From Actinomycetota bacterium (lineage in GTDB: Bacteria > Actinomycetota > Actinomycetes > Nanopelagicales > Nanopelagicaceae): a stretch of 61,877 nucleotides of DNA. The notes under the pieces are model-generated. The model saw nothing but the letters and a program-made list of their open reading frames with translations. It had not been told where the DNA came from and made no database searches. The translations under genes and the position numbers were made by a program. This document shows, one piece after another, positions 1 through 61,877 of the stretch (the stretch's first letter is position 1; every line of letters begins with the position of its first letter). The stretch is from assembly GCA_016870835.1 (NCBI GenBank), contig VGAG01000003.1:1-61877 (forward strand). The letters run 5' to 3'.

Positions 1-125
1 TCTTTGGTCGAATCTATGGATTCACCAATGGCGGCTATCGTCTCAATCTTGCGACTGGATTTACTTCAAGTCAGATTGCTGCGCTACGAAAGAGCTTTCC
101 TAAGATTGACCTGAAGGCGCAATAG
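1..125 (+). CDS. 3' end of an unidentified protein-coding gene (5' truncated by window)
   Basis: An open frame runs from base 3 to a TAG at 123-125 and encodes about 40 residues ending SFPKIDLKAQ. It is open right to the window edge, lies on the same strand as the cytidine deaminase gene and ends 9 bp before it, so it is probably the tail of the preceding gene. The visible residues (a Gly/Tyr-rich stretch followed by a short amphipathic end) do not identify a family to me. The TAG stop is also the first part of the putative TAGACT -10 box of the next gene. Confidence 0.6.
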   Translation, partial: FGRIYGFTNGGYRLNLATGFTSSQIAALRKSFPKIDLKAQ

Positions 126-128
126 ACT
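123..128 (+). promoter_or_regulatory. putative -10 box of cdd (leaderless start)
   Basis: TAGACT matches TANNNT and is separated from the ATG at 135 by exactly 6 nt. There is no Shine-Dalgarno sequence between them. This geometry puts the transcription start at or next to the A of the ATG. The same layout recurs at eleven other genes of the window. Confidence 0.55.
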
Positions 129-134
129 AAATAC

Positions 135-521
135 ATGGCTAATATCGATTGGGATCAATTAAGAACTGAAGCAATTGGCGCAATGAAACGCGCATATGCG
201 CCTTACTCTAAATTTCCCGTAGGGGTTGCAGCAAAGACTGATGACGGTCGGATAGTTTCGGGCTGCAATGTTGAGAATGCGAGCTACGGGCTAGGGCTTT
301 GTGCCGAATGTGGACTCATCTCAAACTTAGTTCTCGGTGGCAGGTCCATCATTAAGGCGATCTATTGTGTTGATATAAATGGAAATGCGCTCTCACCATG
401 TGGCCGTTGTCGCCAACTACTTTGGGAGCACAGCACACCTGATACCCAATTCATGACTCCAGATGGACCAGCTCCACTTTCGACTTTGCTACCTTGGGCA
501 TTCGGGCCTGAAAATCTTTAG
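135..521 (+). CDS. cdd: Cytidine deaminase
   Basis: Deaminates cytidine and deoxycytidine to uridine and deoxyuridine in pyrimidine salvage. The 128-aa length fits the small tetrameric Cdd class. Visible motifs are PYSKFPVG at about 23-30, the zinc/catalytic CAE at 56-58 inside NVENASYGLGLCAE, and PCGRCRQ at 88-94, where Cys89 and Cys92 complete the zinc site and Glu58 is the proton shuttle. It is followed after 3 bp by adenosine deaminase on the same strand, so the two are co-transcribed; the product uridine is the substrate of the nucleoside hydrolases and uridine phosphorylases nearby. The start is the ATG placed 6 nt after a TANNNT box. Confidence 0.95.
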   Translation: MANIDWDQLRTEAIGAMKRAYAPYSKFPVGVAAKTDDGRIVSGCNVENASYGLGLCAECGLISNLVLGGRSIIKAIYCVDINGNALSPCGRCRQLLWEHSTPDTQFMTPDGPAPLSTLLPWAFGPENL

Positions 522-524
522 CAA

Positions 525-1529
525 GTGCTTATTGCAGAATTAAAGCAACTTCCAAAGACGCTCCTGCATGATCATTTAGATGGGGGATTACGCCCCGCGA
601 CACTGATTGATATCGCCACCGAGATTGATTTAGAACTTCCATCCTATGACCCAACTGAGTTACAAACTCAGATCTTTTCAGCCTGTAACGAAGGTGATCT
701 AGAGAAGTACTTAAAGAACTTTGATTACACAATTGCTGCAATGCAGAGTCGCGATCACATAATTCGAATTGCTCGCGAATGCGTTGAAGATCTAGCAGCA
801 GATGGCGTTACTTACGCAGAGGTAAGGGGAGCGCCAGAGCTCTTCACTAGGGGTGGCTTGAGTATTGGTGGCGTTATTGAAGCAACCCTTAAAGGATATG
901 AAGAGGGTATGCAAAACGTTCGAGATTCCGGAAAGGAAATTGAAGTAAGAGCGATTCTCTGTGCCATGCGCCATGAAGAGCGCAGCTTAGAAGTTGCACA
1001 TGAAGCCTTGAAGTATCGAGAAGAAGGAGTCGTGGGGTTCGATATTGCCGGCCCAGAACGTGGCTTTCCTGCCTCTAAACATCGCGCCGCATTTGAACTA
1101 CTAATTGAGAACAATTTTCCTTTCACAATTCATGCCGGAGAGGCTGGGCCTTTTGAATACATCGAAGAAGCGCTCTTAAAATTCAAGACAAAGAGAATTG
1201 GACATGGTTTTAGATTATTGGATGAGTTAATCATTAGTGAGGATGAAGTAACACTCACTGATAAAGCAAAACTAATATTGGATAGCCAAGTTCACATTGA
1301 AATGGCACCAACTTCGAATCTGCAAACTGGTTTAGCAGATAGCTATGAAAGTCATCCAGCTGCTTTATTCCATAAGTTGGGATTTAATGTTGCTTTGAAT
1401 ACTGATAACCGTTTGATGAGTTCAACTACACTCTCAGAGGAATATCAAGCAATGACCACCGCGCATAGCTGGAATATTGATGTAGTTAAAGCCATGAACA
1501 AAAAAGCTCTCGAAGCAGCATTTTGCTGA
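525..1529 (+). CDS. add: Adenosine deaminase
   Basis: Hydrolytic deaminase converting adenosine and deoxyadenosine to inosine and deoxyinosine. It is a 334-aa TIM-barrel metallohydrolase. Zinc-ligand and catalytic motifs are visible: HDHLDGGLRP (His15, His17), HAGEA (His203, Glu206), RIGHG (His227) and LNTDNRLMSST with Asp294, the form I associate with actinobacterial Add. The start is GTG at 525, 3 bp after the cdd stop, and the C-terminal residue is a cysteine. Inosine would next be split by the nucleoside hydrolase at 2747. Genuine adenosine rather than adenine specificity is inferred from context. Confidence 0.93.
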   Translation: MLIAELKQLPKTLLHDHLDGGLRPATLIDIATEIDLELPSYDPTELQTQIFSACNEGDLEKYLKNFDYTIAAMQSRDHIIRIARECVEDLAADGVTYAEVRGAPELFTRGGLSIGGVIEATLKGYEEGMQNVRDSGKEIEVRAILCAMRHEERSLEVAHEALKYREEGVVGFDIAGPERGFPASKHRAAFELLIENNFPFTIHAGEAGPFEYIEEALLKFKTKRIGHGFRLLDELIISEDEVTLTDKAKLILDSQVHIEMAPTSNLQTGLADSYESHPAALFHKLGFNVALNTDNRLMSSTTLSEEYQAMTTAHSWNIDVVKAMNKKALEAAFC

Positions 1530-1561
1530 GACAGTTTTCGTACGAGATAGGATGTAACGCC

Positions 1562-2737
1562 ATGATTGATTTTCGCGATCCGGACGTTATTAGAGATCCA
1601 TATCCGCATCTAAAAGAGCTACGAGATTTCGATAAACCATTCTGGCATCCTGATTTAGAAGTATTCCTTGCTGCTACTCACCGCGATGCCAATGAAGTCC
1701 TGCGTAATAAGAGCTTGGGAAGAATTTATATAGACCGCGCTCCAGAATCAGAGTGGGGTGTATTCAACTGGCTACATTCCGATTCAATCTTGGATAGTGA
1801 GCCGCCAAAACATACGCGCCTGCGCGGGCTTGTTCTAAAGGCATTTAACCGGGGCCGCATGGAAGGGATGCGCTCTCAAATTGAAGCGATTGCATCTGAA
1901 CTTCTAGATGAAATTGAGAACAAGGGTGGCGAATTTGATCTAATCGCTGATTATGCCGAGCCACTTCCTGTAAAAGTTATTGCTCTTTTACTTGGCTTCC
2001 CACCTGAGGATGAATACCTACTTCGTCCTTGGTCACAGGCAATTGTGAAGATGTACGAAGTAAACCCACCGCGCGAACACCAACTCGCTGCCCAGAAGGC
2101 CGCAAATGAGTTTGCCGAGTATGTACACACACTAATGCTCGAACGGAAGCGCGAACCAAAACCAGATTTGATTACTGATTTATCGCAAGTCCATGAGGCG
2201 GGCGAACAGCTATCAACGCACGAACTGATTGCAACATGCATTCTCTTACTAAATGCGGGTCATGAAGCAAGTGTTAATGGCTTTGGTAATGGAATGGTGG
2301 CACTACTTAGAAACGAGGCGGAACGCGCTAGATTGTTTAACGATCCAGATAAGTTCTCTCCGACTGCGGTGGAGGAGTTCCTAAGGTTTGATTCGCCACT
2401 TCAATACTTTGAGCGCACTGCTATAAATGAATGCGAGATAAGTGGAGTTACCGTAAAGCAGGGTCAGAAAATCGTTAGCTTGTTGGGATCTGCCAATCGC
2501 GATGAGAGCGTCTTTGAAAGGGCGGATCAATTTGATGTATCGCGCCAACCAAATCCCCATATTGGATTTGGTGCAGGTATTCATTTCTGCGTTGGTGCAC
2601 CACTAGCAAGGCTTGAGATGTCTATCTCACTTCCATTACTTATAAAACGCTTCCCTAATTTGAATCTTGCTCGGGAGCCGCAGCGACGCCCAGCGTTCTC
2701 ACTTCGTGGCTATACAAAGGTAATGGCTAACTTTTAA
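1562..2737 (+). CDS. Cytochrome P450 (class I bacterial type)
   Basis: Haem monooxygenase of 391 aa. It shows the bacterial P450 N-terminus (MIDFRDPDVIRDPYPHLKEL), the I-helix oxygen-activation motif AGHEAS where AGxxT is usual, the K-helix ExxR as EEFLR, and the haem loop FGAGIHFCVG with Cys343 as thiolate ligand. An in-frame TTG at 1523 lies inside the add gene; the ATG at 1562 gives the standard P450 N-terminus and has a TAGGAT sequence 8 nt upstream, so it is preferred. The substrate cannot be read from sequence. It sits between adenosine deaminase and a nucleoside hydrolase, which is unusual company. Electron donors are not adjacent; a 7Fe-type ferredoxin gene occurs at 40029. Confidence 0.92.
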   Translation: MIDFRDPDVIRDPYPHLKELRDFDKPFWHPDLEVFLAATHRDANEVLRNKSLGRIYIDRAPESEWGVFNWLHSDSILDSEPPKHTRLRGLVLKAFNRGRMEGMRSQIEAIASELLDEIENKGGEFDLIADYAEPLPVKVIALLLGFPPEDEYLLRPWSQAIVKMYEVNPPREHQLAAQKAANEFAEYVHTLMLERKREPKPDLITDLSQVHEAGEQLSTHELIATCILLLNAGHEASVNGFGNGMVALLRNEAERARLFNDPDKFSPTAVEEFLRFDSPLQYFERTAINECEISGVTVKQGQKIVSLLGSANRDESVFERADQFDVSRQPNPHIGFGAGIHFCVGAPLARLEMSISLPLLIKRFPNLNLAREPQRRPAFSLRGYTKVMANF

Positions 2738-2746
2738 GGTGCTCCT

Positions 2747-3688
2747 ATGAAACCCATTCCTTTAATACTTGATTGCGATCCAGGTCATGATGATGCGCTA
2801 GCAATTATCTTGGCTGCTCACAATCCGGCCTTACGCTTAATCGGCATTACAACAGTCTCTGGGAATGGTGGAATCAAGAAGGTCACGCTAAATGCGAGGA
2901 GAGTTGCAACTCTTGCCAATTTGAATCTGCCGATTGCAGAAGGTTCAGGAAAATCAATTCTCGGTGCTGTAGAAGAGGCGACTGATATTCATGGTGAGTC
3001 CGCCCTTGATGGTGCCGAGCTCCCAGAAGCAAAGATTGAACTCTCAGAACTTCATGCTGTTGATTTGATAGCAAAGCTTCTAAAGGAATCAACCGAGAAG
3101 GTAACAATTGTTGCTACAGGTCCACTTACAAACGTTGCGCTCTTCTTGAAGATGTATCCGCAGTTAAAAGAAAATGTACGAGAGATTGTCTTTATGGGTG
3201 GAAGCGCTACAAGAGGAAACCGGACTCCTTACGCTGAATTTAATATCTGGATGGATCCAGAAGCTGCCGATGTCGTCTTGCGTAGCGGCCTGCCGTTAAC
3301 GATGTGCGGGCTAGATGTAACCCATCAAGCGCTAGTGACACCTGAAATCTTCGCCCGACTTGAGAAGATGGGCACTCAAGTAAGCAGGACAATCATCGGC
3401 TTACTTAAGTTCTTCGCCAAAACTTATGATGAAGTCTTCGAGATACCTGATCCACCGCTTCATGATCCAGTCGCTGTTGCGCTCTTAATAGATCGCAGCG
3501 TCGTTAGAACTAAGAAAGTAAATGTTCAAGTCGAGTTGATTGGCTCATTAACTAGAGGTGCAACCGTGGTGGACCTTCACAATCGATTAGGAGAGCAAGC
3601 AAACTGTGAGGTAGCGCTAGAGCTTGATTTTGAGCTCTTCTGGAAGATGATGCTCGAAGCGATTGAGAAATCAGCAGCTACAAAGTAA
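2747..3688 (+). CDS. Nucleoside hydrolase, inosine/uridine-preferring family (copy 1)
   Basis: Cleaves ribonucleosides to free base and ribose using a calcium-bound water. The 313-aa length is typical for the family. The N-terminal signature DCDPGHDDALA (9-19) supplies the metal-binding aspartates and LHDPVAVALL supplies His239-Asp240, the usual catalytic His and last calcium ligand. It is the last gene of the cdd-add-P450 operon (9-bp spacing, AAGG upstream of the ATG). Its last 11 bases overlap the end of the convergent uridine phosphorylase gene. Base preference (purine or pyrimidine) cannot be assigned by eye. Confidence 0.93.
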   Translation: MKPIPLILDCDPGHDDALAIILAAHNPALRLIGITTVSGNGGIKKVTLNARRVATLANLNLPIAEGSGKSILGAVEEATDIHGESALDGAELPEAKIELSELHAVDLIAKLLKESTEKVTIVATGPLTNVALFLKMYPQLKENVREIVFMGGSATRGNRTPYAEFNIWMDPEAADVVLRSGLPLTMCGLDVTHQALVTPEIFARLEKMGTQVSRTIIGLLKFFAKTYDEVFEIPDPPLHDPVAVALLIDRSVVRTKKVNVQVELIGSLTRGATVVDLHNRLGEQANCEVALELDFELFWKMMLEAIEKSAATK

Positions 3689-4436
3689 CTGGGCGACCTT
3701 TCGCGCGATCAGCAGCAATTACCTCACGTAGCGCTCCAACAGCAGTCTCTAGCAAGATATCTAAAGGTGGCATTGGCTCTTTGCCATGCACCATCATCAC
3801 GCCACCTGATCGAACTCTAAGCATCGATGAGATCACAAAGAGCGCCGACGCCTCCATCTCAGAACAGAGCGCACCGCCGAGTTGCCAAGCGCGCCATCTC
3901 TCTAGCAAATCTTTAGCAACACCCATCCGCTCTGGTTCATGCTGACCATAGAAAGAGTCTTTAGATTGAGTGATACCAGTTCGAAATTTAGCTCCACTCT
4001 TTAGCGCAGCGGCATGCAGTGCCAGTACGACATCAATATCAGCTATAGCCGGAAATTCAATCGGCATGTATTGGCGCGATGTTCCCTCATCGCGAATTGC
4101 AGCAGTAATAATTGCAAGTTCACCAGATTTAATGTCTTCTTGAATATGTCCGGAAGTTCCAACCCTTATAAAAGTATCGGCGCCGCAACGAACGAGTTCT
4201 TCTAAGGCAATCGCAGCTGAGGGGCATCCAATTCCGGTTGATGTTACAGAGACAGGTACGCCATCTAGGGTTCCGGTATAAGTTACATATTCTCTATTTG
4301 TCGCAACATGTTTTGGATTATCAAATAAGCGCGAGATCGGCTCACATCGTCCGGGGTCTCCAGGTAGCAAGACATACTTTCCAACATCGCCCCGCTTTAA
4401 TTGAATGTGGTACTGCTTGCCCGCTGTCTCCATCAT
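3678..4436 (-). CDS. udp: Uridine phosphorylase family protein (copy A)
   Basis: Phosphorolysis of (deoxy)uridine to uracil and (deoxy)ribose 1-phosphate. It is a 252-aa PNP/UDP-superfamily protein with the N-terminal VLLPGDPGR phosphate-binding loop, TSTGIGCPSAAIALEEL, RVGTSG and the nucleoside-binding CSEMEASAL (Glu-Met-Glu). It follows copy B with a 4-bp ATGA overlap, indicating translational coupling. Copies A and B are close paralogues, including a 37-bp stretch of identical DNA (4156-4192 and 4899-4935). Deoxyribose 1-phosphate from this reaction would reach deoC through the phosphosugar mutase at 18231. Substrate may have diverged from uridine. Confidence 0.88.
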   Translation of the reverse strand: MMETAGKQYHIQLKRGDVGKYVLLPGDPGRCEPISRLFDNPKHVATNREYVTYTGTLDGVPVSVTSTGIGCPSAAIALEELVRCGADTFIRVGTSGHIQEDIKSGELAIITAAIRDEGTSRQYMPIEFPAIADIDVVLALHAAALKSGAKFRTGITQSKDSFYGQHEPERMGVAKDLLERWRAWQLGGALCSEMEASALFVISSMLRVRSGGVMMVHGKEPMPPLDILLETAVGALREVIAADRAKGRPVTL

Positions 4437-4935
4437 CGCTCCTTAGCCTTATCTAGCTTTATCAATTCTCTAACTGATTCCACTGCGGCCTTAATTAGGT
4501 TATCAAGTGGACCAAATTCACCTTCACCATACATGGCCATCATCCCACCAGCTCTTGCCCCTAAGAGCGAGGAGACTATGCAGATAGTTGAAAGCTCCAT
4601 CTCTGAGCAGATAGCGCCACCCTCGCGCCAGGCCCTCCAAAATTCAAGGAGCTCATCGGAGTTAGCAGATCTCTCTGGCTCCACTTCGCCATAGAAGGAG
4701 TCTTTTGAATGTGAGATACCCACTTTATGCGGCAAGCTCAGTCTCTCTACAGCTTTTCGCATACTCTGCACAACATCAATACTGCATACAGCCGGAAACT
4801 CAATTGGTATGTAATGAAGCGATGTACCTTCATGGCGAATCGCCCCAGTCGCAATTGCAATTTCATTTGATTTTGTACCGGGCTGAATTCCACCCGATGT
4901 TCCAACCCTTATAAAAGTATCGGCGCCGCAACGAA
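4156..4935. repeat. Direct-repeat footprint of the tandem udp duplication
   Basis: Bases 4156-4192 and 4899-4935 are identical over 37 bp (from GTTCCAACCC through CGCCGCAACGAA). Sequence on both sides is similar but diverged. The repeat encodes the FIRVGTS segment in both uridine phosphorylase paralogues. It marks a tandem gene duplication or recent gene conversion between the two copies. Confidence 0.8.
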
Positions 4936-5167
4936 ATAACTCTTCCACTGCGATTGCACTTGAGGGACAACCAATTCCAGTTGAAGTTACAGAAACCGGA
5001 ACGCCATCTAAAGTCCCGGTATAAGTTACGTATTCTCTATTTGTTGCTACATGTCTCGCATCATCCAAGTGAGCAGCAATGATGGGGACACGCCCGGGAT
5101 CACCTGGCATAAGGACATACCTTCCAACATCACCTTCTTGGGTATGAGTGTGATGCTGCTTTGTCAT
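4433..5167 (-). CDS. udp: Uridine phosphorylase family protein (copy B)
   Basis: A 244-aa paralogue of the downstream gene with the same PNP/UDP motifs: VLMPGDPGR, TSTGIGCPSSAIAVEEL, RVGTSGG and CSEMELST. Differences cluster in the region before the EME motif and at the C-terminus (MMAMYGEGEFGP in place of MMVHGKEPMPP), where substrate-binding and oligomer contacts usually lie, so the two copies may take different nucleosides. It overlaps the upstream nucleoside hydrolase by 4 bp (ATGA) and the downstream copy by 4 bp, so it is the middle of a tightly coupled MFS - hydrolase - udp - udp operon. Confidence 0.87.
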   Translation of the reverse strand: MTKQHHTHTQEGDVGRYVLMPGDPGRVPIIAAHLDDARHVATNREYVTYTGTLDGVPVSVTSTGIGCPSSAIAVEELFRCGADTFIRVGTSGGIQPGTKSNEIAIATGAIRHEGTSLHYIPIEFPAVCSIDVVQSMRKAVERLSLPHKVGISHSKDSFYGEVEPERSANSDELLEFWRAWREGGAICSEMELSTICIVSSLLGARAGGMMAMYGEGEFGPLDNLIKAAVESVRELIKLDKAKER

Positions 5168-6099
5168 TGAAATCTATTCATTCGCTCGACAAACAATTCC
5201 ATAAACCGCTCCACATCAACCTGCATGGCGACATGAGCATTAACTTTCTGATTCAAGGCGCCATAGTAATCAGCAATGGTTTTTGCCTTTGAGGTAGGTC
5301 CCATTAAATCAACTCTGACAAAGTAATCCTCAAGTTTGACTAGGGTTGAATCGAGCAACAACGCTGCTGCGAGTGGATCATTTATCGCGCAACCTTCAAT
5401 TGATTGGTGCTTAACATGGAATTCCATGTAAAAGCGGGTTGAGTCAGCTATAAAATTCTTTATTTCTGGACGAGCTGCATTTATTTGTTCTAAGTGTTTC
5501 TTTGTGAATATACATTTGTAAGTAACATCTAATGGAACTAAGGTGAAGTCAATGCCAGAGCGAAGCACGATATCAAAGGCTTCTGGGTCACAGAAAACGT
5601 TATATTCTGCCTGCGGAGTTGCATTTCCAGGATAGTGAATAGCTCCACCCATTGAAATTATCGAACGTACTTTCTTTCCAATCTCGGGCCGCTTCAAAAG
5701 AGCGAGAGCCACATTCGTCATAGGGCCAACGGCCAAGATCGTAACTTCATCTGGGTGCTTCTCAACCATTTCAATAATGAAGTCATGAGCCGGTTTCTCA
5801 TTCGCTTTCTTGGAAGCAGTTGGTAACTTTGCATAACCAAGTCCACCGTCACCATGAGTCTCCTCGGCGACGGAGAGTTCTTTAACGAGCGGTTCAGTTG
5901 CCCCCCTCACAACGTCAATTCCTTCTATGCCGGCTAGCTCAACCAGGCTTAACGCATTCCTTAGACATTTCTCTTGTGAAGTGTTTCCATGCGTGACTGT
6001 TATTCCAAGTAACTCTATCTCAGGAGATTTAGCGAGTAATAAGAGTGCAAGGGCATCATCAATACCCGGATCGGTATCGAAGATAATCTTTTGAGGCAT
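5164..6099 (-). CDS. Nucleoside hydrolase family protein (copy 2)
   Basis: A 311-aa nucleoside N-ribohydrolase with the calcium-site signature DTDPGIDDALA at the N-terminus and VGPMTNVALAL in the middle. At the position of the usual catalytic His-Asp pair it has Asn240-Asp241 (CAINDPLAAALL), so the proton donor used for purine leaving groups is absent; this may shift it toward pyrimidine or modified nucleosides. It is 12 bp downstream of the MFS gene and overlaps the next gene by 4 bp, so uptake, hydrolysis and phosphorolysis are encoded together. It is clearly diverged from copy 1 at 2747. Confidence 0.9.
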   Translation of the reverse strand: MPQKIIFDTDPGIDDALALLLLAKSPEIELLGITVTHGNTSQEKCLRNALSLVELAGIEGIDVVRGATEPLVKELSVAEETHGDGGLGYAKLPTASKKANEKPAHDFIIEMVEKHPDEVTILAVGPMTNVALALLKRPEIGKKVRSIISMGGAIHYPGNATPQAEYNVFCDPEAFDIVLRSGIDFTLVPLDVTYKCIFTKKHLEQINAARPEIKNFIADSTRFYMEFHVKHQSIEGCAINDPLAAALLLDSTLVKLEDYFVRVDLMGPTSKAKTIADYYGALNQKVNAHVAMQVDVERFMELFVERMNRFQ

Positions 6100-6111
6100 A
6101 GTCCTATTCTT

Positions 6112-7311
6112 TCACTTCTGGTCTGATTCTAAAATCGTTTCACCATTTGTTTTTGGTTTAATGATTAACGTTGAAAGTAAGGTTGCAAGAACCATAGCGC
6201 CAGTCATGAAGTAGAAACCGCTCCAGCCACCGTACTCATCGACAATTAGCCCACTAAGGCTACTTCCGAGAGTAATTCCAATTGAGAGCGCAGCTCCAAC
6301 GAGTGCGAATGCTTCAGTAAGCCGGCGAAGGGGCACTAGCTCCTTCATAAGCGCATTTGCAGCAATCAGCGCAGGAGCAATCGCCACGCCTGAAAGAATT
6401 AGAAGGTAAACGAGAGTATCGATATCTTGAAAAACGAGAATCGAACTCGTGGCAAGAGTCATAAAACCAAGTGCAATTGTGTAACGAAGCGCATTACTTG
6501 ATTTCCAATGAATAAATCCATAAGCAAGGCCAGCAACGATGCTTCCCAAGGGATAAAGGCCAACCCATAGTCCGCCCTCGGCAGCTCGGTCATACTGTTT
6601 GGCTACTGCAAGAATTACAACGAAGTTTGATCCAAATAAGAGTCCCATAGCCACCAACGAGGCGAGCAAGCCTTTGATTCTAGGGATCCTGAGGAGTCCA
6701 CCGTGTACCTCTTCAATCTGTTTATCGCCACCATGATCAAAGGAAGTTATTGCAAGGCCTACAGCTCCGATGACCATGAAGATGACGCCGGCGAAGAGCG
6801 GTGAATTGGAGCCGTATAGTGAAAACATAAAGCCAGCGAGCGCAGGCCCAATTACAAAGGCGGTTTCATCAAAGACTGACTCAAGTGAAAGCGCCGAATC
6901 CAGATCTTTCTTATCCGAGATAGTTCTGCTCCACCGCGCTCTTGTATAACTTCCAAATCCGGGCATAGTTGCACCGGCAAAAGCGGAGAAGATTAGAAGT
7001 AGCGGTACAGAGCGTTCGCTGAAATAGACAACAGCCAAAATTGATATCGCATTAATTAGCGCTATTGGTATCAGGACAATTCTTGTTCCATGACGATCTG
7101 CGAGTCTTCCGATTCTTGGTCCGGCAATAGCGCCAGCAAGGGTGTAAAAAGAAGAGGCAATTCCGGCAAGTAGAAAGGAATCGCGAACCGAAGAGACTAA
7201 GAAAACTAGTGCGACTGTGTTCATCGCTACCGGAATTCTGCCAATCATTCCGAATCCAAAGGTTGGTGCGGCGTGACTATGCCGGATTACCTCCCGATAG
7301 GACCCAAACAA
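6112..7311 (-). CDS. Major facilitator superfamily transporter
   Basis: An integral membrane carrier of 399 aa with about twelve hydrophobic segments and the MFS loop 2-3 signature in the form GPRIGRLADRHGTR near residues 65-78. The first segment (FGFGMIGRIPVAMNTVAL) begins near residue 18. The start is TTG at 7311, preceded by GAGGCG, a reasonable Shine-Dalgarno sequence. It is the first gene of the operon with a nucleoside hydrolase and two uridine phosphorylases, so a nucleoside or nucleobase substrate is inferred. Direction (uptake or efflux) is not visible, and the sequence is not of the NupG type. Confidence 0.85.
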   Translation of the reverse strand: MFGSYREVIRHSHAAPTFGFGMIGRIPVAMNTVALVFLVSSVRDSFLLAGIASSFYTLAGAIAGPRIGRLADRHGTRIVLIPIALINAISILAVVYFSERSVPLLLIFSAFAGATMPGFGSYTRARWSRTISDKKDLDSALSLESVFDETAFVIGPALAGFMFSLYGSNSPLFAGVIFMVIGAVGLAITSFDHGGDKQIEEVHGGLLRIPRIKGLLASLVAMGLLFGSNFVVILAVAKQYDRAAEGGLWVGLYPLGSIVAGLAYGFIHWKSSNALRYTIALGFMTLATSSILVFQDIDTLVYLLILSGVAIAPALIAANALMKELVPLRRLTEAFALVGAALSIGITLGSSLSGLIVDEYGGWSGFYFMTGAMVLATLLSTLIIKPKTNGETILESDQK

Positions 7312-7326
7312 TTCGCCTCGTTTCTA

Positions 7327-7345
7327 AAGCAATAATTAATTGCTT
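7327..7345. promoter_or_regulatory. Inverted repeat in divergent promoter region (possible operator)
   Basis: AAGCAAT and ATTGCTT are perfect 7-bp arms around a 5-nt AATTA centre. The element lies in the 88-bp region between the divergent MFS operon and the deoxyribosyltransferase gene. Its size and symmetry fit a dimeric repressor site; no regulator gene adjoins it. Confidence 0.35.
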
Positions 7346-7399
7346 AAACCTATCTTGCGGGGCATACTCTCGTCCAACATAGAGAAGGAGTTTCTCAAG

Positions 7400-7864
7400 A
7401 TGCGGATTTACTTTGCCGGACCACTCTTTACGCCATATGAGAGAAGTTACATCGATCAATGCGCATCAAAGTTGAGAGCTGAGGGATTTGAAGTATTCGT
7501 TCCGCATGAGATTGAACTTCCCAATCAAGTCACAGCAAAATTTATATTTGATGTAGATTCAAAAGAAGTTATGCGCGCAAATGCCGTACTGGCGTTATTA
7601 GACGGTCCGATGGTGGATGATGGAACCGCATCCGAAATTGGAATTTTCTGGGCGGCCATGCGCTCCGATTCCAGTAAAAAAGGAATCATCGGATTAGTTA
7701 CTGATACCCGGGTTATTCGCGATCGCAACATGATTGATGGAAAAGGTATTAATCTCTTTGTTCGTGGCTGTGTAGAAGATGTTGGTGAGGTTGTAGATAA
7801 CTTTGAGAAGGCGTTACCTATATTAAGGAAGTGGCGCTCGGAGCTACCCGCTTCTAATACATGA
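7400..7864 (+). CDS. Nucleoside 2-deoxyribosyltransferase family protein
   Basis: Exchanges the base on (2'-deoxy)ribonucleosides, or hydrolyses modified nucleosides in some relatives. The 154-aa length is typical. The N-terminus MRIYFAGPLFTPYER and DDGTASEIG (73-81), with Glu79 as the likely nucleophile, are diagnostic of the NDT family. The start is the ATG at 7400, with AAGGAG at 7385-7390 as a strong Shine-Dalgarno 9 nt before it; a longer in-frame ATG-less extension is therefore rejected. It is divergent from the MFS operon and convergent (11-bp overlap) with the queuosine-salvage gene. Confidence 0.88.
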   Translation: MRIYFAGPLFTPYERSYIDQCASKLRAEGFEVFVPHEIELPNQVTAKFIFDVDSKEVMRANAVLALLDGPMVDDGTASEIGIFWAAMRSDSSKKGIIGLVTDTRVIRDRNMIDGKGINLFVRGCVEDVGEVVDNFEKALPILRKWRSELPASNT

Positions 7865-8843
7865 TGGTGCGGGTTAAATGATGAGGCCAGTGCGTAGCGT
7901 GATAACTCTTCCAAAATCTGAAATCTACTTGGGGCATTAAAAGCGGCTCAAAGTTCGGGCGACGCTTATTTATCTCCTCTGTCAAAAGCGCAATTGCATA
8001 AATAGAGCTTGCTCGCAATTCAATCTCAGCCTCGCTATCGCGCTTAATCTCTTCAAGTGAATTTATCTTTGTTTCGAGTTCTTGGGCATACTCAAAGATT
8101 CCCATGACTCGAAGAGCAACTGGCACTATGTAGTCTGCGAAAGCGGTTAAATCAGAAGCATCCTCGAGTTTCCAATGTCCTCTTGGCGAAAGAGCTAAGT
8201 GCATTCCCCAGATGCCGAGTTGAGCAAGTTTGTAGATTTGAATCGAGGATCCTCTGTATTGACTTACATCCTGAAAGCGTGGGAATTCAACAACTAGTCG
8301 CTCAAGTAACCCATCTCCGCCGGCATAGAGCCGCGGTGGACAGGACCGGACAAAGTTGTGATATCTGCCCTCAAATTTCTCGACCAAAACTCTTCCAACT
8401 TCATTAAAAATCTTCACTCGTTCATCAATCATAGGCATCTCGATAGTGCCACTGAAGACGCGAGCGAACTCATCATGAGTCAGTTTTGCTAAGTAGTCAC
8501 CACTGAATAGCGGAGTACCCGCGTTAATAGCGCGATGAATACAAGCAAGCATCGCCTCGCTATCACACCACCGTCTTCCTAGGTAATCCGTCTCAAACTT
8601 AACTCCAGAGTGAAAATCGGTAAACGCAAAATTCATCGTGTTTACGACCATCGTGAAGTCCATCAAGTGGTCAGGGTCATTACCAAAGTCAAAGAGCATT
8701 GAGCCATCTGGTTTAGCGAATTCTTCATAAGCCATCCAATTAGCTACTTGAATCAACTTATCTTTATTTATCTCCACCAACGAGGCTTGCTCAATCACCG
8801 GCCTCAAACTTGAGAGCACGGGGGATTGCCAACGGACAGTCAT
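7854..8843 (-). CDS. Queuosine salvage family protein (DUF2419 / Qng1-like N-glycosylase)
   Basis: A 329-aa member of the Q_salvage family (PF10343). Characterised relatives release queuine from queuosine 5'-monophosphate, allowing reuse of the 7-deazaguanine base. Family hallmarks are the NTMNFAF segment near 68-74, FPRFQDVSQYRG near 188-198 followed by IYKLAQL, and DLTAFADYIVPVALRVMGI near 231-249 with conserved Asp237. The C-terminus is basic and aromatic. It lies 14 bp after the second nucleoside ABC permease on the same strand, so it is probably the last gene of the BMP transporter operon. Family membership is well supported; the exact substrate is inferred. Confidence 0.85.
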   Translation of the reverse strand: MTVRWQSPVLSSLRPVIEQASLVEINKDKLIQVANWMAYEEFAKPDGSMLFDFGNDPDHLMDFTMVVNTMNFAFTDFHSGVKFETDYLGRRWCDSEAMLACIHRAINAGTPLFSGDYLAKLTHDEFARVFSGTIEMPMIDERVKIFNEVGRVLVEKFEGRYHNFVRSCPPRLYAGGDGLLERLVVEFPRFQDVSQYRGSSIQIYKLAQLGIWGMHLALSPRGHWKLEDASDLTAFADYIVPVALRVMGIFEYAQELETKINSLEEIKRDSEAEIELRASSIYAIALLTEEINKRRPNFEPLLMPQVDFRFWKSYHATHWPHHLTRTIMY

Positions 8844-8857
8844 AAAAGTTGCAGGCG

Positions 8858-10105
8858 CTACTCAGACCCTCGTCGATAAGGCATTCCTGCCATCGCCGGA
8901 GGAGTGAGTCGTTGCGCTAAGAAGGTAAGCACAATAAGCGTCGCAAGATTCGGGAAAGCGGTTATAAATTCTTGCGGGATATTAGTAACGCGAAGATTCA
9001 TCCAGAGCGCAAATAGCGCGATTCCTCCTGAAACTGCTGCCGGTTTCCACTTACGCGAAAGAACATAATAAAGACTTAGTAATCCAGCGACAATTCCAGC
9101 TGCCATAATCATTGCCATTACAGAATCACTCTGACGCACTCTTAGCGCGTCGGTAAATCCAAAGAGAACAGATCCAGCAAACACTCCGCCAGGTCTCCAA
9201 TTTCCGAAGATAACAGTTGCAAGACCTATAAATCCGCGTCCAGCGGTCTGACCTTCGCGATAAACCGATGAGGCTACGAGCGCGAGATAAGCGCCACCAA
9301 GAGATGCAAGCATTCCCGATACTGAGATCGCGATATAACGAGTCATATAAACATTAATTCCGAGTGATTCAGCTGCCATTGGATTTTCACCAGAAAAGCG
9401 CATCCGAAGCCCGAACTTACTGCGCCACAATATCCATGAAGTGAGTGGTACAAAAAGCAAAAGCCCAACGGTCACAACTGATAGATCTGTGAGGAGACCG
9501 TAGATCAATCCGGAGACATTTGAAATTAGAAAAATATTCTTCTCATCAATACCTTGAAAGAAAGGTGCGAGAACTGGAACAGTAAAGGTCGGAAGAGTCT
9601 CAACTGGAGGGGAGATAGTTCGATCACCGCCCACAGCTGGAAAGAAGATTCCAGAGAGATAGCGGGCAGCCCCTGCAGCAATCAAATTAATTGCAAGACC
9701 AGATACCGCTTGATCAATTCCTATTTTTACAGTCAATATCGCGTGGAATAACCCGGATAGCAATCCAAAAATTGCTGCAGCAAGTAAGCCAACCCAAGGC
9801 CCATGCAAATATCCAAACCAGGCCGCAGTCCATGTTCCAACTATCATCATGCCCTCAAGACCGATATTGATAACACCTGCTCGTTCTGCCCACAGACCAC
9901 CAAGTCCGGCCATTAGTAGTGGAATGGCAAATCGCAAAGTTGCACCAGAGGTTCCAGGAGATGAAATATCGACTGCACTAGTTATGTTCTCTACGAGTGA
10001 GACTACAAGGAAGACGATGGCTATCAGAATTGTTACGCGCGCTGGAGATTTAAAGAAAGACTTCGCTTTCTCAGCTTTATTCGGAGTTGCTGATTGGGTA
10101 CTCAT
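8858..10105 (-). CDS. Nucleoside-type ABC transporter permease (NupQ/YufQ-like)
   Basis: An inner-membrane permease of 415 aa in the BPD_transp_2 family with about ten hydrophobic segments. Typical sequences are LLMAGLGGLWAERAGVINIGLEGMM near 65-88, the cytoplasmic coupling-loop stretch RFSGENPMAAESLGI, and TAGRGFIGLATVIFGNWRPGG. It overlaps the other permease gene by one base (TGATG), and its partner ATPase and BMP binding protein lie upstream in the same operon. An N-terminal cytoplasmic extension of about 25 residues precedes the first membrane segment. Confidence 0.92.
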   Translation of the reverse strand: MSTQSATPNKAEKAKSFFKSPARVTILIAIVFLVVSLVENITSAVDISSPGTSGATLRFAIPLLMAGLGGLWAERAGVINIGLEGMMIVGTWTAAWFGYLHGPWVGLLAAAIFGLLSGLFHAILTVKIGIDQAVSGLAINLIAAGAARYLSGIFFPAVGGDRTISPPVETLPTFTVPVLAPFFQGIDEKNIFLISNVSGLIYGLLTDLSVVTVGLLLFVPLTSWILWRSKFGLRMRFSGENPMAAESLGINVYMTRYIAISVSGMLASLGGAYLALVASSVYREGQTAGRGFIGLATVIFGNWRPGGVFAGSVLFGFTDALRVRQSDSVMAMIMAAGIVAGLLSLYYVLSRKWKPAAVSGGIALFALWMNLRVTNIPQEFITAFPNLATLIVLTFLAQRLTPPAMAGMPYRRGSE

Positions 10106-11196
10106 CAGTTGCTCTCCTTAATCGGTTGCGCTTCTGCGCTAACACTTCCCACCGCACGTTGCTGCTGTCGCAGATTAATTCGTGCGACCACCTCGTATGC
10201 AATCACGATAGAGAGAACGATGGTTCCCTGCATAACAATCACAATCTCAGGCGGAACTCCTTCAAACTCAAGCACAGGAGCCGAGCGCTCAAGGAAGGAC
10301 CATAAAAAGGCAGCGAAAAAGATTCCGACTGGATGATTACGCCCGAGAAGTGCGAGAGCCAATCCAGTAAAGGCATAACCAGCTGGAAAAGCCATGCTGT
10401 ACTTGTGGGTATCCGAAAGTAAAGTTCCAATTCCAACCAGACCAGCGATTGCACCGGATAGTACGGTTGTTACGAAGATCATTCTTGGTGCATTCACGCC
10501 ACTTGCACGCGCAGCCCTAAATGAAAGGCCAGTCGCTTTTAAATTAAAACCAAAGACAGTTTTATTTAACATTACCCAATAGGCGATTCCTACAAAAATG
10601 GCAACAAAAAGGAAAGAGTAAATCTCTCCATCAAAGGCTTTAATAGTTGGCATCTGTCCGCTCGCGGGGATTGGGAAAGTTTGGGCGGTCTGAGAACCTT
10701 CTGGAAGTGTTCCCAACATTGACGGCAAAAGTAGATAAGAAATCACTGCAGCAGCAATGAAATTGAGCATGATGTTACTAATCACTTCATTAACTCCGCG
10801 GCGGACTTTTAAGTAGCCGGCAATAGCGGCCCAAAGTCCACCCGCAATCATCGCTGTGATCACTATTAGTAGAACGTGGAGCACGGGAGGTAGAGCTACT
10901 GCGCCGCCTACTACCGCTCCAAAGAATGCGCCCATGCGGTATTGGCCATCAATACCGATATTGAAAAGCAACATTTTGAAGCCAATTGCTGCGGCAACTC
11001 CTGCCAAGTAATAAGCAATCGTCTGGTTCAACTCTGAGACAAGATTACGTGGATCAAATCCGTAAGAGATCATCAAACTAAACATGCTCAAAGGATCTAC
11101 GCCTCGAATTTTTAGAATGATGTAGATAAATAGAAGTGAATTAAGAATCGCCGCAACTGGAGCGGCTACCGCCCAGAAAATCCTATTTTTTGTCAT
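10105..11196 (-). CDS. Nucleoside-type ABC transporter permease (NupP/YufP-like)
   Basis: A 363-aa BPD_transp_2 permease that pairs with the following one. It has about nine hydrophobic segments, the FNIGIDGQYRMGAFFGAVVG motif, and VISNIMLNFIAAAVISYLL, both characteristic of sugar/nucleoside permeases associated with BMP proteins. It overlaps the ATPase gene by 4 bp (ATGA) and the second permease by 1 bp, so translation of the three membrane-complex genes is coupled. Confidence 0.92.
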   Translation of the reverse strand: MTKNRIFWAVAAPVAAILNSLLFIYIILKIRGVDPLSMFSLMISYGFDPRNLVSELNQTIAYYLAGVAAAIGFKMLLFNIGIDGQYRMGAFFGAVVGGAVALPPVLHVLLIVITAMIAGGLWAAIAGYLKVRRGVNEVISNIMLNFIAAAVISYLLLPSMLGTLPEGSQTAQTFPIPASGQMPTIKAFDGEIYSFLFVAIFVGIAYWVMLNKTVFGFNLKATGLSFRAARASGVNAPRMIFVTTVLSGAIAGLVGIGTLLSDTHKYSMAFPAGYAFTGLALALLGRNHPVGIFFAAFLWSFLERSAPVLEFEGVPPEIVIVMQGTIVLSIVIAYEVVARINLRQQQRAVGSVSAEAQPIKESN

Positions 11197-12707
11197 GCGC
11201 TTTTCGCCCCAGTCATAGCTAGCCCAAGTTGCTCCGGTGTAGTTTTATTTGGATCTAGCGTCGCAACGATGCTTCCGCTGTAAATAACTGCGATTCGATC
11301 AGAGAGCGAGAAGAGTTCATCAAGATCGGCCGAAATAAGAAGGATCCCAGCGCCCTCAGATCGCGCTTTCATTAAGTGATCCCAAATAATTGCTTGGGCG
11401 CCAACATCAACGCCACGCGTTGGTTGGGCGGCGAGAATAACTTTCGGGCTTCCACTCAATTCTCGCCCCACAATGAACTTCTGTTGATTTCCGCCTGAAA
11501 GGGCGCTCGCCAAGACATTTATTCCGGGGGTACGAACATCAAATTCACTCACAACGCGCTTTGAATCTTCTATTGCCTCACCCTTGTTTACCCAGGCGTT
11601 ATTGGCCATGGGAGATGCAAATTGGTGTCCTAGAACTCGATTTTCCCAAAGTGGAGCAGACATCAACAACCCATCGCGCTGACGATCCTGCGGAATATAA
11701 GCAACGCCAGCATTCCTAATATCTTTGGTGAGAGTCTTGGTCGCATCAAGTCCAAGAATTTCAACAGTTCCGCCGCTTGGCTTGACTAGACCCATAATCA
11801 ACTCAATCAATTCGCTCTGGCCATTACCTTCAACTCCAGCAAGGCCAAGAATTTCTCCGCCCTTTAGCTCCAGACTTAAGTTATTGAGTACTTGCCGACC
11901 ATCTTGCCTCATGTAAGAAGCGTTTTTAATCGAAATTAAACTTTCACCAGTTGATTTTGTTGCCCCAGCTCGCGGTTTTGGTAACTCGCCTCCGACCATT
12001 AACTCGGCTAGCTCAACTTTATTTGTGCTCTTTGGAGTTCGCGATGCGACTGTGGCGCCTTGACGCATAATGGTTATCTCATCAGCAATCGAGAGAACTT
12101 CATCAAGCTTATGTGAGATAAACAAGACCGTTAACCCGCGCTTTACTAACTCACGAAGATTTGAAAAAAGCTCTTCTACTTCTTGCGGAACAAGAACTGC
12201 AGTCGGTTCATCAAGAATTAGTATCTTTGCGCCGCGGAATAGAACCTTAGCAATCTCAACTCTTTGACGCTCACCTACGCCAAGGTTTGAAAGTGATTCA
12301 TCGGGGTCTATTTCAAGTCCGTAGTGTTCAGCAATCTCAACTAACTTCTTCCTAGCCTGGTCGAAATTAATAATGAATCCCATGCGAGTCGGCTCGCTGC
12401 CCAGAATTACATTCTCAAGAACTGTGGCGTTATCGGCTAATTTAAAGTGTTGGTGCACCATTCCAATTCCAAGCGCAATCGCATCTTGCGGGGATTTAAG
12501 CTCTACATCTTTACCGAATGCTTTGATATGCCCGGCATCTGGGCGGATGAGTCCATAGAGGATTTTCATCAAAGTAGATTTTCCTGCGCCATTTTCGCCA
12601 ATAATTGCGTGAATCGAGCCTGCTTTTACAGTTAAGGCGACATCGCGATTTGCTATTACACCTGGATACTTCTTCTCTATCCCAACGACATCAAGGACGT
12701 TATCCAT
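11193..12707 (-). CDS. Nucleoside ABC transporter ATP-binding protein (tandem ABC domains, NupO-like)
   Basis: Energises the two permeases. The 504-aa protein carries two ABC cassettes. The first has Walker A GENGAGKST near 36, signature LGVGERQRVEI and Walker B ILILDEPTAVL. The second has a degenerate Walker A (GVEGNGQSE), signature LSGGNQQK and a degenerate Walker B (VILAAQPTRGVD), as is usual in the RbsA/BMP class. The ATG at 12707 is preferred because AGGAG stands 5 nt upstream; a longer frame from 12740 would start inside the hairpin at 12735-12773. Expression is probably damped relative to the binding-protein gene by that hairpin. Confidence 0.93.
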   Translation of the reverse strand: MDNVLDVVGIEKKYPGVIANRDVALTVKAGSIHAIIGENGAGKSTLMKILYGLIRPDAGHIKAFGKDVELKSPQDAIALGIGMVHQHFKLADNATVLENVILGSEPTRMGFIINFDQARKKLVEIAEHYGLEIDPDESLSNLGVGERQRVEIAKVLFRGAKILILDEPTAVLVPQEVEELFSNLRELVKRGLTVLFISHKLDEVLSIADEITIMRQGATVASRTPKSTNKVELAELMVGGELPKPRAGATKSTGESLISIKNASYMRQDGRQVLNNLSLELKGGEILGLAGVEGNGQSELIELIMGLVKPSGGTVEILGLDATKTLTKDIRNAGVAYIPQDRQRDGLLMSAPLWENRVLGHQFASPMANNAWVNKGEAIEDSKRVVSEFDVRTPGINVLASALSGGNQQKFIVGRELSGSPKVILAAQPTRGVDVGAQAIIWDHLMKARSEGAGILLISADLDELFSLSDRIAVIYSGSIVATLDPNKTTPEQLGLAMTGAKSA

Positions 12708-12734
12708 CACGCTCCTGTTTTTACATCGAATATG

Positions 12735-12773
12735 AAACAAAGCGCGCCATGAAGGCCATGGCGCGCTTTGTTT
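12735..12773 (-). terminator. 17-bp perfect hairpin between binding-protein and ATPase genes (attenuator / mRNA stabiliser)
   Basis: Arms 12735-12751 and 12757-12773 are perfectly complementary over 17 bp around a 5-nt loop. The base of the stem is A/T-rich and its core is GCGCGCCATG. It sits 16 bp after the BMP gene stop and 27 bp before the ATPase start. On the transcribed strand the 3' arm ends CTTTGTTT, a weak U-rich tail, so partial termination or 3'-end protection of the binding-protein message is likely. Confidence 0.75.
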
Positions 12774-12789
12774 ACTTCACTCTCTTACT

Positions 12790-13827
12790 TTATGCCTTAG
12801 TTGGATCGGTTGGAACAACCACCTTGCCACGGGCAATTTCTGAGCCGTAGTTATCAATAACTGCTGAGACATCCTTTAGATATCCACCAGTCTTTGTATA
12901 ACCAACGCCACCCTGCTTGAAGCCCCAGGTCTTGATTCCTGCAGTTTTCTTGCCTGCAAGAGAATCATTTACGAAGGCACGCACGCCAAGATCAACGCGC
13001 TTCAACATGGAGGTAAGGATTGTTGACTTGTATGCAGCGTGTGCTGGATAAGTTGCCTCATCAGCATCAACGCCAATTGACCACTTCTTCAACTCAGAAG
13101 CAGCCTTGTGCATACCGGTTCCGGTTCCACCTGCAGCTGCGTAGACAACGTCTGCGCCATTCTGATACATACCCTTAGCAGCTTCGTATCCCTTTGCAGG
13201 ATCATTGAAGCCAGAGAAATCTGGGAAGTTAGAGATGTATGTGGATTGGATTTTGATCTTTGGGTTAATCGCCTTTGCACCAGCAATGTAACCAGCTTCG
13301 AATTTCTTGATTAGCGGAGTATTAACGCCACCAATAAATCCAACGCTTCCAGTCTTAGTTGTCATTGCCGCAGCAAGACCTACAAGGTATGAGCCTTCTT
13401 CTTCCTTGAAGACGATTCCTTGTACGTTTGGCGCCTTAACGCTTGAATCATCGACGATTCCCCATTGTACTTTCGGGAATTCTGGTGCGACTTTTGCAAG
13501 CGCTGAAGCATAGGTAAATCCAACGACGACGATTGGATTCGCGCCACGCTTCGCCATTAAGCGAAGACGTTCTGTGCGCTGATCATCAGTGCCGGTTGGA
13601 CTGTCCTGTGACTCAATGAGCTTTATAGCCTTGTTCTTGCCCAAGATTGGCTTAACACCAATATAGGCAAGTTGGTTAAAGCCCGGAACTTCGCGTCCGC
13701 CCAAGCTATACGCGATACCAATTGTCTTGGTTGCAGCTTGAGCTGGAGCAATTGCCATTAATCCTGAAAGCGCAACTGCGCCAGCGAAGATTGAGGCACC
13801 GAGTTTGCGAAGAGTTTTCTTCTGCAT
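12790..13827 (-). CDS. BMP-family substrate-binding protein of the nucleoside ABC transporter
   Basis: Extracytoplasmic receptor of 345 aa in the basic membrane protein / PnrA-like family, which binds purine and other nucleosides. A signal peptide (KK-T-LRK, hydrophobic core to residue about 27, APAQA cleavage after residue 31) is followed by the BMP fold, with IGIAYSLGGREVPGFNQLAY near 37-56 and the typical GVDADEATYPAHAAYKSTILTS. No lipobox cysteine is present, so it appears to be a signal peptidase I substrate rather than a lipoprotein. It has a strong Shine-Dalgarno (AAGGAG, 8 nt before the ATG) and is the first gene of the transporter operon. Confidence 0.93.
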   Translation of the reverse strand: MQKKTLRKLGASIFAGAVALSGLMAIAPAQAATKTIGIAYSLGGREVPGFNQLAYIGVKPILGKNKAIKLIESQDSPTGTDDQRTERLRLMAKRGANPIVVVGFTYASALAKVAPEFPKVQWGIVDDSSVKAPNVQGIVFKEEEGSYLVGLAAAMTTKTGSVGFIGGVNTPLIKKFEAGYIAGAKAINPKIKIQSTYISNFPDFSGFNDPAKGYEAAKGMYQNGADVVYAAAGGTGTGMHKAASELKKWSIGVDADEATYPAHAAYKSTILTSMLKRVDLGVRAFVNDSLAGKKTAGIKTWGFKQGGVGYTKTGGYLKDVSAVIDNYGSEIARGKVVVPTDPTKA

Positions 13828-14048
13828 TCAGTTATCTCCTTAGTAGTTGTTTAACTGCGGATCTAGTCGCTCAAGAAGTTGCGCTAAGAAGAGTTCGTAT
13901 CTCTGTGACGACATGTCGGGCCACAGGAGCCGGCCTCCTTCTAAAGAGCATATGAATTGAGCTACTTAGGGGGAATTCCGTTAACTTATCGCGTGGAGTA
14001 TCTTCTCGTCCAGAACCAGAGGATCTAGCCGAAAGGGGTTTCGCAGAG
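13828..14048. promoter_or_regulatory. Divergent promoter region between BMP operon and ribokinase
   Basis: This 221-bp gap is the longest in the window and must hold the promoters of both the transporter operon and rbsK. It contains a 10-bp palindrome CGACATGTCG at 13909-13918 and an AGGAG-CCGGC-CTCCT inverted repeat at 13925-13939. Either could be a regulator site. I could not fix -35/-10 boxes with confidence. Confidence 0.5.
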
Positions 14049-14984
14049 ATGAGCGCTCTTAACCGAAGGCCCCCAGAAATCGTTGTAGTCGGAAGCACGA
14101 TGACCGACATGATCGCTTATGTAACTCGAGCTCCAAACTCTGGAGAAACTGTGATTGGCGACTCATTTTCCCTTGGCTTTGGGGGTAAAGGGGCAAATCA
14201 GGCTGTTATGTCGAGCCGCTTTGGGGCGAAGGTAAAGATGATTAACACCCTCGGGGATGATGTTTTCGGGGAAACAACTTTGAAGAACTTTAAGGAACAG
14301 GGAATCGATACAACTTATGTAAATCGAGTTCCAGGACCCAGCGGAGTAGCTCCAATCTGGGTTGAGGCTGATGGCTCCAATCGAATCATCTGTGTACCAG
14401 GTGCGAACTTTGCAATGACTGTCCCACAGGTTCAAAGCGCGCTCTCAGAAATTTCTGAAATTGATGTTTTAGTTGGCCAATTGGAAATTCGCCAAGAAGT
14501 TAGCGCCGCTGCTTTTGCCGCCGCTCGCGCTAGAGGTATTACAACAATTCTTAACCCGGCGCCCTTCGCACCTCTTTTACCAGAACTACTCAAGAATTCA
14601 GATTGGGTGATTCCAAACGAAACCGAGTTCGCAGGTCTAGATAAGTCAGGCAGAGCTCCTGATAGCGATGATGTGATTATTGATGTAGCCCGAAATCTAA
14701 ATTGCAGATTAGTGGTAACTCTGGGAGAAAAAGGCGCTGCCTATGTCGATAGAGATTGGAAAGTGGTCCGTGTGGCTGCTCCAAAAGTTACCGCTATAGA
14801 TACAACCGGAGCTGGAGATGCATTTGTGGGCGCATTTGCCGTTGGACTTGGTCTTGGTTTTGAGCCACTTAAAGCGGTAAAGCTTGGTTGCGCCTCAGCC
14901 TCACTTAGCGTGACTCGAAAAGGAACCCAATCCTCCTACCCAAGTAAGCAAGAGGCTTTAGAGCTACTCTCTCAAGTTGATTAG
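14049..14984 (+). CDS. rbsK: Ribokinase (PfkB family)
   Basis: Phosphorylates ribose to ribose 5-phosphate, consuming the ribose released by the nucleoside hydrolases. The 311-aa PfkB protein has the N-terminal GGKGANQA substrate motif near 41-48, NETEF in the middle and the C-terminal DTTGAGDAFVGAF with the catalytic Asp. GAAAGGGG lies about 11 nt upstream of the ATG. It is divergent from the nucleoside transporter operon and ends 11 bp from the convergent aldehyde dehydrogenase gene. A deoxyribokinase role is a possible alternative in this context. Confidence 0.9.
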   Translation: MSALNRRPPEIVVVGSTMTDMIAYVTRAPNSGETVIGDSFSLGFGGKGANQAVMSSRFGAKVKMINTLGDDVFGETTLKNFKEQGIDTTYVNRVPGPSGVAPIWVEADGSNRIICVPGANFAMTVPQVQSALSEISEIDVLVGQLEIRQEVSAAAFAAARARGITTILNPAPFAPLLPELLKNSDWVIPNETEFAGLDKSGRAPDSDDVIIDVARNLNCRLVVTLGEKGAAYVDRDWKVVRVAAPKVTAIDTTGAGDAFVGAFAVGLGLGFEPLKAVKLGCASASLSVTRKGTQSSYPSKQEALELLSQVD

Positions 14985-14995
14985 ATGGCGATTGA

Positions 14996-15835
14996 TTAGA
15001 TGCCGATCGGGTGCCAGACCGTCTTGTACTCCATAAAAGAGAGCATCCGCGCAGGAGAAACATCCATATTGAAGCGATGAATCCGCTTTAGATTCTCACT
15101 TCCCAATCTCTTTAATTCGCCATCAAGTGTTTTCTGAGCACCAGAGATATCCAATCCATCAACTTCCATATGTCCGGCTAGCCATGAGATTAACTCACTT
15201 CGTTTTCCAGTAAGAACATTTACAACACCATGAGGTAAGTCGCTTGTGGCAAGTACTTCAGCGAGAGTAATTGCCGGAAGTGGGGCTGACTCACTAGCAA
15301 TTAATACAGTGGTATTACCGCCTGCAATTACTGGTGCTAATCCGCGAGTGAGGCCAAGGAGTGATTCTCTTTCCTCGGCGATAATTCCAACAACTCCTAA
15401 CGGTTCTGGGATGGTGAAGTTGTAATAAGGACCTGCGATTGGATTTGTGCCACCGGCTGATGCTGAAATCTTGTCGCACCAACCTGCGTACCAAACCCAC
15501 AAATCAATTGCGGATTGAACTTGTTTCTTAGCCGCTGCTTCACCGACGCCTTCAAGCGCACTTATCTCAGCAATAAATTGTGAACTTCTTCCCTCGAGCA
15601 TTTCAGCAATTCGATAAAGGATCTGTCCACGATTAAATGCAGTCGCATGTGACCAACCACTAAAAGCTCCGCGAGCCGCAACGACTGCATCGCGAAGGTC
15701 TTTACGAGAAGCGAGCGCTGGATTTGCGATGAAGTTGCCCTTCTTATCTTTCAATTCATATGAACGACCGGATTCACTCCGTGGGAATGCCCCGCCGATA
15801 TAAAGCTTGTAGGTCTTCATCACATCAAGGCGCAT
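14996..15835 (-). CDS. Truncated aldehyde dehydrogenase-like protein (no catalytic domain)
   Basis: A 279-aa homologue of the N-terminal, NAD-binding half of aldehyde dehydrogenases: YIGGAF near 12-17, EPLGVVGII, GGNTTVLIASESAPLPAITLAEVL and GVVNVLTG align with the first 230 residues of the full-length gene next door. The segment that should hold the catalytic Glu and the CCAGSR cysteine is missing, and the remainder jumps to a C-terminal-like end (KTVWHPIGI). PWNFPL is replaced by EERESL, so the Asn of the oxyanion hole is also lost. It starts 1 bp inside the upstream ALDH (TAATG overlap). It is probably a non-catalytic partner; a decaying gene is less likely given the intact frame and coupling. 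Confidence 0.85.
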   Translation of the reverse strand: MRLDVMKTYKLYIGGAFPRSESGRSYELKDKKGNFIANPALASRKDLRDAVVAARGAFSGWSHATAFNRGQILYRIAEMLEGRSSQFIAEISALEGVGEAAAKKQVQSAIDLWVWYAGWCDKISASAGGTNPIAGPYYNFTIPEPLGVVGIIAEERESLLGLTRGLAPVIAGGNTTVLIASESAPLPAITLAEVLATSDLPHGVVNVLTGKRSELISWLAGHMEVDGLDISGAQKTLDGELKRLGSENLKRIHRFNMDVSPARMLSFMEYKTVWHPIGI

Positions 15836-17283
15836 TATCTAGCTCCCTTTATATATGCAGCTAAACCATGGCGGCCACCCTCGCGTCCCCATCCTGATTC
15901 TTTATAGCCGCCAAATGGGCTAGCAGCATCGAACTTATTAAAAGTATTTGCCCATATAACGCCGGCTTTCAACTCATTTGCAGCCCAGAGAATCTTGGAT
16001 CCTTTCTCGGTCCAGACTCCCGCCGATAGGCCAAACGGAGTGTTATTTGCCTTCTCCATCGCCTCTTGTGGAGTGCGGAATGTAAGTACAGATAGGACTG
16101 GGCCAAAAATCTCTTCGCGCGCAATTCGATGTGCTTGGGTAACGCCAGTAAATATGGTGGGAGCAAACCAATATCCCTTAGTTGGTAATGAGCAAGGCGC
16201 GCTCCAGATTTGTGCGCCTTCTTTGCTACCTGATTCAGACATCTCTTTAATCTTCGCAAGTTGGGCGCTGGAGTTGATTGCTCCAAGATCGGTGTTCTTA
16301 TCTAGTGGATCGCCAACTCTAATTTTCGCCATTCGCGACTGGAGCTTCTCAACAAATTCATCGACGATACTTTCTTGCAGTAGCAATCTTGAGCCAGCGC
16401 AGCAGACATGGCCTTGGTTGAAGAAGATTCCATTTACGATGCCTTCTACCGCTTCATCGATTGGCGCATCATCAAAGACGATATTTGCACCCTTGCCACC
16501 AAGTTCAAGGGTTGCTGGAATTCCACGATCAGAGATTGCTTTTGCAATTAGTTTTCCAACTTCAGTTGAACCGGTAAATGCAATCTTGTCGATATCTTTA
16601 TGATTAACGAGAGATGCTCCGGTACTTCCATCACCGGTGATGATATTTACAACGCCGGCTGGTAATTCTGCCTGTTCGCAAACTTCAGCAAATAGCAGAG
16701 CTGTTAGAGGTGTTGTCTCCGCGGGTTTTAGAACCACGGTATTTCCAGTCGCAAGTGCAGGTGCGACTTTCCAGGCAAGCATTAAGAGCGGGAAATTCCA
16801 GGGAATGATCTGTGCAACTACGCCATGAGGTTTTGGATTTGCGCCAAAGCCGGCGTATTCAAGTTTGTCGGCCCACCCGGCGTGATAGAAAAAGTGCGCC
16901 GCAGCGAGTGGAACATCTACATCGCGGGTCTCCCGGATTGGCTTGCCATTATCAAGGGCCTCTAAAACGGCGAATTCACGGGCTCGCTCTTGGAGTAAGC
17001 GGGCAATTCGAAAGAGGTATTTTGCGCGTTCTTTAGGAGGCATCTTCGCCCAAACCTTGTTGTAAGCGGCGCGCGCTGCCTTTACTGCTTTATCTATATC
17101 AACAGAATCAGCCAGCGAGACTTTAGAGAGAACTTCTTCATTAGAGGGGTTGATGCTGGCAAAACGTTTCTTCGAGTGCGGAGCCACCCACTTTCCGTTT
17201 ATATAAAGTCCATAATCGCTCTTGATATTAACGATTGCGCGCGATTCAGGTGCGGGTGCGTACTCAAAAATCTCAGTGCTCAT
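15835..17283 (-). CDS. Aldehyde dehydrogenase, full length
   Basis: NAD(P)-dependent oxidation of an aldehyde; in this operon the likely substrate is acetaldehyde produced by DeoC (inference). The 482-aa protein has all the class features: PWNFPL with Asn163, GSTEVG coenzyme loop near 239-243, ELGGKG with Glu260, and GHVCCAGSR with catalytic Cys294. It lies 2 bp after deoC and overlaps the truncated paralogue by one base, giving a coupled deoC - ALDH - ALDH-like trio. Confidence 0.93.
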   Translation of the reverse strand: MSTEIFEYAPAPESRAIVNIKSDYGLYINGKWVAPHSKKRFASINPSNEEVLSKVSLADSVDIDKAVKAARAAYNKVWAKMPPKERAKYLFRIARLLQERAREFAVLEALDNGKPIRETRDVDVPLAAAHFFYHAGWADKLEYAGFGANPKPHGVVAQIIPWNFPLLMLAWKVAPALATGNTVVLKPAETTPLTALLFAEVCEQAELPAGVVNIITGDGSTGASLVNHKDIDKIAFTGSTEVGKLIAKAISDRGIPATLELGGKGANIVFDDAPIDEAVEGIVNGIFFNQGHVCCAGSRLLLQESIVDEFVEKLQSRMAKIRVGDPLDKNTDLGAINSSAQLAKIKEMSESGSKEGAQIWSAPCSLPTKGYWFAPTIFTGVTQAHRIAREEIFGPVLSVLTFRTPQEAMEKANNTPFGLSAGVWTEKGSKILWAANELKAGVIWANTFNKFDAASPFGGYKESGWGREGGRHGLAAYIKGAR

Positions 17284-17285
17284 TA

Positions 17286-18227
17286 CTAATCCACCGTAAC
17301 ATAATTAGAACCCGAATATCTGCCATCGCGCAATTTCATCCGCTGCATCAACAAATCATTAAGTAGCGCGCTCGCCCCAATCCTAAATAGATCCGGAGTT
17401 AGCCATTCAGGTCCGGTAGTTTCATTAACTAGCACCAGCTGCTTGATTGCATCTTTAGTAGTCCTTATTCCACCAGCTGGTTTTACCCCGATTCGTCTTC
17501 CAGTCAATTTGTAAAAGTCGCGAACTGCTTCAAGCATCACCAAAACCACAGGTGCCGTAGCCGCAGGAGTAACTTTGCCAGTACTTGTCTTTATGAAATC
17601 TGCGCCAGCTAACATTGCAAGATAGGAAGCTTTACGGACGTTGTCATAGGTAGCAAGCTCACCTGTTTCAAGGATTACTTTTAAGTGGGCCCTATCGCCA
17701 CAGAGTGATTTGATTTCCTTAATCTCAGCGAATACTTCTCCAAGTCTTCCCGATAAGAAAGCGCCGCGATCAATCACCATATCTATTTCACCAGCGCCCG
17801 CCTCAATCGCATCCTTTGTATCGCGCAACTTAACTTCCATCGAAGCTCTTCCCGATGGGAAAGCCGTAGAGACAGCTGCTACTGGTATCTCGTGCCCGCC
17901 GATTGAATCCAAGTGTTTACGTGCAATTTCAACCATATCGTTGTAGACACAAATTGCGCCGACGTGGGGGACAGTTACATCAGTTGGATCTGGGCGAAAA
18001 CCCTTGGCGCAAAGTGATCGGACCTTTCCTGGGGTATCTGCACCTTCTAATGTGGTGAGATCAACCATCCTGATTGCAAGATCGATCGCCTTCGCTTTGC
18101 TTGTGGTCTTAATGCTGCGCGTTGCCAACATGGCAGCTCTGGCTTCGGCTCCGACCTTGTCGACTCCAGGCAGGTTATCTAGAAAAGCGCGAAGCGAACT
18201 TTCACTGCCATCAATCAGGCTAATCAC
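17286..18227 (-). CDS. deoC: Deoxyribose-phosphate aldolase
   Basis: Splits 2-deoxyribose 5-phosphate into glyceraldehyde 3-phosphate and acetaldehyde. The 313-aa length matches the longer DeoC class. Active-site residues are visible: Asp149 (GEIDMVID), the Schiff-base Lys213 in DFIKTSTGK, and Lys249 in GVKPAGGIRT. It is 3 bp downstream of the phosphosugar mutase and 2 bp upstream of ALDH, so the operon encodes the path from deoxyribose 1-phosphate to acetate-level carbon. Confidence 0.95.
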   Translation of the reverse strand: MISLIDGSESSLRAFLDNLPGVDKVGAEARAAMLATRSIKTTSKAKAIDLAIRMVDLTTLEGADTPGKVRSLCAKGFRPDPTDVTVPHVGAICVYNDMVEIARKHLDSIGGHEIPVAAVSTAFPSGRASMEVKLRDTKDAIEAGAGEIDMVIDRGAFLSGRLGEVFAEIKEIKSLCGDRAHLKVILETGELATYDNVRKASYLAMLAGADFIKTSTGKVTPAATAPVVLVMLEAVRDFYKLTGRRIGVKPAGGIRTTKDAIKQLVLVNETTGPEWLTPDLFRIGASALLNDLLMQRMKLRDGRYSGSNYVTVD

Positions 18228-18230
18228 TTC

Positions 18231-19856
18231 TTAATTCACCGCCATCAGAGTTCGAAATTCTCGTTCCAAGGAGTCAAGGATAGTAGTTGCCTCATTTGCT
18301 TGAGAAGTTACGACCTCGATGTAGCACTTAATCTTCGGCTCGGTGCCACTCGGCCTCACAATCACTCGATACTTGTCATCTAGCCAAATTCGTACGCCAT
18401 TAGTTGGTGGAAGTCCATCTGTGGGCCGCTCGAGATCATCGACTTTAGAGATTTTGAATTCTGCCAGGGTTGAGGGAAGCTCGTTACGTAATTTGCCCAT
18501 CACTTTATCGATATCGCTAATGCTCTTAGTGCGGACTGAAATTTGTCTTGTTCCATGAAAGCCATATTTCTTCCAGATCTCACTTAGAAAGTCAGCAATA
18601 GTTCTTGCCTCGCGCTTCAAATCGGCAGCAAGTTGAACAAGAACTAAAGCGGCGCTAATTCCATCTTTATCATTTACAGAGTTGGAGTCAACGGCATAGC
18701 CAAGCGCCTCTTCATATCCAAATCTCAAGTTCTCGACCTTCGCTAAGTATTTAAATCCAGTCAAGGTTTCAACAAAAGGCAAACCATGAGACTTCGCAAT
18801 TTTCTTGAGTATAGAAGAGGAGACAATCGAATTAGCAAGAACACCTTCTCTATCTTTACTCGTTTGCGCGAGGTATTCACCAAGCAGTGCGCCCACTTCA
18901 TCACCGCGCAGCATGCGCCAACCACCCTCATTTATCGCTGCAGCGCAGCGATCTGCATCAGGGTCATTTGCAATAACTAAATCGGCCTTTACCTCTTGGG
19001 CAAGTTCTAGCGAGAGATCAATCGCGCCGGGTTCTTCCGGATTTGGAAACGCGACGGTCGGAAAGTCAGGATCTGGTTGAGCTTGCTCTTTGACGAGGAT
19101 GGGTGGGGTAAAACCAGCGCGTTCAAATACTTTAACTAGCGTCTCAGTTCCAACGCCATGCATAGCTGTATAGACAACTTTTAGATCAAGTGGCGCATTA
19201 CCAAGTCGCGCAGTTGCCGAGATGTATTCATTGACAATTTCATCGCTAAGAACGGTCCAGTCACTTCCACGCTTTACCGCATTTAAACTTGGCGCAGCTG
19301 CTATCTCTCTTGAAATCTCACTATCAGTAGGTGAAATTATCTGCGAGCCGTCATATCGAATTCCATTTACCGTGCCACCGAGGTAAACCTTGTAGCCATT
19401 ATCTTGCGGCGGGTTATGACTAGCTGTCACCATAACTCCGACATCGCAACCCAACTTTCTCACCGCATACGCCAAGACCGGAGTTGGTAAAGCTCTTGGG
19501 AGTACAAATACTTCAAAGCCGGCGCCACTCATTATCTCTGCGGTGTCTTTAGTGAAATCTTCTGATCCGTAGCGAGCATCTCTACCAATAACGATTGATT
19601 TCAATCCAGAGTTAGCCATAAACCGGGTTAAACCATAAGCGGTCTTTGATACGACCGAACGATTCATCCGCGATGGGCCGGGACCGAGGGGACCTCGAAG
19701 TCCAGCGGTACCGAACTCTAAGAAACCTTGGAAGCATGCAGATAGCTCGTTAACTGCTCCTTGCTTAAGCCAATCTTCTAGTTGGGCTTTTGTCTTTGGA
19801 TCTGGATCATCAGAAATCCATGACTTAACTTCTTGTAATAACTTCTCGGGGATCAC
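18231..19856 (-). CDS. Alpha-D-phosphohexomutase family enzyme, probable phosphopentomutase / phosphoglucomutase (PGM2 type)
   Basis: A 541-aa enzyme with the phosphoserine loop TASHNPPQDNGYK (Ser146), metal-binding NDPDADRC, and the C-terminal phosphate-binding RPSGTEPKIK. An N-terminal helical extension (WISDDPDPKTKAQLEDW) is characteristic of the PGM2/PgcA group, members of which act on (deoxy)ribose 1-phosphate. The position directly upstream of deoC argues for phosphopentomutase, supplying deoxyribose 5-phosphate from the uridine phosphorylase product. GTG start at 19856, 4 bp after the preceding stop. Glucose-phosphate activity cannot be excluded. Confidence 0.88.
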   Translation of the reverse strand: MIPEKLLQEVKSWISDDPDPKTKAQLEDWLKQGAVNELSACFQGFLEFGTAGLRGPLGPGPSRMNRSVVSKTAYGLTRFMANSGLKSIVIGRDARYGSEDFTKDTAEIMSGAGFEVFVLPRALPTPVLAYAVRKLGCDVGVMVTASHNPPQDNGYKVYLGGTVNGIRYDGSQIISPTDSEISREIAAAPSLNAVKRGSDWTVLSDEIVNEYISATARLGNAPLDLKVVYTAMHGVGTETLVKVFERAGFTPPILVKEQAQPDPDFPTVAFPNPEEPGAIDLSLELAQEVKADLVIANDPDADRCAAAINEGGWRMLRGDEVGALLGEYLAQTSKDREGVLANSIVSSSILKKIAKSHGLPFVETLTGFKYLAKVENLRFGYEEALGYAVDSNSVNDKDGISAALVLVQLAADLKREARTIADFLSEIWKKYGFHGTRQISVRTKSISDIDKVMGKLRNELPSTLAEFKISKVDDLERPTDGLPPTNGVRIWLDDKYRVIVRPSGTEPKIKCYIEVVTSQANEATTILDSLEREFRTLMAVN

Positions 19857-19860
19857 TTAT

Positions 19861-20301
19861 CTACCGTACCCCTCTACTTCTTAATTCAGCAATGTAGTCA
19901 TCGGGCGCTCCAGCTTCTAGAGCCGCAGCAATCATTATTTCGAGGTAGCGAGCTGAAGGAATCCCGCCCTCAAAAGAATTTAAAACATAGACATAACAAC
20001 TCTGGGTTCCATTGAGCGTTTCAACACGGACTCGAATCTTGCGATAAAGATCAGTGGTTACGCCTTCCCATTCATCAAGAGCTGATTCATCCTGCCTAGT
20101 TAAGTCATAGATGGAAACAAAAACTGAGGCTGAAGAATCTTCAGCTAAGGTTGCAAGGGATCCTTCCCAACCTATTTCTTCGCCACCAAAGGTAAGCCTC
20201 CAACCGCGCAACCATCCTGTACCAAGATGCGGAGAGTGCGGAGCGCGCTGCAACATCTGACGAGGATCAAGATTTGATCCATATGCAGCGTACAGAGTCA
20301 T
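19861..20301 (-). CDS. Gamma-glutamylcyclotransferase-like protein
   Basis: A small 146-aa protein of the GGCT/AIG2 fold. It starts with the diagnostic YAAYGSNLDP (4-13), and DEWEGV near 76-81 offers the usual catalytic Glu. The family cyclises gamma-glutamyl amines to 5-oxoproline, but small bacterial members are mostly uncharacterised and some act on mycothiol-independent substrates. It overlaps maf by 4 bp and precedes the phosphomutase by 4 bp, so it is embedded in the maf - mutase - deoC operon. The specific substrate is unknown. Confidence 0.82.
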   Translation of the reverse strand: MTLYAAYGSNLDPRQMLQRAPHSPHLGTGWLRGWRLTFGGEEIGWEGSLATLAEDSSASVFVSIYDLTRQDESALDEWEGVTTDLYRKIRVRVETLNGTQSCYVYVLNSFEGGIPSARYLEIMIAAALEAGAPDDYIAELRSRGVR

Positions 20302-20906
20302 TTCTCTACCGAGACAAAATCGAACCAGTTATATCCAAGGGACTTTATGGCACTTCTAAGCCATGGAAGTGAAAGACCGATGACATTTGAAGTCTCGCCT
20401 TCAATTCTGGAGATAAAAGGAGCACTTAATCCATCTAGCGTAAAACCCCCTGCAACATTAAGAGGTTCACCGGTATCCACATAAGAGTTGATTTCATCTC
20501 TCTCAAGAGTCGAAAAGTGAACTCGAGTTGCAACCACATCACTTATTTCTACTTCCTTAGTTGTATCAATTAGACAATGACCGGTGTAAAGGACTCCTGA
20601 GCTACCACTTAGAAGTTCAGCTCTCGCTATCGCTCGATCTTTTGTAAGTGGTTTTCCTAGCGATTCACCATTGAATTCAAAGGTCGAGTCGCAAGCAATT
20701 ATTAGCGCTGGATGATTTACAAGTTTGCTCACTGTGTGGGCCTTGACTATGGCAAGGGCGACTACCATCTCACTCGGCGATAGTTCGGCATATCGAGGAT
20801 CTTCTTCATCAACGCCGCTGACGACAATTTCCGGCTTGATGCCACTTTTCTCCAGCAGACCCTTACGAGAGGGCGATGCTGAGGCGAGCACTATTCGTGG
20901 CAACAT
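20298..20906 (-). CDS. maf: Maf family nucleotide pyrophosphatase
   Basis: Hydrolyses non-canonical or modified nucleoside triphosphates, sanitising nucleotide pools. With the start at ATG 20906 the protein is 202 aa and begins with the Maf signature LASASPSRKGLL (7-18). IIACDSTFEFNGESLGKP holds the central catalytic Asp and GEPLNVAGGFTLDG is the conserved C-terminal motif. A longer frame to 21023 would run into the divergent gene and is rejected. A TAGAAT box lies 11 nt upstream. It heads the operon leading to GGCT, phosphomutase, deoC and ALDH genes. Confidence 0.9.
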   Translation of the reverse strand: MLPRIVLASASPSRKGLLEKSGIKPEIVVSGVDEEDPRYAELSPSEMVVALAIVKAHTVSKLVNHPALIIACDSTFEFNGESLGKPLTKDRAIARAELLSGSSGVLYTGHCLIDTTKEVEISDVVATRVHFSTLERDEINSYVDTGEPLNVAGGFTLDGLSAPFISRIEGETSNVIGLSLPWLRSAIKSLGYNWFDFVSVEK

Positions 20907-20931
20907 ATGAAGTCGCGATTCTATCTTGAGG

Positions 20932-20937
20932 TATCTT
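20932..20937 (+). promoter_or_regulatory. putative -10 box of the PurK-C-like gene (leaderless start)
   Basis: TATCTT fits TANNNT and ends 6 nt before the ATG at 20944. No Shine-Dalgarno sequence intervenes. It shares the 37-bp divergent gap with the maf start. Confidence 0.5.
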
Positions 20938-20943
20938 CGCATT

Positions 20944-21603
20944 ATGTCGGTTGCGATTAAGACTGAGCCTGGACTCTTCCCAATAGTGAATGCTGCGGCG
21001 CTTCGATTAGCTCTAGAAATCAAGGTAATTGAAGGCGAAAACCAAAGCCCTAGAGCTGAACATTTATCTATCGCAGCGGTGCGAAGTAGTAAGAATCAAC
21101 TCGTCACATATCCGATAGTGGCGCATGAGTATTACCGAGACCGACTACTTACTTTTCCAGCGCAATTAGATTTGAAATTTGCATCGCGTCTACAAGAAGT
21201 TGTCAACGAAGAAGTCATGAGACTAGAACTTTTTGGGGAAAGTGTCTTTTGCTTTGATTTGAACGGTGCCTTAATCCGAACCCAAAGAGGTGTTTCTTCG
21301 CAAACGTTATGGAGTGAGATCTTTGCGGTAACCACATTTTCTGAGAACGTCGTTCGCGCCGCCTGGGAATTACCCCTTGGTACAAGCGAAATGATTGAGA
21401 ATGAATGGCTTGTGGGAAATTTTGAAGCTCCTGCGAGCCTTGATATGACTCATCCATACCTTCATCTATTCGCACACCAACCCAAGTATCGAATCCAAAA
21501 GCTCACCTCTCACCGAGGATTTGTAGCCTTAAGCAAAAGTTCAAATCTGAGAGAAGAAGTCATTCACGCGATTGATTACTTAGAGGGAGTGATTAACGAG
21601 TAG
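20944..21603 (+). CDS. Divergent protein resembling the C-terminal part of PurK (ATP-grasp)
   Basis: A 219-aa protein. From about residue 45 on it follows the end of N5-carboxyaminoimidazole ribonucleotide synthase: LSIAAVRSSKNQLVTYPIVAHEYYRD corresponds to the PurK LSVIVAR..G....YPV.EN.HR.G segment, VMRLELFGESVFCFD to GVLAVELF, and RTQRGVSSQTLWSEIFAVTTFSENVVRAAWELPLG to the RPHNSGHWTI...TSQFE.HLRA..GLPLG segment. The N-terminal and central ATP-grasp domains are absent and the catalytic NELAPRPHNSGH residues are altered, so PurK activity is not expected. It sits where purK is often found in actinobacteria (near maf, LCP and ugd). The homology was judged by eye. Confidence 0.6.
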   Translation: MSVAIKTEPGLFPIVNAAALRLALEIKVIEGENQSPRAEHLSIAAVRSSKNQLVTYPIVAHEYYRDRLLTFPAQLDLKFASRLQEVVNEEVMRLELFGESVFCFDLNGALIRTQRGVSSQTLWSEIFAVTTFSENVVRAAWELPLGTSEMIENEWLVGNFEAPASLDMTHPYLHLFAHQPKYRIQKLTSHRGFVALSKSSNLREEVIHAIDYLEGVINE

Positions 21604-22900
21604 CTCGACCAAGAGCGCGGAAGTGCCAGCCAGCGCGCTCCCATGCCTCCCGATCAAGTGCATTACGACCATCAATTATGTTTGCTCTGGCTACCAAACT
21701 CTTTGCCTTTATAGGGTCAATAGCGCGAAACTCTTTCCATTCGGTCAAGTGCAAAACAATCTCAGCGCCACTCATACAAGCTTCTATCGATGCTGCATAG
21801 GTAAGGTGCGGAAAGCGCAGGCTGGCATTTGCATTTGCTTTGGGATCAAAGACTGTCACGGCGCCGCCTGCTTTTGAGATTTGATCTGAGATATCTAGCG
21901 CGGGAGAGTCGCGGACATCATCGCTATCAGGTTTGAATGCTGCACCTAGTACAGCGATCTTCCGCCCCTTTAAATCCTCATCAAGATCTAACCGCACCAG
22001 ATCAATCATCCGCTGACGCGCTCTTAGGTTGATTGAATCGATTTCGCGGAGAAACTCAAGGGACTGTTGGGCTCCTAGTTCTTCAGAGCGAGCCATAAAT
22101 GCGCGGATATCTTTGGGCAGACAACCACCACCAAATCCAATGCCGGCTTGTAGGAAGCGTGAACCTATTCGAGGGTCATAGCCAATCGCCTTAGCAAGAA
22201 CTGTGACATCTCCGCCAGTTGTCTCACAAATTTCTGCCATTGCATTTATGAAGGAGATTTTCGTTGCTAAAAATGAATTTGCGGCAACTTTAACCAATTC
22301 AGCTGTTGCCAGATCTGCTCTTATCCAGGGAACACCATTATCAAGTAGCGGTTTGTACGCGAGCTTTAACAGATTCTCAGCTCTGTCCGATGTAACACCG
22401 ACAACAAGTCGATTTGGTCTTAGCGTATCTTCGACTGCAAAACCTTCGCGGAGAAATTCAGGATTCCATGCAAGTTCAGCAGGCGAACCAAGCTCTACTA
22501 GCTGTTGTGCCAATCTTGCAGCTGTTCCGACTGGGACGGTGGACTTTCCAACTACGAGCGAACCGGCTTTTGCATGCGGTGCTATCGCATCAACTGCAGA
22601 TTCAACATATTTAAGATCTGCAGCAAGACTTCCTTTTTGCTGCGGAGTTCCCACGCAAATGAAATGTATTTCGCAATTTTTAGCATCTGCAAAGTTAGTT
22701 GAGAACTTAAGCCTGCCACTATTTACTTCCTGCAAAAGCAATTCTTCTAAACCTGGTTCAAAGAATGGAACCTTTCCAGCGCGTAGAAGTTCAATCTTTG
22801 CCGGATCTACATCAATTCCAATCACTTCAAAGCCAAGCGATGACATTGCGGCAGCATGGGTGGCACCCAAATACCCGGTACCGATTATGGAAAGCTTCAC
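21593..22900 (-). CDS. ugd: UDP-glucose 6-dehydrogenase
   Basis: Oxidises UDP-glucose to UDP-glucuronate for envelope polysaccharide. The 435-aa protein has the N-terminal Rossmann motif GTGYLGATHA (7-16), PFFEPGLEELL, and the catalytic GFGGGCLPKD loop containing the nucleophilic Cys, followed by the C-terminal UDP-binding domain (LGAAFKPDSDDVRDSPALDI). It is 12 bp downstream of the LCP gene on the same strand and its last 11 bp overlap the convergent PurK-like gene. A related UDP-ManNAc dehydrogenase function is less likely given the motif set. Confidence 0.93.
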   Translation of the reverse strand: MKLSIIGTGYLGATHAAAMSSLGFEVIGIDVDPAKIELLRAGKVPFFEPGLEELLLQEVNSGRLKFSTNFADAKNCEIHFICVGTPQQKGSLAADLKYVESAVDAIAPHAKAGSLVVGKSTVPVGTAARLAQQLVELGSPAELAWNPEFLREGFAVEDTLRPNRLVVGVTSDRAENLLKLAYKPLLDNGVPWIRADLATAELVKVAANSFLATKISFINAMAEICETTGGDVTVLAKAIGYDPRIGSRFLQAGIGFGGGCLPKDIRAFMARSEELGAQQSLEFLREIDSINLRARQRMIDLVRLDLDEDLKGRKIAVLGAAFKPDSDDVRDSPALDISDQISKAGGAVTVFDPKANANASLRFPHLTYAASIEACMSGAEIVLHLTEWKEFRAIDPIKAKSLVARANIIDGRNALDREAWERAGWHFRALGRATR

Positions 22901-22912
22901 GCGGGAACCTTA

Positions 22913-24010
22913 CTATTCCTTCGCTTGCTTACAGGGGTTATCACTTGCGCTTCCCGTTGCAAACTTGTCAACGATAGAAGGTGAGGCAGAGGGCTCCGGC
23001 TTTACTTTATCTATTAGCGCCTCATCATTTTTGATTCGATCAAAGAGCTCAACCGAAAGTTCAGGATCCCATAAGACCGCGGCCGAGACGCCATTTTTAT
23101 TGTAGTTGTAGTACTTCAATGGAATTGTCAGGGTTCGAACATTTGAAGCAGAGAGATTTCGAAGCTGCTTACCTAAAGTTAGTAAGTCACCTTGCGAAAG
23201 ATTGCTATCGGTTGTAACGCTAGCAAGTGCCGAGTTTACGAAATCCAATAGTTTTATCGGGTTTAAAAGCACGCCAGCGCTCGTTGCTTTTCGGAGCATG
23301 GCGCCGGCAAACTCCTGTTGACGTTTCATCCGACCAATATCGCCTAATCCATCAAAAGTTCGCGAACGAACGTATTTAAGTGAATCAACTCCATCCAAGA
23401 TATGACGGCCAGCCGGAAGTGTTAAATGACTTTTTGGATCGTTAATGTCGCGCTTAGTGCAAATTTCAACGCCACCCAAAGCGTCTACCATCCTCACAAA
23501 TCCGACAAAGTTAATCTCTACATAATGATCAATTCGAAGTCCTGACATTGATTCAAAGGTTTCGATTAGAAGTGGCGCACCACCCCAGTTATAAGCAGAG
23601 TTAATTTTTGAATACGCCGGTCCAATTACGTTTCCAGTATTTATAGATTTGTGTTCTGGAATGAGTGCATATGAGTCACGTGGAATCGAAATGATTGCTG
23701 CCTTATCACGCTTCTTTGAGATGTGAACTAAGAGCATCGTGTCGGATCTTTTGCCAGCGGCAACTTCGGTACCACCAACTTTCAATCTCTTGATCTCTTC
23801 TCGCGATAGGCCTTCCCGGGTATCGGAGCCGACGATTAGGTAATTAACTGCAGAAGACTCCTTCTTGGGGCGATTTTCCAGCCCTGCAAATACATCCAAC
23901 TTAGGAATTGCTGCAGTAATTCGACCTAGCCCCATCCAAGTAATCCCTGAAATAGCAACAATTGAAATTGAGAGGATGGTAAAGAATCGAATCGCGCGGG
24001 CGGATTTCAC
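22913..24010 (-). CDS. LytR-CpsA-Psr (LCP) family cell-wall polymer ligase
   Basis: Membrane-anchored phosphotransferase that attaches glycopolymers to peptidoglycan. The preferred GTG start at 24010 gives 365 aa with one N-terminal membrane segment (about 8-28) and then the LCP domain: YLIVGSDTREG, RSDTMLLVHI, ISIPRDSY, KINSAYNWGG and LKYVRSR, carrying the conserved Asp and Arg residues for polyprenyl pyrophosphate and metal. TACTCT lies exactly 6 nt before this GTG. An ATG at 24139 would add 43 residues lying antisense to the glycosyltransferase gene and is rejected. A low-complexity C-terminal tail (KPEPSASPS) follows the domain. Neighbours ugd and GT2 support polysaccharide attachment. 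Confidence 0.92.
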   Translation of the reverse strand: MKSARAIRFFTILSISIVAISGITWMGLGRITAAIPKLDVFAGLENRPKKESSAVNYLIVGSDTREGLSREEIKRLKVGGTEVAAGKRSDTMLLVHISKKRDKAAIISIPRDSYALIPEHKSINTGNVIGPAYSKINSAYNWGGAPLLIETFESMSGLRIDHYVEINFVGFVRMVDALGGVEICTKRDINDPKSHLTLPAGRHILDGVDSLKYVRSRTFDGLGDIGRMKRQQEFAGAMLRKATSAGVLLNPIKLLDFVNSALASVTTDSNLSQGDLLTLGKQLRNLSASNVRTLTIPLKYYNYNKNGVSAAVLWDPELSVELFDRIKNDEALIDKVKPEPSASPSIVDKFATGSASDNPCKQAKE

Positions 24011-24016
24011 TGTGCA

Positions 24017-24022
24017 AGAGTA
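24017..24022 (-). promoter_or_regulatory. putative -10 box of the LCP gene (leaderless start)
   Basis: On the minus strand TACTCT (TANNNT) is followed by 6 nt and the GTG at 24010. This supports the short LCP start and a leaderless message. Confidence 0.55.
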
Positions 24023-24046
24023 ATCAAGCGATAGCGTTTGACTGTT

Positions 24047-25054
24047 ATGTTCGCTGAGAAATTGACGAGTAATACCGCCCACACCGGAGCAGAGCCTGCG
24101 GTCTCTGTGATTCTTACCGTTGTAAATGAAGCGACGCATCTAAGAGAAGCGATTAAGGCGATTCTCAATTCAAACTATGGTGGCGCTATTGAAATTGCAA
24201 TTGCGGTTGGGCCTTCTAAAGACAAGACTGAACAAATCGCACGAGATATTGCTGCCTTAGATAATCGAGTCAAGTTGATTGAAAATCCAAGCGGTCGAAC
24301 ACCGGATGGGCTAAATGCCGCAATCGCGGCAACGCAACATGAGATTGTTGTAAGAATTGATGGACATTCTGCGATTGATCCAAATTACATAAGAGAAGCT
24401 GTAAGAATTCTAAATGAAACGGGAGCCGTGAATGTCGGCGGCGTGATGGCTGCAGAAGGCGTAACTAATTTTGAACGGGCCGTTGCTCGCGCCATGAGAT
24501 CTTGGATTGGCGTTGGTGGTTCGAGGTTTCATACCGGCGGAGATGCCGCCAGTGTAGATACCGTTTATCTCGGAGTATTTAGAAGAAGTGCGCTTATTGC
24601 AGCTGGCGGATACGACCCTAGATTCACAAGAGCCCAAGATTGGGAATTGAACTTCAGATTACGTAAAGCTGGAGGCAAAGTTTGGTTTGATCCAAAGCTA
24701 CAAGTTACGTATAGACCAAGAAGTTCGGTGCGATCACTTGCGCGGCAGTACTTTGAATATGGAAGATGGCGAGCAGCTGTATCGCGGTATCACAAAGGAA
24801 CAGCAAGTCTTCGTTATCTTGCAGCGCCGCTAAATCTCCTTGTTAATCTGATTTCTTTAATTCTCGCACTTTTTGTTTCACCATGGTTTTTGATTGCTCC
24901 GGTTGTATATCTCCTAACTGTAAAACTCGCCTCACTCTTCATCGGAAAGAGTTGGGCAGAGCGAGTGCGACTTCCACTTGTTCTGATAATCATGCATTTT
25001 TCCTGGGGATTTGGTTTCATCACATCACCACGAGGTCTTATTTCCAATTCTTAA
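24047..25054 (+). CDS. Membrane-associated family 2 glycosyltransferase
   Basis: A 335-aa inverting glycosyltransferase of GT-A fold (ExoA-like). PAVSVILTVVNEATHLREA near 17-35 is the nucleotide-sugar-binding start, VRIDGHS near 103-109 takes the place of the DXD motif, and TRAQDWELNFRLRKAGG is the ED/RXXRW-type acceptor region. Two or three hydrophobic segments at the C-terminus (LLVNLISLILALFV, FLIAPVVYLLTV, LVLIIMHFSWGFGF) anchor it to the membrane. The ATG at 24047 is preferred over an in-frame TTG at 24038; a TAGCGT sequence precedes it by 9 nt. It is divergent from the LCP-ugd operon and likely contributes to the same polymer. Confidence 0.88.
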   Translation: MFAEKLTSNTAHTGAEPAVSVILTVVNEATHLREAIKAILNSNYGGAIEIAIAVGPSKDKTEQIARDIAALDNRVKLIENPSGRTPDGLNAAIAATQHEIVVRIDGHSAIDPNYIREAVRILNETGAVNVGGVMAAEGVTNFERAVARAMRSWIGVGGSRFHTGGDAASVDTVYLGVFRRSALIAAGGYDPRFTRAQDWELNFRLRKAGGKVWFDPKLQVTYRPRSSVRSLARQYFEYGRWRAAVSRYHKGTASLRYLAAPLNLLVNLISLILALFVSPWFLIAPVVYLLTVKLASLFIGKSWAERVRLPLVLIIMHFSWGFGFITSPRGLISNS

Positions 25055-25084
25055 GTCGCTTGCTCAGGTACCCTAATAATCCTG

Positions 25085-26416
25085 ATGCGCCGCTCAATGA
25101 TTTTTCTATTTATAACCATCACTTCGATGGTTTTCGGCACTTTTCAACCCGTGGTGCGCGCAGAAACAAGCATTCCAAGTGCTTTTGAATTTGTGGGTGC
25201 GGGTTATGGGCATGGGGTTGGGATGAGTCAGATCGGAGCACGCGGACAGGCGCTCGAAGGAAAGAGCGCGGCTGAAATTCTTAACTACTACTATCCCGGA
25301 TCTAGCGTTACACCATTTCCAGATAATCATTTAATCCGCGTTAATATTGCAAATCAAACTACCTCCGCCAGCATAAATGTAGAGAAATCAATTGGTGGCT
25401 TTACGCTTTTTAGAGGCGATGTTGCACCAACTGAGAACCCCGAACCCTTTGGGCGTTATGACGGTACCGTCACTGCGACTTTCACTAATTTTGAAGGTCA
25501 AGTCATTCCATTCTTGACTTCACCAACGGCAAAGTTCGCACCAATTCCAGCAAATGTGTCATGGACACTTCGCTGGGAAACAAGCACGGTAATCGCGTTT
25601 AAGAGCGGCGATAAGAGTGGCCGTTACAAATATGGCCAAATCAACTTTAAGAGTATAAAGTCTTCGATTACATCTTATCTCGCTGTTACAACAACACTTC
25701 GTTTGCATGATGAGTACCTTTACGGAATTGGAGAAGTTCCTTCTTCTTGGCCGCCGGCTGCGCTAGACGCCCAGGTAATTGCAGCGAGAACTTATGCATT
25801 AAACAAGATTGGCAGAATTCGAGCTGAGTGTGACTGCAACATCTATAGCACCACTATCGACCAGAATTTTGTCGGCTTCTCTAAAGAAGATGAAAAGGTT
25901 AACCGGATTGATTATGGAATTCTCTGGAAAAATGCAGTCAATCGCACCTTCATTGATTCTGAAACCGCGCTCGTAATCACAATCGATGGAAAGCCGATTA
26001 ACGCCTTTTACTTCTCATCAAGTGGCGGCAAAACCCAGAACATTAAAGAGGTCTGGGGCTCGGAGTTCTCCTATCTCTTAGGCGTTCCGGATCCATGGAG
26101 CCTTAATCCCAAGATAAATCCGCGTTACTACAGCTGGACCCGCACGGTGCCTCAAGCGATGATGGCCCAATCCTTCGCGTTACCAAACGTGGTCTCATTT
26201 ACAGTTGATGCAGTCACGCAAACAGGTAGCGTTTTTGCAATAAGCGCATTCTCATCCGATGGGAGAAAGAGCACTTTAACTGGCGAAGTTTTTCGCTCTA
26301 GAACGAATTTGCCTTCAACCTGGATTCGCAACAACCTTGTTCCCGTTGTGATTGTTCCGGTAGTTAGAGAATGTCAGGAGAATCGAACTTACTTACGTGC
26401 CCTATGCAAGATGTAG
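25085..26416 (+). CDS. Secreted SpoIID/LytB-domain protein
   Basis: A 443-aa exported protein with a signal peptide (MRRSMIFLFITITSMVFGTF, cleavage near VRA at about 26). FVGAGYGHGVGMSQIGARGQA near 35-55 is the SpoIID/LytB-associated motif; the SpoIID domain follows from about 190 (YLYGIGEVPSSWPPAALDAQVIAARTYAL) and FYFSSSGGKTQNIKEVWG near 310. Relatives are lytic transglycosylases or amidase enhancers acting on peptidoglycan. A TAATAAT sequence ends 4 nt before the ATG. It ends 3 bp from the convergent dapD. The exact enzymatic role is inferred from the family. Confidence 0.88.
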   Translation: MRRSMIFLFITITSMVFGTFQPVVRAETSIPSAFEFVGAGYGHGVGMSQIGARGQALEGKSAAEILNYYYPGSSVTPFPDNHLIRVNIANQTTSASINVEKSIGGFTLFRGDVAPTENPEPFGRYDGTVTATFTNFEGQVIPFLTSPTAKFAPIPANVSWTLRWETSTVIAFKSGDKSGRYKYGQINFKSIKSSITSYLAVTTTLRLHDEYLYGIGEVPSSWPPAALDAQVIAARTYALNKIGRIRAECDCNIYSTTIDQNFVGFSKEDEKVNRIDYGILWKNAVNRTFIDSETALVITIDGKPINAFYFSSSGGKTQNIKEVWGSEFSYLLGVPDPWSLNPKINPRYYSWTRTVPQAMMAQSFALPNVVSFTVDAVTQTGSVFAISAFSSDGRKSTLTGEVFRSRTNLPSTWIRNNLVPVVIVPVVRECQENRTYLRALCKM

Positions 26417-26419
26417 CAA

Positions 26420-27337
26420 CTAGTTTGAGTGCAAAACGCTATTTAGCCCACCCCATGAACCACTTCTAGGTAGGGCTTCAAGAGCGCCATTCTCAGAATT
26501 TCTTCGTAGCAATATCCCATTCGCTCCAGATAATTCGCGCGCCTTCACAACTTTCCCATCTGGCAATTTCACCTTCGAACCTGCAGTGATGTAAACACCT
26601 GCTTCGACCACACAATTATCACCAAGTGAAATTCCAACTCCAGAGTTTGCGCCCAGCAAAGTTTTCTTACCAATCGAGATGACTTCCTTACCTCCGCCAC
26701 TAAGCGTTCCCATAATTGAGGCGCCGCCACCAATATCGCTGCCATCACCGACAACAACGCCAGCTGAGATTCGGCCTTCGACCATAGATGTCCCGAGGGT
26801 TCCTGCGTTGAAGTTAACGAAACCTTCATGCATAACAGTCGTACCCGGAGCAAGGTGAGCGCCAAGTCGGACACGATCGCCATCGGCAATGCGAACACCT
26901 TCTGGAATTACATAGTCAATCATTCTTGGAAACTTGTCCACGCCATACACAACTAAGAATCCATCGCGGGCTCTTAACTTATCGGCGACCGCGTCAAAAT
27001 CTTCGATGGTGCAAGGCCCATGAGAAGTCCAGACAACATTGTTGAGAATCGAAAAGATTCCATCTAGAGATGCGCCGTGAGGCTTTATCAATCTATGCGA
27101 GAGTAGATGTAGACGAAGATAAGCATCCGCCACATCTTTGGGTGCGACAGTTAAATCGATCTCTTTGGCTACTACTTCGCGCTTTACTCCTCGTATCTCA
27201 TCGCCCGCTAGAAGAGCCGAAAAATCAGGGGATTTTCCATCAGATAGTTTGCCAAGACCTAGAACGGAGTATTTAACATCTAATACAGCGCCACTATTAG
27301 AGATAGTTGCAATTCCATAACCATAAGCGCTGCTCAT
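26420..27337 (-). CDS. dapD: 2,3,4,5-tetrahydropyridine-2,6-dicarboxylate N-succinyltransferase
   Basis: Succinyl-CoA-dependent step of diaminopimelate/lysine synthesis. The 305-aa length and the left-handed beta-helix run ([36 protein letters not shown], written here in parts: [18 protein letters not shown] then [10 protein letters not shown]) identify the actinobacterial-type Dap[23 protein letters not shown] and [19 protein letters not shown] continue the hexapeptide coils. The start ATG is 6 nt after TACCTT on the minus strand. dapC lies at 40359; dapE, often the divergent neighbour of dapD, is not here. Confidence 0.94.
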
Positions 27338-27343
27338 GCGCCA

Positions 27344-27349
27344 AAGGTA
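27344..27349 (-). promoter_or_regulatory. putative -10 box of dapD (leaderless start)
   Basis: TACCTT on the minus strand ends 6 nt before the dapD ATG at 27337, with no Shine-Dalgarno sequence. The 63-bp gap also holds the promoter of the divergent LOG gene. Confidence 0.55.
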
Positions 27350-27388
27350 CCAACATCACTTACACCGGCGCCTGATGCAGTTGGGCTC

Positions 27389-27394
27389 TAGAGT
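27389..27394 (+). promoter_or_regulatory. putative -10 box of the LOG-family gene (leaderless start)
   Basis: TAGAGT ends 6 nt before the GTG at 27401. No ribosome-binding sequence lies between them. Confidence 0.55.
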
Positions 27395-27400
27395 GCGGTA

Positions 27401-27946
27401 GTGAAGATTGCTGTCTATTGCGCCTCCTCGACTGCAGTTCCAAAAGAGGCGCTACAACTTGGCTTTGATCTCGGAGTAGAAATTGCAAAACTCGGTCACG
27501 AGCTGGTTTGGGGTGGCGGAGCCATATCAGTAATGGGAGAAGTTGCGCGCGGTGCGCGAGCCCAAGGGGGAGTAACGATCGGTGTTATTCCGGAGCGACT
27601 TACAAATGTCGAATTCATCGATAGCGAAGCATCGCAAATGCATGTCGTTAAAGATATGCGTGAGCGCAAAGGAATGATCGAGAACATCTCAGATGGCTTT
27701 ATCGCTCTTCCTGGCGGTATGGGAACTCTGGAGGAACTCTTTGAAATCTGGGTAGGAAAATATCTTGGTTTTCACAATAAACCGATTGTCGTTCTAGACC
27801 CAGACGGAGTCTACGATTCACTACGCACTGCTCTTGGAGATTTGACCGAGAAGAAGTTCTTAAAGCCCGGGCTACATGACCTAGTTCGTTGGTGCAATCG
27901 AATTGATGAATCACTTCAACATCTCGAGAGTTCGCAAAGTGCTTAA
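27401..27946 (+). CDS. LOG-family Rossmann protein (TIGR00730; cytokinin riboside monophosphate phosphoribohydrolase type)
   Basis: Cleaves the N-glycosidic bond of nucleoside 5'-monophosphates to give base and ribose 5-phosphate. The 181-aa protein has VYCASS near 4-9, the GGGAISVMG loop near 39-47 and the family hallmark PGGMGTLEELFEIW near 104-117, with the conserved Arg on RERKGMIE. Its neighbours dapD (divergent) and the DUF3117/O-methyltransferase/tatB genes match the conserved actinobacterial order, where this gene corresponds to Rv1205 from memory. Start is GTG. The natural substrate in bacteria without cytokinins is uncertain. Confidence 0.9.
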   Translation: MKIAVYCASSTAVPKEALQLGFDLGVEIAKLGHELVWGGGAISVMGEVARGARAQGGVTIGVIPERLTNVEFIDSEASQMHVVKDMRERKGMIENISDGFIALPGGMGTLEELFEIWVGKYLGFHNKPIVVLDPDGVYDSLRTALGDLTEKKFLKPGLHDLVRWCNRIDESLQHLESSQSA

Positions 27947-28364
27947 AGATTTTCGCGCCCAAGTATTTATTTCTGCACCACAACAAAAAGTTTGGCGCTC
28001 CCTTGTTGACTGGGAGAAACAAGGCGAGTGGATGGCGCTAACAAAAGTAACTTCTTCAGATAAAGGTGCAGATGATTCTGGCGTGGGAACAACTATTGAT
28101 GCTTTCACCGGAATTGGAATTCTTGGCGTGATGGACCGAATGAAAGTAACTGCATGGGAACCACCAACATTTTGCAGAGTTGATCACTATGGAAAAATTA
28201 TCCGCGGAATTGGCGAGTTCAAACTTACAGAAGTCAAAGATGGAACCAGATTTGATTGGTATGAAGAAATTAAAGCGCCTGGATTAGTTCTAGCGCTGAT
28301 AAAGCCATTTATCTTGATTGCGGTAAATCTTTCTCTCAGGAAATTTGCACGCTCAATCAAGTAG
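27939..28364 (+). CDS. SRPBCC-family (polyketide cyclase/START-like) protein
   Basis: A 141-aa protein with the helix-grip start FRAQVFISAPQQKVWRSLVDWEKQGEWM and the strands VGTTIDAFTG, KVTAWEPPTFCRVDHYG and GTRFDWYEEIKAPG, a hydrophobic-ligand-binding fold with no fixed function. The end is hydrophobic (LIKPFILIAVNLSLRKF), suggesting membrane contact. The GTG at 27939 is chosen since GAGAG lies 9-13 nt upstream and it overlaps the LOG stop by 8 bp; a start at ATG 27906 would give a 40-bp overlap and an extra 11 residues. No specific ligand can be assigned. Confidence 0.75.
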   Translation: MLKDFRAQVFISAPQQKVWRSLVDWEKQGEWMALTKVTSSDKGADDSGVGTTIDAFTGIGILGVMDRMKVTAWEPPTFCRVDHYGKIIRGIGEFKLTEVKDGTRFDWYEEIKAPGLVLALIKPFILIAVNLSLRKFARSIK

Positions 28365-28394
28365 GTCTTGAAGTACGAAGCGCATCCTGCCTTG

Positions 28395-28400
28395 TAGCCT
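28395..28400 (+). promoter_or_regulatory. putative -10 box of the sigma-region-4-like gene (leaderless start)
   Basis: TAGCCT ends 6 nt before the ATG at 28407. The 42-bp gap has no Shine-Dalgarno sequence. Confidence 0.55.
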
Positions 28401-28406
28401 TGGGAT

Positions 28407-28616
28407 ATGGCAGAACCGAAATCTCAAACTCTCGCTGAGTTGATTGACTCGCTGCCTGAAGAAGAGCGGATCGTTCTTTTGCTCTATTTTGCAAAGAATC
28501 TCTCGGTAGCTGATATCGCTGCCAAGATTGGGGTACCAGAACGCTCAGTTGCTGCAGTATTAGCCTCAGGTCGCGCTCGGTTGCGCTCCACCTTCGATTT
28601 CCCCTCTACCGACTGA
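28407..28616 (+). CDS. Orphan sigma-70 region 4-like helix-turn-helix protein
   Basis: A 69-aa protein that is essentially only a sigma region 4 module: IDSLPEEERIVLLLYFAKNLSVADIAAKIGVPERSVAAVLASGRARLRS, given here in parts as IDSLPEEERIVLLLYF (helices 1-2), LSVADIAAKIGVPERSVAAV (helix-turn-helix) and ASGRARLRS. No region 2 is present, so it cannot act as a normal sigma factor alone. It may bind DNA or core RNA polymerase as an accessory regulator. In related actinobacteria sigE lies nearby between the O-methyltransferase and tatB genes, but this is a different position and the protein is far shorter. Confidence 0.75.
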   Translation: MAEPKSQTLAELIDSLPEEERIVLLLYFAKNLSVADIAAKIGVPERSVAAVLASGRARLRSTFDFPSTD

Positions 28617-28618
28617 AT

Positions 28619-28634
28619 GGGCGATAATTCGCCC
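28619..28634. promoter_or_regulatory. 6-bp stem-loop just after the sigma-like gene
   Basis: GGGCGA and TCGCCC pair around a TAAT loop, starting 2 nt after the TGA stop. There is no U tract, so it is a weak candidate for 3'-end formation. Confidence 0.35.
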
Positions 28635-28639
28635 CTGGT

Positions 28640-28686
28640 TCTAGCTTTAAGAACTACCGGATTTAACCCGGACTAAAGCTTCTAGA
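28640..28686 (+). promoter_or_regulatory. Structured 5' leader of the DUF3117-pepA operon
   Basis: TCTAG and CTTTA at 28640-28649 pair with TAAAG and CTAGA at 28674-28686 through a 3-nt bulge, giving a 10-bp stem. An inner CCGG/CCGG stem closes an ATTTAAC loop at 28657-28671. The structure ends immediately before the AGAGG ribosome-binding site, so it could affect translation. No known riboswitch class is recognised. Confidence 0.4.
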
Positions 28687-28697
28687 AAGAGGTCGAA

Positions 28698-28877
28698 ATG
28701 GCAGCCATGAAACCCCGCACTGGCGATGGACCTATGGAGGTAACCAAAGAGGCCCGCAGCCTTGTAATGCGGATTCCTTTGGAGGGCGGCGGTCGATTAG
28801 TTGTGGAACTCAATCAAGAGGAAGCACGCAATCTCGCGGATGTCTTGAACACAGCGGTCACGCTAATAAAGAAGTGA
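28698..28877 (+). CDS. DUF3117 family small protein
   Basis: A 59-aa protein starting MAAMKPRTGDGPMEVTKE and continuing RSLVMRIPLEGGGRLVVEL, which is the strongly conserved actinobacterial DUF3117 sequence (the Rv1211 family from memory). It probably forms a small beta-rich domain; no biochemical function is known. AGAGG 6 nt before the ATG at 28698 is a clear ribosome-binding site, and the gene overlaps the aminopeptidase start by 4 bp (GTGA), so the two are coupled. The second Met at residue 4 is an alternative start. Confidence 0.9.
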   Translation: MAAMKPRTGDGPMEVTKEARSLVMRIPLEGGGRLVVELNQEEARNLADVLNTAVTLIKK

Positions 28878-30373
28878 ACCGCCCCATCCCGAAGTTGGGT
28901 ACGCGCAAGACCGGCAGCCCCTCGGGAGAAACGCTAAAAGGTGTAACCCATCTTGCCCTCCCAGTTCTACTTAATGGCGATCTAGCAATAGCCGAAAAAT
29001 GGCGCAGCTTCCTCGAAAGTGAATTCAAACTAAATTTTCAAGATGAAATCTCAAAAGCAGGTTCAAGTTTCACATCAAAATTAGGTGAAGTGGTTGAGAT
29101 TTCACTACTCACAAAATCAAATTCGCTTTCTCGAATCTATTTGGTTGGCGTTGGGGAAGGTAAGCCAAATGAGTTGAGAAAAGTAGGTTCACTTTTAGGT
29201 CGAAAAGTAAAGTCGACTACTGCAACTTTACTCTCACTTTGTGCTGATAATGAGAGTGGTGCTTTAGTTCATTTAAATGCGCTCGCGCTTTCTACCTATA
29301 TCTGGAGTACAAAAGGAGCTAGCGACAAAGAGCGAAAAATTGAGACACCTAATTTCTTAATTGGCGGAGACTTTCAAGAGGTTGTGCTTAAGAGCGAAGT
29401 CCTTGTTGGTGCAACTTGGAAGACTAGAGATCTGATACATACACCTTCAAATATAAAATCACCTGAATGGATTGCCACAAAGGCTAAATCCGAGGCAAAG
29501 CGGATGAAATTAAAGATAAAGGTGCGCTCTGGTCGAGATCTAGCAGAGTTTGGCGGATTGCGAGCAGTCGGAAATTCAAGTAAGAAAAACCCCCCAAGAT
29601 TTGTGGAGATCTCTTACCAACCAACTGGCGCAGCGCGAAAGCCGCACGTTGTTTTAGTTGGCAAAGGAATCACATTTGATACCGGGGGTGTCTCACTCAA
29701 ACGACCTTACGATCTGATGGCCCCGATGAAGAGCGATATGGCAGGGGCCGCTGCTGTATTGGCAACCGTCGTTGCCGCCGCTGAATTAAAATTAAAAGTA
29801 AAAGTGACTGGTCTCTTGATGCTCGCAGAGAATGCCCTTTCTGCAACGGCTCAAAGACCATCTGATGTAATAAAGCATTACGGCGGGACTACAACCGAAG
29901 TTGTTAATACCGATGCTGAAGGCCGCCTGGTGCTGGCCGATGGTCTCGCATATGCTGATAAGAATTTAGATCCGGATTATTTAATTGATATTGCAACGCT
30001 AACGGGCGCTGCCACCCTTGGATTAGGGCGCCAATACGGAGCGATGTACACCAGAGATGCCAAGTTAGCGAGGAAATTCAATGAACTTGGCGAATACATT
30101 GGTGATCGAATCTGGCACATGCCACTTGTTGATGACTACATAATCGCACTGGAAAGCCATGTCGCCGACTACAACCACATCGCCGATAAACAGAAGTTCC
30201 AAGCTGGCTCGGTAACAGCAGCGCTCTTCTTAGAGAAATTTGTGGGCAAACGTAAATGGGTACATATGGATATCGCTGGACCGGCGCGTTCCGAAGCTGA
30301 TGCTGGCGAGAACCCAAAAGGTGGCACAGGTTTTGGCGTAAGGCTCCTTACTGAATGGATGGCTAGCCTTTGA
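28874..30373 (+). CDS. pepA: Leucyl aminopeptidase (M17 family)
   Basis: Cytosolic two-metal exopeptidase releasing N-terminal amino acids. The 499-aa protein has the M17 catalytic set GKGITFDTGGVSLKR (Lys and Asp ligands), KSDMAGAAAV and the signature NTDAEGRL with the catalytic Arg, in the C-terminal half; the N-terminal half is the variable M17 N domain. The GTG start is coupled to DUF3117 through a 4-bp overlap. It ends by overlapping a TTG of the O-methyltransferase frame. Confidence 0.94.
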   Translation: MNRPIPKLGTRKTGSPSGETLKGVTHLALPVLLNGDLAIAEKWRSFLESEFKLNFQDEISKAGSSFTSKLGEVVEISLLTKSNSLSRIYLVGVGEGKPNELRKVGSLLGRKVKSTTATLLSLCADNESGALVHLNALALSTYIWSTKGASDKERKIETPNFLIGGDFQEVVLKSEVLVGATWKTRDLIHTPSNIKSPEWIATKAKSEAKRMKLKIKVRSGRDLAEFGGLRAVGNSSKKNPPRFVEISYQPTGAARKPHVVLVGKGITFDTGGVSLKRPYDLMAPMKSDMAGAAAVLATVVAAAELKLKVKVTGLLMLAENALSATAQRPSDVIKHYGGTTTEVVNTDAEGRLVLADGLAYADKNLDPDYLIDIATLTGAATLGLGRQYGAMYTRDAKLARKFNELGEYIGDRIWHMPLVDDYIIALESHVADYNHIADKQKFQAGSVTAALFLEKFVGKRKWVHMDIAGPARSEADAGENPKGGTGFGVRLLTEWMASL

Positions 30374-30399
30374 AATCGCCGCTCTCTGACCGTGGCGAT

Positions 30400-31011
30400 A
30401 TGAAAGCATTCGCAAATTCCTTTATTCCAGAGACTGAGATTATGCAACGCGCACGTCAGCGTGGCGCTGAGATCGGTACTTATGAAACAACCCAATCCGT
30501 TGGTTCAATGCTTCGCTATCTAACAAATTTAATTGGCGCTTCATCAATCGTAGAAGTTGGTACTGGTTCGGGCGTTAGTGGACTCTGGATCATTCCGGCG
30601 ATGATTGAAAAAGGGCTATTCACATCAATAGATGATGAAGTTGAGAACGCCCGCCTAGCTAAACAGGCTTTTGAAGAAGCAACTATCCCAACTTCACGTT
30701 ATCGACTGATAACTGGAAATAGCACCGAGATAGTAGGAAAACTTGCCGACAGCCTTTATGACATCTTCATATTGCGAAAGAGCAGAGATATTTTCGAGAA
30801 TGTCGAAAGCGCACATAGATCACTACGCCCAGGCGGCGTGCTCGTTATAGATAGAGCACTTATGGGCGGAAAAGTGGCTGATCCCACGCAACGGGATGAG
30901 GAAACAATTGCTTTTAGGGATGCAATAAAGCTGATTCGTGAAGCCAGAGAGCGATGGCTTCCCATGCTTCTCCCAGTAGGCGATGGCGTCCTAGTTGCCA
31001 CGAAGATATAG
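30400..31011 (+). CDS. SAM-dependent O-methyltransferase (family 3)
   Basis: A 203-aa methyltransferase of the catechol-O-methyltransferase-like group. IVEVGTGSGVSGLWI near 45-59 is motif I, DDEVENARLAKQAFEEA the acidic loop, and YDIFILRKSRD replaces the usual YDLVFIDADK, so the metal-coordinating Asp pair of this region is not conserved. GGVLVIDRALMGG follows. Its place before tatB and mrp corresponds to Rv1220c in the conserved order. The ATG at 30400 gives the standard family start; a TTG at 30370 (10 residues longer, overlapping pepA by 4 bp) is an alternative. Acceptor substrate unknown. Confidence 0.85.
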   Translation: MKAFANSFIPETEIMQRARQRGAEIGTYETTQSVGSMLRYLTNLIGASSIVEVGTGSGVSGLWIIPAMIEKGLFTSIDDEVENARLAKQAFEEATIPTSRYRLITGNSTEIVGKLADSLYDIFILRKSRDIFENVESAHRSLRPGGVLVIDRALMGGKVADPTQRDEETIAFRDAIKLIREARERWLPMLLPVGDGVLVATKI

Positions 31012-31016
31012 GGATT

Positions 31017-31022
31017 TAGGAT
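31017..31022 (+). promoter_or_regulatory. putative -10 box of tatB (leaderless start)
   Basis: TAGGAT ends 6 nt before the ATG at 31029. The gap after the methyltransferase is only 17 bp. Confidence 0.5.
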
Positions 31023-31028
31023 TACTTT

Positions 31029-31355
31029 ATGTTTGGCGTCGGAATGGGAGAGTTCTTAGGACTCGTGGTTCTTGGTCTATTCCTTGTTGGACCAGATAAA
31101 TTGCCAACGGCAGCGAAAGACTTTGCCCGGATAATTCATAAGGTTCGCAACTTCACATCGGATGCATCAAGAGAGTTAAAGAAGAATCTCGGACCTGGTT
31201 TTGAGGATTTGGATGTAAAGGATCTAACCCCAAAGAATCTCGCTAAAAAGGTGATTGGCGATGCACTTGAGGATACGAAGCCAGTAATCCAAGAAGTACG
31301 CCAGCGCAGCAAAGAACTTAAGGATGTAGCCAAAATAGATCCTGATTTACTATGA
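31029..31355 (+). CDS. tatB: Sec-independent protein translocase TatB
   Basis: Component of the twin-arginine translocation receptor complex. The 108-aa protein has a short N-terminal membrane helix (MGEFLGLVVLGLFLVGPDKLP, in two parts: MGEFLGLVVLGLFLV and GPDKLP at 20-25), the GPDKLP hinge characteristic of actinobacterial TatB, then an amphipathic helix (FARIIHKVRNFTSD) and a charged tail. It overlaps mrp by 4 bp. TatA and TatC are not in the window. Confidence 0.92.
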   Translation: MFGVGMGEFLGLVVLGLFLVGPDKLPTAAKDFARIIHKVRNFTSDASRELKKNLGPGFEDLDVKDLTPKNLAKKVIGDALEDTKPVIQEVRQRSKELKDVAKIDPDLL

Positions 31356-32479
31356 GCGAAGCGATTATCTCAGCGATAAGGGCTGAGCTAGCAGAGGTAT
31401 CTGATCCAGAACTTCACCGACCAATAACTGAATTGGGCATGGTCGAGCAGATTAGTTTTGATGCGGGAACAGCAGATATTTCAATACTACTTACGATAAC
31501 TGGCTGTCCTATGCGGGATCGACTCAAGAAAGATGTAACTGAAGCCGCGCTAAAAGTTGATGTAGTTAAATCTGTAAATGTTGCCTTCGGTGTGATGAAC
31601 GATGAGCAACGCGACCGAGTCAAGAAGTTGCTCCGTGGTGGACGTGAGAAGTTCATTCCGTTCGCCCAACCAGAATCTCTAACTCGAGTTATCGGCGTTT
31701 CCTCTGGAAAAGGTGGCGTGGGCAAAAGCAGCGTGACAGTAAATCTTGCAGTCTCACTTGCACAACGTGGGTTCAAAGTAGGACTGCTTGATGCTGATGT
31801 ATACGGCCACTCGATACCAAGAGCCCTTGGAATTGAGGGCAAGCGGCCAACTGCGATTGATCAAACATTTATTCCACTTGAATCTTTTGGCGTAAAAACT
31901 GTTTCAATTGAAATGTTTAAACCCGATCGCGCAGATCCAGTTGCGTATCGCGGTCCGCTCTTGCATCGAGTTCTAGAGCAACTCTTGAGTGATGCTTATT
32001 GGGGCGACCTTGATTTTCTGCTTCTAGACCTCCCACCCGGTACCGGCGATATTGCTATCTCACTAGGTCAGTTAATTCCCGGTTCTGAAGTTCTAGTTGT
32101 GACAACGCCGCAAGTAGCGGCCGCTGAAGTTGCAGAACGAGCTGGCCGAATCGCGCATCAGTTGAAGCAACAGATAATCGGCGTGATTGAAAATATGTCC
32201 GCTTACATTCCCGAAGGTTCAAATGAGAAAGTAGCGCTCTTTGGTGAAGGTGGTGGCGAAGAGACTGCTCATCGCCTCTCGAATTTAGTGGGAGCAGATG
32301 TGCCTTTACTTGGAAAGATTCCCTTTGATATTGCCCTCAGGGAAGGTGGCGATACGGGCAATCCAGTTGTTGTGGCAAAGCCTGAGTCACCAGCCGCCCT
32401 TGAATTTGAGGCGGTAATAGATCAGCTAACTACTCGTAAGAAATCTTTACTTGGCGTCCGGCTTGGGCTTAGTACCTAG
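31352..32479 (+). CDS. mrp: Mrp/NBP35-type iron-sulfur carrier ATPase
   Basis: P-loop scaffold/carrier for Fe-S cluster assembly. The 375-aa protein begins with a DUF59/MIP18 domain (VSDPELHRPITELGMV; TGCPMRD at 50-56) and continues with the deviant Walker A SSGKGGVGKSS (Lys120, Lys125) and LLDLPPGTGD switch II. The CxxC pair found in many Mrp proteins is not evident. It is translationally coupled to tatB. The DUF59 plus Mrp fusion is standard for actinobacteria. Confidence 0.92.
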   Translation: MSEAIISAIRAELAEVSDPELHRPITELGMVEQISFDAGTADISILLTITGCPMRDRLKKDVTEAALKVDVVKSVNVAFGVMNDEQRDRVKKLLRGGREKFIPFAQPESLTRVIGVSSGKGGVGKSSVTVNLAVSLAQRGFKVGLLDADVYGHSIPRALGIEGKRPTAIDQTFIPLESFGVKTVSIEMFKPDRADPVAYRGPLLHRVLEQLLSDAYWGDLDFLLLDLPPGTGDIAISLGQLIPGSEVLVVTTPQVAAAEVAERAGRIAHQLKQQIIGVIENMSAYIPEGSNEKVALFGEGGGEETAHRLSNLVGADVPLLGKIPFDIALREGGDTGNPVVVAKPESPAALEFEAVIDQLTTRKKSLLGVRLGLST

Positions 32480-32520
32480 CGTTGTCTTCGCTTAGTAATC
32501 TCTTACAAACCTTGAGATAG

Positions 32521-32526
32521 TACGGT
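32521..32526 (+). promoter_or_regulatory. putative -10 box of the EamA transporter gene (leaderless start)
   Basis: TACGGT ends 6 nt before the GTG at 32533. No Shine-Dalgarno sequence is seen. Confidence 0.5.
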
Positions 32527-32532
32527 TGAGCC

Positions 32533-33423
32533 GTGCGCGAGCGAGATCATGCAACCTTGCCATCAGGTCGCGATATCGGATTATTAACTCTAGTAATTAT
32601 TGGAATTGGAACTTCAGGTCCCGTTATCGCGCTAAGCACAATGCCAATTCTCACTCTGATCTTCTGGCGAAATCTGGGTGGATTCTTTCTGGTTTTGCCG
32701 TGGGCCCTCCGTGGTCTGAATTGGCGCGATGCCCAGATTGCAAAGGGATTACGTTATTCATTTTTCTCTGGGATAGCCCTCGCACTTCACTTCATCGGAT
32801 TTTTCGTTGCAATGCGCTTCACCACAGTTGCAGCCGGGACTGCGCTAACTGCGCTACAACCACTATTTGCTACCTACTTTGTAAAGCGATTGGGTGGTGA
32901 AATTCCGCGTCGAGCCTGGGTAGGGATGGCCCTTGCTTTCCTTGGAGTTTTGATAATTACCGGCGTTGACTCACAAATCTCAACTCGGGCCTTCATCGGA
33001 GATCTAGCTGCAATTGCATGTGCTGCCCTTTCTGCTACTTATGTCGTGCTCGGGGCAAAAGCGCGTGAGACTGTTTCTACTCCAACTTATACATCGATTG
33101 CTTACTTAACGTGTGCCTTAATTTCACTTTTCTTTGCTCTCGTCACTAAATCTGAGTTGATTAACTTTTCTACTCGGGAGTGGTTACTCCTGATTGCTTT
33201 AATTGCTGGCGCCCAGATTTTGGGTCACACGATTCTCAACTTCACACTTAAAAATCTCTCACCTGCAATAGTCTCGTTAGTGGTCTTCTTTGAAGTACCA
33301 GTTAGCGCACTTTTAGCCTTCTGGTGGCTTGATCAATTACCGCCGATAGGCACAATTCCTGGATTATTGCTGATACTCGTAGGTTGTGGCGTATTCGTCT
33401 TTAAGCGGAGGAAAGAAAGTTAA
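32533..33423 (+). CDS. EamA/DMT-family transporter
   Basis: A 296-aa inner-membrane protein with about ten predicted hydrophobic segments arranged as two EamA repeats (first repeat near 12-140, second near 155-290). The FFVAMRFTTVAAGTALTALQPLFATYF segment (in parts: FTTVAAGTALTALQPLF) and AQILGHTILNFTLKNLSPAIV are typical drug/metabolite transporter sequences. The substrate cannot be predicted. It starts with GTG 54 bp after mrp and ends 20 bp before the PHP gene. Confidence 0.88.
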   Translation: MRERDHATLPSGRDIGLLTLVIIGIGTSGPVIALSTMPILTLIFWRNLGGFFLVLPWALRGLNWRDAQIAKGLRYSFFSGIALALHFIGFFVAMRFTTVAAGTALTALQPLFATYFVKRLGGEIPRRAWVGMALAFLGVLIITGVDSQISTRAFIGDLAAIACAALSATYVVLGAKARETVSTPTYTSIAYLTCALISLFFALVTKSELINFSTREWLLLIALIAGAQILGHTILNFTLKNLSPAIVSLVVFFEVPVSALLAFWWLDQLPPIGTIPGLLLILVGCGVFVFKRRKES

Positions 33424-33431
33424 TCAACCGT

Positions 33432-33437
33432 TAAACT
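33432..33437 (+). promoter_or_regulatory. putative -10 box of the PHP-domain gene (leaderless start)
   Basis: TAAACT ends 6 nt before the GTG at 33444 in a 20-bp gap. It gives the PHP-marC-MpaB-ParA operon its own start. Confidence 0.5.
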
Positions 33438-33443
33438 TCGCAA

Positions 33444-34307
33444 GTGTTAATTGATCTTCATACCCACACAACCGCAAGCGATGGCACAGATTCACCGCGT
33501 GTATTGATAGATAAGGCTATTTCTCGCGGGATAGATGTATTAGCTCTGACGGATCATGACACCGTCGGTGGATGGGAAGAAGCAACCACTGCACTAAAAA
33601 AGCATCCCTCTGGATCGAATATGGAGTTAGTGCTTGGTTCTGAAGTTTCGTGCCAAGATGAGGATGGCACAAGTATTCACATGCTCGGACTCTTGTTTGA
33701 TCCGAATTACACCCCACTAATTGAAGAATTTGAAAAGACTAGAGAGCATCGAGTCACGAGGATGTCGCGGATAATCGCAAGGCTTAATGAGGCCGGTATT
33801 GATATAACGATGGAAGAGGTTTATGCACAAAGACGAGGAGATGCAACGCTGGGCAGGCCACACCTTGCAGATGCTTTAGTTGCAAAGGGCCATGTCGCAA
33901 GCCGTGACGAAGCATTCAATATCTTTCTTCATAACGGGTCGAAGTACTACATAAATCATTATTCACCTTCCCCTGAGTTAGCAATTCGATTGATTAAAGA
34001 GGCTGGAGGAGTCGCTGTAATTGCACACCCACTCGCTTCAAGAAGTGGTCGAACAATAAAGAGTGAGACCTTATTGAAATTGATTAATGCAGGTCTAGAC
34101 GGAATTGAAGTCGATCATCGCGATCACAGCGAACAAGAACGTTCTGAATTGCTTCGCCTCGCGATTGAACATGATTTAGTTGTAACTGGAAGTAGCGATT
34201 ATCATGGGACTGGAAAGTTAAATCAGTTAGCCGAGTTCACCACGAATCCGCACCATTGGGAGCGGTTAGAAGCAAAGGCGAACGCGCGAAGGGTTGTGAA
34301 GCGATGA
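33444..34307 (+). CDS. PHP-domain phosphoesterase (nucleoside 3',5'-bisphosphate phosphatase type)
   Basis: A 287-aa metal-dependent phosphoesterase. DLHTHTTASDGT (4-15) and LALTDHDTVGG (32-42) supply the first His/Asp metal ligands, the lid region contains LGRPHLADALV, and VIAHPLA plus GSSDYHG near 250 complete the trinuclear site. Relatives (YciV/RNase AM) remove the 3'-phosphate of pAp or trim RNA 5' ends. It overlaps marC by 4 bp (ATGA). The specific substrate is inferred from family membership. Confidence 0.88.
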   Translation: MLIDLHTHTTASDGTDSPRVLIDKAISRGIDVLALTDHDTVGGWEEATTALKKHPSGSNMELVLGSEVSCQDEDGTSIHMLGLLFDPNYTPLIEEFEKTREHRVTRMSRIIARLNEAGIDITMEEVYAQRRGDATLGRPHLADALVAKGHVASRDEAFNIFLHNGSKYYINHYSPSPELAIRLIKEAGGVAVIAHPLASRSGRTIKSETLLKLINAGLDGIEVDHRDHSEQERSELLRLAIEHDLVVTGSSDYHGTGKLNQLAEFTTNPHHWERLEAKANARRVVKR

Positions 34308-34909
34308 GCGAACTAACTGCACTAACTTTCGGCCTCCAGGCATTTGTAACTCTACTTGTTATCTTGGATCCGCCTGGTGCAGCGCCGCTTTTTCTCTCAC
34401 TTGTTGGCGGTAAACAAAGGCGCGAGCAAGTTCGAATGGCATGGCTTGCTGCAGCTACATCACTACTAATCATCACGATATTTGCAGTCTTTGGTCAGTT
34501 CATCGTTGATTACTTAGAAATCTCAATTTCTGCGCTACAAGGAGCAGGTGGCTTGCTTCTGCTGTTAATCTCACTGGATCTTCTAAAGGGAATTGATAAC
34601 GACCCCGCAAAAAGTGGTGAGAAGAATGTGGCGCTAGTTCCACTTGGAACTCCGCTGCTTGCTGGCCCTGGAGCCATCGTGACCATAATGCTCTTTGCCT
34701 CGGAAGTCGAAGGAACAGAGACTGCTCTCGGATTAGCAGGTGCAGTAATCGGTGCTCATATAGTCATCGGACTTACACTTATGTTTGCAACTCGAATTAT
34801 CTCGGTAATTAAAGAGACTGGAGTTGCTCTACTTGCAAAGGTCGCTGGCTTACTTACTGCTGCTATCGCTTTTGAAATGGTGATGACTGGAATAAAGGGA
34901 CTTCTCTAA
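34304..34909 (+). CDS. MarC family membrane protein (UPF0056)
   Basis: A 201-aa integral membrane protein with six hydrophobic segments. VTLLVILDPPGAAPLFLSL near 13-31 is the MarC hallmark, and LVPLGTPLLAGPGAIVTIML the matching second-half motif. The function is unknown despite the historical link with antibiotic resistance. The ATG at 34304 overlaps the PHP stop (ATGA), so the longer frame from 34256 is rejected. It overlaps the next gene by one base. Confidence 0.9.
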   Translation: MSELTALTFGLQAFVTLLVILDPPGAAPLFLSLVGGKQRREQVRMAWLAAATSLLIITIFAVFGQFIVDYLEISISALQGAGGLLLLLISLDLLKGIDNDPAKSGEKNVALVPLGTPLLAGPGAIVTIMLFASEVEGTETALGLAGAVIGAHIVIGLTLMFATRIISVIKETGVALLAKVAGLLTAAIAFEMVMTGIKGLL

Positions 34910-35688
34910 TGACTGGTTTTTTCGCACCAGATAGCGTGACGTGGCGGATTCACTCAGATCCCTCGATGCTAATTGGCGGTATCCGTGCGCTCTTAGAACA
35001 GGCGCTTCATCCCGGCGCGATGTCGGGCGTGGCAGCTCACTCCAATTTTCGCGAGGATGCCTGGGGAAGATTGCAACGAACTGGTGATTATGTTGGCACA
35101 CTTACTTTTTCCACTAAAGAAGATGCCGAGAAGCTAGCTTCTCGGGTTCGGATGATTCACTCCAAATTAAAACTTGATGATCCTCATCTCTTGTTATGGG
35201 TACATATGGCAATGGTTGATGCATTCTTAGATACTGCGATTAGATCCGGTTTGAAATTAAGTAGTGATGAGATTGATCAGTATCTACTTGAAATGGTGAA
35301 ATTTGCCGAGCTAGTCGGTATTGATCCCGCAGTAACTCCAAAAAATAAGAGCGAGCTTGATAAATACTTTGTAAACATTCAACCCGAGTTAGCAGCAAGT
35401 GATGATGCAAAGCGAGCAGCGCTATTTATCGCACTTCCTCCACTTCCGCCGTTATTGCGTTTTGGAACTCCGATTGCTCCACTTTGGGGCGGAATCACAT
35501 CTCTCGCAGCAGCATCACTACCTAAATGGGCGCGCCGACTTTATGGCTGGCCATCACTTCCCGGACAGCAAGTTCCAACCGATTTAGCTCTCAAAACTAC
35601 ACGCGCTGCGCTCTCTACTCTTCCTAGTTGGTTTAGAGAGAGCCCACAACTTCGAGAGGCTAAGACTCGAATGGGAAGAGCATCGTGA
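34909..35688 (+). CDS. Oxygenase MpaB-like / DUF2236 family protein
   Basis: A 259-aa helical protein of the MpaB/latex-clearing-protein superfamily. The order SVTWRIHSDPSMLIGGIRALLEQALHPGAM (in parts: SVTWRIHSDPSML and ALLEQALHPGAM) is typical, with the conserved His of LHPGAM and LLWVHMAMVDAFL near 92-104 as likely haem-region residues. The substrate is unknown. It begins at the last base of the marC stop (TAATG) and overlaps the ParA-like gene by 4 bp (GTGA). Confidence 0.85.
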   Translation: MTGFFAPDSVTWRIHSDPSMLIGGIRALLEQALHPGAMSGVAAHSNFREDAWGRLQRTGDYVGTLTFSTKEDAEKLASRVRMIHSKLKLDDPHLLLWVHMAMVDAFLDTAIRSGLKLSSDEIDQYLLEMVKFAELVGIDPAVTPKNKSELDKYFVNIQPELAASDDAKRAALFIALPPLPPLLRFGTPIAPLWGGITSLAAASLPKWARRLYGWPSLPGQQVPTDLALKTTRAALSTLPSWFRESPQLREAKTRMGRAS

Positions 35689-36383
35689 AGAAGTTTTTGA
35701 TCGCCAATCTTGCTGGTGGTACCGGTAAGACAACCACAGCGCACTCTTTGGCAACTGCGATTGCAGAATATGGAAAGCGCGCACTTGTTATAGATGCCGA
35801 CCCCGGAGCTGCACTTACTTTCCTTTGCGGGGTAGAGAATCCAAGGTATTGCACGAGAGAGCTCTTTGATGGTGCGGAGAAGTTAGAGAACATCATCGTT
35901 AAGACCACAGATCGGTTCTCACTTGTGCCGAGTGCAAGCCGCCTCTTTCATACCGACTTTAAAGGGATAGCGAGGCTTGAAACTCAATTAGATCAATTTG
36001 ATGTTGTTCTAATTGATAGCCCGACTGGTCCAAGTGCGCTTACTGCGCCACTCATTGAACTCGCAGATCAAATAATCTCTCCAATAGATGCAAGTATGCT
36101 CTCAATAAGGGGAGCGCTTAACTTAAGAGATTTTCAATCTAAGAGTGAGAAGAAACCAGAAATTCGATTACTTGAGATTAAGAGCGTTGTTTGGGATGAG
36201 GAACTCCGCAAAGCCGTGCTTGAAGACTTTAAGTTCTTTGATGTTTCAATTAGAAGAGATGAATCGGTCTTAGCCGCCCAGCTATCAACTCGTTCAGCCT
36301 TAAGTGAATATCCGCACTCGGATATCGCTTCTGACTTTAGAGAACTTGGTTATTCCTTACTTGAAGAAATCGGCTTGCTTTAA
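35685..36383 (+). CDS. ParA/MinD-like ATPase
   Basis: A 232-aa P-loop protein. Walker A is AGGTGKTT (10-17): the catalytic Lys15 is present, but the signature lysine expected at the first position of the deviant Walker A is Ala10. VIDADPGA near 35-42 and VVLIDSPTG near 110 are the switch motifs. It lies next to DUF3107 and TetR genes as in other actinobacteria (Rv3213c region from memory), away from the parABS origin locus. A role in positioning or regulation is inferred; it is not the chromosomal ParA by context. GTG start. Confidence 0.85.
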   Translation: MKKFLIANLAGGTGKTTTAHSLATAIAEYGKRALVIDADPGAALTFLCGVENPRYCTRELFDGAEKLENIIVKTTDRFSLVPSASRLFHTDFKGIARLETQLDQFDVVLIDSPTGPSALTAPLIELADQIISPIDASMLSIRGALNLRDFQSKSEKKPEIRLLEIKSVVWDEELRKAVLEDFKFFDVSIRRDESVLAAQLSTRSALSEYPHSDIASDFRELGYSLLEEIGLL

Positions 36384-36643
36384 AGTCCCGCAAAACCAAC
36401 GCGACGTTCGGCGCTCTCACCAATCTCAACCGAACTAATCTTGGCTGAAGGAATCAGATAGTTACGCCCTCTAACATCCGAAAGAACTAACGGCTCATTT
36501 GAAGCGATTGATTTCTTCAACAGAGCAAGCACCTCGTCGCGATCAAGGGAAACTTCAATTGTGATTTCACGAGCTTGATCACTTACTGAAATGCGAACTT
36601 CGCTCTTTGCGCTATCGCTCTTTGCGCCTTTTTTTGTGGTCAT
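36380..36643 (-). CDS. DUF3107 family protein
   Basis: An 87-aa protein with a charged N-terminal extension (TTKKGAKSDSAKSE), then VRISVSDQAREITIEV and the conserved tail VLSDVRGRNYLIPSAKISSVEIGE ending RRVGFAGL (given in parts). This is the actinobacterial DUF3107/TB9.4 pattern (Rv3208A from memory); its function is unknown. The stop codon shares a TTAA with the convergent ParA-like gene. TAGAAT lies 6 nt before the ATG. Confidence 0.88.
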   Translation of the reverse strand: MTTKKGAKSDSAKSEVRISVSDQAREITIEVSLDRDEVLALLKKSIASNEPLVLSDVRGRNYLIPSAKISSVEIGESAERRVGFAGL

Positions 36644-36649
36644 GTCGCG

Positions 36650-36655
36650 ATTCTA
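36650..36655 (-). promoter_or_regulatory. putative -10 box of the DUF3107 gene (leaderless start)
   Basis: On the minus strand TAGAAT ends 6 nt before the ATG at 36643. This lets DUF3107 be transcribed separately from the tetR gene that ends 31 bp upstream. Confidence 0.5.
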
Positions 36656-36674
36656 TTGAAACTTAAAGAAACTT

Positions 36675-37295
36675 CTACTTGGTGAGCGGGAAGCCTGAGA
36701 TTCCGCGCCAAAGAAGACTTGCAATCAGAGCGCTAGCTTGGGTTCTATCTATTTTCCCGCCCTTTTCTAACCAATGGCGAGCGGTTATTTGTGCACAGCC
36801 AATGAGGCCAATTGCGAGAATCATTGATTCATCCTTAGGAAGGCCAGTATCAGCCGAGATAACGGCGCTTACTGCGACGGCGCAGTCATAACTCATCCGC
36901 TCAAGTCGCTCCCGGACTTGTGGTTCAACGCTCATATCGCTCTCGAAGAGAAGGCGGAATGCTTCACCCTCTCCTTCAATGAAACCAAAGTAGGCCTCAA
37001 TTGTTGCTTTAACTCGATTTCGATTATCACGAGTCGAGGCAATCGCCTTTTGAATGGCGAATACGAGTGAATCAATATGTAAATCGAGTACGGCGAGGTA
37101 AAGGTCTAATTTCGAGGGAAAGTGTTGATAGAGAACAGGCTTGCTAACACTGGCACGCTCGGCAATCTCATCCATAGAGGCGGCGTGATAACCGGAAGCT
37201 GTGAAAATCTCTAGCGCTGCGACGAGGAGTTGCGCACGCCTCTCATCTCGTGGAAGTCGAGACTTCGGTTCGCTTTTGATTTCTGTGCTACTCAT
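36675..37295 (-). CDS. TetR-family transcriptional regulator
   Basis: A 206-aa regulator with the N-terminal TetR DNA-binding domain: RRAQLLVAALEIFTASGYHAASMDEIAERASVSKPVLYQHFPSK (in parts: LEIFTASGYHAASMDEIAER and ASVSKPVLYQHFPSKLDLYL). The ligand domain (about 70-206) gives no obvious effector. Start ATG 37295 is preferred over ATG 37304 because TACTAT lies 7 nt upstream. Pairing with DUF3107 is conserved across actinobacteria (Rv3208/Rv3208A). Targets are unknown; it may be autoregulatory. Confidence 0.9.
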   Translation of the reverse strand: MSSTEIKSEPKSRLPRDERRAQLLVAALEIFTASGYHAASMDEIAERASVSKPVLYQHFPSKLDLYLAVLDLHIDSLVFAIQKAIASTRDNRNRVKATIEAYFGFIEGEGEAFRLLFESDMSVEPQVRERLERMSYDCAVAVSAVISADTGLPKDESMILAIGLIGCAQITARHWLEKGGKIDRTQASALIASLLWRGISGFPLTK

Positions 37296-37361
37296 CACGC
37301 GCATAGTAGAGCCTTTTTAGCCAATTAATCTAGTTGTGGTTGCGGGTACGCTTACCTCGAA

Positions 37362-38237
37362 ATGATTGCATCAACTCAGCCAAGACTTCTTCTCGTTCAC
37401 GCGCACCCGGATGATGAGTCAATTAACAATGGTGCGACTATGGCCGCATATGTTGCTCGCGGCGCTCAAGTCACCCTTGTTACCTGCACTCGTGGCGAAG
37501 AAGGAGAAATTCTGGTCCCAGAGTTATCTCATCTTGCAAGCGATAAAGAAGATGGGCTGGGTGCGCATCGAGAGATTGAATTAGCAGCAGCGATGAATGA
37601 GCTCGGTGTTTCAGATTTTAGATTTCTAGGAGCGCCCGTCAAGAAATGGCGCGATAGCGGGATGATCGGAACCCCACAAAACGAACGTCCGGATGCCTTT
37701 TGGAATTCTGATTTAGATGAAGCGGCCCGTCATTTGGAGAAGATAATCCTTGAGATAAAACCACATGTGTTAATCACTTATGATGAAAATGGTGGCTATG
37801 GCCATCCAGATCACATAAAAGCCCACCAAGTTGCAATGCGGGCCGCGGAATTAGCTCGCACAAGTGGTTGGGAGATAAAGAAGATCTATTGGAACACAAT
37901 TCCTATCTCAGTTATCGAAGAGGGCATTGCCGCAATGAAGGGAACAGGCGTTGATTTCTTTGGTGTTGAGAAAGCCGAAGACTTTCCATTTGCCGCTCCT
38001 GATCACTTAGTTACGACAGTTTTCAATGGTGATGAATTCGTCGCCAAGAAAATGGCTGCGATGAAGGCGCACCCAACTCAGATTGCAGTTGATGGACCAT
38101 TCTTTGCGCTCTCTGACAATCTCGGATTTCGTGTTTGGGGCCGTGAGTTTTATCGCCTTGTACATGGCGAGAAGTCGGGGCCGTTTGATGAGGCCGGCCG
38201 CGAACTAGATCTCTTCGCAGGAGTTGAACTCAATTGA
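37362..38237 (+). CDS. mshB: N-acetyl-1-D-myo-inositol-2-amino-2-deoxy-alpha-D-glucopyranoside deacetylase
   Basis: Zinc deacetylase of mycothiol synthesis, releasing acetate from GlcNAc-inositol. The 291-aa protein has HAHPDDES (13-20) with His15 and Asp18 as metal ligands and Asp17 as base, TRGEEGEI, KWRDSGMIGTPQNERPDAFW (MshB-type acceptor region) and GGYGHPDHIKAH with the third metal His. These features favour MshB over the paralogous conjugate amidase Mca. It overlaps a small membrane-protein gene by 4 bp, the arrangement seen for Rv1170-Rv1171 (from memory). Confidence 0.9.
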   Translation: MIASTQPRLLLVHAHPDDESINNGATMAAYVARGAQVTLVTCTRGEEGEILVPELSHLASDKEDGLGAHREIELAAAMNELGVSDFRFLGAPVKKWRDSGMIGTPQNERPDAFWNSDLDEAARHLEKIILEIKPHVLITYDENGGYGHPDHIKAHQVAMRAAELARTSGWEIKKIYWNTIPISVIEEGIAAMKGTGVDFFGVEKAEDFPFAAPDHLVTTVFNGDEFVAKKMAAMKAHPTQIAVDGPFFALSDNLGFRVWGREFYRLVHGEKSGPFDEAGRELDLFAGVELN

Positions 38238-38557
38238 TTAAGGGCGTTCTTTCAACTCTTTTTGGAGTGGCCGTTGGAATTTCGGGGGTGTTTCTCCACA
38301 ACAGCTATCGACCATTTGGGGTCATAGTGTCATTGATAGCGATAGTCACCGGCGCTTATCTAGTTAAGGAGATGTATCGCTCAAGACTTAACTCTTGGCT
38401 CTATCTTTTGGGCTGGGCGCTCATAGTGATCCGGGGCTCTACCGTTGGTAATGGCGGCGAATTACTTATAGAGGCAAATCTCTATGGAAATTTATTTGTC
38501 CTAGCTGGTGCAGCGCTAATCGTTGCCTTCACTATCCGCTTTGGTAAATCTAATTAA
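38234..38557 (+). CDS. Small four-helix membrane protein (mshB-linked, Rv1171-like position)
   Basis: A 107-aa protein with four hydrophobic segments: VLSTLFGVAVGISGVFLH, FGVIVSLIAIVTGAYLV, WLYLLGWALIVIRG and LFVLAGAALIVAFTI. It uses a TTG start that overlaps the mshB stop by 4 bp (TTGA). Its function is unknown; the conserved linkage with mshB is the only clue. It ends 8 bp inside the convergent cysS. Confidence 0.75.
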   Translation: MIKGVLSTLFGVAVGISGVFLHNSYRPFGVIVSLIAIVTGAYLVKEMYRSRLNSWLYLLGWALIVIRGSTVGNGGELLIEANLYGNLFVLAGAALIVAFTIRFGKSN

Positions 38558-39968
38558 TCCGCCAACTCCACTCTTGGCCGCCGGAAGTATCACGCACTTC
38601 AATGCCAAGCGCCGCAAGTTGATCTCGTAGCTCATCACTTTTTGCAAAGTCTCGATCTCTCCTTGCCTTCGCTCGTTCATCAATCAACTTCTTTGCTTGA
38701 TCTGGAAGCTCTCTCGAAGTTCTAATTTGCAATAGGTTCAATCCCAGCAAGGGATCTATCGCTTCAAAGAGCGCCCGTTTTTCACCAGGCTCAAGTGTTG
38801 ATTTCTCAACTGCCCTTAGTTTCAACATAACTTGAGGAGTATCCAGGTCTTCACCAAAGTGATGGGCGATCTCAGCGACCTTTTTACCAACTAACTCTGA
38901 GTGAATCGCCGGCTTTGTAAGCCACTCTTGATAGGACTTACGCCATCTTTCGAGAACTAAGTGTGCCGCTTGAAGTGAACTCCAAGAGAGATCCATCTGA
39001 CTTCGATAGCGATTTTCCATAAAGCAGAAGCGCAGGGCAAGTGGATCAATACCGCGCTCAACCACATCCTTAACCAAGACCACATTCCCAGAACTCTTCG
39101 ACATCTTCCGCCCTTCAAAGAGAAGATGTTCACCATGAAGCCAGAGCGTCACTGCCTCATCGCCATTTGCACTTTCAATAAGCGGATTTGATTGGGCTCG
39201 TTCATTTTCATGATGAGGAAAACGCAGATCGATTCCACCAATGTGAAGATCGAACTTGCCACCTAAGTATTCAAGTGACATTGCGGTGCACTCGATATGC
39301 CAACCCGGAAAGCCGTTTCCCCAGGGGGTATCCCAGATCATCTCGCGCCGATTACCTGCTGCTTTCCAGAGCGCCCAATCAGCATGAAACTTCTTGGCAC
39401 CGGCTTCGGTGAATTCATATCGATGCCCTGGCTTTAACGCATCTAACCGATTCCCACTTAACGCTCCATAACTTTCAAACTGTGTAGCATCAAAATAAAC
39501 CGAACCATCTTCGCCTTTGTATGCAAACCCCTCCGCCATCAACTTAGAGATTGCATCAATCATGAGCGAGATACATTCACTTGCCCGCGGATATAGATCG
39601 GCTGGTGCGATATTTAGCGCATGACAGTCTCTATGAAAACGCTCTTCGTACTCTCGTGCAATTGAGTATGGATCTCTTCGCTCTGCCTTTGAAGCTGCAA
39701 TGATTTTGTCTTCTTCGAAGTCCTCACTCATATGACCAACATCAGTGATGTTCTGGACGAGTTTTACTTTCAACCCAGAAAATTCCAGCCTTCTTCTTAC
39801 TAAGTCGGCTAGAAGGAATGTGCGCAGGTTGCCAATATGGGCATCTCGATAAACCGTTGGTCCGCAGCAATAAATCCGCACAACCTGGGAGTCGCTTGCC
39901 ACAACTTCTCGAACTTCGCGGGAAAGGGTGTCGTAAATCGCAAGCGGTGCTGCATCAGCGCGCTTCAT
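38550..39968 (-). CDS. cysS: Cysteinyl-tRNA synthetase
   Basis: Class Ia aminoacyl-tRNA synthetase charging tRNA-Cys. The 472-aa protein has the HIGN signature after CCGPTVYRDA (zinc Cys), GWHIECTAMS and HHENERAQ (remaining zinc ligands), the KMSKS loop, and the C-terminal anticodon-binding region ending LRDQLAALGIEVRDTSGGQEW. The presence of this region and length separate it from the mycothiol ligase MshC. ATG 39968 is preferred to an in-frame TTG at 39977: GATAAT ends 8 nt before the ATG and GAGAGG abuts it. Confidence 0.93.
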   Translation of the reverse strand: MKRADAAPLAIYDTLSREVREVVASDSQVVRIYCCGPTVYRDAHIGNLRTFLLADLVRRRLEFSGLKVKLVQNITDVGHMSEDFEEDKIIAASKAERRDPYSIAREYEERFHRDCHALNIAPADLYPRASECISLMIDAISKLMAEGFAYKGEDGSVYFDATQFESYGALSGNRLDALKPGHRYEFTEAGAKKFHADWALWKAAGNRREMIWDTPWGNGFPGWHIECTAMSLEYLGGKFDLHIGGIDLRFPHHENERAQSNPLIESANGDEAVTLWLHGEHLLFEGRKMSKSSGNVVLVKDVVERGIDPLALRFCFMENRYRSQMDLSWSSLQAAHLVLERWRKSYQEWLTKPAIHSELVGKKVAEIAHHFGEDLDTPQVMLKLRAVEKSTLEPGEKRALFEAIDPLLGLNLLQIRTSRELPDQAKKLIDERAKARRDRDFAKSDELRDQLAALGIEVRDTSGGQEWSWRIN

Positions 39969-40028
39969 ACCTCTCAATTATCTACGATTCTGTAGGATTG
40001 GGTTCTCTCGCCAAGTAAGGAGTCGCTC

Positions 40029-40352
40029 GTGACATATGTGATCGCACTTCCATGTGTGGACGTAAAAGATAAGTCCTGTATCGAGGAGTGTCCGGTCGAC
40101 TGCATTTACGAAGGGGAGCGGATGCTTTATATCCAGCCCGACGAGTGCGTGGATTGTGGTGCTTGTGAGCCAGTCTGCCCGGTCGAGGCTATCTATTACG
40201 AAGATGATGTCCCATCCCAATGGGGAGAATTTAAAGAAGTGAACTCTGAATTCTTCAATGAACTCGGTTCACCCGGAGGAGCGAGCAAAGTTGGTTCCAC
40301 CGGCAAAGATCACCCAAAGCTTCTGCAGATTGAAAAGAAGCCCGAGAACTAG
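40029..40352 (+). CDS. fdxA: 7Fe-type ferredoxin
   Basis: Small electron carrier of 107 aa with a [3Fe-4S] plus [4Fe-4S] cysteine pattern: Cys9, Cys17, Cys21-Pro, then Cys40, Cys43, Cys46, Cys50-Pro. The sequence YVIALPCVDVKDKSCIEECP and CVDCGACEPVCPVEAIYYED is the actinobacterial FdxA/FdxC type. The GTG start has AAGGAG 6 nt upstream. It is followed after 6 bp by dapC, as in Rv1177-Rv1178 (from memory). It could supply electrons to the P450 at 1562, which is speculation. Confidence 0.93.
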   Translation: MTYVIALPCVDVKDKSCIEECPVDCIYEGERMLYIQPDECVDCGACEPVCPVEAIYYEDDVPSQWGEFKEVNSEFFNELGSPGGASKVGSTGKDHPKLLQIEKKPEN

Positions 40353-40358
40353 GGTTTT

Positions 40359-41426
40359 TTGAAACTCCCGGATTTTCCTTGGGATGCCCTCGCCCCTTAT
40401 GGGCAGCGGGCCAGAGCCCATCCGCAAGGTGGAATTGATTTATCTCAAGGAACACCGGTTGATCCAACCCCGGAATTCATTCAAACCGAGCTAAAGGCCT
40501 CTGCTAACTCACCGAGCTACCCAGTCACAACCGGATCAAAAGAGTTACGCGAATCCTTAATCAATTACTCCCGTCAAGTATTGGGCGCAACAGGTGAATT
40601 TGATGTTCTTCCAACAATTGGCTCTAAAGAGATGGTCGCGCTACTGCCTTTTCTCTTGGAAGCCAAGCGGGTATTGATTCCGAGGATTGCTTATCCAACT
40701 TACAAAGTCGGAGGCCTTCTCGCTAAAGCAGAAGTGATTGAAGTCGATATAGATCCTGCTTCTTGGCCAGCAGAAGGTGTTGATTTAGTCTGGCTAAATA
40801 CTCCTTCAAATCCCACCGGCCGCGTCCATAGCGATGACGAAATGCGCTCCGTTCTTAATTGGTCAAGGTCTCACGGAATTGCTATCGCAAGTGATGAATG
40901 TTACCTACCTTTCCCAGATCAAAAGCGTGGAACTTCAATCCTTAAATTTGCAGAAGGAGATAACAAGAATCTCTTAGCCTTACATTCGCTCTCAAAGCGG
41001 AGCAATCTAGCTGGATATAGAGCCGCATTTATTGCCGGTGATAATGCGTTGATAGGTAGATTGTTAGAGATTAGAAAACACATGGGAATGATGGTTCCGC
41101 TTCCGGTACAGAGAGCGATGGCAAAAGCACTTGGCGATGAGACTCATGTAACGGCCCAAGCTGAGTTGTATCGAGCTCGCCGGAAAAAACTTTCAAGCGC
41201 GCTGATTGCAAATGGTTTTAAAGTGGAAGGTTCTGAGGCTGGGTTATATATCTGGTGCACAAGAGGGGAGAGCGATTGGGAGAGCGTCGCTTGGTTTGCC
41301 GAGCGAGGAATAATCGTCACCCCTGGAAATTTCTATGGCGATGCTGGAAAAATGCATATCCGGATAGCTCTAACAGCCACCGATGCGAATATTTGTGAAG
41401 CGGTATCGCGGATTGGCGCGAATTAG
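40359..41426 (+). CDS. dapC: Succinyldiaminopimelate transaminase
   Basis: PLP aminotransferase of lysine/diaminopimelate synthesis, acting after DapD. The 355-aa fold-type I enzyme has YPVTTGSKELRESL near 48-61, WLNTPSNPTGR, ASDECYLPF and the PLP-lysine motif LHSLSKRSNLAGYR. The TTG start is 6 bp after the ferredoxin stop. The ferredoxin-dapC pair is conserved in actinobacteria. The next gene begins immediately after its stop, without a gap. Confidence 0.9.
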   Translation: MKLPDFPWDALAPYGQRARAHPQGGIDLSQGTPVDPTPEFIQTELKASANSPSYPVTTGSKELRESLINYSRQVLGATGEFDVLPTIGSKEMVALLPFLLEAKRVLIPRIAYPTYKVGGLLAKAEVIEVDIDPASWPAEGVDLVWLNTPSNPTGRVHSDDEMRSVLNWSRSHGIAIASDECYLPFPDQKRGTSILKFAEGDNKNLLALHSLSKRSNLAGYRAAFIAGDNALIGRLLEIRKHMGMMVPLPVQRAMAKALGDETHVTAQAELYRARRKKLSSALIANGFKVEGSEAGLYIWCTRGESDWESVAWFAERGIIVTPGNFYGDAGKMHIRIALTATDANICEAVSRIGAN

Positions 41427-42410
41427 ATGAGCGCTATCAAGAAGGCGATTCTCCTAGTAGGCGGGAAAGGCACTCGCCTTATGCCTTTGACGACAAATGT
41501 CCCAAAACCCATGCTCCGTATTGCTGGCGCTCCTGTAACAGAGCACCAGATCGTAAAGGCGCGCGAGGCGGGAGTTACTGAGATAGTTCTTGCAACTTCT
41601 TATCTTGCCGATGTTTTTGAGCCTTACTTCGGAGATGGTTCTCGTTTTGGAATCAAGATCAAGTACGCTTTCGAGAACCAACCTCTCGGAACAGGTGGCG
41701 CAATTGCAAACGCGGCTGCCGAACTATCTTTATCGCCAGATGAATCTATCTTTATTTTTAATGGTGATGTTCTTAGTTCCCATAATTTAGGAGCCCAGGC
41801 TGATTTGCACTTCAGTAAGGGAGCATCTGCAACATTGCATCTAGTAGAAGTTGAAGATGCCCGGGCTTACGGCTGTGTCCCATTAGCTGGTGATGGCAAG
41901 GTCCTGGATTTTCGAGAGAAAATGGATAATCCAATTGCGAAGACTATTAATGCGGGTTGTTATATTTTCAGCAAGGCGGCTCTGGAAAAGATCCCAATTG
42001 GGCAAGTCATATCAGTAGAGCGCGAGACATTCCCGCTACTTTTAAAGTCTACTGGCTCGATCTTTGGTTACTGCGATTCTGACTATTGGATTGATATGGG
42101 AACCCCGGCTTCCATGATTAAGGCCTCGCGCGATCTCATAATGCAGCCACACATTTCGCGCGCCACTCCAAAAGTTGCAGCAGATCGATTAGTTGCCCCT
42201 AGCGCAAACCTCCATCCAAAGGCAAATGTCTCCGCAGGATCTTTTATCGAAGATCGAGTTGTAATTGGAGAAAACTCACAAGTCTTAGGTTCAATTATTG
42301 GCGCGGATTGCGTTATTGAAAGCGAAGTTTTCATTGAAAATAGCTATCTTGCGCCCGGTTCTCGCGTCAAAAGTGGTTCAGAATTAAGGGGCGAGATTTT
42401 CGGTTTTTGA
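41427..42410 (+). CDS. Sugar nucleotidyltransferase, probable mannose-1-phosphate guanylyltransferase
   Basis: A 327-aa nucleotidyltransferase with the N-terminal activation loop LVGGKGTRLMPLTTNVPKPM (10-29), FENQPLGTGGAI and IFNGDVLS (metal Asp), followed by a C-terminal left-handed beta-helix (VSAGSFIEDRVVIGENSQVLG and so on). The place just upstream of whiB2 and the manB mutase supports GDP-mannose synthesis (Rv3264c-like), though glucose-1-phosphate thymidylyl- or other transferases share the motifs. Confidence 0.82.
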   Translation: MSAIKKAILLVGGKGTRLMPLTTNVPKPMLRIAGAPVTEHQIVKAREAGVTEIVLATSYLADVFEPYFGDGSRFGIKIKYAFENQPLGTGGAIANAAAELSLSPDESIFIFNGDVLSSHNLGAQADLHFSKGASATLHLVEVEDARAYGCVPLAGDGKVLDFREKMDNPIAKTINAGCYIFSKAALEKIPIGQVISVERETFPLLLKSTGSIFGYCDSDYWIDMGTPASMIKASRDLIMQPHISRATPKVAADRLVAPSANLHPKANVSAGSFIEDRVVIGENSQVLGSIIGADCVIESEVFIENSYLAPGSRVKSGSELRGEIFGF

Positions 42411-42502
42411 GTCGAATCAACTTGACTCTTTCGAATAACAAGCGTGTAATTATCCTCATTGAGCCGGCCTTGGGGTCGGCCCCTGTCGTAGGAGTTCAGC
42501 TG
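42411..42502 (+). promoter_or_regulatory. whiB2 promoter and leader
   Basis: TTGACT at 42422-42427 is a good -35 candidate and TAATTA/TTATCC around 42447 a possible -10 about 19 nt downstream. GCCGGC and GTCGGC near 42462-42479 form a 6-bp stem (one G-U pair) in the leader, just before AGGAG at 42490-42494. The remaining bases show nothing else. Confidence 0.45.
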
Positions 42503-42796
42503 ATGACTGATGCTCGTCGCAATGAGCAGAACCACATTCCCGGTCCCTCCATCCAATTAGGTAATGGCGAGGTAATTGAGCTTTCCTGGCAGGAGCGCGC
42601 GCTCTGTGCCCAGACCGATCCAGAAGCATTTTTTCCTGAGAAAGGTGGATCCACGCGTGAAGCGAAGCGGGTCTGCCTATCCTGCGAAGTCCGCCAAGAG
42701 TGTCTGGAATACGCTCTAGCCCATGATGAAAGATTTGGAATCTGGGGCGGACTCTCAGAGCGTGAGCGGCGTCGCCTAAAGCGCCGACCTGCGTAA
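42503..42796 (+). CDS. whiB2: WhiB-family transcriptional regulator (WhiB2/WhmD-like)
   Basis: Redox-sensitive [4Fe-4S] regulator linked to septation in actinobacteria. The 97-aa protein has the four cluster cysteines Cys35, Cys58, Cys61 and Cys67 (CLSCEVRQEC), the GIWGG turn near 79-83 and a basic tail RERRRLKRR. The ATG at 42503 with AGGAG 8 nt upstream is preferred to a 32-residue extension without family similarity. The position before the large glycosyltransferase, DUF3499 and manB matches Rv3260c (from memory). Confidence 0.92.
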   Translation: MTDARRNEQNHIPGPSIQLGNGEVIELSWQERALCAQTDPEAFFPEKGGSTREAKRVCLSCEVRQECLEYALAHDERFGIWGGLSERERRRLKRRPA

Positions 42797-42833
42797 CCTT
42801 CTTTAATCTTCTAACTTCTTTCAAGGCGGTGAG

Positions 42834-45800
42834 ATGCCGACTTCAATCTCAAGCACCCTACGTTCACGTCATCATGTAACTGCGATTCTTGTTTCCCATG
42901 ATGGCGCAACTTGGCTGCCCGAAGTCGTTGCATCTCTTGCAAAACAAAAACACGAAATCGATCAGTTAATTGCTATCGATACCGGATCAAAAGATGAGTC
43001 ACTTAGATTAATTCGTAACGCTGGTATCCAAGTGCTTACCGCTCCAAGGGATACTGGTTTTGGCGCCGCAATTGAGATTGCTCTTGAAAGCACAAGACTG
43101 AAGCGCGCCCCTGAGGGAGTTACCGAGTGGATCTGGTTGGTTCATGATGACTCTGCGCCACAAGCAGATGCGCTTTTAGAGCTCTTGCTAGCTATTGATG
43201 AGAAGCCAAATGTTGCACTTGTTGGTCCAAAGCTTCGTGGTTGGTATGACCGTAATCATCTACTTGAAGTGGGCGTAAGTATCGCTGGAAATGGAGCGCG
43301 CTGGACCGGGCTTGAGTTTCGTGAGCAAGATCAAGGGCAACATGATGGCGCCACCGAAGTTCTCTCGGTCAACACAGCAGGCGCGCTCGTAAGGCGTGAT
43401 GTCTTTGAAGAGATTGGAGGATTCGACAAAGAGCTATCACTATTTAGAGATGATGTCGATCTTGGTTGGCGTATCCATACCGCAGGTCACACCGTTTTAA
43501 TCGCACCGTCCGCCGTGGCATTTCATGCCGAAGCGGCTGCAAATGAGCGGCGCGCGATTGATGTTACAGATGCATTTCTTCATCGCCCACTTCTGCTTGA
43601 TAGACGTCATGCCGCCTATGTACTTCTAGCTAATTCCTCATTTTGGCTCTTGCCACTTATCGCGTTACAACTTCTTGGTTCGGCTCTACTTCGAGCAGCT
43701 GGATATTTGCTTGCAAAACTTCCTGGCTACGCACTTGATGAACTTGCAGCCGTAGCGTTAGTTATTTTTCAACCTCAAGATTTAATTAAAGCTAGAAGGG
43801 CTCGTAAAGCAACCCGTCTAGTTTCATCTCGAACCGTAGCTCGTTTCATTCCGCCTAGAGGCGAGCAGTTAGCGCTCACTATTGAGAAGAGCCGGGATGC
43901 TGTAATCCGCACTTGGCGAAAGAGCGCCGTTCGCAGCGATCAAGTAGCAAGTGGCGAAACTTCAGTACTTTCATCCACGCTTGATTTCAGCGAAGAGGCG
44001 GCACAGAACGCTGATATTGAACTGGTGCGAACTCCATCGCTTCTTCGCACAATAAAGGAAAGACCGGCTCTTACCGCTTTGCTACTAGTTCTAGTCGCTT
44101 CGTTAGCAGCATTCCGCGGACGATACTTCGATTTAGTTGGCGGAGCGCTTGCCCTTGCACCCAATAGCGGTCTAGATTTGTTAAGACAATACGTAGATTC
44201 TTGGCATGTCGTTGGATTAGGTTCGAGTGCCAATATGCCGCCTTGGATGGCGATACTTGGAATTTTTACTATCTTCACTGGATTTAACGCCAAACTATTT
44301 ATCTCAATCCTCTTTGTCTTTGCTGCGCCGCTTGCCTTTATTGGAGCCTTTAGGCTGGCCCGAAAATTCTCTGAGATTCAATATCTTGCGATGGGCGCTG
44401 CGCTGCTCTATTGCTTTGCGCCTCTTGCACTCGGCGCACTCAACTCTGGCCGACTAGGTACGGTGGTTCTTTATGTGATTGGCCCTTGGTTAATGCGAGC
44501 TTTACTTGGCCTAGAGAATCTTGAACTCCTAGGTTGGCGCAAGATCTGGTGGCTCGCAGTTTTGCTAACCCTTGTCTTTGCATTCTCACCCATTACATTT
44601 TTGGCAATTTTGATCTGGCAATTCCTCTTAGTGATTCTTGATGTTGCCGCATTTAATAAGCAACCTTCCCTATTAAGTAAAGAACAATTTGATGCGAGAA
44701 ATGTTCGAAGAGTTGCAATTGTTGTAGCGCCATCAATTGTTTTGGCGCCATGGTCCCTTGAATTACTCCTTCATCCCTCACGAATCTTGATTGATCCCGG
44801 GTTAAACATTCCGGGCGGCACCGTCCTTTCTGTTCTCCTCACAAACCCAGGCGGAGTCGGTGCGCCGCCAATCTGGTTGATTCCCTCTATTTTCTTTATC
44901 TCAATCATTGCGATCTTCGTTAGCAAGACTGCGCGACTAGGAGAAGTTGCGCTATTTTTCATTGGCCTGGCAACAATTTTGGGTTCACGCCAAGTTGGTG
45001 GCCATGGCCAATTCGTCCCTGAGTCTCTCTGGGTCGGAAGTCTTCTAGTAATTCCAACTCTCGCGGCCGTGCTTGCCGGAGTCGTTATGGTCGATCAATA
45101 CTTACCTAAGATAAAAGAGAGTGCAATTGACTATCGACACCTACTACTCGGAAGCATCTCACTTTTATCTTTGATCTCGCTATTGGGCTCGATTTCGTGG
45201 TGGATAGGAACTTCAACAAGTGCTCCATTACAGAGCAAGAAAGCATCTGCACTTCCTGCCTTTTTAAGTGTCGAAGCCCAGACACAAGAGCGTTTCAAAA
45301 CTTTAGTTATTAGAACTTCAGATCGGGAGACTACATTTTTCGTCGCCCGCGATCGCGACCTCCACCTCGGCGAAGCGGATGTGACAACCGGACTTTCGCC
45401 AGTCGTAAATAAAGCAATTGTTAATCTTGTAACCGGCGCCGGAATCGACTCAAGTCAGATCATGGCGGAATTTGGTATTAGGTATGTCTTCTTAGCCAGA
45501 CCGGTTAATAAAGATTTAGTACGCACTATCGATGGAGTCGGTGGGTTTACTAGAGCTTCCAAGACCTCTGAAGGTATAACTTGGAAAGTTGCTGGCGCGC
45601 TAGCTCATATCTCTTTCCTTTCACAGAGCGGCGAGTATTCGGCGCTACCGAGTGGTCCAGTTGGTGCTACTGGATTCTTGCCGTCGGCCGGAACCGTGAT
45701 AATTACTGAGAAGTCCGATGGCCGTTGGCGGATGCTTCTAAATGGACGTGAGATTGAAGCGCAAGAAACTGATAGCGGAGTTCCGAGATTTGTGATTCCA

Positions 45801-45947
45801 GAAGCAGGAGACTTCATCATTTACCACGATGGCACGGAACGTCGTGGCTGGGTTTCACTTCAAATTATTACTTTAGGAACGATAATAATTTTGGCGCTTC
45901 CGGCGCGTAGACGTCGCAGCGAGATGACTCCAGAGGAGCTCTCATGA
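42834..45947 (+). CDS. Large polytopic membrane glycosyltransferase (GT2 N-domain)
   Basis: A 1037-aa protein. Residues about 12-260 form a family 2 glycosyltransferase (HVTAILVSHDGATWLPEVV; IAIDTGSKDESL; FRDDVDLGWRIHTAGH as DXD/ED motifs). After a linker, residues about 410-800 contain roughly ten to twelve hydrophobic segments, followed by a soluble domain of about 200 residues and a last membrane segment near 1010. This layout suggests a cell-envelope polymer transferase using a lipid-linked donor or product. AAGG lies 9 nt upstream of the ATG. It overlaps the DUF5719 gene by 4 bp, a linkage conserved in actinobacteria. The glycan made is unknown. Confidence 0.85.
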   Translation: MPTSISSTLRSRHHVTAILVSHDGATWLPEVVASLAKQKHEIDQLIAIDTGSKDESLRLIRNAGIQVLTAPRDTGFGAAIEIALESTRLKRAPEGVTEWIWLVHDDSAPQADALLELLLAIDEKPNVALVGPKLRGWYDRNHLLEVGVSIAGNGARWTGLEFREQDQGQHDGATEVLSVNTAGALVRRDVFEEIGGFDKELSLFRDDVDLGWRIHTAGHTVLIAPSAVAFHAEAAANERRAIDVTDAFLHRPLLLDRRHAAYVLLANSSFWLLPLIALQLLGSALLRAAGYLLAKLPGYALDELAAVALVIFQPQDLIKARRARKATRLVSSRTVARFIPPRGEQLALTIEKSRDAVIRTWRKSAVRSDQVASGETSVLSSTLDFSEEAAQNADIELVRTPSLLRTIKERPALTALLLVLVASLAAFRGRYFDLVGGALALAPNSGLDLLRQYVDSWHVVGLGSSANMPPWMAILGIFTIFTGFNAKLFISILFVFAAPLAFIGAFRLARKFSEIQYLAMGAALLYCFAPLALGALNSGRLGTVVLYVIGPWLMRALLGLENLELLGWRKIWWLAVLLTLVFAFSPITFLAILIWQFLLVILDVAAFNKQPSLLSKEQFDARNVRRVAIVVAPSIVLAPWSLELLLHPSRILIDPGLNIPGGTVLSVLLTNPGGVGAPPIWLIPSIFFISIIAIFVSKTARLGEVALFFIGLATILGSRQVGGHGQFVPESLWVGSLLVIPTLAAVLAGVVMVDQYLPKIKESAIDYRHLLLGSISLLSLISLLGSISWWIGTSTSAPLQSKKASALPAFLSVEAQTQERFKTLVIRTSDRETTFFVARDRDLHLGEADVTTGLSPVVNKAIVNLVTGAGIDSSQIMAEFGIRYVFLARPVNKDLVRTIDGVGGFTRASKTSEGITWKVAGALAHISFLSQSGEYSALPSGPVGATGFLPSAGTVIITEKSDGRWRMLLNGREIEAQETDSGVPRFVIPEAGDFIIYHDGTERRGWVSLQIITLGTIIILALPARRRRSEMTPEELS

Positions 45948-47251
45948 AAGAGACTAGGGCTGCATTTGCGCTGCTTTTCTTTATCATTGCGGGGCATATC
46001 GCCTATTTGCTTCCCCAGGCTACGACTAAACAAGAACTTAGCCAGAGCTACTCGATTACTACTTGTCCTGGCGCAGTAAACGGTGCCAGCGCTACGGCTC
46101 TAATTCCTTCAAAGAAGATTGGTATTCGTGAACTCTCACGGAGAAATGCTGACTTCACCGAACCTACAAGTGGCAACATCTCACTTTCACGCGGAGCCAT
46201 AATAGTTACGGGAAATCCCACAAATTCTTGGACAATTCAGACAAAGTCATCGAAGTGGACTTCCGCAGTTACTTGTGCGCCGGGAGAAAGCACATCGTGG
46301 TTTGTAGGTGGAACAGCGAATGTAACCAGCCAAGGAAAAATAGTTCTAGTTAACAGTGGGCTAAGCGATGCGGTTGCGGCTTTGACTGCTTACTCAGAGA
46401 ACGGTCCGAGTGAGGCAATAAATGTAACCGTCAAAGCTCTGACTGAGAGAGAGATCAGAATCGATTCGCTCCAGCCTGGTTCAGATCGATTAGTAGTAAG
46501 AGTTCAAGTTGTTAATGGTCGACTTACTAGTTTTATGACTGATGAGAGAGTTCGAGGCCTTAATAACATCGGCGGTGATTATGTCTCGCCAATAACTGAA
46601 CCAAAGCAAGAACAATTTATAGCTGGACTGCCAGCCACATTCGGCGCAACAAGCAAAGTGGCTCACACCTTGCGGGTGATGAGCACCGAAGATGTTGATA
46701 CAAATCTCTCGGTAGAAGTCATATCAAGAGATGGCGTTTATATTCCAGTTTCTTTAGGAACAATCTCGTTAAATGCAGGAGAAGTCGTTGATGTCCCGCT
46801 TACTGGACTAGATCTCGGCAAGGCTTTCTTTGGCATTAAGGTCTCAGCAACCGCGCCGATAGTTGCGGGAGTATTTACTGAAGTAAGCCGCGGCTCTCTC
46901 TCGGACTTTATGTGGAGCGCGGCATCTCCTACCTTTGAAAATGTAAGTTTCAACATTTATGGGCTCGAGCCGATAATCACGTTTATGGGCGATCAAATAA
47001 GGGTTTCGGTTCAATGGCGCGATAGAACTGGAAAAGTAAGGCGCTCATCTCTCATCGGCCAAGAGATTGTTAATTGGCGAGTGCCAGCAAATGCGCGTTT
47101 GATAACAATCTCAACTCGTACTGAAGTGAGCGCCGGAATGTCTTGGATCACTAACGATGGGGTAGCCCATCTTCCAATTGCTAGTTCAGCAACGCTAGAA
47201 AGTGCTGCTCGGCCGCGAGCTGATATCGCGGTCATCCAACCCAGGTCGTAA
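45944..47251 (+). CDS. DUF5719 family exported protein
   Basis: A 435-aa protein with an N-terminal membrane/signal segment (FALLFFIIAGHIAYLL near 8-23) and a beta-rich extracytoplasmic part: TCPGAVNGASA near 39-49, VLVNSGLSDAVA, LRVMSTEDVDTNLSVEV and so on. This matches actinobacterial DUF5719 proteins, which always neighbour the large glycosyltransferase. It is likely anchored outside the membrane and works with that enzyme; no activity is known. Translation is coupled through ATGA. Confidence 0.82.
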   Translation: MKETRAAFALLFFIIAGHIAYLLPQATTKQELSQSYSITTCPGAVNGASATALIPSKKIGIRELSRRNADFTEPTSGNISLSRGAIIVTGNPTNSWTIQTKSSKWTSAVTCAPGESTSWFVGGTANVTSQGKIVLVNSGLSDAVAALTAYSENGPSEAINVTVKALTEREIRIDSLQPGSDRLVVRVQVVNGRLTSFMTDERVRGLNNIGGDYVSPITEPKQEQFIAGLPATFGATSKVAHTLRVMSTEDVDTNLSVEVISRDGVYIPVSLGTISLNAGEVVDVPLTGLDLGKAFFGIKVSATAPIVAGVFTEVSRGSLSDFMWSAASPTFENVSFNIYGLEPIITFMGDQIRVSVQWRDRTGKVRRSSLIGQEIVNWRVPANARLITISTRTEVSAGMSWITNDGVAHLPIASSATLESAARPRADIAVIQPRS

Positions 47252-47276
47252 TCCCACAATTAACTGCCAACCCCAC

Positions 47277-47282
47277 TAATCT
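47277..47282 (+). promoter_or_regulatory. putative -10 box of the DUF3499 gene (leaderless start)
   Basis: TAATCT ends 6 nt before the ATG at 47289. No Shine-Dalgarno sequence is present. Confidence 0.55.
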
Positions 47283-47288
47283 CGCGCT

Positions 47289-47687
47289 ATGTCATCTAGC
47301 TCCTCACATTCCGGTAACTCGCAAGCTGCGCGTAGACCAAGCGGTGCTGGACGTCGTTGCTCAAAAAGTGGCTGCCGAGAGAGCGCTGCGAAAACACTTA
47401 TCTATATCTACTCAGATTCAACCGCTGTACTCGGTCCACTTTCGACTTACTCAGAGCCTCATTCATTTGATTTCTGTAATTCGCATAGCGAGCGCTTAAC
47501 AGTTCCTCGCGGTTGGACGGTTATTCGCCATGAAGATGGTGCGCTTCGCGAAGAGCCTAAGCCAGAAGATTTAATGGCAATTGCTGATGCGGTAAGAGAA
47601 GTTGCAACTCAAGAATTAACACCTAGAAAAGAACAACCTGAAGTTGGAAGAAGAGGACATCTAAGAGTCCTACCGACTCAAGAATAG
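47289..47687 (+). CDS. DUF3499 family protein
   Basis: A 132-aa actinobacterial protein. After a Ser-rich start it has CSKSGCRESAAKTLIYIYSD near 25-44, TAVLGPLSTYSEPHSFDFC and HSERLTVPRGW, the conserved DUF3499 pattern with a CxxxxC and Cys/His residues that could bind zinc. The C-terminal 40 residues are variable and charged. Its function is unknown. It lies between DUF5719 and manB, as in other actinobacteria (Rv3258c-like). Confidence 0.88.
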   Translation: MSSSSSHSGNSQAARRPSGAGRRCSKSGCRESAAKTLIYIYSDSTAVLGPLSTYSEPHSFDFCNSHSERLTVPRGWTVIRHEDGALREEPKPEDLMAIADAVREVATQELTPRKEQPEVGRRGHLRVLPTQE

Positions 47688-47700
47688 AAATTTAGAAATT

Positions 47701-49083
47701 GTGGATAGCACAGTCGTTCAAAAAATAATCAAGGCTTATGACATCAGAGGCCTAGTAGATGGCGAATTAACCGAGGAATTTGCATTCTCTGCCGGCGTCG
47801 CATTTGCACGATTCCTAGAAATATCGCGCGAACCTGCCACTGTAATCATCGGTGAAGATATGCGACCATCATCAGCAGATCTAGCCACCGCTTTTGCAGA
47901 TGGCATAAATTCCCAGAGCTTTGATGTTATTCGTATTGGTCTTGCATCAACCGATCAACTCTATTTCGCATCCGGCTCAAAAAATCTCCCTGGCGCTATG
48001 TTTACAGCAAGCCACAATCCAGCTGAATACAACGGCATAAAGCTCTGCCTTAGTGGGGCGCGTCCGGTGGGACAGGAATCTGGGTTGGCTTGGATTAAGA
48101 ATGAAATCCTCAAAGGAGCGGCGCTTCCACTTCGAACCGTGGGAAAAGTACATCAAATAGATCTTTTACAGGACTATGTCGACTTTTTGTTCTCGCTATT
48201 TCCCGAAGATACATTTACCCATCAATTCCAAGGACGCCGGATAAAAGTAGCGATTGATGCCGGCAATGGAATGGGTGGACATACAGCTCCAGCCGTAATG
48301 GCAAAGATAAGTGCAGATGTAACCAGTCTCTACTTTGAGCTAAATGGCAGCTTCCCGAACCATGAAGCAAATCCAATTGATCCCAAGAATGTTGTTGAAC
48401 TTCAACAACTCGTAATCCAAAGTGGCGCGGATATCGGCCTTGCCTTTGATGGTGATGCAGATCGTTGTTTCTTGGTAGATGAAAGAGGAGAACTAGTCTC
48501 ACCATCTGCGCTCACCGCGCTAATTGCTGATCGAGAGCTTAAGAAAAATCCAGGTGCAGCAATCATTCATAACTTAATCTGCTCCCGCGCAGTCCCAGAA
48601 GTAATTACTGAGAATGGTGGAGTTCCCGTAAGGAGTCGAGTTGGACATTCATACATAAAGCAATTAATGGCTGAGAAGTCAGCAGTCTTCGGTGGTGAAC
48701 ATTCCGGACATTTTTACTTTAAAGATTTTTGGCGAGCAGATTCTGGAATGCTCGCTGCGCTCCATGCAATTGCTGCACTTTTAGATTCACAGAAGAACCT
48801 CTCTGAGTTACTCAACAAATACAATCGATATTTCCTATCAGGAGAGATAAATACCAAAGTTCAAGATCAAGCCGGCGCGATTGAGCGGATTAAGAAGCAC
48901 TACAAAGCTGGAAATGAAGAAGTAACTTTCGATGAACTAGATGGACTCACTGTTTCAGCTAAAAATTGGTGGTTTAACGTTCGCCCTTCAAATACCGAAC
49001 CGCTTTTGCGCTTAAATGTCGAGGCCGATACTTCTGCTCAGATGGAGCAGTTAAAGGCTTCAGTTCTCCAATTAATGCGCTAA
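47701..49083 (+). CDS. manB: Phosphomannomutase / phosphoglucomutase
   Basis: Interconverts hexose 6-phosphate and 1-phosphate, supplying mannose 1-phosphate for GDP-mannose and glycolipids. The 460-aa protein has the phosphoserine loop [12 protein letters not shown] (Ser104), metal loop FDGDADRC and sugar-binding [11 protein letters not shown], plus the C-terminal [13 protein letters not shown] start 13 bp after the DUF3499 stop. The sequence is distinct from the PGM2-type mutase at 18231, and the whiB2-mutase synteny (Rv3257c) supports the mannose role. Confidence 0.9.
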
Positions 49084-49139
49084 CTAGTAAACTCGCGACC
49101 CGGTCCTTCCCAATCAAGGCAAAAAATAAGGAGAAGAAA

Positions 49140-50405
49140 GTGGCACTTCCTGCTCACGATATCACTGATGCATCACTAGCAAGCGAAGGAAAAAAGCGAA
49201 TTGAATGGGCTGACCGGAATATGCCTGTCCTCGCTCAAATCCGTGAGCGCTTTGAAAAAGAGAAGCCATTCACCGGGATTCGATTCTCGGCCTGCATGCA
49301 TGTAACAACTGAGACTGCAAACTTGATGCGTGCGCTCAAGGCGGGTGGGGCTGAACTCTCGCTCTGTGCCTCTAATCCACTTTCAACCCAGGATGATGTT
49401 GCCGCTTCGCTCGTACACGATTACGGAGTAAGTACATTTGCAAAAAAGGGTATCGATAGAGATGGTTACTACCGCCACATCAATTCATGTCTAGATATCG
49501 CTCCACACCAGGTCTTTGATGATGGCTGCGATCTTGTTAACACAATCCACACCACAAGGACTGAGCTATTGAAGAATGTAAGTGGCGGATGCGAAGAGAC
49601 AACCACAGGCGTCATAAGACTTACGCAAATGGCAAAAGATGGCGCTTTGAAATTCCCAATGATTGCGATTAATGACACCGATACCAAGCACATGTTCGAT
49701 AACCGTTATGGAACCGGTCAATCAACAATGGATGCAATCTTCCGCGCCACAAATCAGTTAATTGCTGGAAAAGTCTTTGTAGTAGCTGGGTTTGGTTATT
49801 GCGGTAAAGGCGTGGCAGATAGAGCACGTGGCCTTGGTGCCGATGTCGTTGTCACAGAAGTTGATCCAACAAAGGCACTTGATGCTCTTATGCAGGGCTT
49901 CCGAGTTATGCCGATGAAAGATGCTGCAAAGATTGGCGACATCTTCATAACTGTTACAGGAAATAGAACCATCTTGTCGAAAGAGCATTTTGAATTGATG
50001 AAGGATGGCGCAATCATGGCCAATGCTGGTCACTTCAATATTGAGATTGATGTTGACTGGTTAGATGCAAACACTAAAAAGAGCTCAAGAATTCGCCATG
50101 CAACTGATGAATATCAGCTAGCAAATGGAAATCGCATCCTCCTAATCGCCGAGGGTCGCCTAGTAAATCTTGGCGCTGCCGAAGGTAGCCCGGCCGCAGT
50201 TCTTGATATGTCCTTTGCAAATCAGGCACTTGCTGCAGAGTGGTTATTGAAGGAGGCAAGCAAACTCTCACCTGGGGTTCATGAAGTTCCCAAGGCAATT
50301 GATAAAGAGATTGCCAGCCTCAAGTTGAAGAGTATGGGCGCCAAGATTGATACTTTGACCTCGATACAAGAGGAATATTTGAACTCCTGGGAGCACGGCA
50401 GCTAA
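49140..50405 (+). CDS. ahcY: S-adenosylhomocysteine hydrolase
   Basis: Hydrolyses S-adenosylhomocysteine to adenosine and homocysteine. The 421-aa protein has [22 protein letters not shown] near 48-69 (given in parts: [14 protein letters not shown]), the NAD-binding [18 protein letters not shown], and [10 protein letters not shown] near 299. It uses GTG with AAGGAG at 49128-49133. The released adenosine could enter the add gene's route. It overlaps mtrA by one base (TAATG), as in the conserved sahH-mtrA order. Confidence 0.95.
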
Positions 50406-51094
50406 TGACTTCAATCATGGTCGTTGATGACGATCAAGACCTAGCAGAGATGCTGGGGATCGTCCTCAATGGCGTTGGTATGGAAGTTGATTTAGTAAGT
50501 CGCGGTGATGAGGCAGTAGAAATCTTCCGCAATTCGCAACCGGATTTAGTTCTCTTAGACATCATGCTTCCCGGCACAGATGGAATCGAAGTTTGTAGAG
50601 AAATCCGTAAACATTCCACGCGAGTACCTATCGTGATGCTTACGGCAAAGAGCGATACTCATGACATCGTCAAAGGACTCGAAGCAGGGGCCGATGACTA
50701 CATGGTCAAGCCCTTCAAACCCTCAGAATTAGTCGCTCGAATCCGCACTCGCCTGCGCAGAGCGGGCGGAGATATAAATGGGAATCTCACAATTGGCGAT
50801 CTCGCAATCGACATAGTTGAGCACACAGTCTCACGCGGTGGAAAAGAAATCCCACTCACGCGCCTTGAGTTTGATCTGCTAGTCGCACTGGCAAAAGAAC
50901 CAGGTCGAGTTTTTACAAGAGAGGCATTACTTGGTGAGGTTTGGGGATATCGGCACTCAACCGATACTCGATTAGTAAATGTGCACATTCAAAGGTTAAG
51001 AGCGAAGATCGAACATGATGCAGAGAACCCAACAATAGTTCTTACCGTCCGGGGAGTGGGATATAAAGCGGGCGGCTCTGGCGCTCGTCCCTAA
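50405..51094 (+). CDS. mtrA: Response regulator MtrA
   Basis: OmpR-family response regulator controlling cell-wall and division genes. The 229-aa protein has the receiver acidic pocket DDD (8-10), phospho-acceptor Asp52 in VLLDIMLPG, Thr and Lys in MLTAKSD and MVKPFKP, and a C-terminal winged helix (ITLTRLEFDLL-type: IPLTRLEFDLLVALAKEPG; GYRHSTDTRLVNVHIQRLR). It overlaps both ahcY and mtrB by one base, so the three are tightly coupled. Confidence 0.95.
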   Translation: MTSIMVVDDDQDLAEMLGIVLNGVGMEVDLVSRGDEAVEIFRNSQPDLVLLDIMLPGTDGIEVCREIRKHSTRVPIVMLTAKSDTHDIVKGLEAGADDYMVKPFKPSELVARIRTRLRRAGGDINGNLTIGDLAIDIVEHTVSRGGKEIPLTRLEFDLLVALAKEPGRVFTREALLGEVWGYRHSTDTRLVNVHIQRLRAKIEHDAENPTIVLTVRGVGYKAGGSGARP

Positions 51095-52641
51095 TGCAAC
51101 GGCTCTTTAGCTTCTTTCGACGATCACTATTTCTTAAAGTCTTCTCACTTGCTGCATTTCTCTCCATAATTCTCATTTATTTCGTGGGTTCTAATGTTTA
51201 TGGTCGAATCTCGGATGGAATCGTAGAAGAGAAGATTTCTTCCTCTATCTCCCAAGGAAGAGCAGCCATTCAATACGCCGAGTACCGCTTCACTATCGCG
51301 GGATTAAATCGAAATGTCGATTACACCGTAATTGCAGATGAAGTCGTTAAGTCAGCAAATATCAGCGCCGAAGAGTCGGGTCGTGAAGTTGCACTCTTCA
51401 ACGCCGCAGGTAAGAAAGTAGCTGGAATTCCATCTGTAAGTACCTCCAACTTTTTAAAGCCAGAAGCGATTCCTAGCGCCCTTAGAGAGAAGATTGTTGC
51501 GAGCGAAGAGCTTGATTGGCTACCTGGAAATCTCGAATATGTTAATGGCAAGGTAATCCCAGGAATTTTTATTGGCAAAATAATTGAGATTCCTAGGGCT
51601 GGTAAGTATGAAATGTATGTCGCTTATGACTTTGCGGCACAACAGAGCAATATTGATTTGATTGGCCGTTCGCTCTGGGGTACCGGTTTCTTGCTTATCG
51701 CTCTCATTCTCTTAACTGCATCCATCGTCTTGCGACTAGTGATAAAGCCGGTGCAAGTTGCAGCTGAAGTTGCTGAATCCTTAACAGCTGGAGACCTACA
51801 GCGCAGAATGGCGGTGAAAGGTGAAGACGAAATTGCCCGACTTGGGCTCGCCTTTAACCAGATGGCTACAACTCTTGCCAATCAGATCTCAAAACTAGAA
51901 AACCTATCGCGAGTGCAACAACGATTCGTTTCGGATGTCTCGCATGAGCTACGTACACCACTTACTACTATTCGAATGGCATCAGATGTGATTCATTCTG
52001 CACGAGCCAGCTTTGACCCCACTATTGCAAGAAGCGCAGAATTATTGCTCTCGCAGATAGAGAAGTTTGAACTTTTACTTCAAGACTTACTTGAAGTAAG
52101 TCGCTTTGATGCCGAGGCTGCCGTTCTATCGTTAGATCGAGTTGATATAGCTACACTCGTTCGTAGATGTGCTGAGGACTTTGCTCTCCTCGCTGAAGAA
52201 AAGGGTACGAGCTTGCGACTTCATGGCTTTGAGTTAGAAATTCTTGTCGATGCTGATCCCCGAAGAATTGAACGGGTAATTAGAAATCTAATAACAAACG
52301 CAGTAGATCACTCAGAATCAAGACCAGTTGATATCAACATAGCTGAGAATGAGAGTGCAGTTTCAATTGGGATTCGAGATTACGGAGTTGGAATCGCGAA
52401 GCAATATTGGAGTCGAGTATTTGATCGCTTCTGGAGGGCTGATCCCTCGCGCTCGCGAATCAGAGGTGGCACAGGCCTTGGCCTTTCAATCGCCAAGGAA
52501 GATGCTGTTCTACACGGCGGAGATATAAGGGTTTGGGGAGAACTTGGAGTGGGCGCGAACTTTGTACTAACTATTCCGAAACGAGTTGGCGTACCTATTT
52601 CCTCCATACCTTTATCTGAGATTCCCACAACCGCAGAATAA
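51094..52641 (+). CDS. mtrB: Sensor histidine kinase MtrB
   Basis: Membrane sensor partner of MtrA. The 515-aa protein has a first membrane helix near 14-32, an extracytoplasmic sensor part of about 160 residues, a second membrane helix near 195-217, HAMP (to about 268), HisKA with VSDVSHELRTPL (His284), and HATPase with RNLITNAVDHS (N box), DYGVGI (G1) and GGTGLGLSIA (G2). The extracytoplasmic part is typical. lpqB, which normally follows mtrB, is absent: only 39 bp separate mtrB from the comFC-like gene. Confidence 0.94.
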   Translation: MQRLFSFFRRSLFLKVFSLAAFLSIILIYFVGSNVYGRISDGIVEEKISSSISQGRAAIQYAEYRFTIAGLNRNVDYTVIADEVVKSANISAEESGREVALFNAAGKKVAGIPSVSTSNFLKPEAIPSALREKIVASEELDWLPGNLEYVNGKVIPGIFIGKIIEIPRAGKYEMYVAYDFAAQQSNIDLIGRSLWGTGFLLIALILLTASIVLRLVIKPVQVAAEVAESLTAGDLQRRMAVKGEDEIARLGLAFNQMATTLANQISKLENLSRVQQRFVSDVSHELRTPLTTIRMASDVIHSARASFDPTIARSAELLLSQIEKFELLLQDLLEVSRFDAEAAVLSLDRVDIATLVRRCAEDFALLAEEKGTSLRLHGFELEILVDADPRRIERVIRNLITNAVDHSESRPVDINIAENESAVSIGIRDYGVGIAKQYWSRVFDRFWRADPSRSRIRGGTGLGLSIAKEDAVLHGGDIRVWGELGVGANFVLTIPKRVGVPISSIPLSEIPTTAE

Positions 52642-52680
52642 ATTTAGAAACGAGCACTCAGCTTCATTGAGAATCTGGGT

Positions 52681-53376
52681 GTGTTAGCAAGATATCTGCA
52701 ATCGTTGGTAAGAGGGCTGACAACTCTTGCATTTGAAGAGAGTTGCTTGGTTTGTGGTGCGGGATATCAAGCCCTCTGCCTAAGGTGTAATGAGAATTGG
52801 TCAGGTGAGCCAAAAGAGATCAAGGGCGAAAGTTTTCCAATATTCTCCCAAGGGATTTACGATGATTTAGCAGCAAAGATTGTGCTCTCGGCTAAAGAAT
52901 CTGGTCTTGGTTCGGCAAAAGAAATCCTTTCCCTTGCTCTCACTAAATCCGTTTTGGCGTTACTAAGAAGGAGCGAAGTTAAGGAGGGGCGAATCGATTT
53001 AGTTCCCATACCCTCATCGCGCGGGGCACAAATTCGACGAGGTGAGGACTTTCTTTTTGAATTAGCAAAACTAACAAAAATTAGATTAGCAAAGGCCGCT
53101 CCCGTCTTTGACTTCCGAATTAGCCGAGTCCTAAAGGTAAGAAAATTGATTAGAGATCAATCTGGATTAAGCGAAAGAGAAAGAGATTTGAATTTATCGG
53201 GCGCTTTCTACGCGGATTTGAAGATTCCAATAACGACCCAACTTGTAATACTCGATGATGTAGTCACAACTGGGAGCACCTTGAGAGAGGCAAATAGAGC
53301 GCTGAAAGAGAGGAATCTGACAGCCCTAGGGGCCGCTACCGCATGTGCATCGCAGCGTCGGCTACTAATACGATAG
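52681..53376 (+). CDS. ComF-family phosphoribosyltransferase-like protein
   Basis: A 231-aa protein with an N-terminal zinc-finger-like CLVCGAGYQALCLRC near 22-36 and a C-terminal PRPP-binding motif VILDDVVTTGSTL near 190. In competent bacteria ComFC aids DNA uptake; the actinobacterial role is unclear. GTG start with GAGAAT ending 6 nt upstream, an imperfect version of the leaderless geometry. The position between mtrB and secA matches Rv3242c (from memory). Confidence 0.88.
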   Translation: MLARYLQSLVRGLTTLAFEESCLVCGAGYQALCLRCNENWSGEPKEIKGESFPIFSQGIYDDLAAKIVLSAKESGLGSAKEILSLALTKSVLALLRRSEVKEGRIDLVPIPSSRGAQIRRGEDFLFELAKLTKIRLAKAAPVFDFRISRVLKVRKLIRDQSGLSERERDLNLSGAFYADLKIPITTQLVILDDVVTTGSTLREANRALKERNLTALGAATACASQRRLLIR

Positions 53377-53420
53377 CCCTTTGAACCGGTGTGCAAAGCT
53401 GTTAATAGGAAGGTTGGTTC

Positions 53421-56099
53421 GTGGTCGCGATTCTCGACAAGATTCTCCGTGCCGGTGAAGGCCGAGCTCTCAAGCAACTCGAGAAATTGGTGTCGCTCGT
53501 AAACGAAGAAGAAGCCCGTTTCTCGGCGATGACCGATCAAGAGCTTCGCGATATGACCACTCAATTTAAGAAGCGCTACGCCGATGGCGAATATCTTGAT
53601 GACTTACTTCCCGAAGCTTTTGCTGTAGTTAGAGAGGCCTCAAAGCGAACCTTAGGTCAACGTCACTACGACGTTCAGATAATGGGTGGCGCTGCCCTAC
53701 ATCGCGGAAATATTGCGGAGATGCGTACTGGTGAAGGAAAGACACTTGTTGCAACGCTTCCTTCATACCTAAATGCGCTAACTGGCTTAGGTGTTCATAT
53801 CGTTACCACAAATGATTACTTGGCTGAGCGCGACAGCGAGTGGATGGGCCGCATCCATAGATTCTTAGGTTTAAAAGTTGGCGTGATACTCGCATCAATG
53901 AGCTCGAGTGAACGTCGTGCACAATACGGAGCAGATATAACTTACGGAACAAATAATGAGTTTGGATTTGATTACTTACGCGACAACATGGCCTGGTCAC
54001 TTAGTGATTGCGTGCAACGCGGTCATAATTTTGCAATCGTCGATGAGGTTGACTCAATTCTCATCGATGAGGCCAGAACTCCGCTAATTATTAGCGGACC
54101 TGCTGATAAAGCAACTAAGTGGTATGTCGAATTCGCGAATGTTGCTGGGCGCTTGATCCGCGGCGAGCATTATGAAGTAGATGAGAAGAAACGAACTGTT
54201 GGGATTCTTGATGAGGGTGTAGCAAAGGTCGAAGAGTTTCTTAAGATTGAGAATCTCTATGAATCGGTTAATACACCGCTTATTGGCTACTTAAACAATG
54301 CCTTGAAGGCAAAAGAGTTGTTTAAGCGGGATAAAGATTATGTGATTATGAGCGGTGAGCTATTGATAGTTGATGAACACACCGGACGCGTGCTCTCAGG
54401 ACGTCGTTATAGCGAAGGTCTGCATCAAGCTCTAGAGGCAAAAGAGCGGGTTGAGATTCGTGATGAAAATCAGACTCTTGCAACCATCACCCTGCAGAAC
54501 TACTTCCGTTTGTACAACAAGTTATCTGGAATGACCGGTACTGCTATGACTGAAGCAGCAGAATTTATGCAGATCTATAAGTTAGGCGTTATTCCGATTC
54601 CTACGAATAAAGATATGCGTCGCATTGATCAATCTGACCTCATCTATAAAACAGAGAAGGCAAAGTTTGAAGAAGTCTCCAACGACATTGCCGAGCGTCA
54701 TAAGAAGGGCCAACCAGTCTTGGTCGGAACAGTTAGCGTTGAAAAGTCTGAAACTCTCTCCCAGGTATTAAAACGGCGCGGAATTCCGCATGAAGTTTTA
54801 AATGCAAAGCAGCATGAACGTGAGGCCGCAATCATTGCGCGCGCTGGAACGATTGGCGCCGTAACAGTTGCAACAAATATGGCGGGCCGCGGAACTGACA
54901 TCATGCTGGGTGGAAACCCTGAGTTCATGGCAGATTTTGAACTCCAACGGCAAGGTATTTCACCTGTCGAAAATGGTGAAGAGTATGAACGCCAATGGCC
55001 TGATGAGTTAGCGCGACAGAAATCTTCAGTCGCTCAAGAACATGAAAAAGTTGTAGCGCTTGGAGGGCTTTATGTTCTCGGTACCGAGCGCCATGAATCA
55101 AGGCGTATCGATAACCAGCTACGAGGTCGCTCAGGTCGTCAAGGTGATCCTGGTGAATCGCGCTTCTATCTCTCACTCCAAGATGAATTGATGCGTCGAT
55201 TCAATTCAACCTTAGTGGAGCGCTTCTTGACCGCAGCCGGTATCCCAGACGAAACACCGATTGAATCAAAGATGGTCACAAATGCAATTAAATCAGCTCA
55301 AACTCAAGTTGAATCACAGAACTTTGAGATGCGCAAAAACGTTCTTAAATACGACGACGTGATGAATCGCCAGCGCGAAGTTGTTTATGGTGAGCGGCGC
55401 GAGGTACTAGAGGGTGCAGATCTAAAAGAACAGATGAGTAAATTCATCGAAGACACAATCCGCGGATATGTAGCTGCTGCGACTGCCGAGGGCTATCCAG
55501 AAGAGTGGGATTTAGAGAAACTCTGGACGGTACTAAGAGCTATTTACCCAATTTCATTCTCCGTTTCTGATCTAGAGAATGAAGCTGGGGGAAGAACTGG
55601 TCTTGATCAAGACTTTCTTGCGCAACGGATTGTCGATGACATCTTTAAGGCTTACGGAGAACGAGAAGAGAAACTTGTAAGCGATGTCTTGCGCGAATTA
55701 GAGCGCAAAGTCTTGCTCTCCGTCCTTGATCGTAAGTGGCGTGAACATCTTTATGAGATGGATTATCTGCAAGAGGGAATTGGACTGAGAGCCATGGCCC
55801 AGCGCGACCCACTTGTTGAGTACCAAAAAGAGGGTTATGAACTCTTCTCCGCGATGATTGAAGCGATGAAAGAGGAAGTAGTTGGCTTCCTATTTAATGT
55901 CGAAGTAAAGGTCGAGGATTCAAAAGTTGAAGCCAAGGGCGTTGAAGAAAGTAAGCCCTCTGAAAATCTTAAATACAGCTCTCCTTCCGAGAGTGGAACC
56001 ACAAAACGTTCTTCATCTGGATCATCCATCTCTAGAAATGCACCTTGTCCTTGTGGTTCAGGAAAGAAATACAAGCGCTGCCACGGCGCCTCAGAGTAA
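53421..56099 (+). CDS. secA: Preprotein translocase ATPase SecA
   Basis: Motor of Sec export. The 892-aa protein has Walker [12 protein letters not shown] (Lys107), IVDEVDSIL, the [13 protein letters not shown] region, [18 protein letters not shown] (motif VI) and a C-terminal zinc motif [17 protein letters not shown]. The GTG start follows AGGAAGG by 7 nt. The last 9 bp overlap the convergent DUF6459-like gene. The hpf gene that often stands between comFC and secA is missing. Confidence 0.96.
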
Positions 56100-56561
56100 A
56101 TCAAACTCAGTACAAATCCAGCGGCGATCTACTCCCTCAAAACGTGCTGCAATCGCACGAACTCGTAAACCAATTGAGATAGTTGCAGTTAGCTCAATAA
56201 CGCCTTCAATTGGTTCGCTTCGATGTATGCGCCGTAATTTGGGAGCTGCCTTGGGAAATTTGCTATGCGTTCCAACTTGCTTTGCCAGGTTGTTGTAGAT
56301 AAATCTATGGGTATTTCGCGCGATCTGGGTTATGGGTCGTCTTCCGGCAAGAATCTCAACAACGCTTATTAGGTAGGCGCGTGTCCACTTGTTTGGATCA
56401 GGAAGTGAATCCAAAGATGAAGGCAACGGCGCAAACTCGGGATCAAATACCTCTCCATGTGTAGTCGGTACTAGATATAACTTGCCGTCGCGAGGGGGTA
56501 TGAATTCCTCTGGGCCTTGATAGAAGGGAAGTCCTTGCGCAGTTTCTCCAGTAGTTAACAT
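56091..56561 (-). CDS. DUF6459-like (Rv3235-type) protein
   Basis: A 156-aa protein. The C-terminal 95 residues, [19 protein letters not shown], then [20 protein letters not shown] and [20 protein letters not shown], fit an actinobacterial family near secA that I recall as DUF6459/Rv3235-like. The N-terminal 60 residues are Pro-rich and variable. Function is unknown. It overlaps the end of secA by 9 bp. I found no convincing ribosome-binding site before the ATG at 56561, so the start is less certain. Confidence 0.75.
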
Positions 56562-56667
56562 CGCGGCAGGATTTCGTAGCGATGTGAGAAATTCCTCATC
56601 CGAAGGGATGAGATTTAGTTGTGGATAAGAAAATTCTTATTCTCTGTTATTCGGGTATCTAAGGCCA
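56562..56667. promoter_or_regulatory. Divergent gap between DUF6459-like and CpaB-like genes
   Basis: Contains a 7-bp stem with a GAAG loop at 56595-56612 (CTCATCC/GGATGAG) and a near-perfect AT-rich palindrome at 56625-56640 (ATAAGAA-AA-TTCTTAT). TATCTA ends 6 nt before the CpaB-like ATG, close to the leaderless pattern. No small gene is seen. Confidence 0.4.
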
Positions 56668-57327
56668 ATGGAAAGAGAAGAAAAGAAGAAGAAAGTCAAC
56701 GCTACGAAACGTTTTGATGAAATCCGGCTCTACCTAAATCCTAGATACCTCTTGGGATTGATCCTGATACTCGCCTCATTTAGCTCGGCCTACCTGATTA
56801 GTAAGTCTTCCGATCGAATGATCACAGTTTGGGGAGCAAACGTGGATCTTGCGCCCGGGGAAATGATTGAAGCTGATGATCTAAAAGTAATTCGAGTACG
56901 GCTCCCTGATAACGCGGCTCAATATCTTGACTCCAAGACCGACTTAATCGGAACCACAGTGTTAAGAGCGATTGGATCATCTGAACTGATCCCTAGTTTT
57001 GCGTTAACAAGTGAGATTGATCTTTCACTTGCAAGGGTCCCAATCTCAATTGCGCGTGAATGGGCTCCGATCGAATTAAGAAACGGGTCGTTAGTAGATA
57101 TCTACGGAATTCCAAATCGCGCCAATCAATTCAGCCAAGATTCAAACCCCTCTAGCCGCTTACTTATAAGCAATATCGCCATCGACAGCGTGGATGCCTC
57201 TAGTAGGGAGCTTGGCGGAAGAATTGGAATGACTGTACTTGTTCCGCAAGCGCGCGTTGAAGCAATAGTTTCGGCGATATCAAAATATGAATTTCTCTTG
57301 GTAAGTAAACCCAAGAATCGTTTCTAA
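56668..57327 (+). CDS. SAF-domain protein, CpaB/RcpC-like
   Basis: A 219-aa protein with a basic cytoplasmic start (EREEKKKKVNATKR), one membrane segment near 29-46 (LLGLILILASFSSAYLIS), and an SAF domain (VWGANVDLAPGEMIEADDLKVIRV, given in parts: NVDLAPGEMIEADDLKVI) as in the Flp/Tad pilus assembly protein CpaB. The C-terminal part (LLISNIAIDSVDA...GMTVLVPQARVEAIVSAI) matches the remaining RcpC/CpaB domain. It is followed by a CpaE-like gene after 6 bp, but no other pilus genes are in the window. Confidence 0.75.
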   Translation: MEREEKKKKVNATKRFDEIRLYLNPRYLLGLILILASFSSAYLISKSSDRMITVWGANVDLAPGEMIEADDLKVIRVRLPDNAAQYLDSKTDLIGTTVLRAIGSSELIPSFALTSEIDLSLARVPISIAREWAPIELRNGSLVDIYGIPNRANQFSQDSNPSSRLLISNIAIDSVDASSRELGGRIGMTVLVPQARVEAIVSAISKYEFLLVSKPKNRF

Positions 57328-57333
57328 TAGCTA

Positions 57334-58329
57334 ATGTCAATCTCAATAATCACTTACCTTCAGGATGCTGAGTTCGAAGATCAAGTCATTGAAGCGTTAA
57401 TTTCTAAGGGAATTAGTGAGGCGAAACTTGAGTACCGAGCAATAAGTGAACAGAGCCTTGTAAATTATCTCGATGCACTGGCAATTAGTGATGTGCGCCG
57501 AATTCTGATTCTTGATTGCGAGATTGAAACAGTCGCTTTAAAGAGAGCCCTACGAAAACATCCACACCTTGTAACCTGCGATTTCAAATCTGATATCACG
57601 GTCGCCTTAGATGAGATTGAAGCTCTAGTGAATCGATCGGTTCGTGAATCAGATAGTGAAGTGCCGCCGAGGCAGACTTTGAAGGCCCAGCAAAATCTAT
57701 TCGTGGTCACCGGAACTACGGGCGCTCCCGGGGTGACGACTTTAACTATGAATCTTGGCTTTGAGATCTCAAGGCTGAAACGGGTTGAGCTGGTTGACTC
57801 GCATCCACACCGAAGAGACTTGGCTTTTCTCTTAGGGGCCAAACGAAATAGCGAACAAGTTAGATTGTCTGATCAATTGTTAATTACCAATCAATTTCGT
57901 GAAGCTGAGCAAGTTATTCAACTTGTAGATGCCGGGCCTATCCCAGACCTTGCTAAGGCTTTCTCAGATAGGCGAGAGAGCATCAAGAACTATGTGAATC
58001 TTCTTGAATCGGCAGAGCGCATCTTCTTCCTTATGACTCCTGACAATAACCATATGTTTGAGTTAGAGATTATCTTGGCTTCACTTGATGCCGGTCGCCT
58101 TCGGGCTCGAGCAACATTTCTTCTTAATCAGATGGGCAACTCATCGAGGGAGCGCTCCATAAAGAAGAGATTTGAGTCGCGCGTTGGAAACTATTCATCT
58201 CATTGCCTTCCCTTTGATCGCGATTCACTCGATCGGGCTAAAGCAAGATATTGCGCCTTAATGGATGTAGCCCCGCGTTCGCGCCTGCGCCGTTCAATTG
58301 TGGAAGTGGCAAATGCCGTTGTTGAGTAA
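57334..58329 (+). CDS. CpaE/MinD-like protein with degenerate P-loop
   Basis: A 331-aa protein with a CheY-like/variable N-terminal region (1-100) and a P-loop region TGTTGAPGVTTLTMN at 126-140. Both lysines of the deviant Walker A are replaced (Thr129 and Val134), so classical ATP binding is doubtful; GxPGxTT variants occur in some actinobacterial CpaE-like proteins. VELVDSHPHRRDLAFLLG stands in for the switch region. It is cotranscribed with the CpaB-like gene and is followed after 9 bp by pdtaS. Function in pilus positioning is inferred from the pair only. Confidence 0.75.
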   Translation: MSISIITYLQDAEFEDQVIEALISKGISEAKLEYRAISEQSLVNYLDALAISDVRRILILDCEIETVALKRALRKHPHLVTCDFKSDITVALDEIEALVNRSVRESDSEVPPRQTLKAQQNLFVVTGTTGAPGVTTLTMNLGFEISRLKRVELVDSHPHRRDLAFLLGAKRNSEQVRLSDQLLITNQFREAEQVIQLVDAGPIPDLAKAFSDRRESIKNYVNLLESAERIFFLMTPDNNHMFELEIILASLDAGRLRARATFLLNQMGNSSRERSIKKRFESRVGNYSSHCLPFDRDSLDRAKARYCALMDVAPRSRLRRSIVEVANAVVE

Positions 58330-58332
58330 CCT
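58327..58332 (+). promoter_or_regulatory. putative -10 box of pdtaS (leaderless start)
   Basis: TAACCT overlaps the TAA stop of the CpaE-like gene and ends 6 nt before the ATG at 58339. It gives pdtaS an internal promoter. Confidence 0.5.
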
Positions 58333-58338
58333 CTGCTT

Positions 58339-59796
58339 ATGCCTTTTCGTAATCTTCCGGGAGCATCGTCGCTCTCAACCGAGGAGTTCAATCGCCTCTC
58401 GGACTTGATTGCTGAGTGGCAACTTCTAGCAGATCTCTCCTTTGCAGATTTAGTCCTATGGATTCCCAAAATTGATGGAACCGGCTTTATTTCAGTCTCC
58501 CAAATTAGGCCAATGACTGCGGCAACCGTCTTTGCAAATGACATGATTGGAACTGAGATTACTTTTGGTAATCATCCAAATATTGATGAGACTTTTAAAT
58601 CCGGAAACATAATTAGAGATACTGAAGCGAGCATGATTGGCGAGTTCACGGTAAAGGAAGAAACTATCCCGGTTCGACTAAACGGAAAATCTATTGCGGT
58701 TATCTCGCGACATCGAAATGTAGAGACGATGCGAACTCCTTCAAGGCTTGAACTCAACTATCGCGAGATTGCAAATCACATTTATCGGATGGTCGCCGAA
58801 GGAAACTTTCCAGTGCAAGGAAGTGTTTATCGATCTGAGACAGCCCCGCGTGCGGGCGATGGCTTAGTGAGATTAGATGTTGATGGTCGAATCACCTTCG
58901 CAAGCCCTAATGCGCGAAGTGCATTTGCTCGTATCGGTTGGATGAAAGATATGGACGGCCAGAATCTTGGTGAGATTCTAGATAACTTAGCTGTTCCAAT
59001 GAGGGGGCGAGAGCCGCGCGAGGAGAGTTGGCGCGTTGTCTTAAGTGGAAAATTCTTAAGGCGCGATGAGTTTGAGAATTCAGATGGAGTGTTAGACCTC
59101 TTGGCTATTCCGCTTACGGAATCGGAGATCCGTATTGGAGCAATTGTTCTAGTGCATAACGTAACCGAGCTACGGCGTCGCGATCGAGCGTTAGTTAGCA
59201 AAGATGCGACTATCCGAGAGATTCACCACCGAGTAAAGAACAATCTTCAATCGGTTTCTGCGCTACTTAGATTGCAATCTAGACGTATCGATGATGGGGT
59301 AGCACGCTCGGCAATAGAAGAGGCGATTCGGCGAATCGCATCAATCGCGCATGTACACGAGACGCTTTCGACCAGCTCGCAAGATAGCGTCCTATTTGAC
59401 GATGTCGTGGTTAAGTTGTTACAGAGCGCCCTTGAGCTAAGCCCGAGACCGAGTGAAATTGAGATAAATAAGAGCGGTGAGTTCGGCGCAATCCCATCAC
59501 TTATCGCAACTCCATTAGCGCTAATCCTTACTGAGTTGATTCAAAACTCATTAGAACATGGCCTAAATGAGCGCGGGAGCAAGTTAGAGGTTTCGGCGAT
59601 TCGAAGAGGTTCCCACTTTAAAATCTCAGTTAGTGATGATGGCGCGGGAATAAGCGCTGACTTTGATCTGCTAAATAGCTCAAGTCTGGGTCTTGAGATT
59701 GTTCGAACTCTTACCGAAAATGAACTGTCAGGTGAGTTAAGGTTTGAGCGATTAGGTCAAGGTACGAAAGCAGAGATTGAATTTAATTTAAATTAA
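58339..59796 (+). CDS. pdtaS: PdtaS-like sensor histidine kinase
   Basis: Cytosolic two-component sensor; the mycobacterial homologue signals through the RNA-binding antiterminator PdtaR. The 485-aa protein has an N-terminal GAF-like domain (about 15-150), a PAS domain (about 175-285, VRLDVDGRITFASPNA), a HisKA_2 region IREIHHRVKNNLQSVSALLR with His296/His297, and an HATPase_c domain (ALILTELIQNSLEHG; DDGAGI; GLEIV). Adjacent convergent whiB1 matches Rv3220c-Rv3219 (from memory). PdtaR is not in the window. Confidence 0.92.
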   Translation: MPFRNLPGASSLSTEEFNRLSDLIAEWQLLADLSFADLVLWIPKIDGTGFISVSQIRPMTAATVFANDMIGTEITFGNHPNIDETFKSGNIIRDTEASMIGEFTVKEETIPVRLNGKSIAVISRHRNVETMRTPSRLELNYREIANHIYRMVAEGNFPVQGSVYRSETAPRAGDGLVRLDVDGRITFASPNARSAFARIGWMKDMDGQNLGEILDNLAVPMRGREPREESWRVVLSGKFLRRDEFENSDGVLDLLAIPLTESEIRIGAIVLVHNVTELRRRDRALVSKDATIREIHHRVKNNLQSVSALLRLQSRRIDDGVARSAIEEAIRRIASIAHVHETLSTSSQDSVLFDDVVVKLLQSALELSPRPSEIEINKSGEFGAIPSLIATPLALILTELIQNSLEHGLNERGSKLEVSAIRRGSHFKISVSDDGAGISADFDLLNSSSLGLEIVRTLTENELSGELRFERLGQGTKAEIEFNLN

Positions 59797-60083
59797 GAAT
59801 TCTGATTTTGAGTCTCAAGCATGCGCGCTCTATGTCGAGCTGCTCTGCGCTTCATGGCGCGGCGTTCATCTTCAGATAGGCCACCCCAAACTCCGGAATC
59901 TTGGCCGCTCTCAAGGGCCCATTGCAAGCAGGCCTCGCGGACATCGCACTTCATACAAACTTTCTTTGCCTCTTCGATCTGTGCAATTGCAGGACCAGTA
60001 TTTCCAACTGGAAAGAAGAGTTCTGGATCAACATGGCGACATGCTGCGCGGTGGCGCCAATCCATGTTCATATCCGTAGCCAC
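59793..60083 (-). CDS. whiB1: WhiB-family transcriptional regulator WhiB1
   Basis: NO-sensitive [4Fe-4S] regulator, essential in mycobacteria. The 96-aa protein has Cys15, Cys43, Cys46 and Cys52, the motif FFPVGNTGPA, GQDSGVWGG near 60-68 and the basic tail RRAMKRRAARHRAR. The GTG at 60083 is chosen because GAGGAG lies about 8 nt upstream; ATG at 60065 would give the exact classical WhiB1 start. The stop codon shares TTAA with pdtaS. Confidence 0.93.
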   Translation of the reverse strand: MATDMNMDWRHRAACRHVDPELFFPVGNTGPAIAQIEEAKKVCMKCDVREACLQWALESGQDSGVWGGLSEDERRAMKRRAARHRARMLETQNQNS

Positions 60084-60240
60084 TAAATCTCTCCTCTACA
60101 TCCTTTTATTGCCATTGCATTCGCGCGCGAGCGTGCGATTACGTTTTCTAGCTTTTCTTCCCGGATTGGGTGAAGACCCAATTCTCTCGCGTATTGGCTT
60201 CATTCTCAATACTCTCGAAAGGTGAGTTATCGCTCAGTTG
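60084..60240. promoter_or_regulatory. whiB1 upstream region
   Basis: This 157-bp gap between whiB1 and the tRNA carries a 7-bp stem with a GAAG loop at 60165-60182 (ATTGGGT/ACCCAAT). It has no U tract on either strand. I saw no small gene and could not assign the whiB1 -10 box securely. Confidence 0.35.
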
Positions 60241-60312
60241 CGCCCCCGACAGGATTCGAACCTGTGCACCTGCCTCCGGAGGGCAGTGCTCTATCCCCTG
60301 AGCTACGGGGGC
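60241..60312 (-). tRNA. tRNA-Arg (anticodon CCG)
   Basis: The minus strand folds as a full cloverleaf: acceptor GCCCCCG/CGGGGGC, D-arm GCTC/GAGC, anticodon arm CTGCC/GGCAG with loop CTCCGGA (anticodon CCG at 60279-60277), T-arm ACAGG/CCTGT with TTCGAAT, discriminator G. The 3' CCA is not encoded. It decodes CGG arginine codons. Confidence 0.95.
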
Positions 60313-60355
60313 TTTCGATAAGGCTATCAGTCAAAACTCATGCCAAGATGTGGGC

Positions 60356-60889
60356 GTGAGTGAAAATTCGATGCAAAAAGCATATTTCGCAACTGGATGT
60401 TTCTGGGGCGCTGAGCGGCGATTCTGGAAACTAGATGGAGTAATTTCAACATCAGTTGGTTATATGGGTGGAAAGCGACCTAACCCAAGTTATGAGCAAG
60501 TTTGCACCGGCACCACTAATCATGCAGAAACTGTCGAAGTCACCTTTGATCCCGGCAAGATTAGCTACGAGCGCTTGTTAGAAGAGTTCTGGACGATGCA
60601 TGATCCGACCTCACTAAATCGCCAAGGCGGTGATATTGGAACCCAATATCGAAGTGCAATCTTCACGACGACTAACGAGCAGATGATTTCTGCTGTAAAT
60701 ACCCGCGAGATTTATAACGACCTACTCGTCAGCAAGGGTTTTGATGAGATTGTGACTGAGATACAAGAAGCTAATCCACATACTTATTGGCTTGCAGAGG
60801 AATATCACCAACGGTATTTGGAGAAAAATCCAAATGGATATGACTGCCACTCATCAACCGGAATCCCGTTTCCAAAAGTGAAGGCTTGA
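60356..60889 (+). CDS. msrA: Peptide methionine-S-sulfoxide reductase MsrA
   Basis: Reduces the S-epimer of methionine sulfoxide. The 177-aa protein has the active-site motif YFATGCFWGAE with the catalytic Cys, followed by GYMGG and HDPTSLNRQGGDIGTQYRS. The GTG at 60356 is preferred: CAAGAT ends 6 nt before it. GTG 60350 and ATG 60371 are alternatives. msrB follows after 1 bp, so both epimers are covered by one operon. Confidence 0.93.
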   Translation: MSENSMQKAYFATGCFWGAERRFWKLDGVISTSVGYMGGKRPNPSYEQVCTGTTNHAETVEVTFDPGKISYERLLEEFWTMHDPTSLNRQGGDIGTQYRSAIFTTTNEQMISAVNTREIYNDLLVSKGFDEIVTEIQEANPHTYWLAEEYHQRYLEKNPNGYDCHSSTGIPFPKVKA

Positions 60890-60890
60890 A

Positions 60891-61343
60891 ATGGAATCCG
60901 GGTCCCTGCTTTCTAAGATAAATCCGCTTACTGGTAAGCCTTTTGAGGTCCAGGTTGACGATAAGAAACTTGAGGGCGAATTAGATCCACTCTCATTTGG
61001 CGTGCTTCGTAAAGCAGGCACCGAGGTCGCATTCACCGGCAAGTACTATGAAACTGAAACTATCGGAGTCTATGAATGTAAAGCTTGTGGCGCTGAATTG
61101 TTTAGAAGTGAAGAGAAATTTCACTCAGGATGCGGCTGGCCCTCTTTCTATGCGCCAAAGGCTGGCGATGCGGTAATTCTCCTTGAGGATCGCTCGCTGG
61201 CTCCACGGATACGTACTGAAGTTAGATGTGCAAAGTGCGGCTCACACCTTGGCCATGTTTTCGAGGGTGAGGGATACGCAGTCCCTACCGATCAAAGATG
61301 GTGTATTAATTCGGTTGCCCTTGTTCTAAAACCCAATCAATAA
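60891..61343 (+). CDS. msrB: Peptide methionine-R-sulfoxide reductase MsrB
   Basis: Reduces the R-epimer of methionine sulfoxide. The 150-aa protein has the zinc pairs CKAC and CAKC, GCGWPSFYAP, the conserved LGHVF and the catalytic Cys in RWCINSVAL near the C-terminus. It starts one base after the msrA stop. Its end overlaps the convergent glycosylase gene by 7 bp. Confidence 0.94.
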   Translation: MESGSLLSKINPLTGKPFEVQVDDKKLEGELDPLSFGVLRKAGTEVAFTGKYYETETIGVYECKACGAELFRSEEKFHSGCGWPSFYAPKAGDAVILLEDRSLAPRIRTEVRCAKCGSHLGHVFEGEGYAVPTDQRWCINSVALVLKPNQ

Positions 61344-61877
61344 AGCGAGTGCGCTCTCCAGCAATACCAAGCTAAATGGCTACGGTATGGGGCAAATTTA
61401 GATCCAAGTTCCTCTAACTCATCTACCTCTACATCGCGCTTCATCTTGTAGACCTTTTCCCAACCGCGGCGAACTCCCAAATCGCCAGTTGGCCAGATAT
61501 CAAGCCTTCCTATTTGAAAGATTAAAAACATCTCAACGGTCCATCTTCCAATCCCGTAGTAGGGAAGAAGAATCTCCATAATCTCTTGATCATCTTTCCG
61601 GCCTAAGGAGCGGATCGGAAGTTGCCCTGAAGTTACCGCCCGCGAAAGTTCGAGAAGTGCGCGCGCTTTATTCTCAGAACAACCCGCTTTACGGAGCTGA
61701 GAAGTGCGCATCGATGAAATTTCATTTGGGTCTAGCCGGCCACCGCTAATTGCAGCAACGCGAGCAACAATTGTTGCGGCTGCCTTAGTTGAGAGCTGTT
61801 GGCTCAAAATCGAATCGGCGAGAGATTCAAAATTGCTTGAAGTAGGACGGCGAACTCCAATTGGAGCAGGTCCGAAT
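61337..61877 (-). CDS. DNA-3-methyladenine glycosylase-like HhH-GPD protein (5' truncated by window)
   Basis: Base-excision repair glycosylase. The frame is open to the window edge, and the visible 179 residues contain LADSILSQQLSTKAAATI (AlkA-type QQLS motif), a helix-hairpin-helix with GIGRWTVEMFLIF, and IWPTGDLGVRRG carrying the catalytic Asp. This is the C-terminal two thirds of an AlkA-like enzyme. A TTG at 61807 is internal, because the sequence upstream of it is also family-like. Confidence 0.87.
   Translation of the reverse strand, partial: FGPAPIGVRRPTSSNFESLADSILSQQLSTKAAATIVARVAAISGGRLDPNEISSMRTSQLRKAGCSENKARALLELSRAVTSGQLPIRSLGRKDDQEIMEILLPYYGIGRWTVEMFLIFQIGRLDIWPTGDLGVRRGWEKVYKMKRDVEVDELEELGSKFAPYRSHLAWYCWRAHSLY

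Follow-up and report, generated by a model that had tools for sequence, protein, structure and literature searches.

A perfect 17-bp hairpin as a probable 3'-end element within a bmp importer operon of an acI-type actinobacterium

A perfect 17-bp hairpin separates bmp, the gene of a substrate-binding protein, from the translocator genes of the same importer operon in an acI-type Nanopelagicaceae genome. Very probably, this hairpin is an intra-operon 3'-end element which would set the amount of binding protein above that of the translocator by way of a stable bmp-only message. acI bacteria rank with the most abundant microbes of freshwater and live by high-affinity import; few of them have been cultured. 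A conserved element fixing an excess of binding protein would explain how unequal protein amounts can arise from one operon in a streamlined genome. Furthermore, a mechanism tested in Clostridia would reach another phylum, and heavily used importers could be spotted from MAGs.

The window, that is, the whole stretch of 61,877 nucleotides analyzed, carries the importer operon on its minus strand. The first gene is bmp (12790-13827; PnrA/BMP family; Pfam Bmp PF02608, E = 1.4e-52), which ends with the stop codon TAA at 12790-12792. It is followed by a gene encoding an ABC ATPase with two ABC domains (11193-12707; ABC_tran matching in two stretches, E = 3.1e-50) and by two permease genes, both matching BPD_transp_2, at 10105-11196 (E = 3.6e-35) and 8858-10105 (E = 1.1e-32). 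The start codon of the ATPase gene was located at ATG 12705-12707 from the sequence and the alignment of orthologues, and the sequence AGGAG at 12712-12716, beyond the hairpin, is its likely ribosome-binding site. A mechanical ORF call had placed a TTG start at 12740, within the hairpin; this start was rejected, as AGGAG, the ATG, and the orthologue alignment put the true start outside. Occlusion of the ATPase ribosome site by the stem is ruled out, because both the start codon and AGGAG lie outside it.

A queuosine-salvage protein gene (7854-8843, minus strand; Pfam Q_salvage) comes next, 14 nt 3' of the importer operon, and hints that queuine or a nucleoside of the queuosine type may be one of the cargoes. 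Divergent from bmp, the region 14049-18227 contains a gene of a PfkB-family (ribokinase-like) kinase. Beyond it lie genes resembling those of aldehyde dehydrogenases and one that probably encodes a deoxyribose-phosphate aldolase, both assigned from the sequence. This gene content fits the use of nucleosides or deoxyribose.

The hairpin occupies positions 12735-12773 of the minus strand; it begins 16 nt 3' of the bmp stop codon and ends 27 nt 5' of the ATPase start. Its arms (12735-12751 and 12757-12773) comprise 17 nt each, are 100% complementary, and lie 5 nt apart. As RNA, the stem-loop is predicted to fold with about -29 kcal/mol; a stretch of 61 nt around it gave a folding z-score of -6.7, and no shuffled sequence folded equally well. 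A preliminary description had reported a mismatch-free 17-bp stem with a 5-nt loop in the order binding-protein gene, hairpin, translocator; the complementarity of both arms agrees with the former, and Pfam matches and gene order bear out the latter. The 3' arm ends with TTTGTTT, which is base-paired with AAACAAA. A simple scan for terminators missed the hairpin of the window, probably because the stem absorbs its own U-rich tail. Searching the window with Rfam covariance models returned one tRNA only and no family match for the hairpin.

All 49 contigs of the MAG (1.01 Mb, 76% complete), whose closest named loci are from Candidatus Nanopelagicaceae, were scanned for similar structures. Perfect hairpins with a stem of at least 10 bp occur only 16 times, and the one in the window is the longest; the second-longest is located 3' of another Bmp binding-protein gene. 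Eight order-1 Markov genomes, generated at the same size, contained no stem longer than 12 bp. No sequence copy of the window hairpin was found elsewhere in the genome, where it is thus single-copy.

Conservation was analyzed in orthologues of bmp. Twelve loci with the region 3' of the bmp orthologue were obtained from named genome records, and a strong stem was present at the bmp/ATPase junction in all twelve. A wider search of the order added 24 loci with identities down to about 45%, four of them repeating earlier stems; 17 of the 24 showed a strong stem by simple search, whereas in the remaining seven, L134-L140, the stem has a bulge or a small interior loop. Altogether, the set comprises 33 distinct loci including the window, and every bmp orthologue with an available downstream region has a stem at this junction. 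Such a stem was also found, within the genus, at a bmp paralogue (31-36% identity) with permease genes downstream.

Covariation was determined for the 11 closest sequences, with the window among them. In a core of 14 bp, 99.4% of the cells are paired, and double changes occur at nine of the 14 pairs. None of 500 shuffles matched the core in percentage paired, double changes, or covariation score; as to how many pair types occur, the core did not exceed these shuffles. When the partner was shifted by 1-3 columns, pairing of the core dropped to 24-53%. The preliminary description had considered the hairpin unusual and hence selected, and had proposed compensatory changes as a check on conservation of the stem. 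The double changes provide this conservation, and together with the rarity of long stems in the genome they support selection.

The spacer between the bmp stop codon and the hairpin (12774-12789, minus strand) is A/T-rich and contains, as revealed by an alignment of 11 orthologues, a TAAGTAA-type sequence in most of them (loci L033-L046). This motif, which supplies stops in several frames, recurs ahead of other binding-protein hairpins and was found at 5 of 38 hairpin genes versus 9 of 831 others (p = 2e-4).

A hairpin at the junction of binding-protein and translocator genes is a general rule in this genome. The genome was searched with six binding-protein families, and the 3' ends of all 902 genes predicted by a simple custom gene caller were scanned. 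Hairpins of -18 kcal/mol or better followed 11 of 16 matches to binding-protein families, as opposed to 27 of the remaining 886 genes (p = 6e-13), and two among these 27 encode further binding proteins, namely SBP_bac_6 and a PstS-like PBP_like_2. Where the gene of a permease or an ATPase lies codirectionally after a binding-protein gene, about 10 of 12 junctions carry a hairpin, as compared to 19 of the roughly 637 remaining junctions between codirectional genes; the p-value of 4e-13 is indicative only, since the 12 junctions were compiled by hand after the hairpins had been seen. The two of these about twelve junctions without a clear hairpin in the gap belong to an SBP_bac_1 gene on contig C9 and an SBP_bac_3 gene on contig C35, where the stem extends into the next reading frame. 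Two candidates, neither with a hairpin, were not counted as junctions: a Peripla_BP_4 match (contig C10, 318-1328), which precedes an alpha-amylase gene and probably encodes a LacI-type regulator, and a third Bmp-like gene (contig C4, 13374-14384), which adjoins a tRNA synthetase gene and has no translocator genes downstream.

An inverted repeat arising by chance, without any selected function, is extremely improbable, given that stems in the Markov genomes never exceeded the length stated above and that the stem is kept in all orthologues with downstream sequence. The palindrome might instead act as DNA, being an operator bound by protein, a REP-like element, or a mobile repeat. Its perfect symmetry would be in keeping with this, as would a GYGCG sequence in the middle of the stem which is similar among close relatives. 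However, the hairpin has no second copy, and different binding-protein genes of the MAG carry unrelated stem sequences. Distant groups of orthologues have no evident arm sequence in common; the arms are changed completely yet stay paired. G-U pairs occur in the core stem of the close sequences. Covariation and single copy number largely rule out such a function as DNA, which we regard as very unlikely.

The conserved part of the element is the stem, whereas the U-tract is weak and unconserved across bmp orthologues. Canonical intrinsic terminators have a conserved unpaired run of U after a GC-rich stem; here the U-tract is short, paired, and variable. Consequently, the step in transcription caused by termination may be small or absent, and the state of the U-tract speaks against efficient classical termination as the conserved property. 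In the tightest orthologue (L037), the start codon follows the core stem at a distance of only about 18 nt. This is too short for a separate promoter; the translocator genes are therefore unlikely to be transcribed from a start site beyond the stem and would depend on read-through. A promoter may be present within bmp or overlap the hairpin, which we have counted against the preferred explanation.

According to this preferred explanation, a 3'-end element acting inside the operon, transcription would begin upstream of bmp, and a fraction of the polymerases would halt at the hairpin, or the message would be shortened to the stem afterwards, by a cut or by trimming. The very stable stem would bar 3'-to-5' exonucleases and a stable bmp-only message would build up. 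Polymerases reading through would produce a longer and rarer message with the ATPase and permease genes, on which the ATPase start would lie outside the stem. We infer the step in expression, the partial termination, and the exonuclease block from the stem, its position, rarity, covariation, and recurrence, and the weak U-tract. The preliminary description had named partial termination and protection of the 3' end as mechanisms; partial termination and processing followed by trimming appear about equally probable as the source of the short message.

The element could mainly be a partial intrinsic terminator, whose long GC-rich stem with the paired, U-poor tail TTTGTTT would alone set the ratio; we give this a little less than an even chance. 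The same architecture in Ruminiclostridium terminates at 21-96% in reporters (PMC9045158), and the window hairpin has 5-6 T per 8 bases. However, the T content is lower than at hairpins situated where genes of this genome converge, both for the binding-protein hairpins (p = 0.009) and for the hairpins of bmp orthologues (p = 0.018), with small samples in either comparison; moreover, the U-tract is nearly missing in the orthologues L033 (GTAACAAAAG), L041, and L042. Conservation of the stem and not of the U-tract favors an element acting mainly in 3' stabilization or processing, to which we attach a probability likewise somewhat short of even. Here, the full message would be made first; after a downstream cut, or termination by Rho, trimming would proceed as far as the stem and leave the bmp part protected. 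The genome encodes Rho and also a PNPase-like protein, which has two RNase PH domains, its EF-Tu gene has a strong stem devoid of a U-tract, and structured 3' ends lacking U are common in Term-seq data of Streptomyces (PMC8269248). Against this stand a short U-rich stretch retained in several orthologues and the fact that neither a cleavage site nor a downstream fragment is known.

The bmp hairpin is well supported as a known kind of control element occurring in another bacterial group. Wu et al. 2022 (PMC9045158) described internal terminators 3' of the binding-protein genes of many ABC importer operons in Ruminiclostridium cellulolyticum and other Clostridia, using reporter and Northern tests; these have long GC stems and few U, with the U-tract paired with the 5' side. 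Likewise, the bmp hairpin lies between a 5' binding-protein gene and codirectional translocator genes and has a single GC-rich stem whose folding energy is inside the range of that class (about -10 to -38 kcal/mol). Its U-tract is paired and U-poorer than those of convergent ends, and such hairpins recur over many importer operons. Unlike the clostridial class, it belongs to Actinomycetota, several orthologues have a still weaker U-tract, and it is predicted from sequence.

In operons with selective RNA processing and stabilization, such as cip-cel (PMC4423207, PMC10311766) or those predicted by SLOFE (PMC8219983), a stable intergenic stem-loop similarly comes after the gene whose protein is required in surplus, although no processing site is known at the bmp hairpin. 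Structured "I-shaped" transcript ends lacking U have been mapped in Streptomyces by Term-seq (PMC8269248, PMC8914203); they are also actinobacterial 3' stems with few U but lie at transcript ends, whereas the bmp hairpin is a predicted structure within an operon. Metatranscriptomes of acI bacteria showed binding-protein genes of some transporters far above median expression (PMC5574706). Among open-access papers, we found no report of such hairpins in acI bacteria. In Escherichia coli, REP stem-loops between malE and malF, the binding-protein and permease genes, shield the upstream message. By analogy, the bmp hairpin, which also separates a binding-protein gene from the genes of its permeases, may protect the upstream message; unlike REP, a dispersed repeat family, it is present once.

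Of additional interest, strong hairpins are concentrated at binding-protein genes and other high-output genes of this streamlined genome. Further strong stems were found 3' of the genes encoding EF-Tu, two GroEL proteins, the ribosomal proteins L1, L7/L12, L17, L27, L31, and S1, HU, a 5'-nucleotidase, and actinorhodopsin. Most of these genes are of very highly expressed kinds. Actinorhodopsin is very highly expressed in acI bacteria (PMC5574706). A few strong stems follow genes without a reputation for high expression, namely those of a DoxX-like protein and a PfkB kinase. Throughout acI, strong U-poor hairpins might mark the mRNA 3' ends of the few most abundant proteins, such as binding proteins, EF-Tu, GroEL, ribosomal proteins, and rhodopsin, chiefly as exonuclease barriers and not as terminators; we consider this broader reading rather unlikely. 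If true, the genome sequence by itself would reveal which genes are highly expressed.

The stem at the EF-Tu gene (L067:12000-12060, contig C8) is a strong one of 12 bp (GGCTGGGGCGGGAAATCTCGCCCCAGCT) without a U-tract, and the next gene lies on the same strand. The two GroEL genes are located on contigs C14 and C4 (L085:7614-9233 and L059:14229-15863), and each carries a strong 3' hairpin.

Follow-up and report, generated by a model that had tools for sequence, protein, structure and literature searches.

The SAF-domain gene and the MinD-like gene that lie directly upstream of pdtaS in a Nanopelagicaceae genome probably supply the CpaB/RcpC-like and CpaE/TadZ-like components of a Tad (Flp) pilus whose genes are split between loci and which most likely serves in DNA uptake. 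The basis for this seen here is the gene order, the domain folds, the class-wide co-occurrence with Tad genes, a Tad cluster without recognisable cpaB or cpaE, and the ancestral lack of the P-loop lysines. The DNA analysed, hereafter the window, is a stretch of 61,877 nucleotides from an assembly of 1.01 Mb in 49 contigs that is 76% complete. Family counts given below refer to the window's own family, the Nanopelagicaceae, and class counts to genomes of Actinomycetes.

Gene layout of the locus

The pair is found between secA and a whiB-family gene, in the following arrangement:

53421..56099, + strand: secA, an ORF that is the upstream landmark of the conserved locus
56091..56561, - strand: DUF6459 gene, between secA and the pair (PF20060, E 7.8e-26)
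56668..57327, + strand: SAF-domain CpaB/RcpC-like gene, 219 aa (PF08666, E 2.3e-5; TIGR03177, E 1e-7, below cut-off)
57334..58329, + strand: CpaE/TadZ-like (MinD-like) gene, 331 aa (fold model and structure matches)
57709..57744, + strand: P-loop region of the latter, residues 126-137, with T129 and V134 replacing lysines in the translated sequence TGTTGAPGVTTL
58339..59796, + strand: pdtaS, sensor histidine kinase, 485 aa, third gene of the probable operon (PF12282, E 9.7e-40)
59793..60083, - strand: whiB-family regulator, downstream neighbour of pdtaS (PF02467, E 1.3e-27)

An earlier sequence-only reading of the locus had placed a SAF/CpaB-like gene and a MinD/CpaE-like gene before pdtaS; the ORFs agree with it exactly, and the identification of the two products as CpaB-like and CpaE-like was right. 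As the three genes share one strand and are separated by gaps of 6 nt (SAF–cpaE) and 9 nt (cpaE–pdtaS), they probably form one operon, and a promoter scan returned promoter-like sites no more frequently than in shuffled sequence. The kinase is intact and belongs to PdtaS according to its domain profiles (GAF_PdtaS, E as listed; HisKA_2, 5.8e-22; HATPase_c, 2.3e-10). Profiles of tadA, tadB, tadC, tadE and tadG had no match within the window, which bears out the observation that it holds no further pilus genes. T2SSE also had no match in the window's own 76%-complete assembly, a result that means little because prfB, the flank of the Tad cluster in relatives, is missing there as well; the apparent absence of Tad from this genome was for that reason discarded as evidence. 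The genome does contain comEC.

The SAF protein resembles RcpC

The SAF domain of the window protein is recognised above the cut-off of PF08666. With the CpaB model TIGR03177 the protein reaches 31.5 bits and a class relative 47.1 bits, both under the equivalog cut-off of 71. The structural model (pLDDT 85) predicts an N-terminal membrane helix at about residues 25-48, with a hydrophobic stretch at residue 27, and beta-rich modules outside the membrane. Among solved structures, Foldseek ranked RcpC from the alignment complex of the Tad pilus first (9gzr_B, E 2.2e-8), and VIA matched the second SAF module to 9gzr_A with a Z of 10.9 over 95 residues. The VIA listing held no RcpC match for the first module, which is not evidence against one, and the SAF profile had no match among the sequences of solved structures. 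Whole-chain TM values against RcpC are low (0.38-0.40), making the orientation of the SAF domains uncertain. The model thereby gives the protein a predicted RcpC-like fold with an N-terminal membrane anchor. In these two traits it is like RcpC/CpaB of Tad pili, with 9gzr as the closest structure, but it differs from them in its TIGR03177 score and in the position of its gene outside the tad cluster.

A CpaE-like protein without the P-loop lysines

The model of the CpaE-like protein (pLDDT 90) shows an N-terminal alpha/beta domain, possibly receiver-like (about residues 1-108), and a MinD-like domain (about 119-331). MinD/CbiA sequence profiles match the 331-residue protein weakly, and the model finds FlhG, BcsQ, Soj, FleN, MinD and the two-domain structure 3fkq, which we take to be a TadZ structure, with 3fkq among the top Foldseek matches. 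Comparison by VIA gave Z scores of about 20-21 against MinD/ParA chains, consistent with the predicted MinD/ParA-like domain; 3fkq is not in the VIA listing for this model, which does not count against that match. The N-terminal part has alternating beta and alpha elements over residues 3-108, and in the whole-protein search 3fkq aligned over 412 columns with a TM of 0.37. An alpha/beta domain before a MinD-like domain, as predicted here, is also the build of CpaE/TadZ and of the actinobacterial Ssd proteins (TIGR03815), but the window branch lies far from the latter: TIGR03815 returned no row for the window protein, which is thus under the curated cut-off of 154.45 bits, and gave 29.3 and 43.0 bits for class relatives (best E 3e-11). 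With the SAF protein under the TIGR03177 cut-off and the CpaE branch under that of TIGR03815, the pair forms a branch beside the curated families. A search of viral contigs for the CpaE-like protein confirmed nothing.

MinD/ParA ATPases have a deviant Walker A motif with two P-loop lysines, and TadZ proteins with unusual Walker boxes exist. In the window protein the two positions are T129 and V134, as the sequence-only reading had said, and neither lysine is present. Calling this P-loop degenerate is nevertheless misleading, given that the lysines are missing throughout the branch. Across 162 unique sequences the signature lysine never occurs and the Walker lysine occurs once, the other 161 having Arg or another residue at that position, unlike CpaE/TadZ and Ssd. 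In other families the Walker residue is Arg in 111 of 111 unique sequences (120/120 loci, 80 of them fetched with patterns that spell part of the P-loop motif but leave the Arg position unspecified). Among 51 unique Nanopelagicaceae sequences, drawn from 66 of the 67 loci scanned, it is R in 18, I in 14, T in 6, C in 6, V in 4, and A, K and N in one each. The absence of the signature lysine from all 162 sequences, together with the Arg in all other families, indicates that lysine loss is an old, ancestral feature, on top of which the P-loop appears to have drifted further in Nanopelagicaceae. No P-loop is visible in the ORF that separates the SAF gene from pdtaS in G031 and G032.

Conservation of the neighbourhood

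The order SAF-CpaE-pdtaS is kept in 28 of the 29 Nanopelagicaceae loci returned by the search (the window counted), a recurrence well beyond chance; the exception is G005, where a CpaE fragment is left. In a second family sample, 60 of 64 CpaE hits had pdtaS no more than 1.5 kb away, on their own contig and strand. Pairs unlinked to pdtaS, which the sequence-only reading had named as contrary to its proposals, are what the other families mostly hold: among 82 genomes outside Nanopelagicaceae with a CpaE homologue, pdtaS adjoins it in 3 and lies within 20 kb in a further 12; in 59 it is located elsewhere or on a different contig, and in 8 it was not found. The link of the pair to pdtaS is real in Nanopelagicaceae and is not general.

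The partners that recur more widely are others. We surveyed 20 class loci and 80 named loci, the latter mostly from Nocardioidaceae, outside the Nanopelagicaceae, and several of them short. A SAF gene stands beside the CpaE homologue in 78/80 named and 19/20 class loci, a divergent HTH_17 gene in 77/80 and 18/20, DUF6459 in 34/80 and 17/20, and secA in 30/80 and 16/20, respectively. HTH_17 had no match in the window or in the Nanopelagicaceae loci searched.

A separate Tad cluster co-occurs with the pair

Tad genes, which the earlier reading had suggested looking for elsewhere, were found in relatives. Genus and family mates carry a cluster of tadA-tadB-tadC, a small pilin-like gene, tadE-tadE and tadG immediately 5' of prfB-ftsE-ftsX. 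Profiles of the pair had no match at six such family loci (L096, L097, L099, L101, L103, L104) or at 18 class prfB loci (L147-L164). The same tadA is present at 15 of these 18 class loci; in L151, L154 and L155, tadA-tadB-tadC does not adjoin prfB. GC-rich loci were read by six-frame profile searches, the greedy ORF listing having given spurious ORFs there.

For co-occurrence, the TadA profile separates its own type (at least 385 bits) from full-length CpaF paralogues (at most 322 bits), and five partial tadA matches (G087, G128, G059, G086, G170) were scored as present by coverage and bits. The pair was called with the class profile A5; the first profile, A1, overlooked diverged class members, and its replacement moved 4 of 10 genomes from 'tadA without pair' to 'both'. 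Among 148 class genomes, 76 have pair and tadA, 17 the pair only, 6 tadA only and 49 neither (Fisher p 8e-18, shared ancestry ignored). The 128 genomes that are at least 90% complete divide into 69, 10, 4 and 45 in the same order, so that 10 of 79 pair-bearing genomes of this quality are without a prfB-type tadA. Counted by family (n=39), 31 have both, 7 neither, 1 the pair only and 0 tadA only. The two loci approach each other in one family (f18), where 10/10 genomes have tadA on the strand of cpaE and 7.2-8.5 kb downstream of it, and in G122, where the distance is 3.4 kb. The CpaE/TadZ homologue thus co-occurs with tad motor genes throughout the class. The suggestion that the pair is uncoupled from Tad does not hold as a general case, since relatives have a prfB Tad cluster without recognisable cpaB or cpaE and pair and cluster co-occur class-wide. 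PdtaS, whose co-occurrence with the pair had been proposed as a check, behaves differently: it is not associated with the pair in class genomes (present/absent 85/8 with the pair versus 53/2 without it; Fisher p 0.32, shared ancestry ignored).

Comparison with known Tad systems

The closest known counterpart is the M. luteus operon Mlut_14650/40/30, which, according to the available text of its description (PMC8467076), encodes an RcpC/CpaB-like SAF protein, a TadZ/CpaE-like protein and a PAS histidine kinase, with the HTH_17 gene Mlut_14660 divergent from it. Matched by gene order and by that paper's annotation, the three gene types stand in the same order as in the window. In M. luteus, too, the tad genes are at other loci, and the operon's genes are described as conserved in several actinobacterial genera (PMC8467076, same portion). 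The window differs in having no HTH_17 gene, a Val as Walker residue and a kinase that is clearly PdtaS. In the text available, M. luteus cells deleted for the SAF gene transform about 10^4-fold less well and show higher activity of the comEA/EC promoter in LB, a rich medium, while the SAF point mutant G27D loses transformation more than 10^5-fold; its authors regard a direct part of the operon in pilus formation as unverified (PMC8467076).

Two tad clusters of M. luteus are required for Flp complexes and transformation, in the accessible part of an earlier study that describes the species as having no TadZ orthologue (PMC4322843). Its tad-1 cluster, given there as tadA-tadB-tadC-tadE/F-tadG with no classical flp and no tadZ, resembles the prfB-linked cluster; M. 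luteus also needs tad-2 with flp, whereas most Nanopelagicaceae genomes show one T2SSE match. The tad/flp and com genes have also been noted in two freshwater actinobacteria, in the section consulted of PMC8591293. A literature search on PdtaS together with pili or competence returned nothing tying PdtaS to pili.

Retention of the pair after loss of the Tad cluster

In six family genomes (G127, G169, G179, G191, G193, G194) the prfB locus has no tadA, tadB or tadC and the genome no T2SSE; in G191 that locus yields a weak, TadG-like match 59 aa long. G127, G169 and G179 are closed genomes. Five of the six retain an intact pair, and the closed genome G194 has lost pair, DUF6459, tad and comEC altogether. 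Four of the five keepers also retain comEC, which is present in 20 of the 24 genomes examined (own included) and missing in G005, G191, G194 and G031. G204 has neither pair nor tadA, and G221 has tadA without the pair. From these sequences, the Tad cluster appears to have been lost several times within Nanopelagicaceae. When Tad-less genomes are compared with close relatives that carry Tad, dN/dS of CpaE is 0.23 (G169/G080), 0.20 (G127/G098), 0.09 (G191/G201) and, with dS saturated, 0.03 (G193/G220); Tad-bearing pairs of the same genera give 0.16-0.30 (g38) and 0.06-0.08 (g11). The two sets of values are comparable, and CpaE in genomes without Tad gives no clear indication of decay.

That the pair outlasts Tad is the single result that a simple pilus reading leaves unexplained and, since five relatives lost Tad yet kept the pair, a second, signalling role is possible. 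In its pure form, which we consider unlikely, the SAF and CpaE-like proteins would be a pilus-independent membrane sensor feeding PdtaS, with com or other genes as its output, and the association with Tad would stem from shared regulation or ancestry. The keepers and their low dN/dS fit this view, as do the tight pdtaS operon of Nanopelagicaceae and, as far as the available text of PMC8467076 goes, the PAS kinase and the comEA/EC effect in M. luteus. The signalling unit linked to PdtaS that the sequence-only reading had offered as an alternative gains from the same points, but it loses from the position of pdtaS outside the family, adjacent to so few pairs. Of the 55 genomes that have no pair, moreover, 53 still have PdtaS, the pair tracks tadA and not PdtaS, and the SAF fold matches RcpC.

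It is still less probable that the window pair is left over from a pilus that has been lost and owes its continued transcription to its place in the pdtaS operon. The repeated Tad losses, the CpaE remnant of G005, the drift or invisibility of the P-loop in the family and the abutment of secA on pdtaS in G194, G204 and G221 all point that way; against it, the ORFs are intact and evolve under purifying selection, full tadA is present in 14 of the 24 genomes of the genus (counting this one), with the nearest relative G009 among the holders, and the lack of Tad in an assembly without prfB says little. Fold and profiles also match FlhG, FleN, Soj and MinD, which might suggest a general MinD/ParA-type pair for partition or septum siting with no relation to pili; this is highly improbable beside the CpaB-type SAF partner in nearly all named loci and the co-occurrence with tadA.

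A probable split Tad machine

We therefore favour subunits of a split Tad pilus, and that the pair works like CpaB and CpaE is supported. The separate cluster, found beside prfB-ftsE-ftsX in relatives, would supply the motor, the platform and the pseudopilins (tadA-tadB-tadC-tadE-tadE-tadG). The SAF protein, held by its one N-terminal helix, may line or align the exit path through the cell wall, and the CpaE protein under the membrane may place or gate the TadA-TadBC base, being a relative of MinD that senses nucleotide or has a purely structural part and does not work as a normal ATPase. In Nanopelagicaceae PdtaS, probably translated from the shared transcript, could tie machine assembly to a regulatory response. 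That CpaE touches TadA, and that PdtaS is connected with the pilus at all, are inferences.

It is tempting to go one step further, although we hold the following, taken as a whole, to be doubtful: the SAF and CpaE-like proteins might report Tad assembly (or bound DNA or surface) to PdtaS and so set competence expression, the arginine P-loop of CpaE might bind nucleotide without turnover, and the sensor half, having a regulatory duty of its own, might outlive the pilus in several streamlined lineages.

The whole is best read as a split Tad machine for DNA uptake that has been studied genetically in one relative and is recognised here across the class by co-occurrence. This co-occurrence points to the secA-linked pair as the parts missing from the M. 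luteus Tad account, which has no tadZ in the portion available (PMC4322843), and with these parts named the split machine becomes directly testable. The arginine P-loop emerges as a fixed trait of this branch of CpaE, and a small-genome actinobacterium that keeps comEC joins the bacteria with a probable pilus for DNA uptake whose operon includes a kinase.

Variation at the secA-pdtaS locus

The gene for the DUF6459 protein and the SAF-CpaE pair are all three missing from the locus in one genus, where secA and pdtaS are immediate neighbours (loci L106, L245 and L246, of genomes G194, G221 and G204, respectively). In two other genomes, an ORF that keeps the N-terminal half lies between the SAF gene and pdtaS:

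L105:4123-4887 (G032), SAF-pdtaS intervening ORF
L108:4674-5573 (G031), SAF-pdtaS intervening ORF

The P-loop motif was not seen in either ORF; these are CpaE-like proteins that may no longer bind nucleotide at all. G021 carries a second, differing secA-DUF6459-SAF-CpaE-pdtaS locus (L114, on G021:C39), probably a contaminating contig within this assembly.

Tad clusters of the family

A Tad-type cluster of a different kind, with its own Ssd/CpaE-like gene immediately 5' of the CpaF gene, was observed in L102 (G012:C59) and L115 (G032); this second type is present in a few Nanopelagicaceae genomes. In the prfB-linked cluster, a small protein with a conserved C-terminus is encoded between tadC and tadE:

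L096:9302-9799
L099:8787-9134
L101:8516-8944
L103:9851-10321
L104:4129-4707
L144:4210-4572

Its C-terminal 45 residues are strongly conserved (RGDVPGWVLVVLMTTGLVT...NSLDAMNGIR), and a pattern scan found this C-terminal pattern in 17 of the 47 tad loci covered. The two Nanopelagicaceae versions of it that were tested matched no Pfam family above cut-off. The protein could be an atypical pilin.

In several Nanopelagicaceae genomes, tadA is preceded by a gene for a small GGDEF-like protein:

L099:5766-6248
L101:5123-5608 (matches PF00990, GGDEF, E 7.9e-7)
L098:7330-7806
L144:7670-8212

Its position ahead of tadA hints that the prfB-linked Tad cluster is under second-messenger control.
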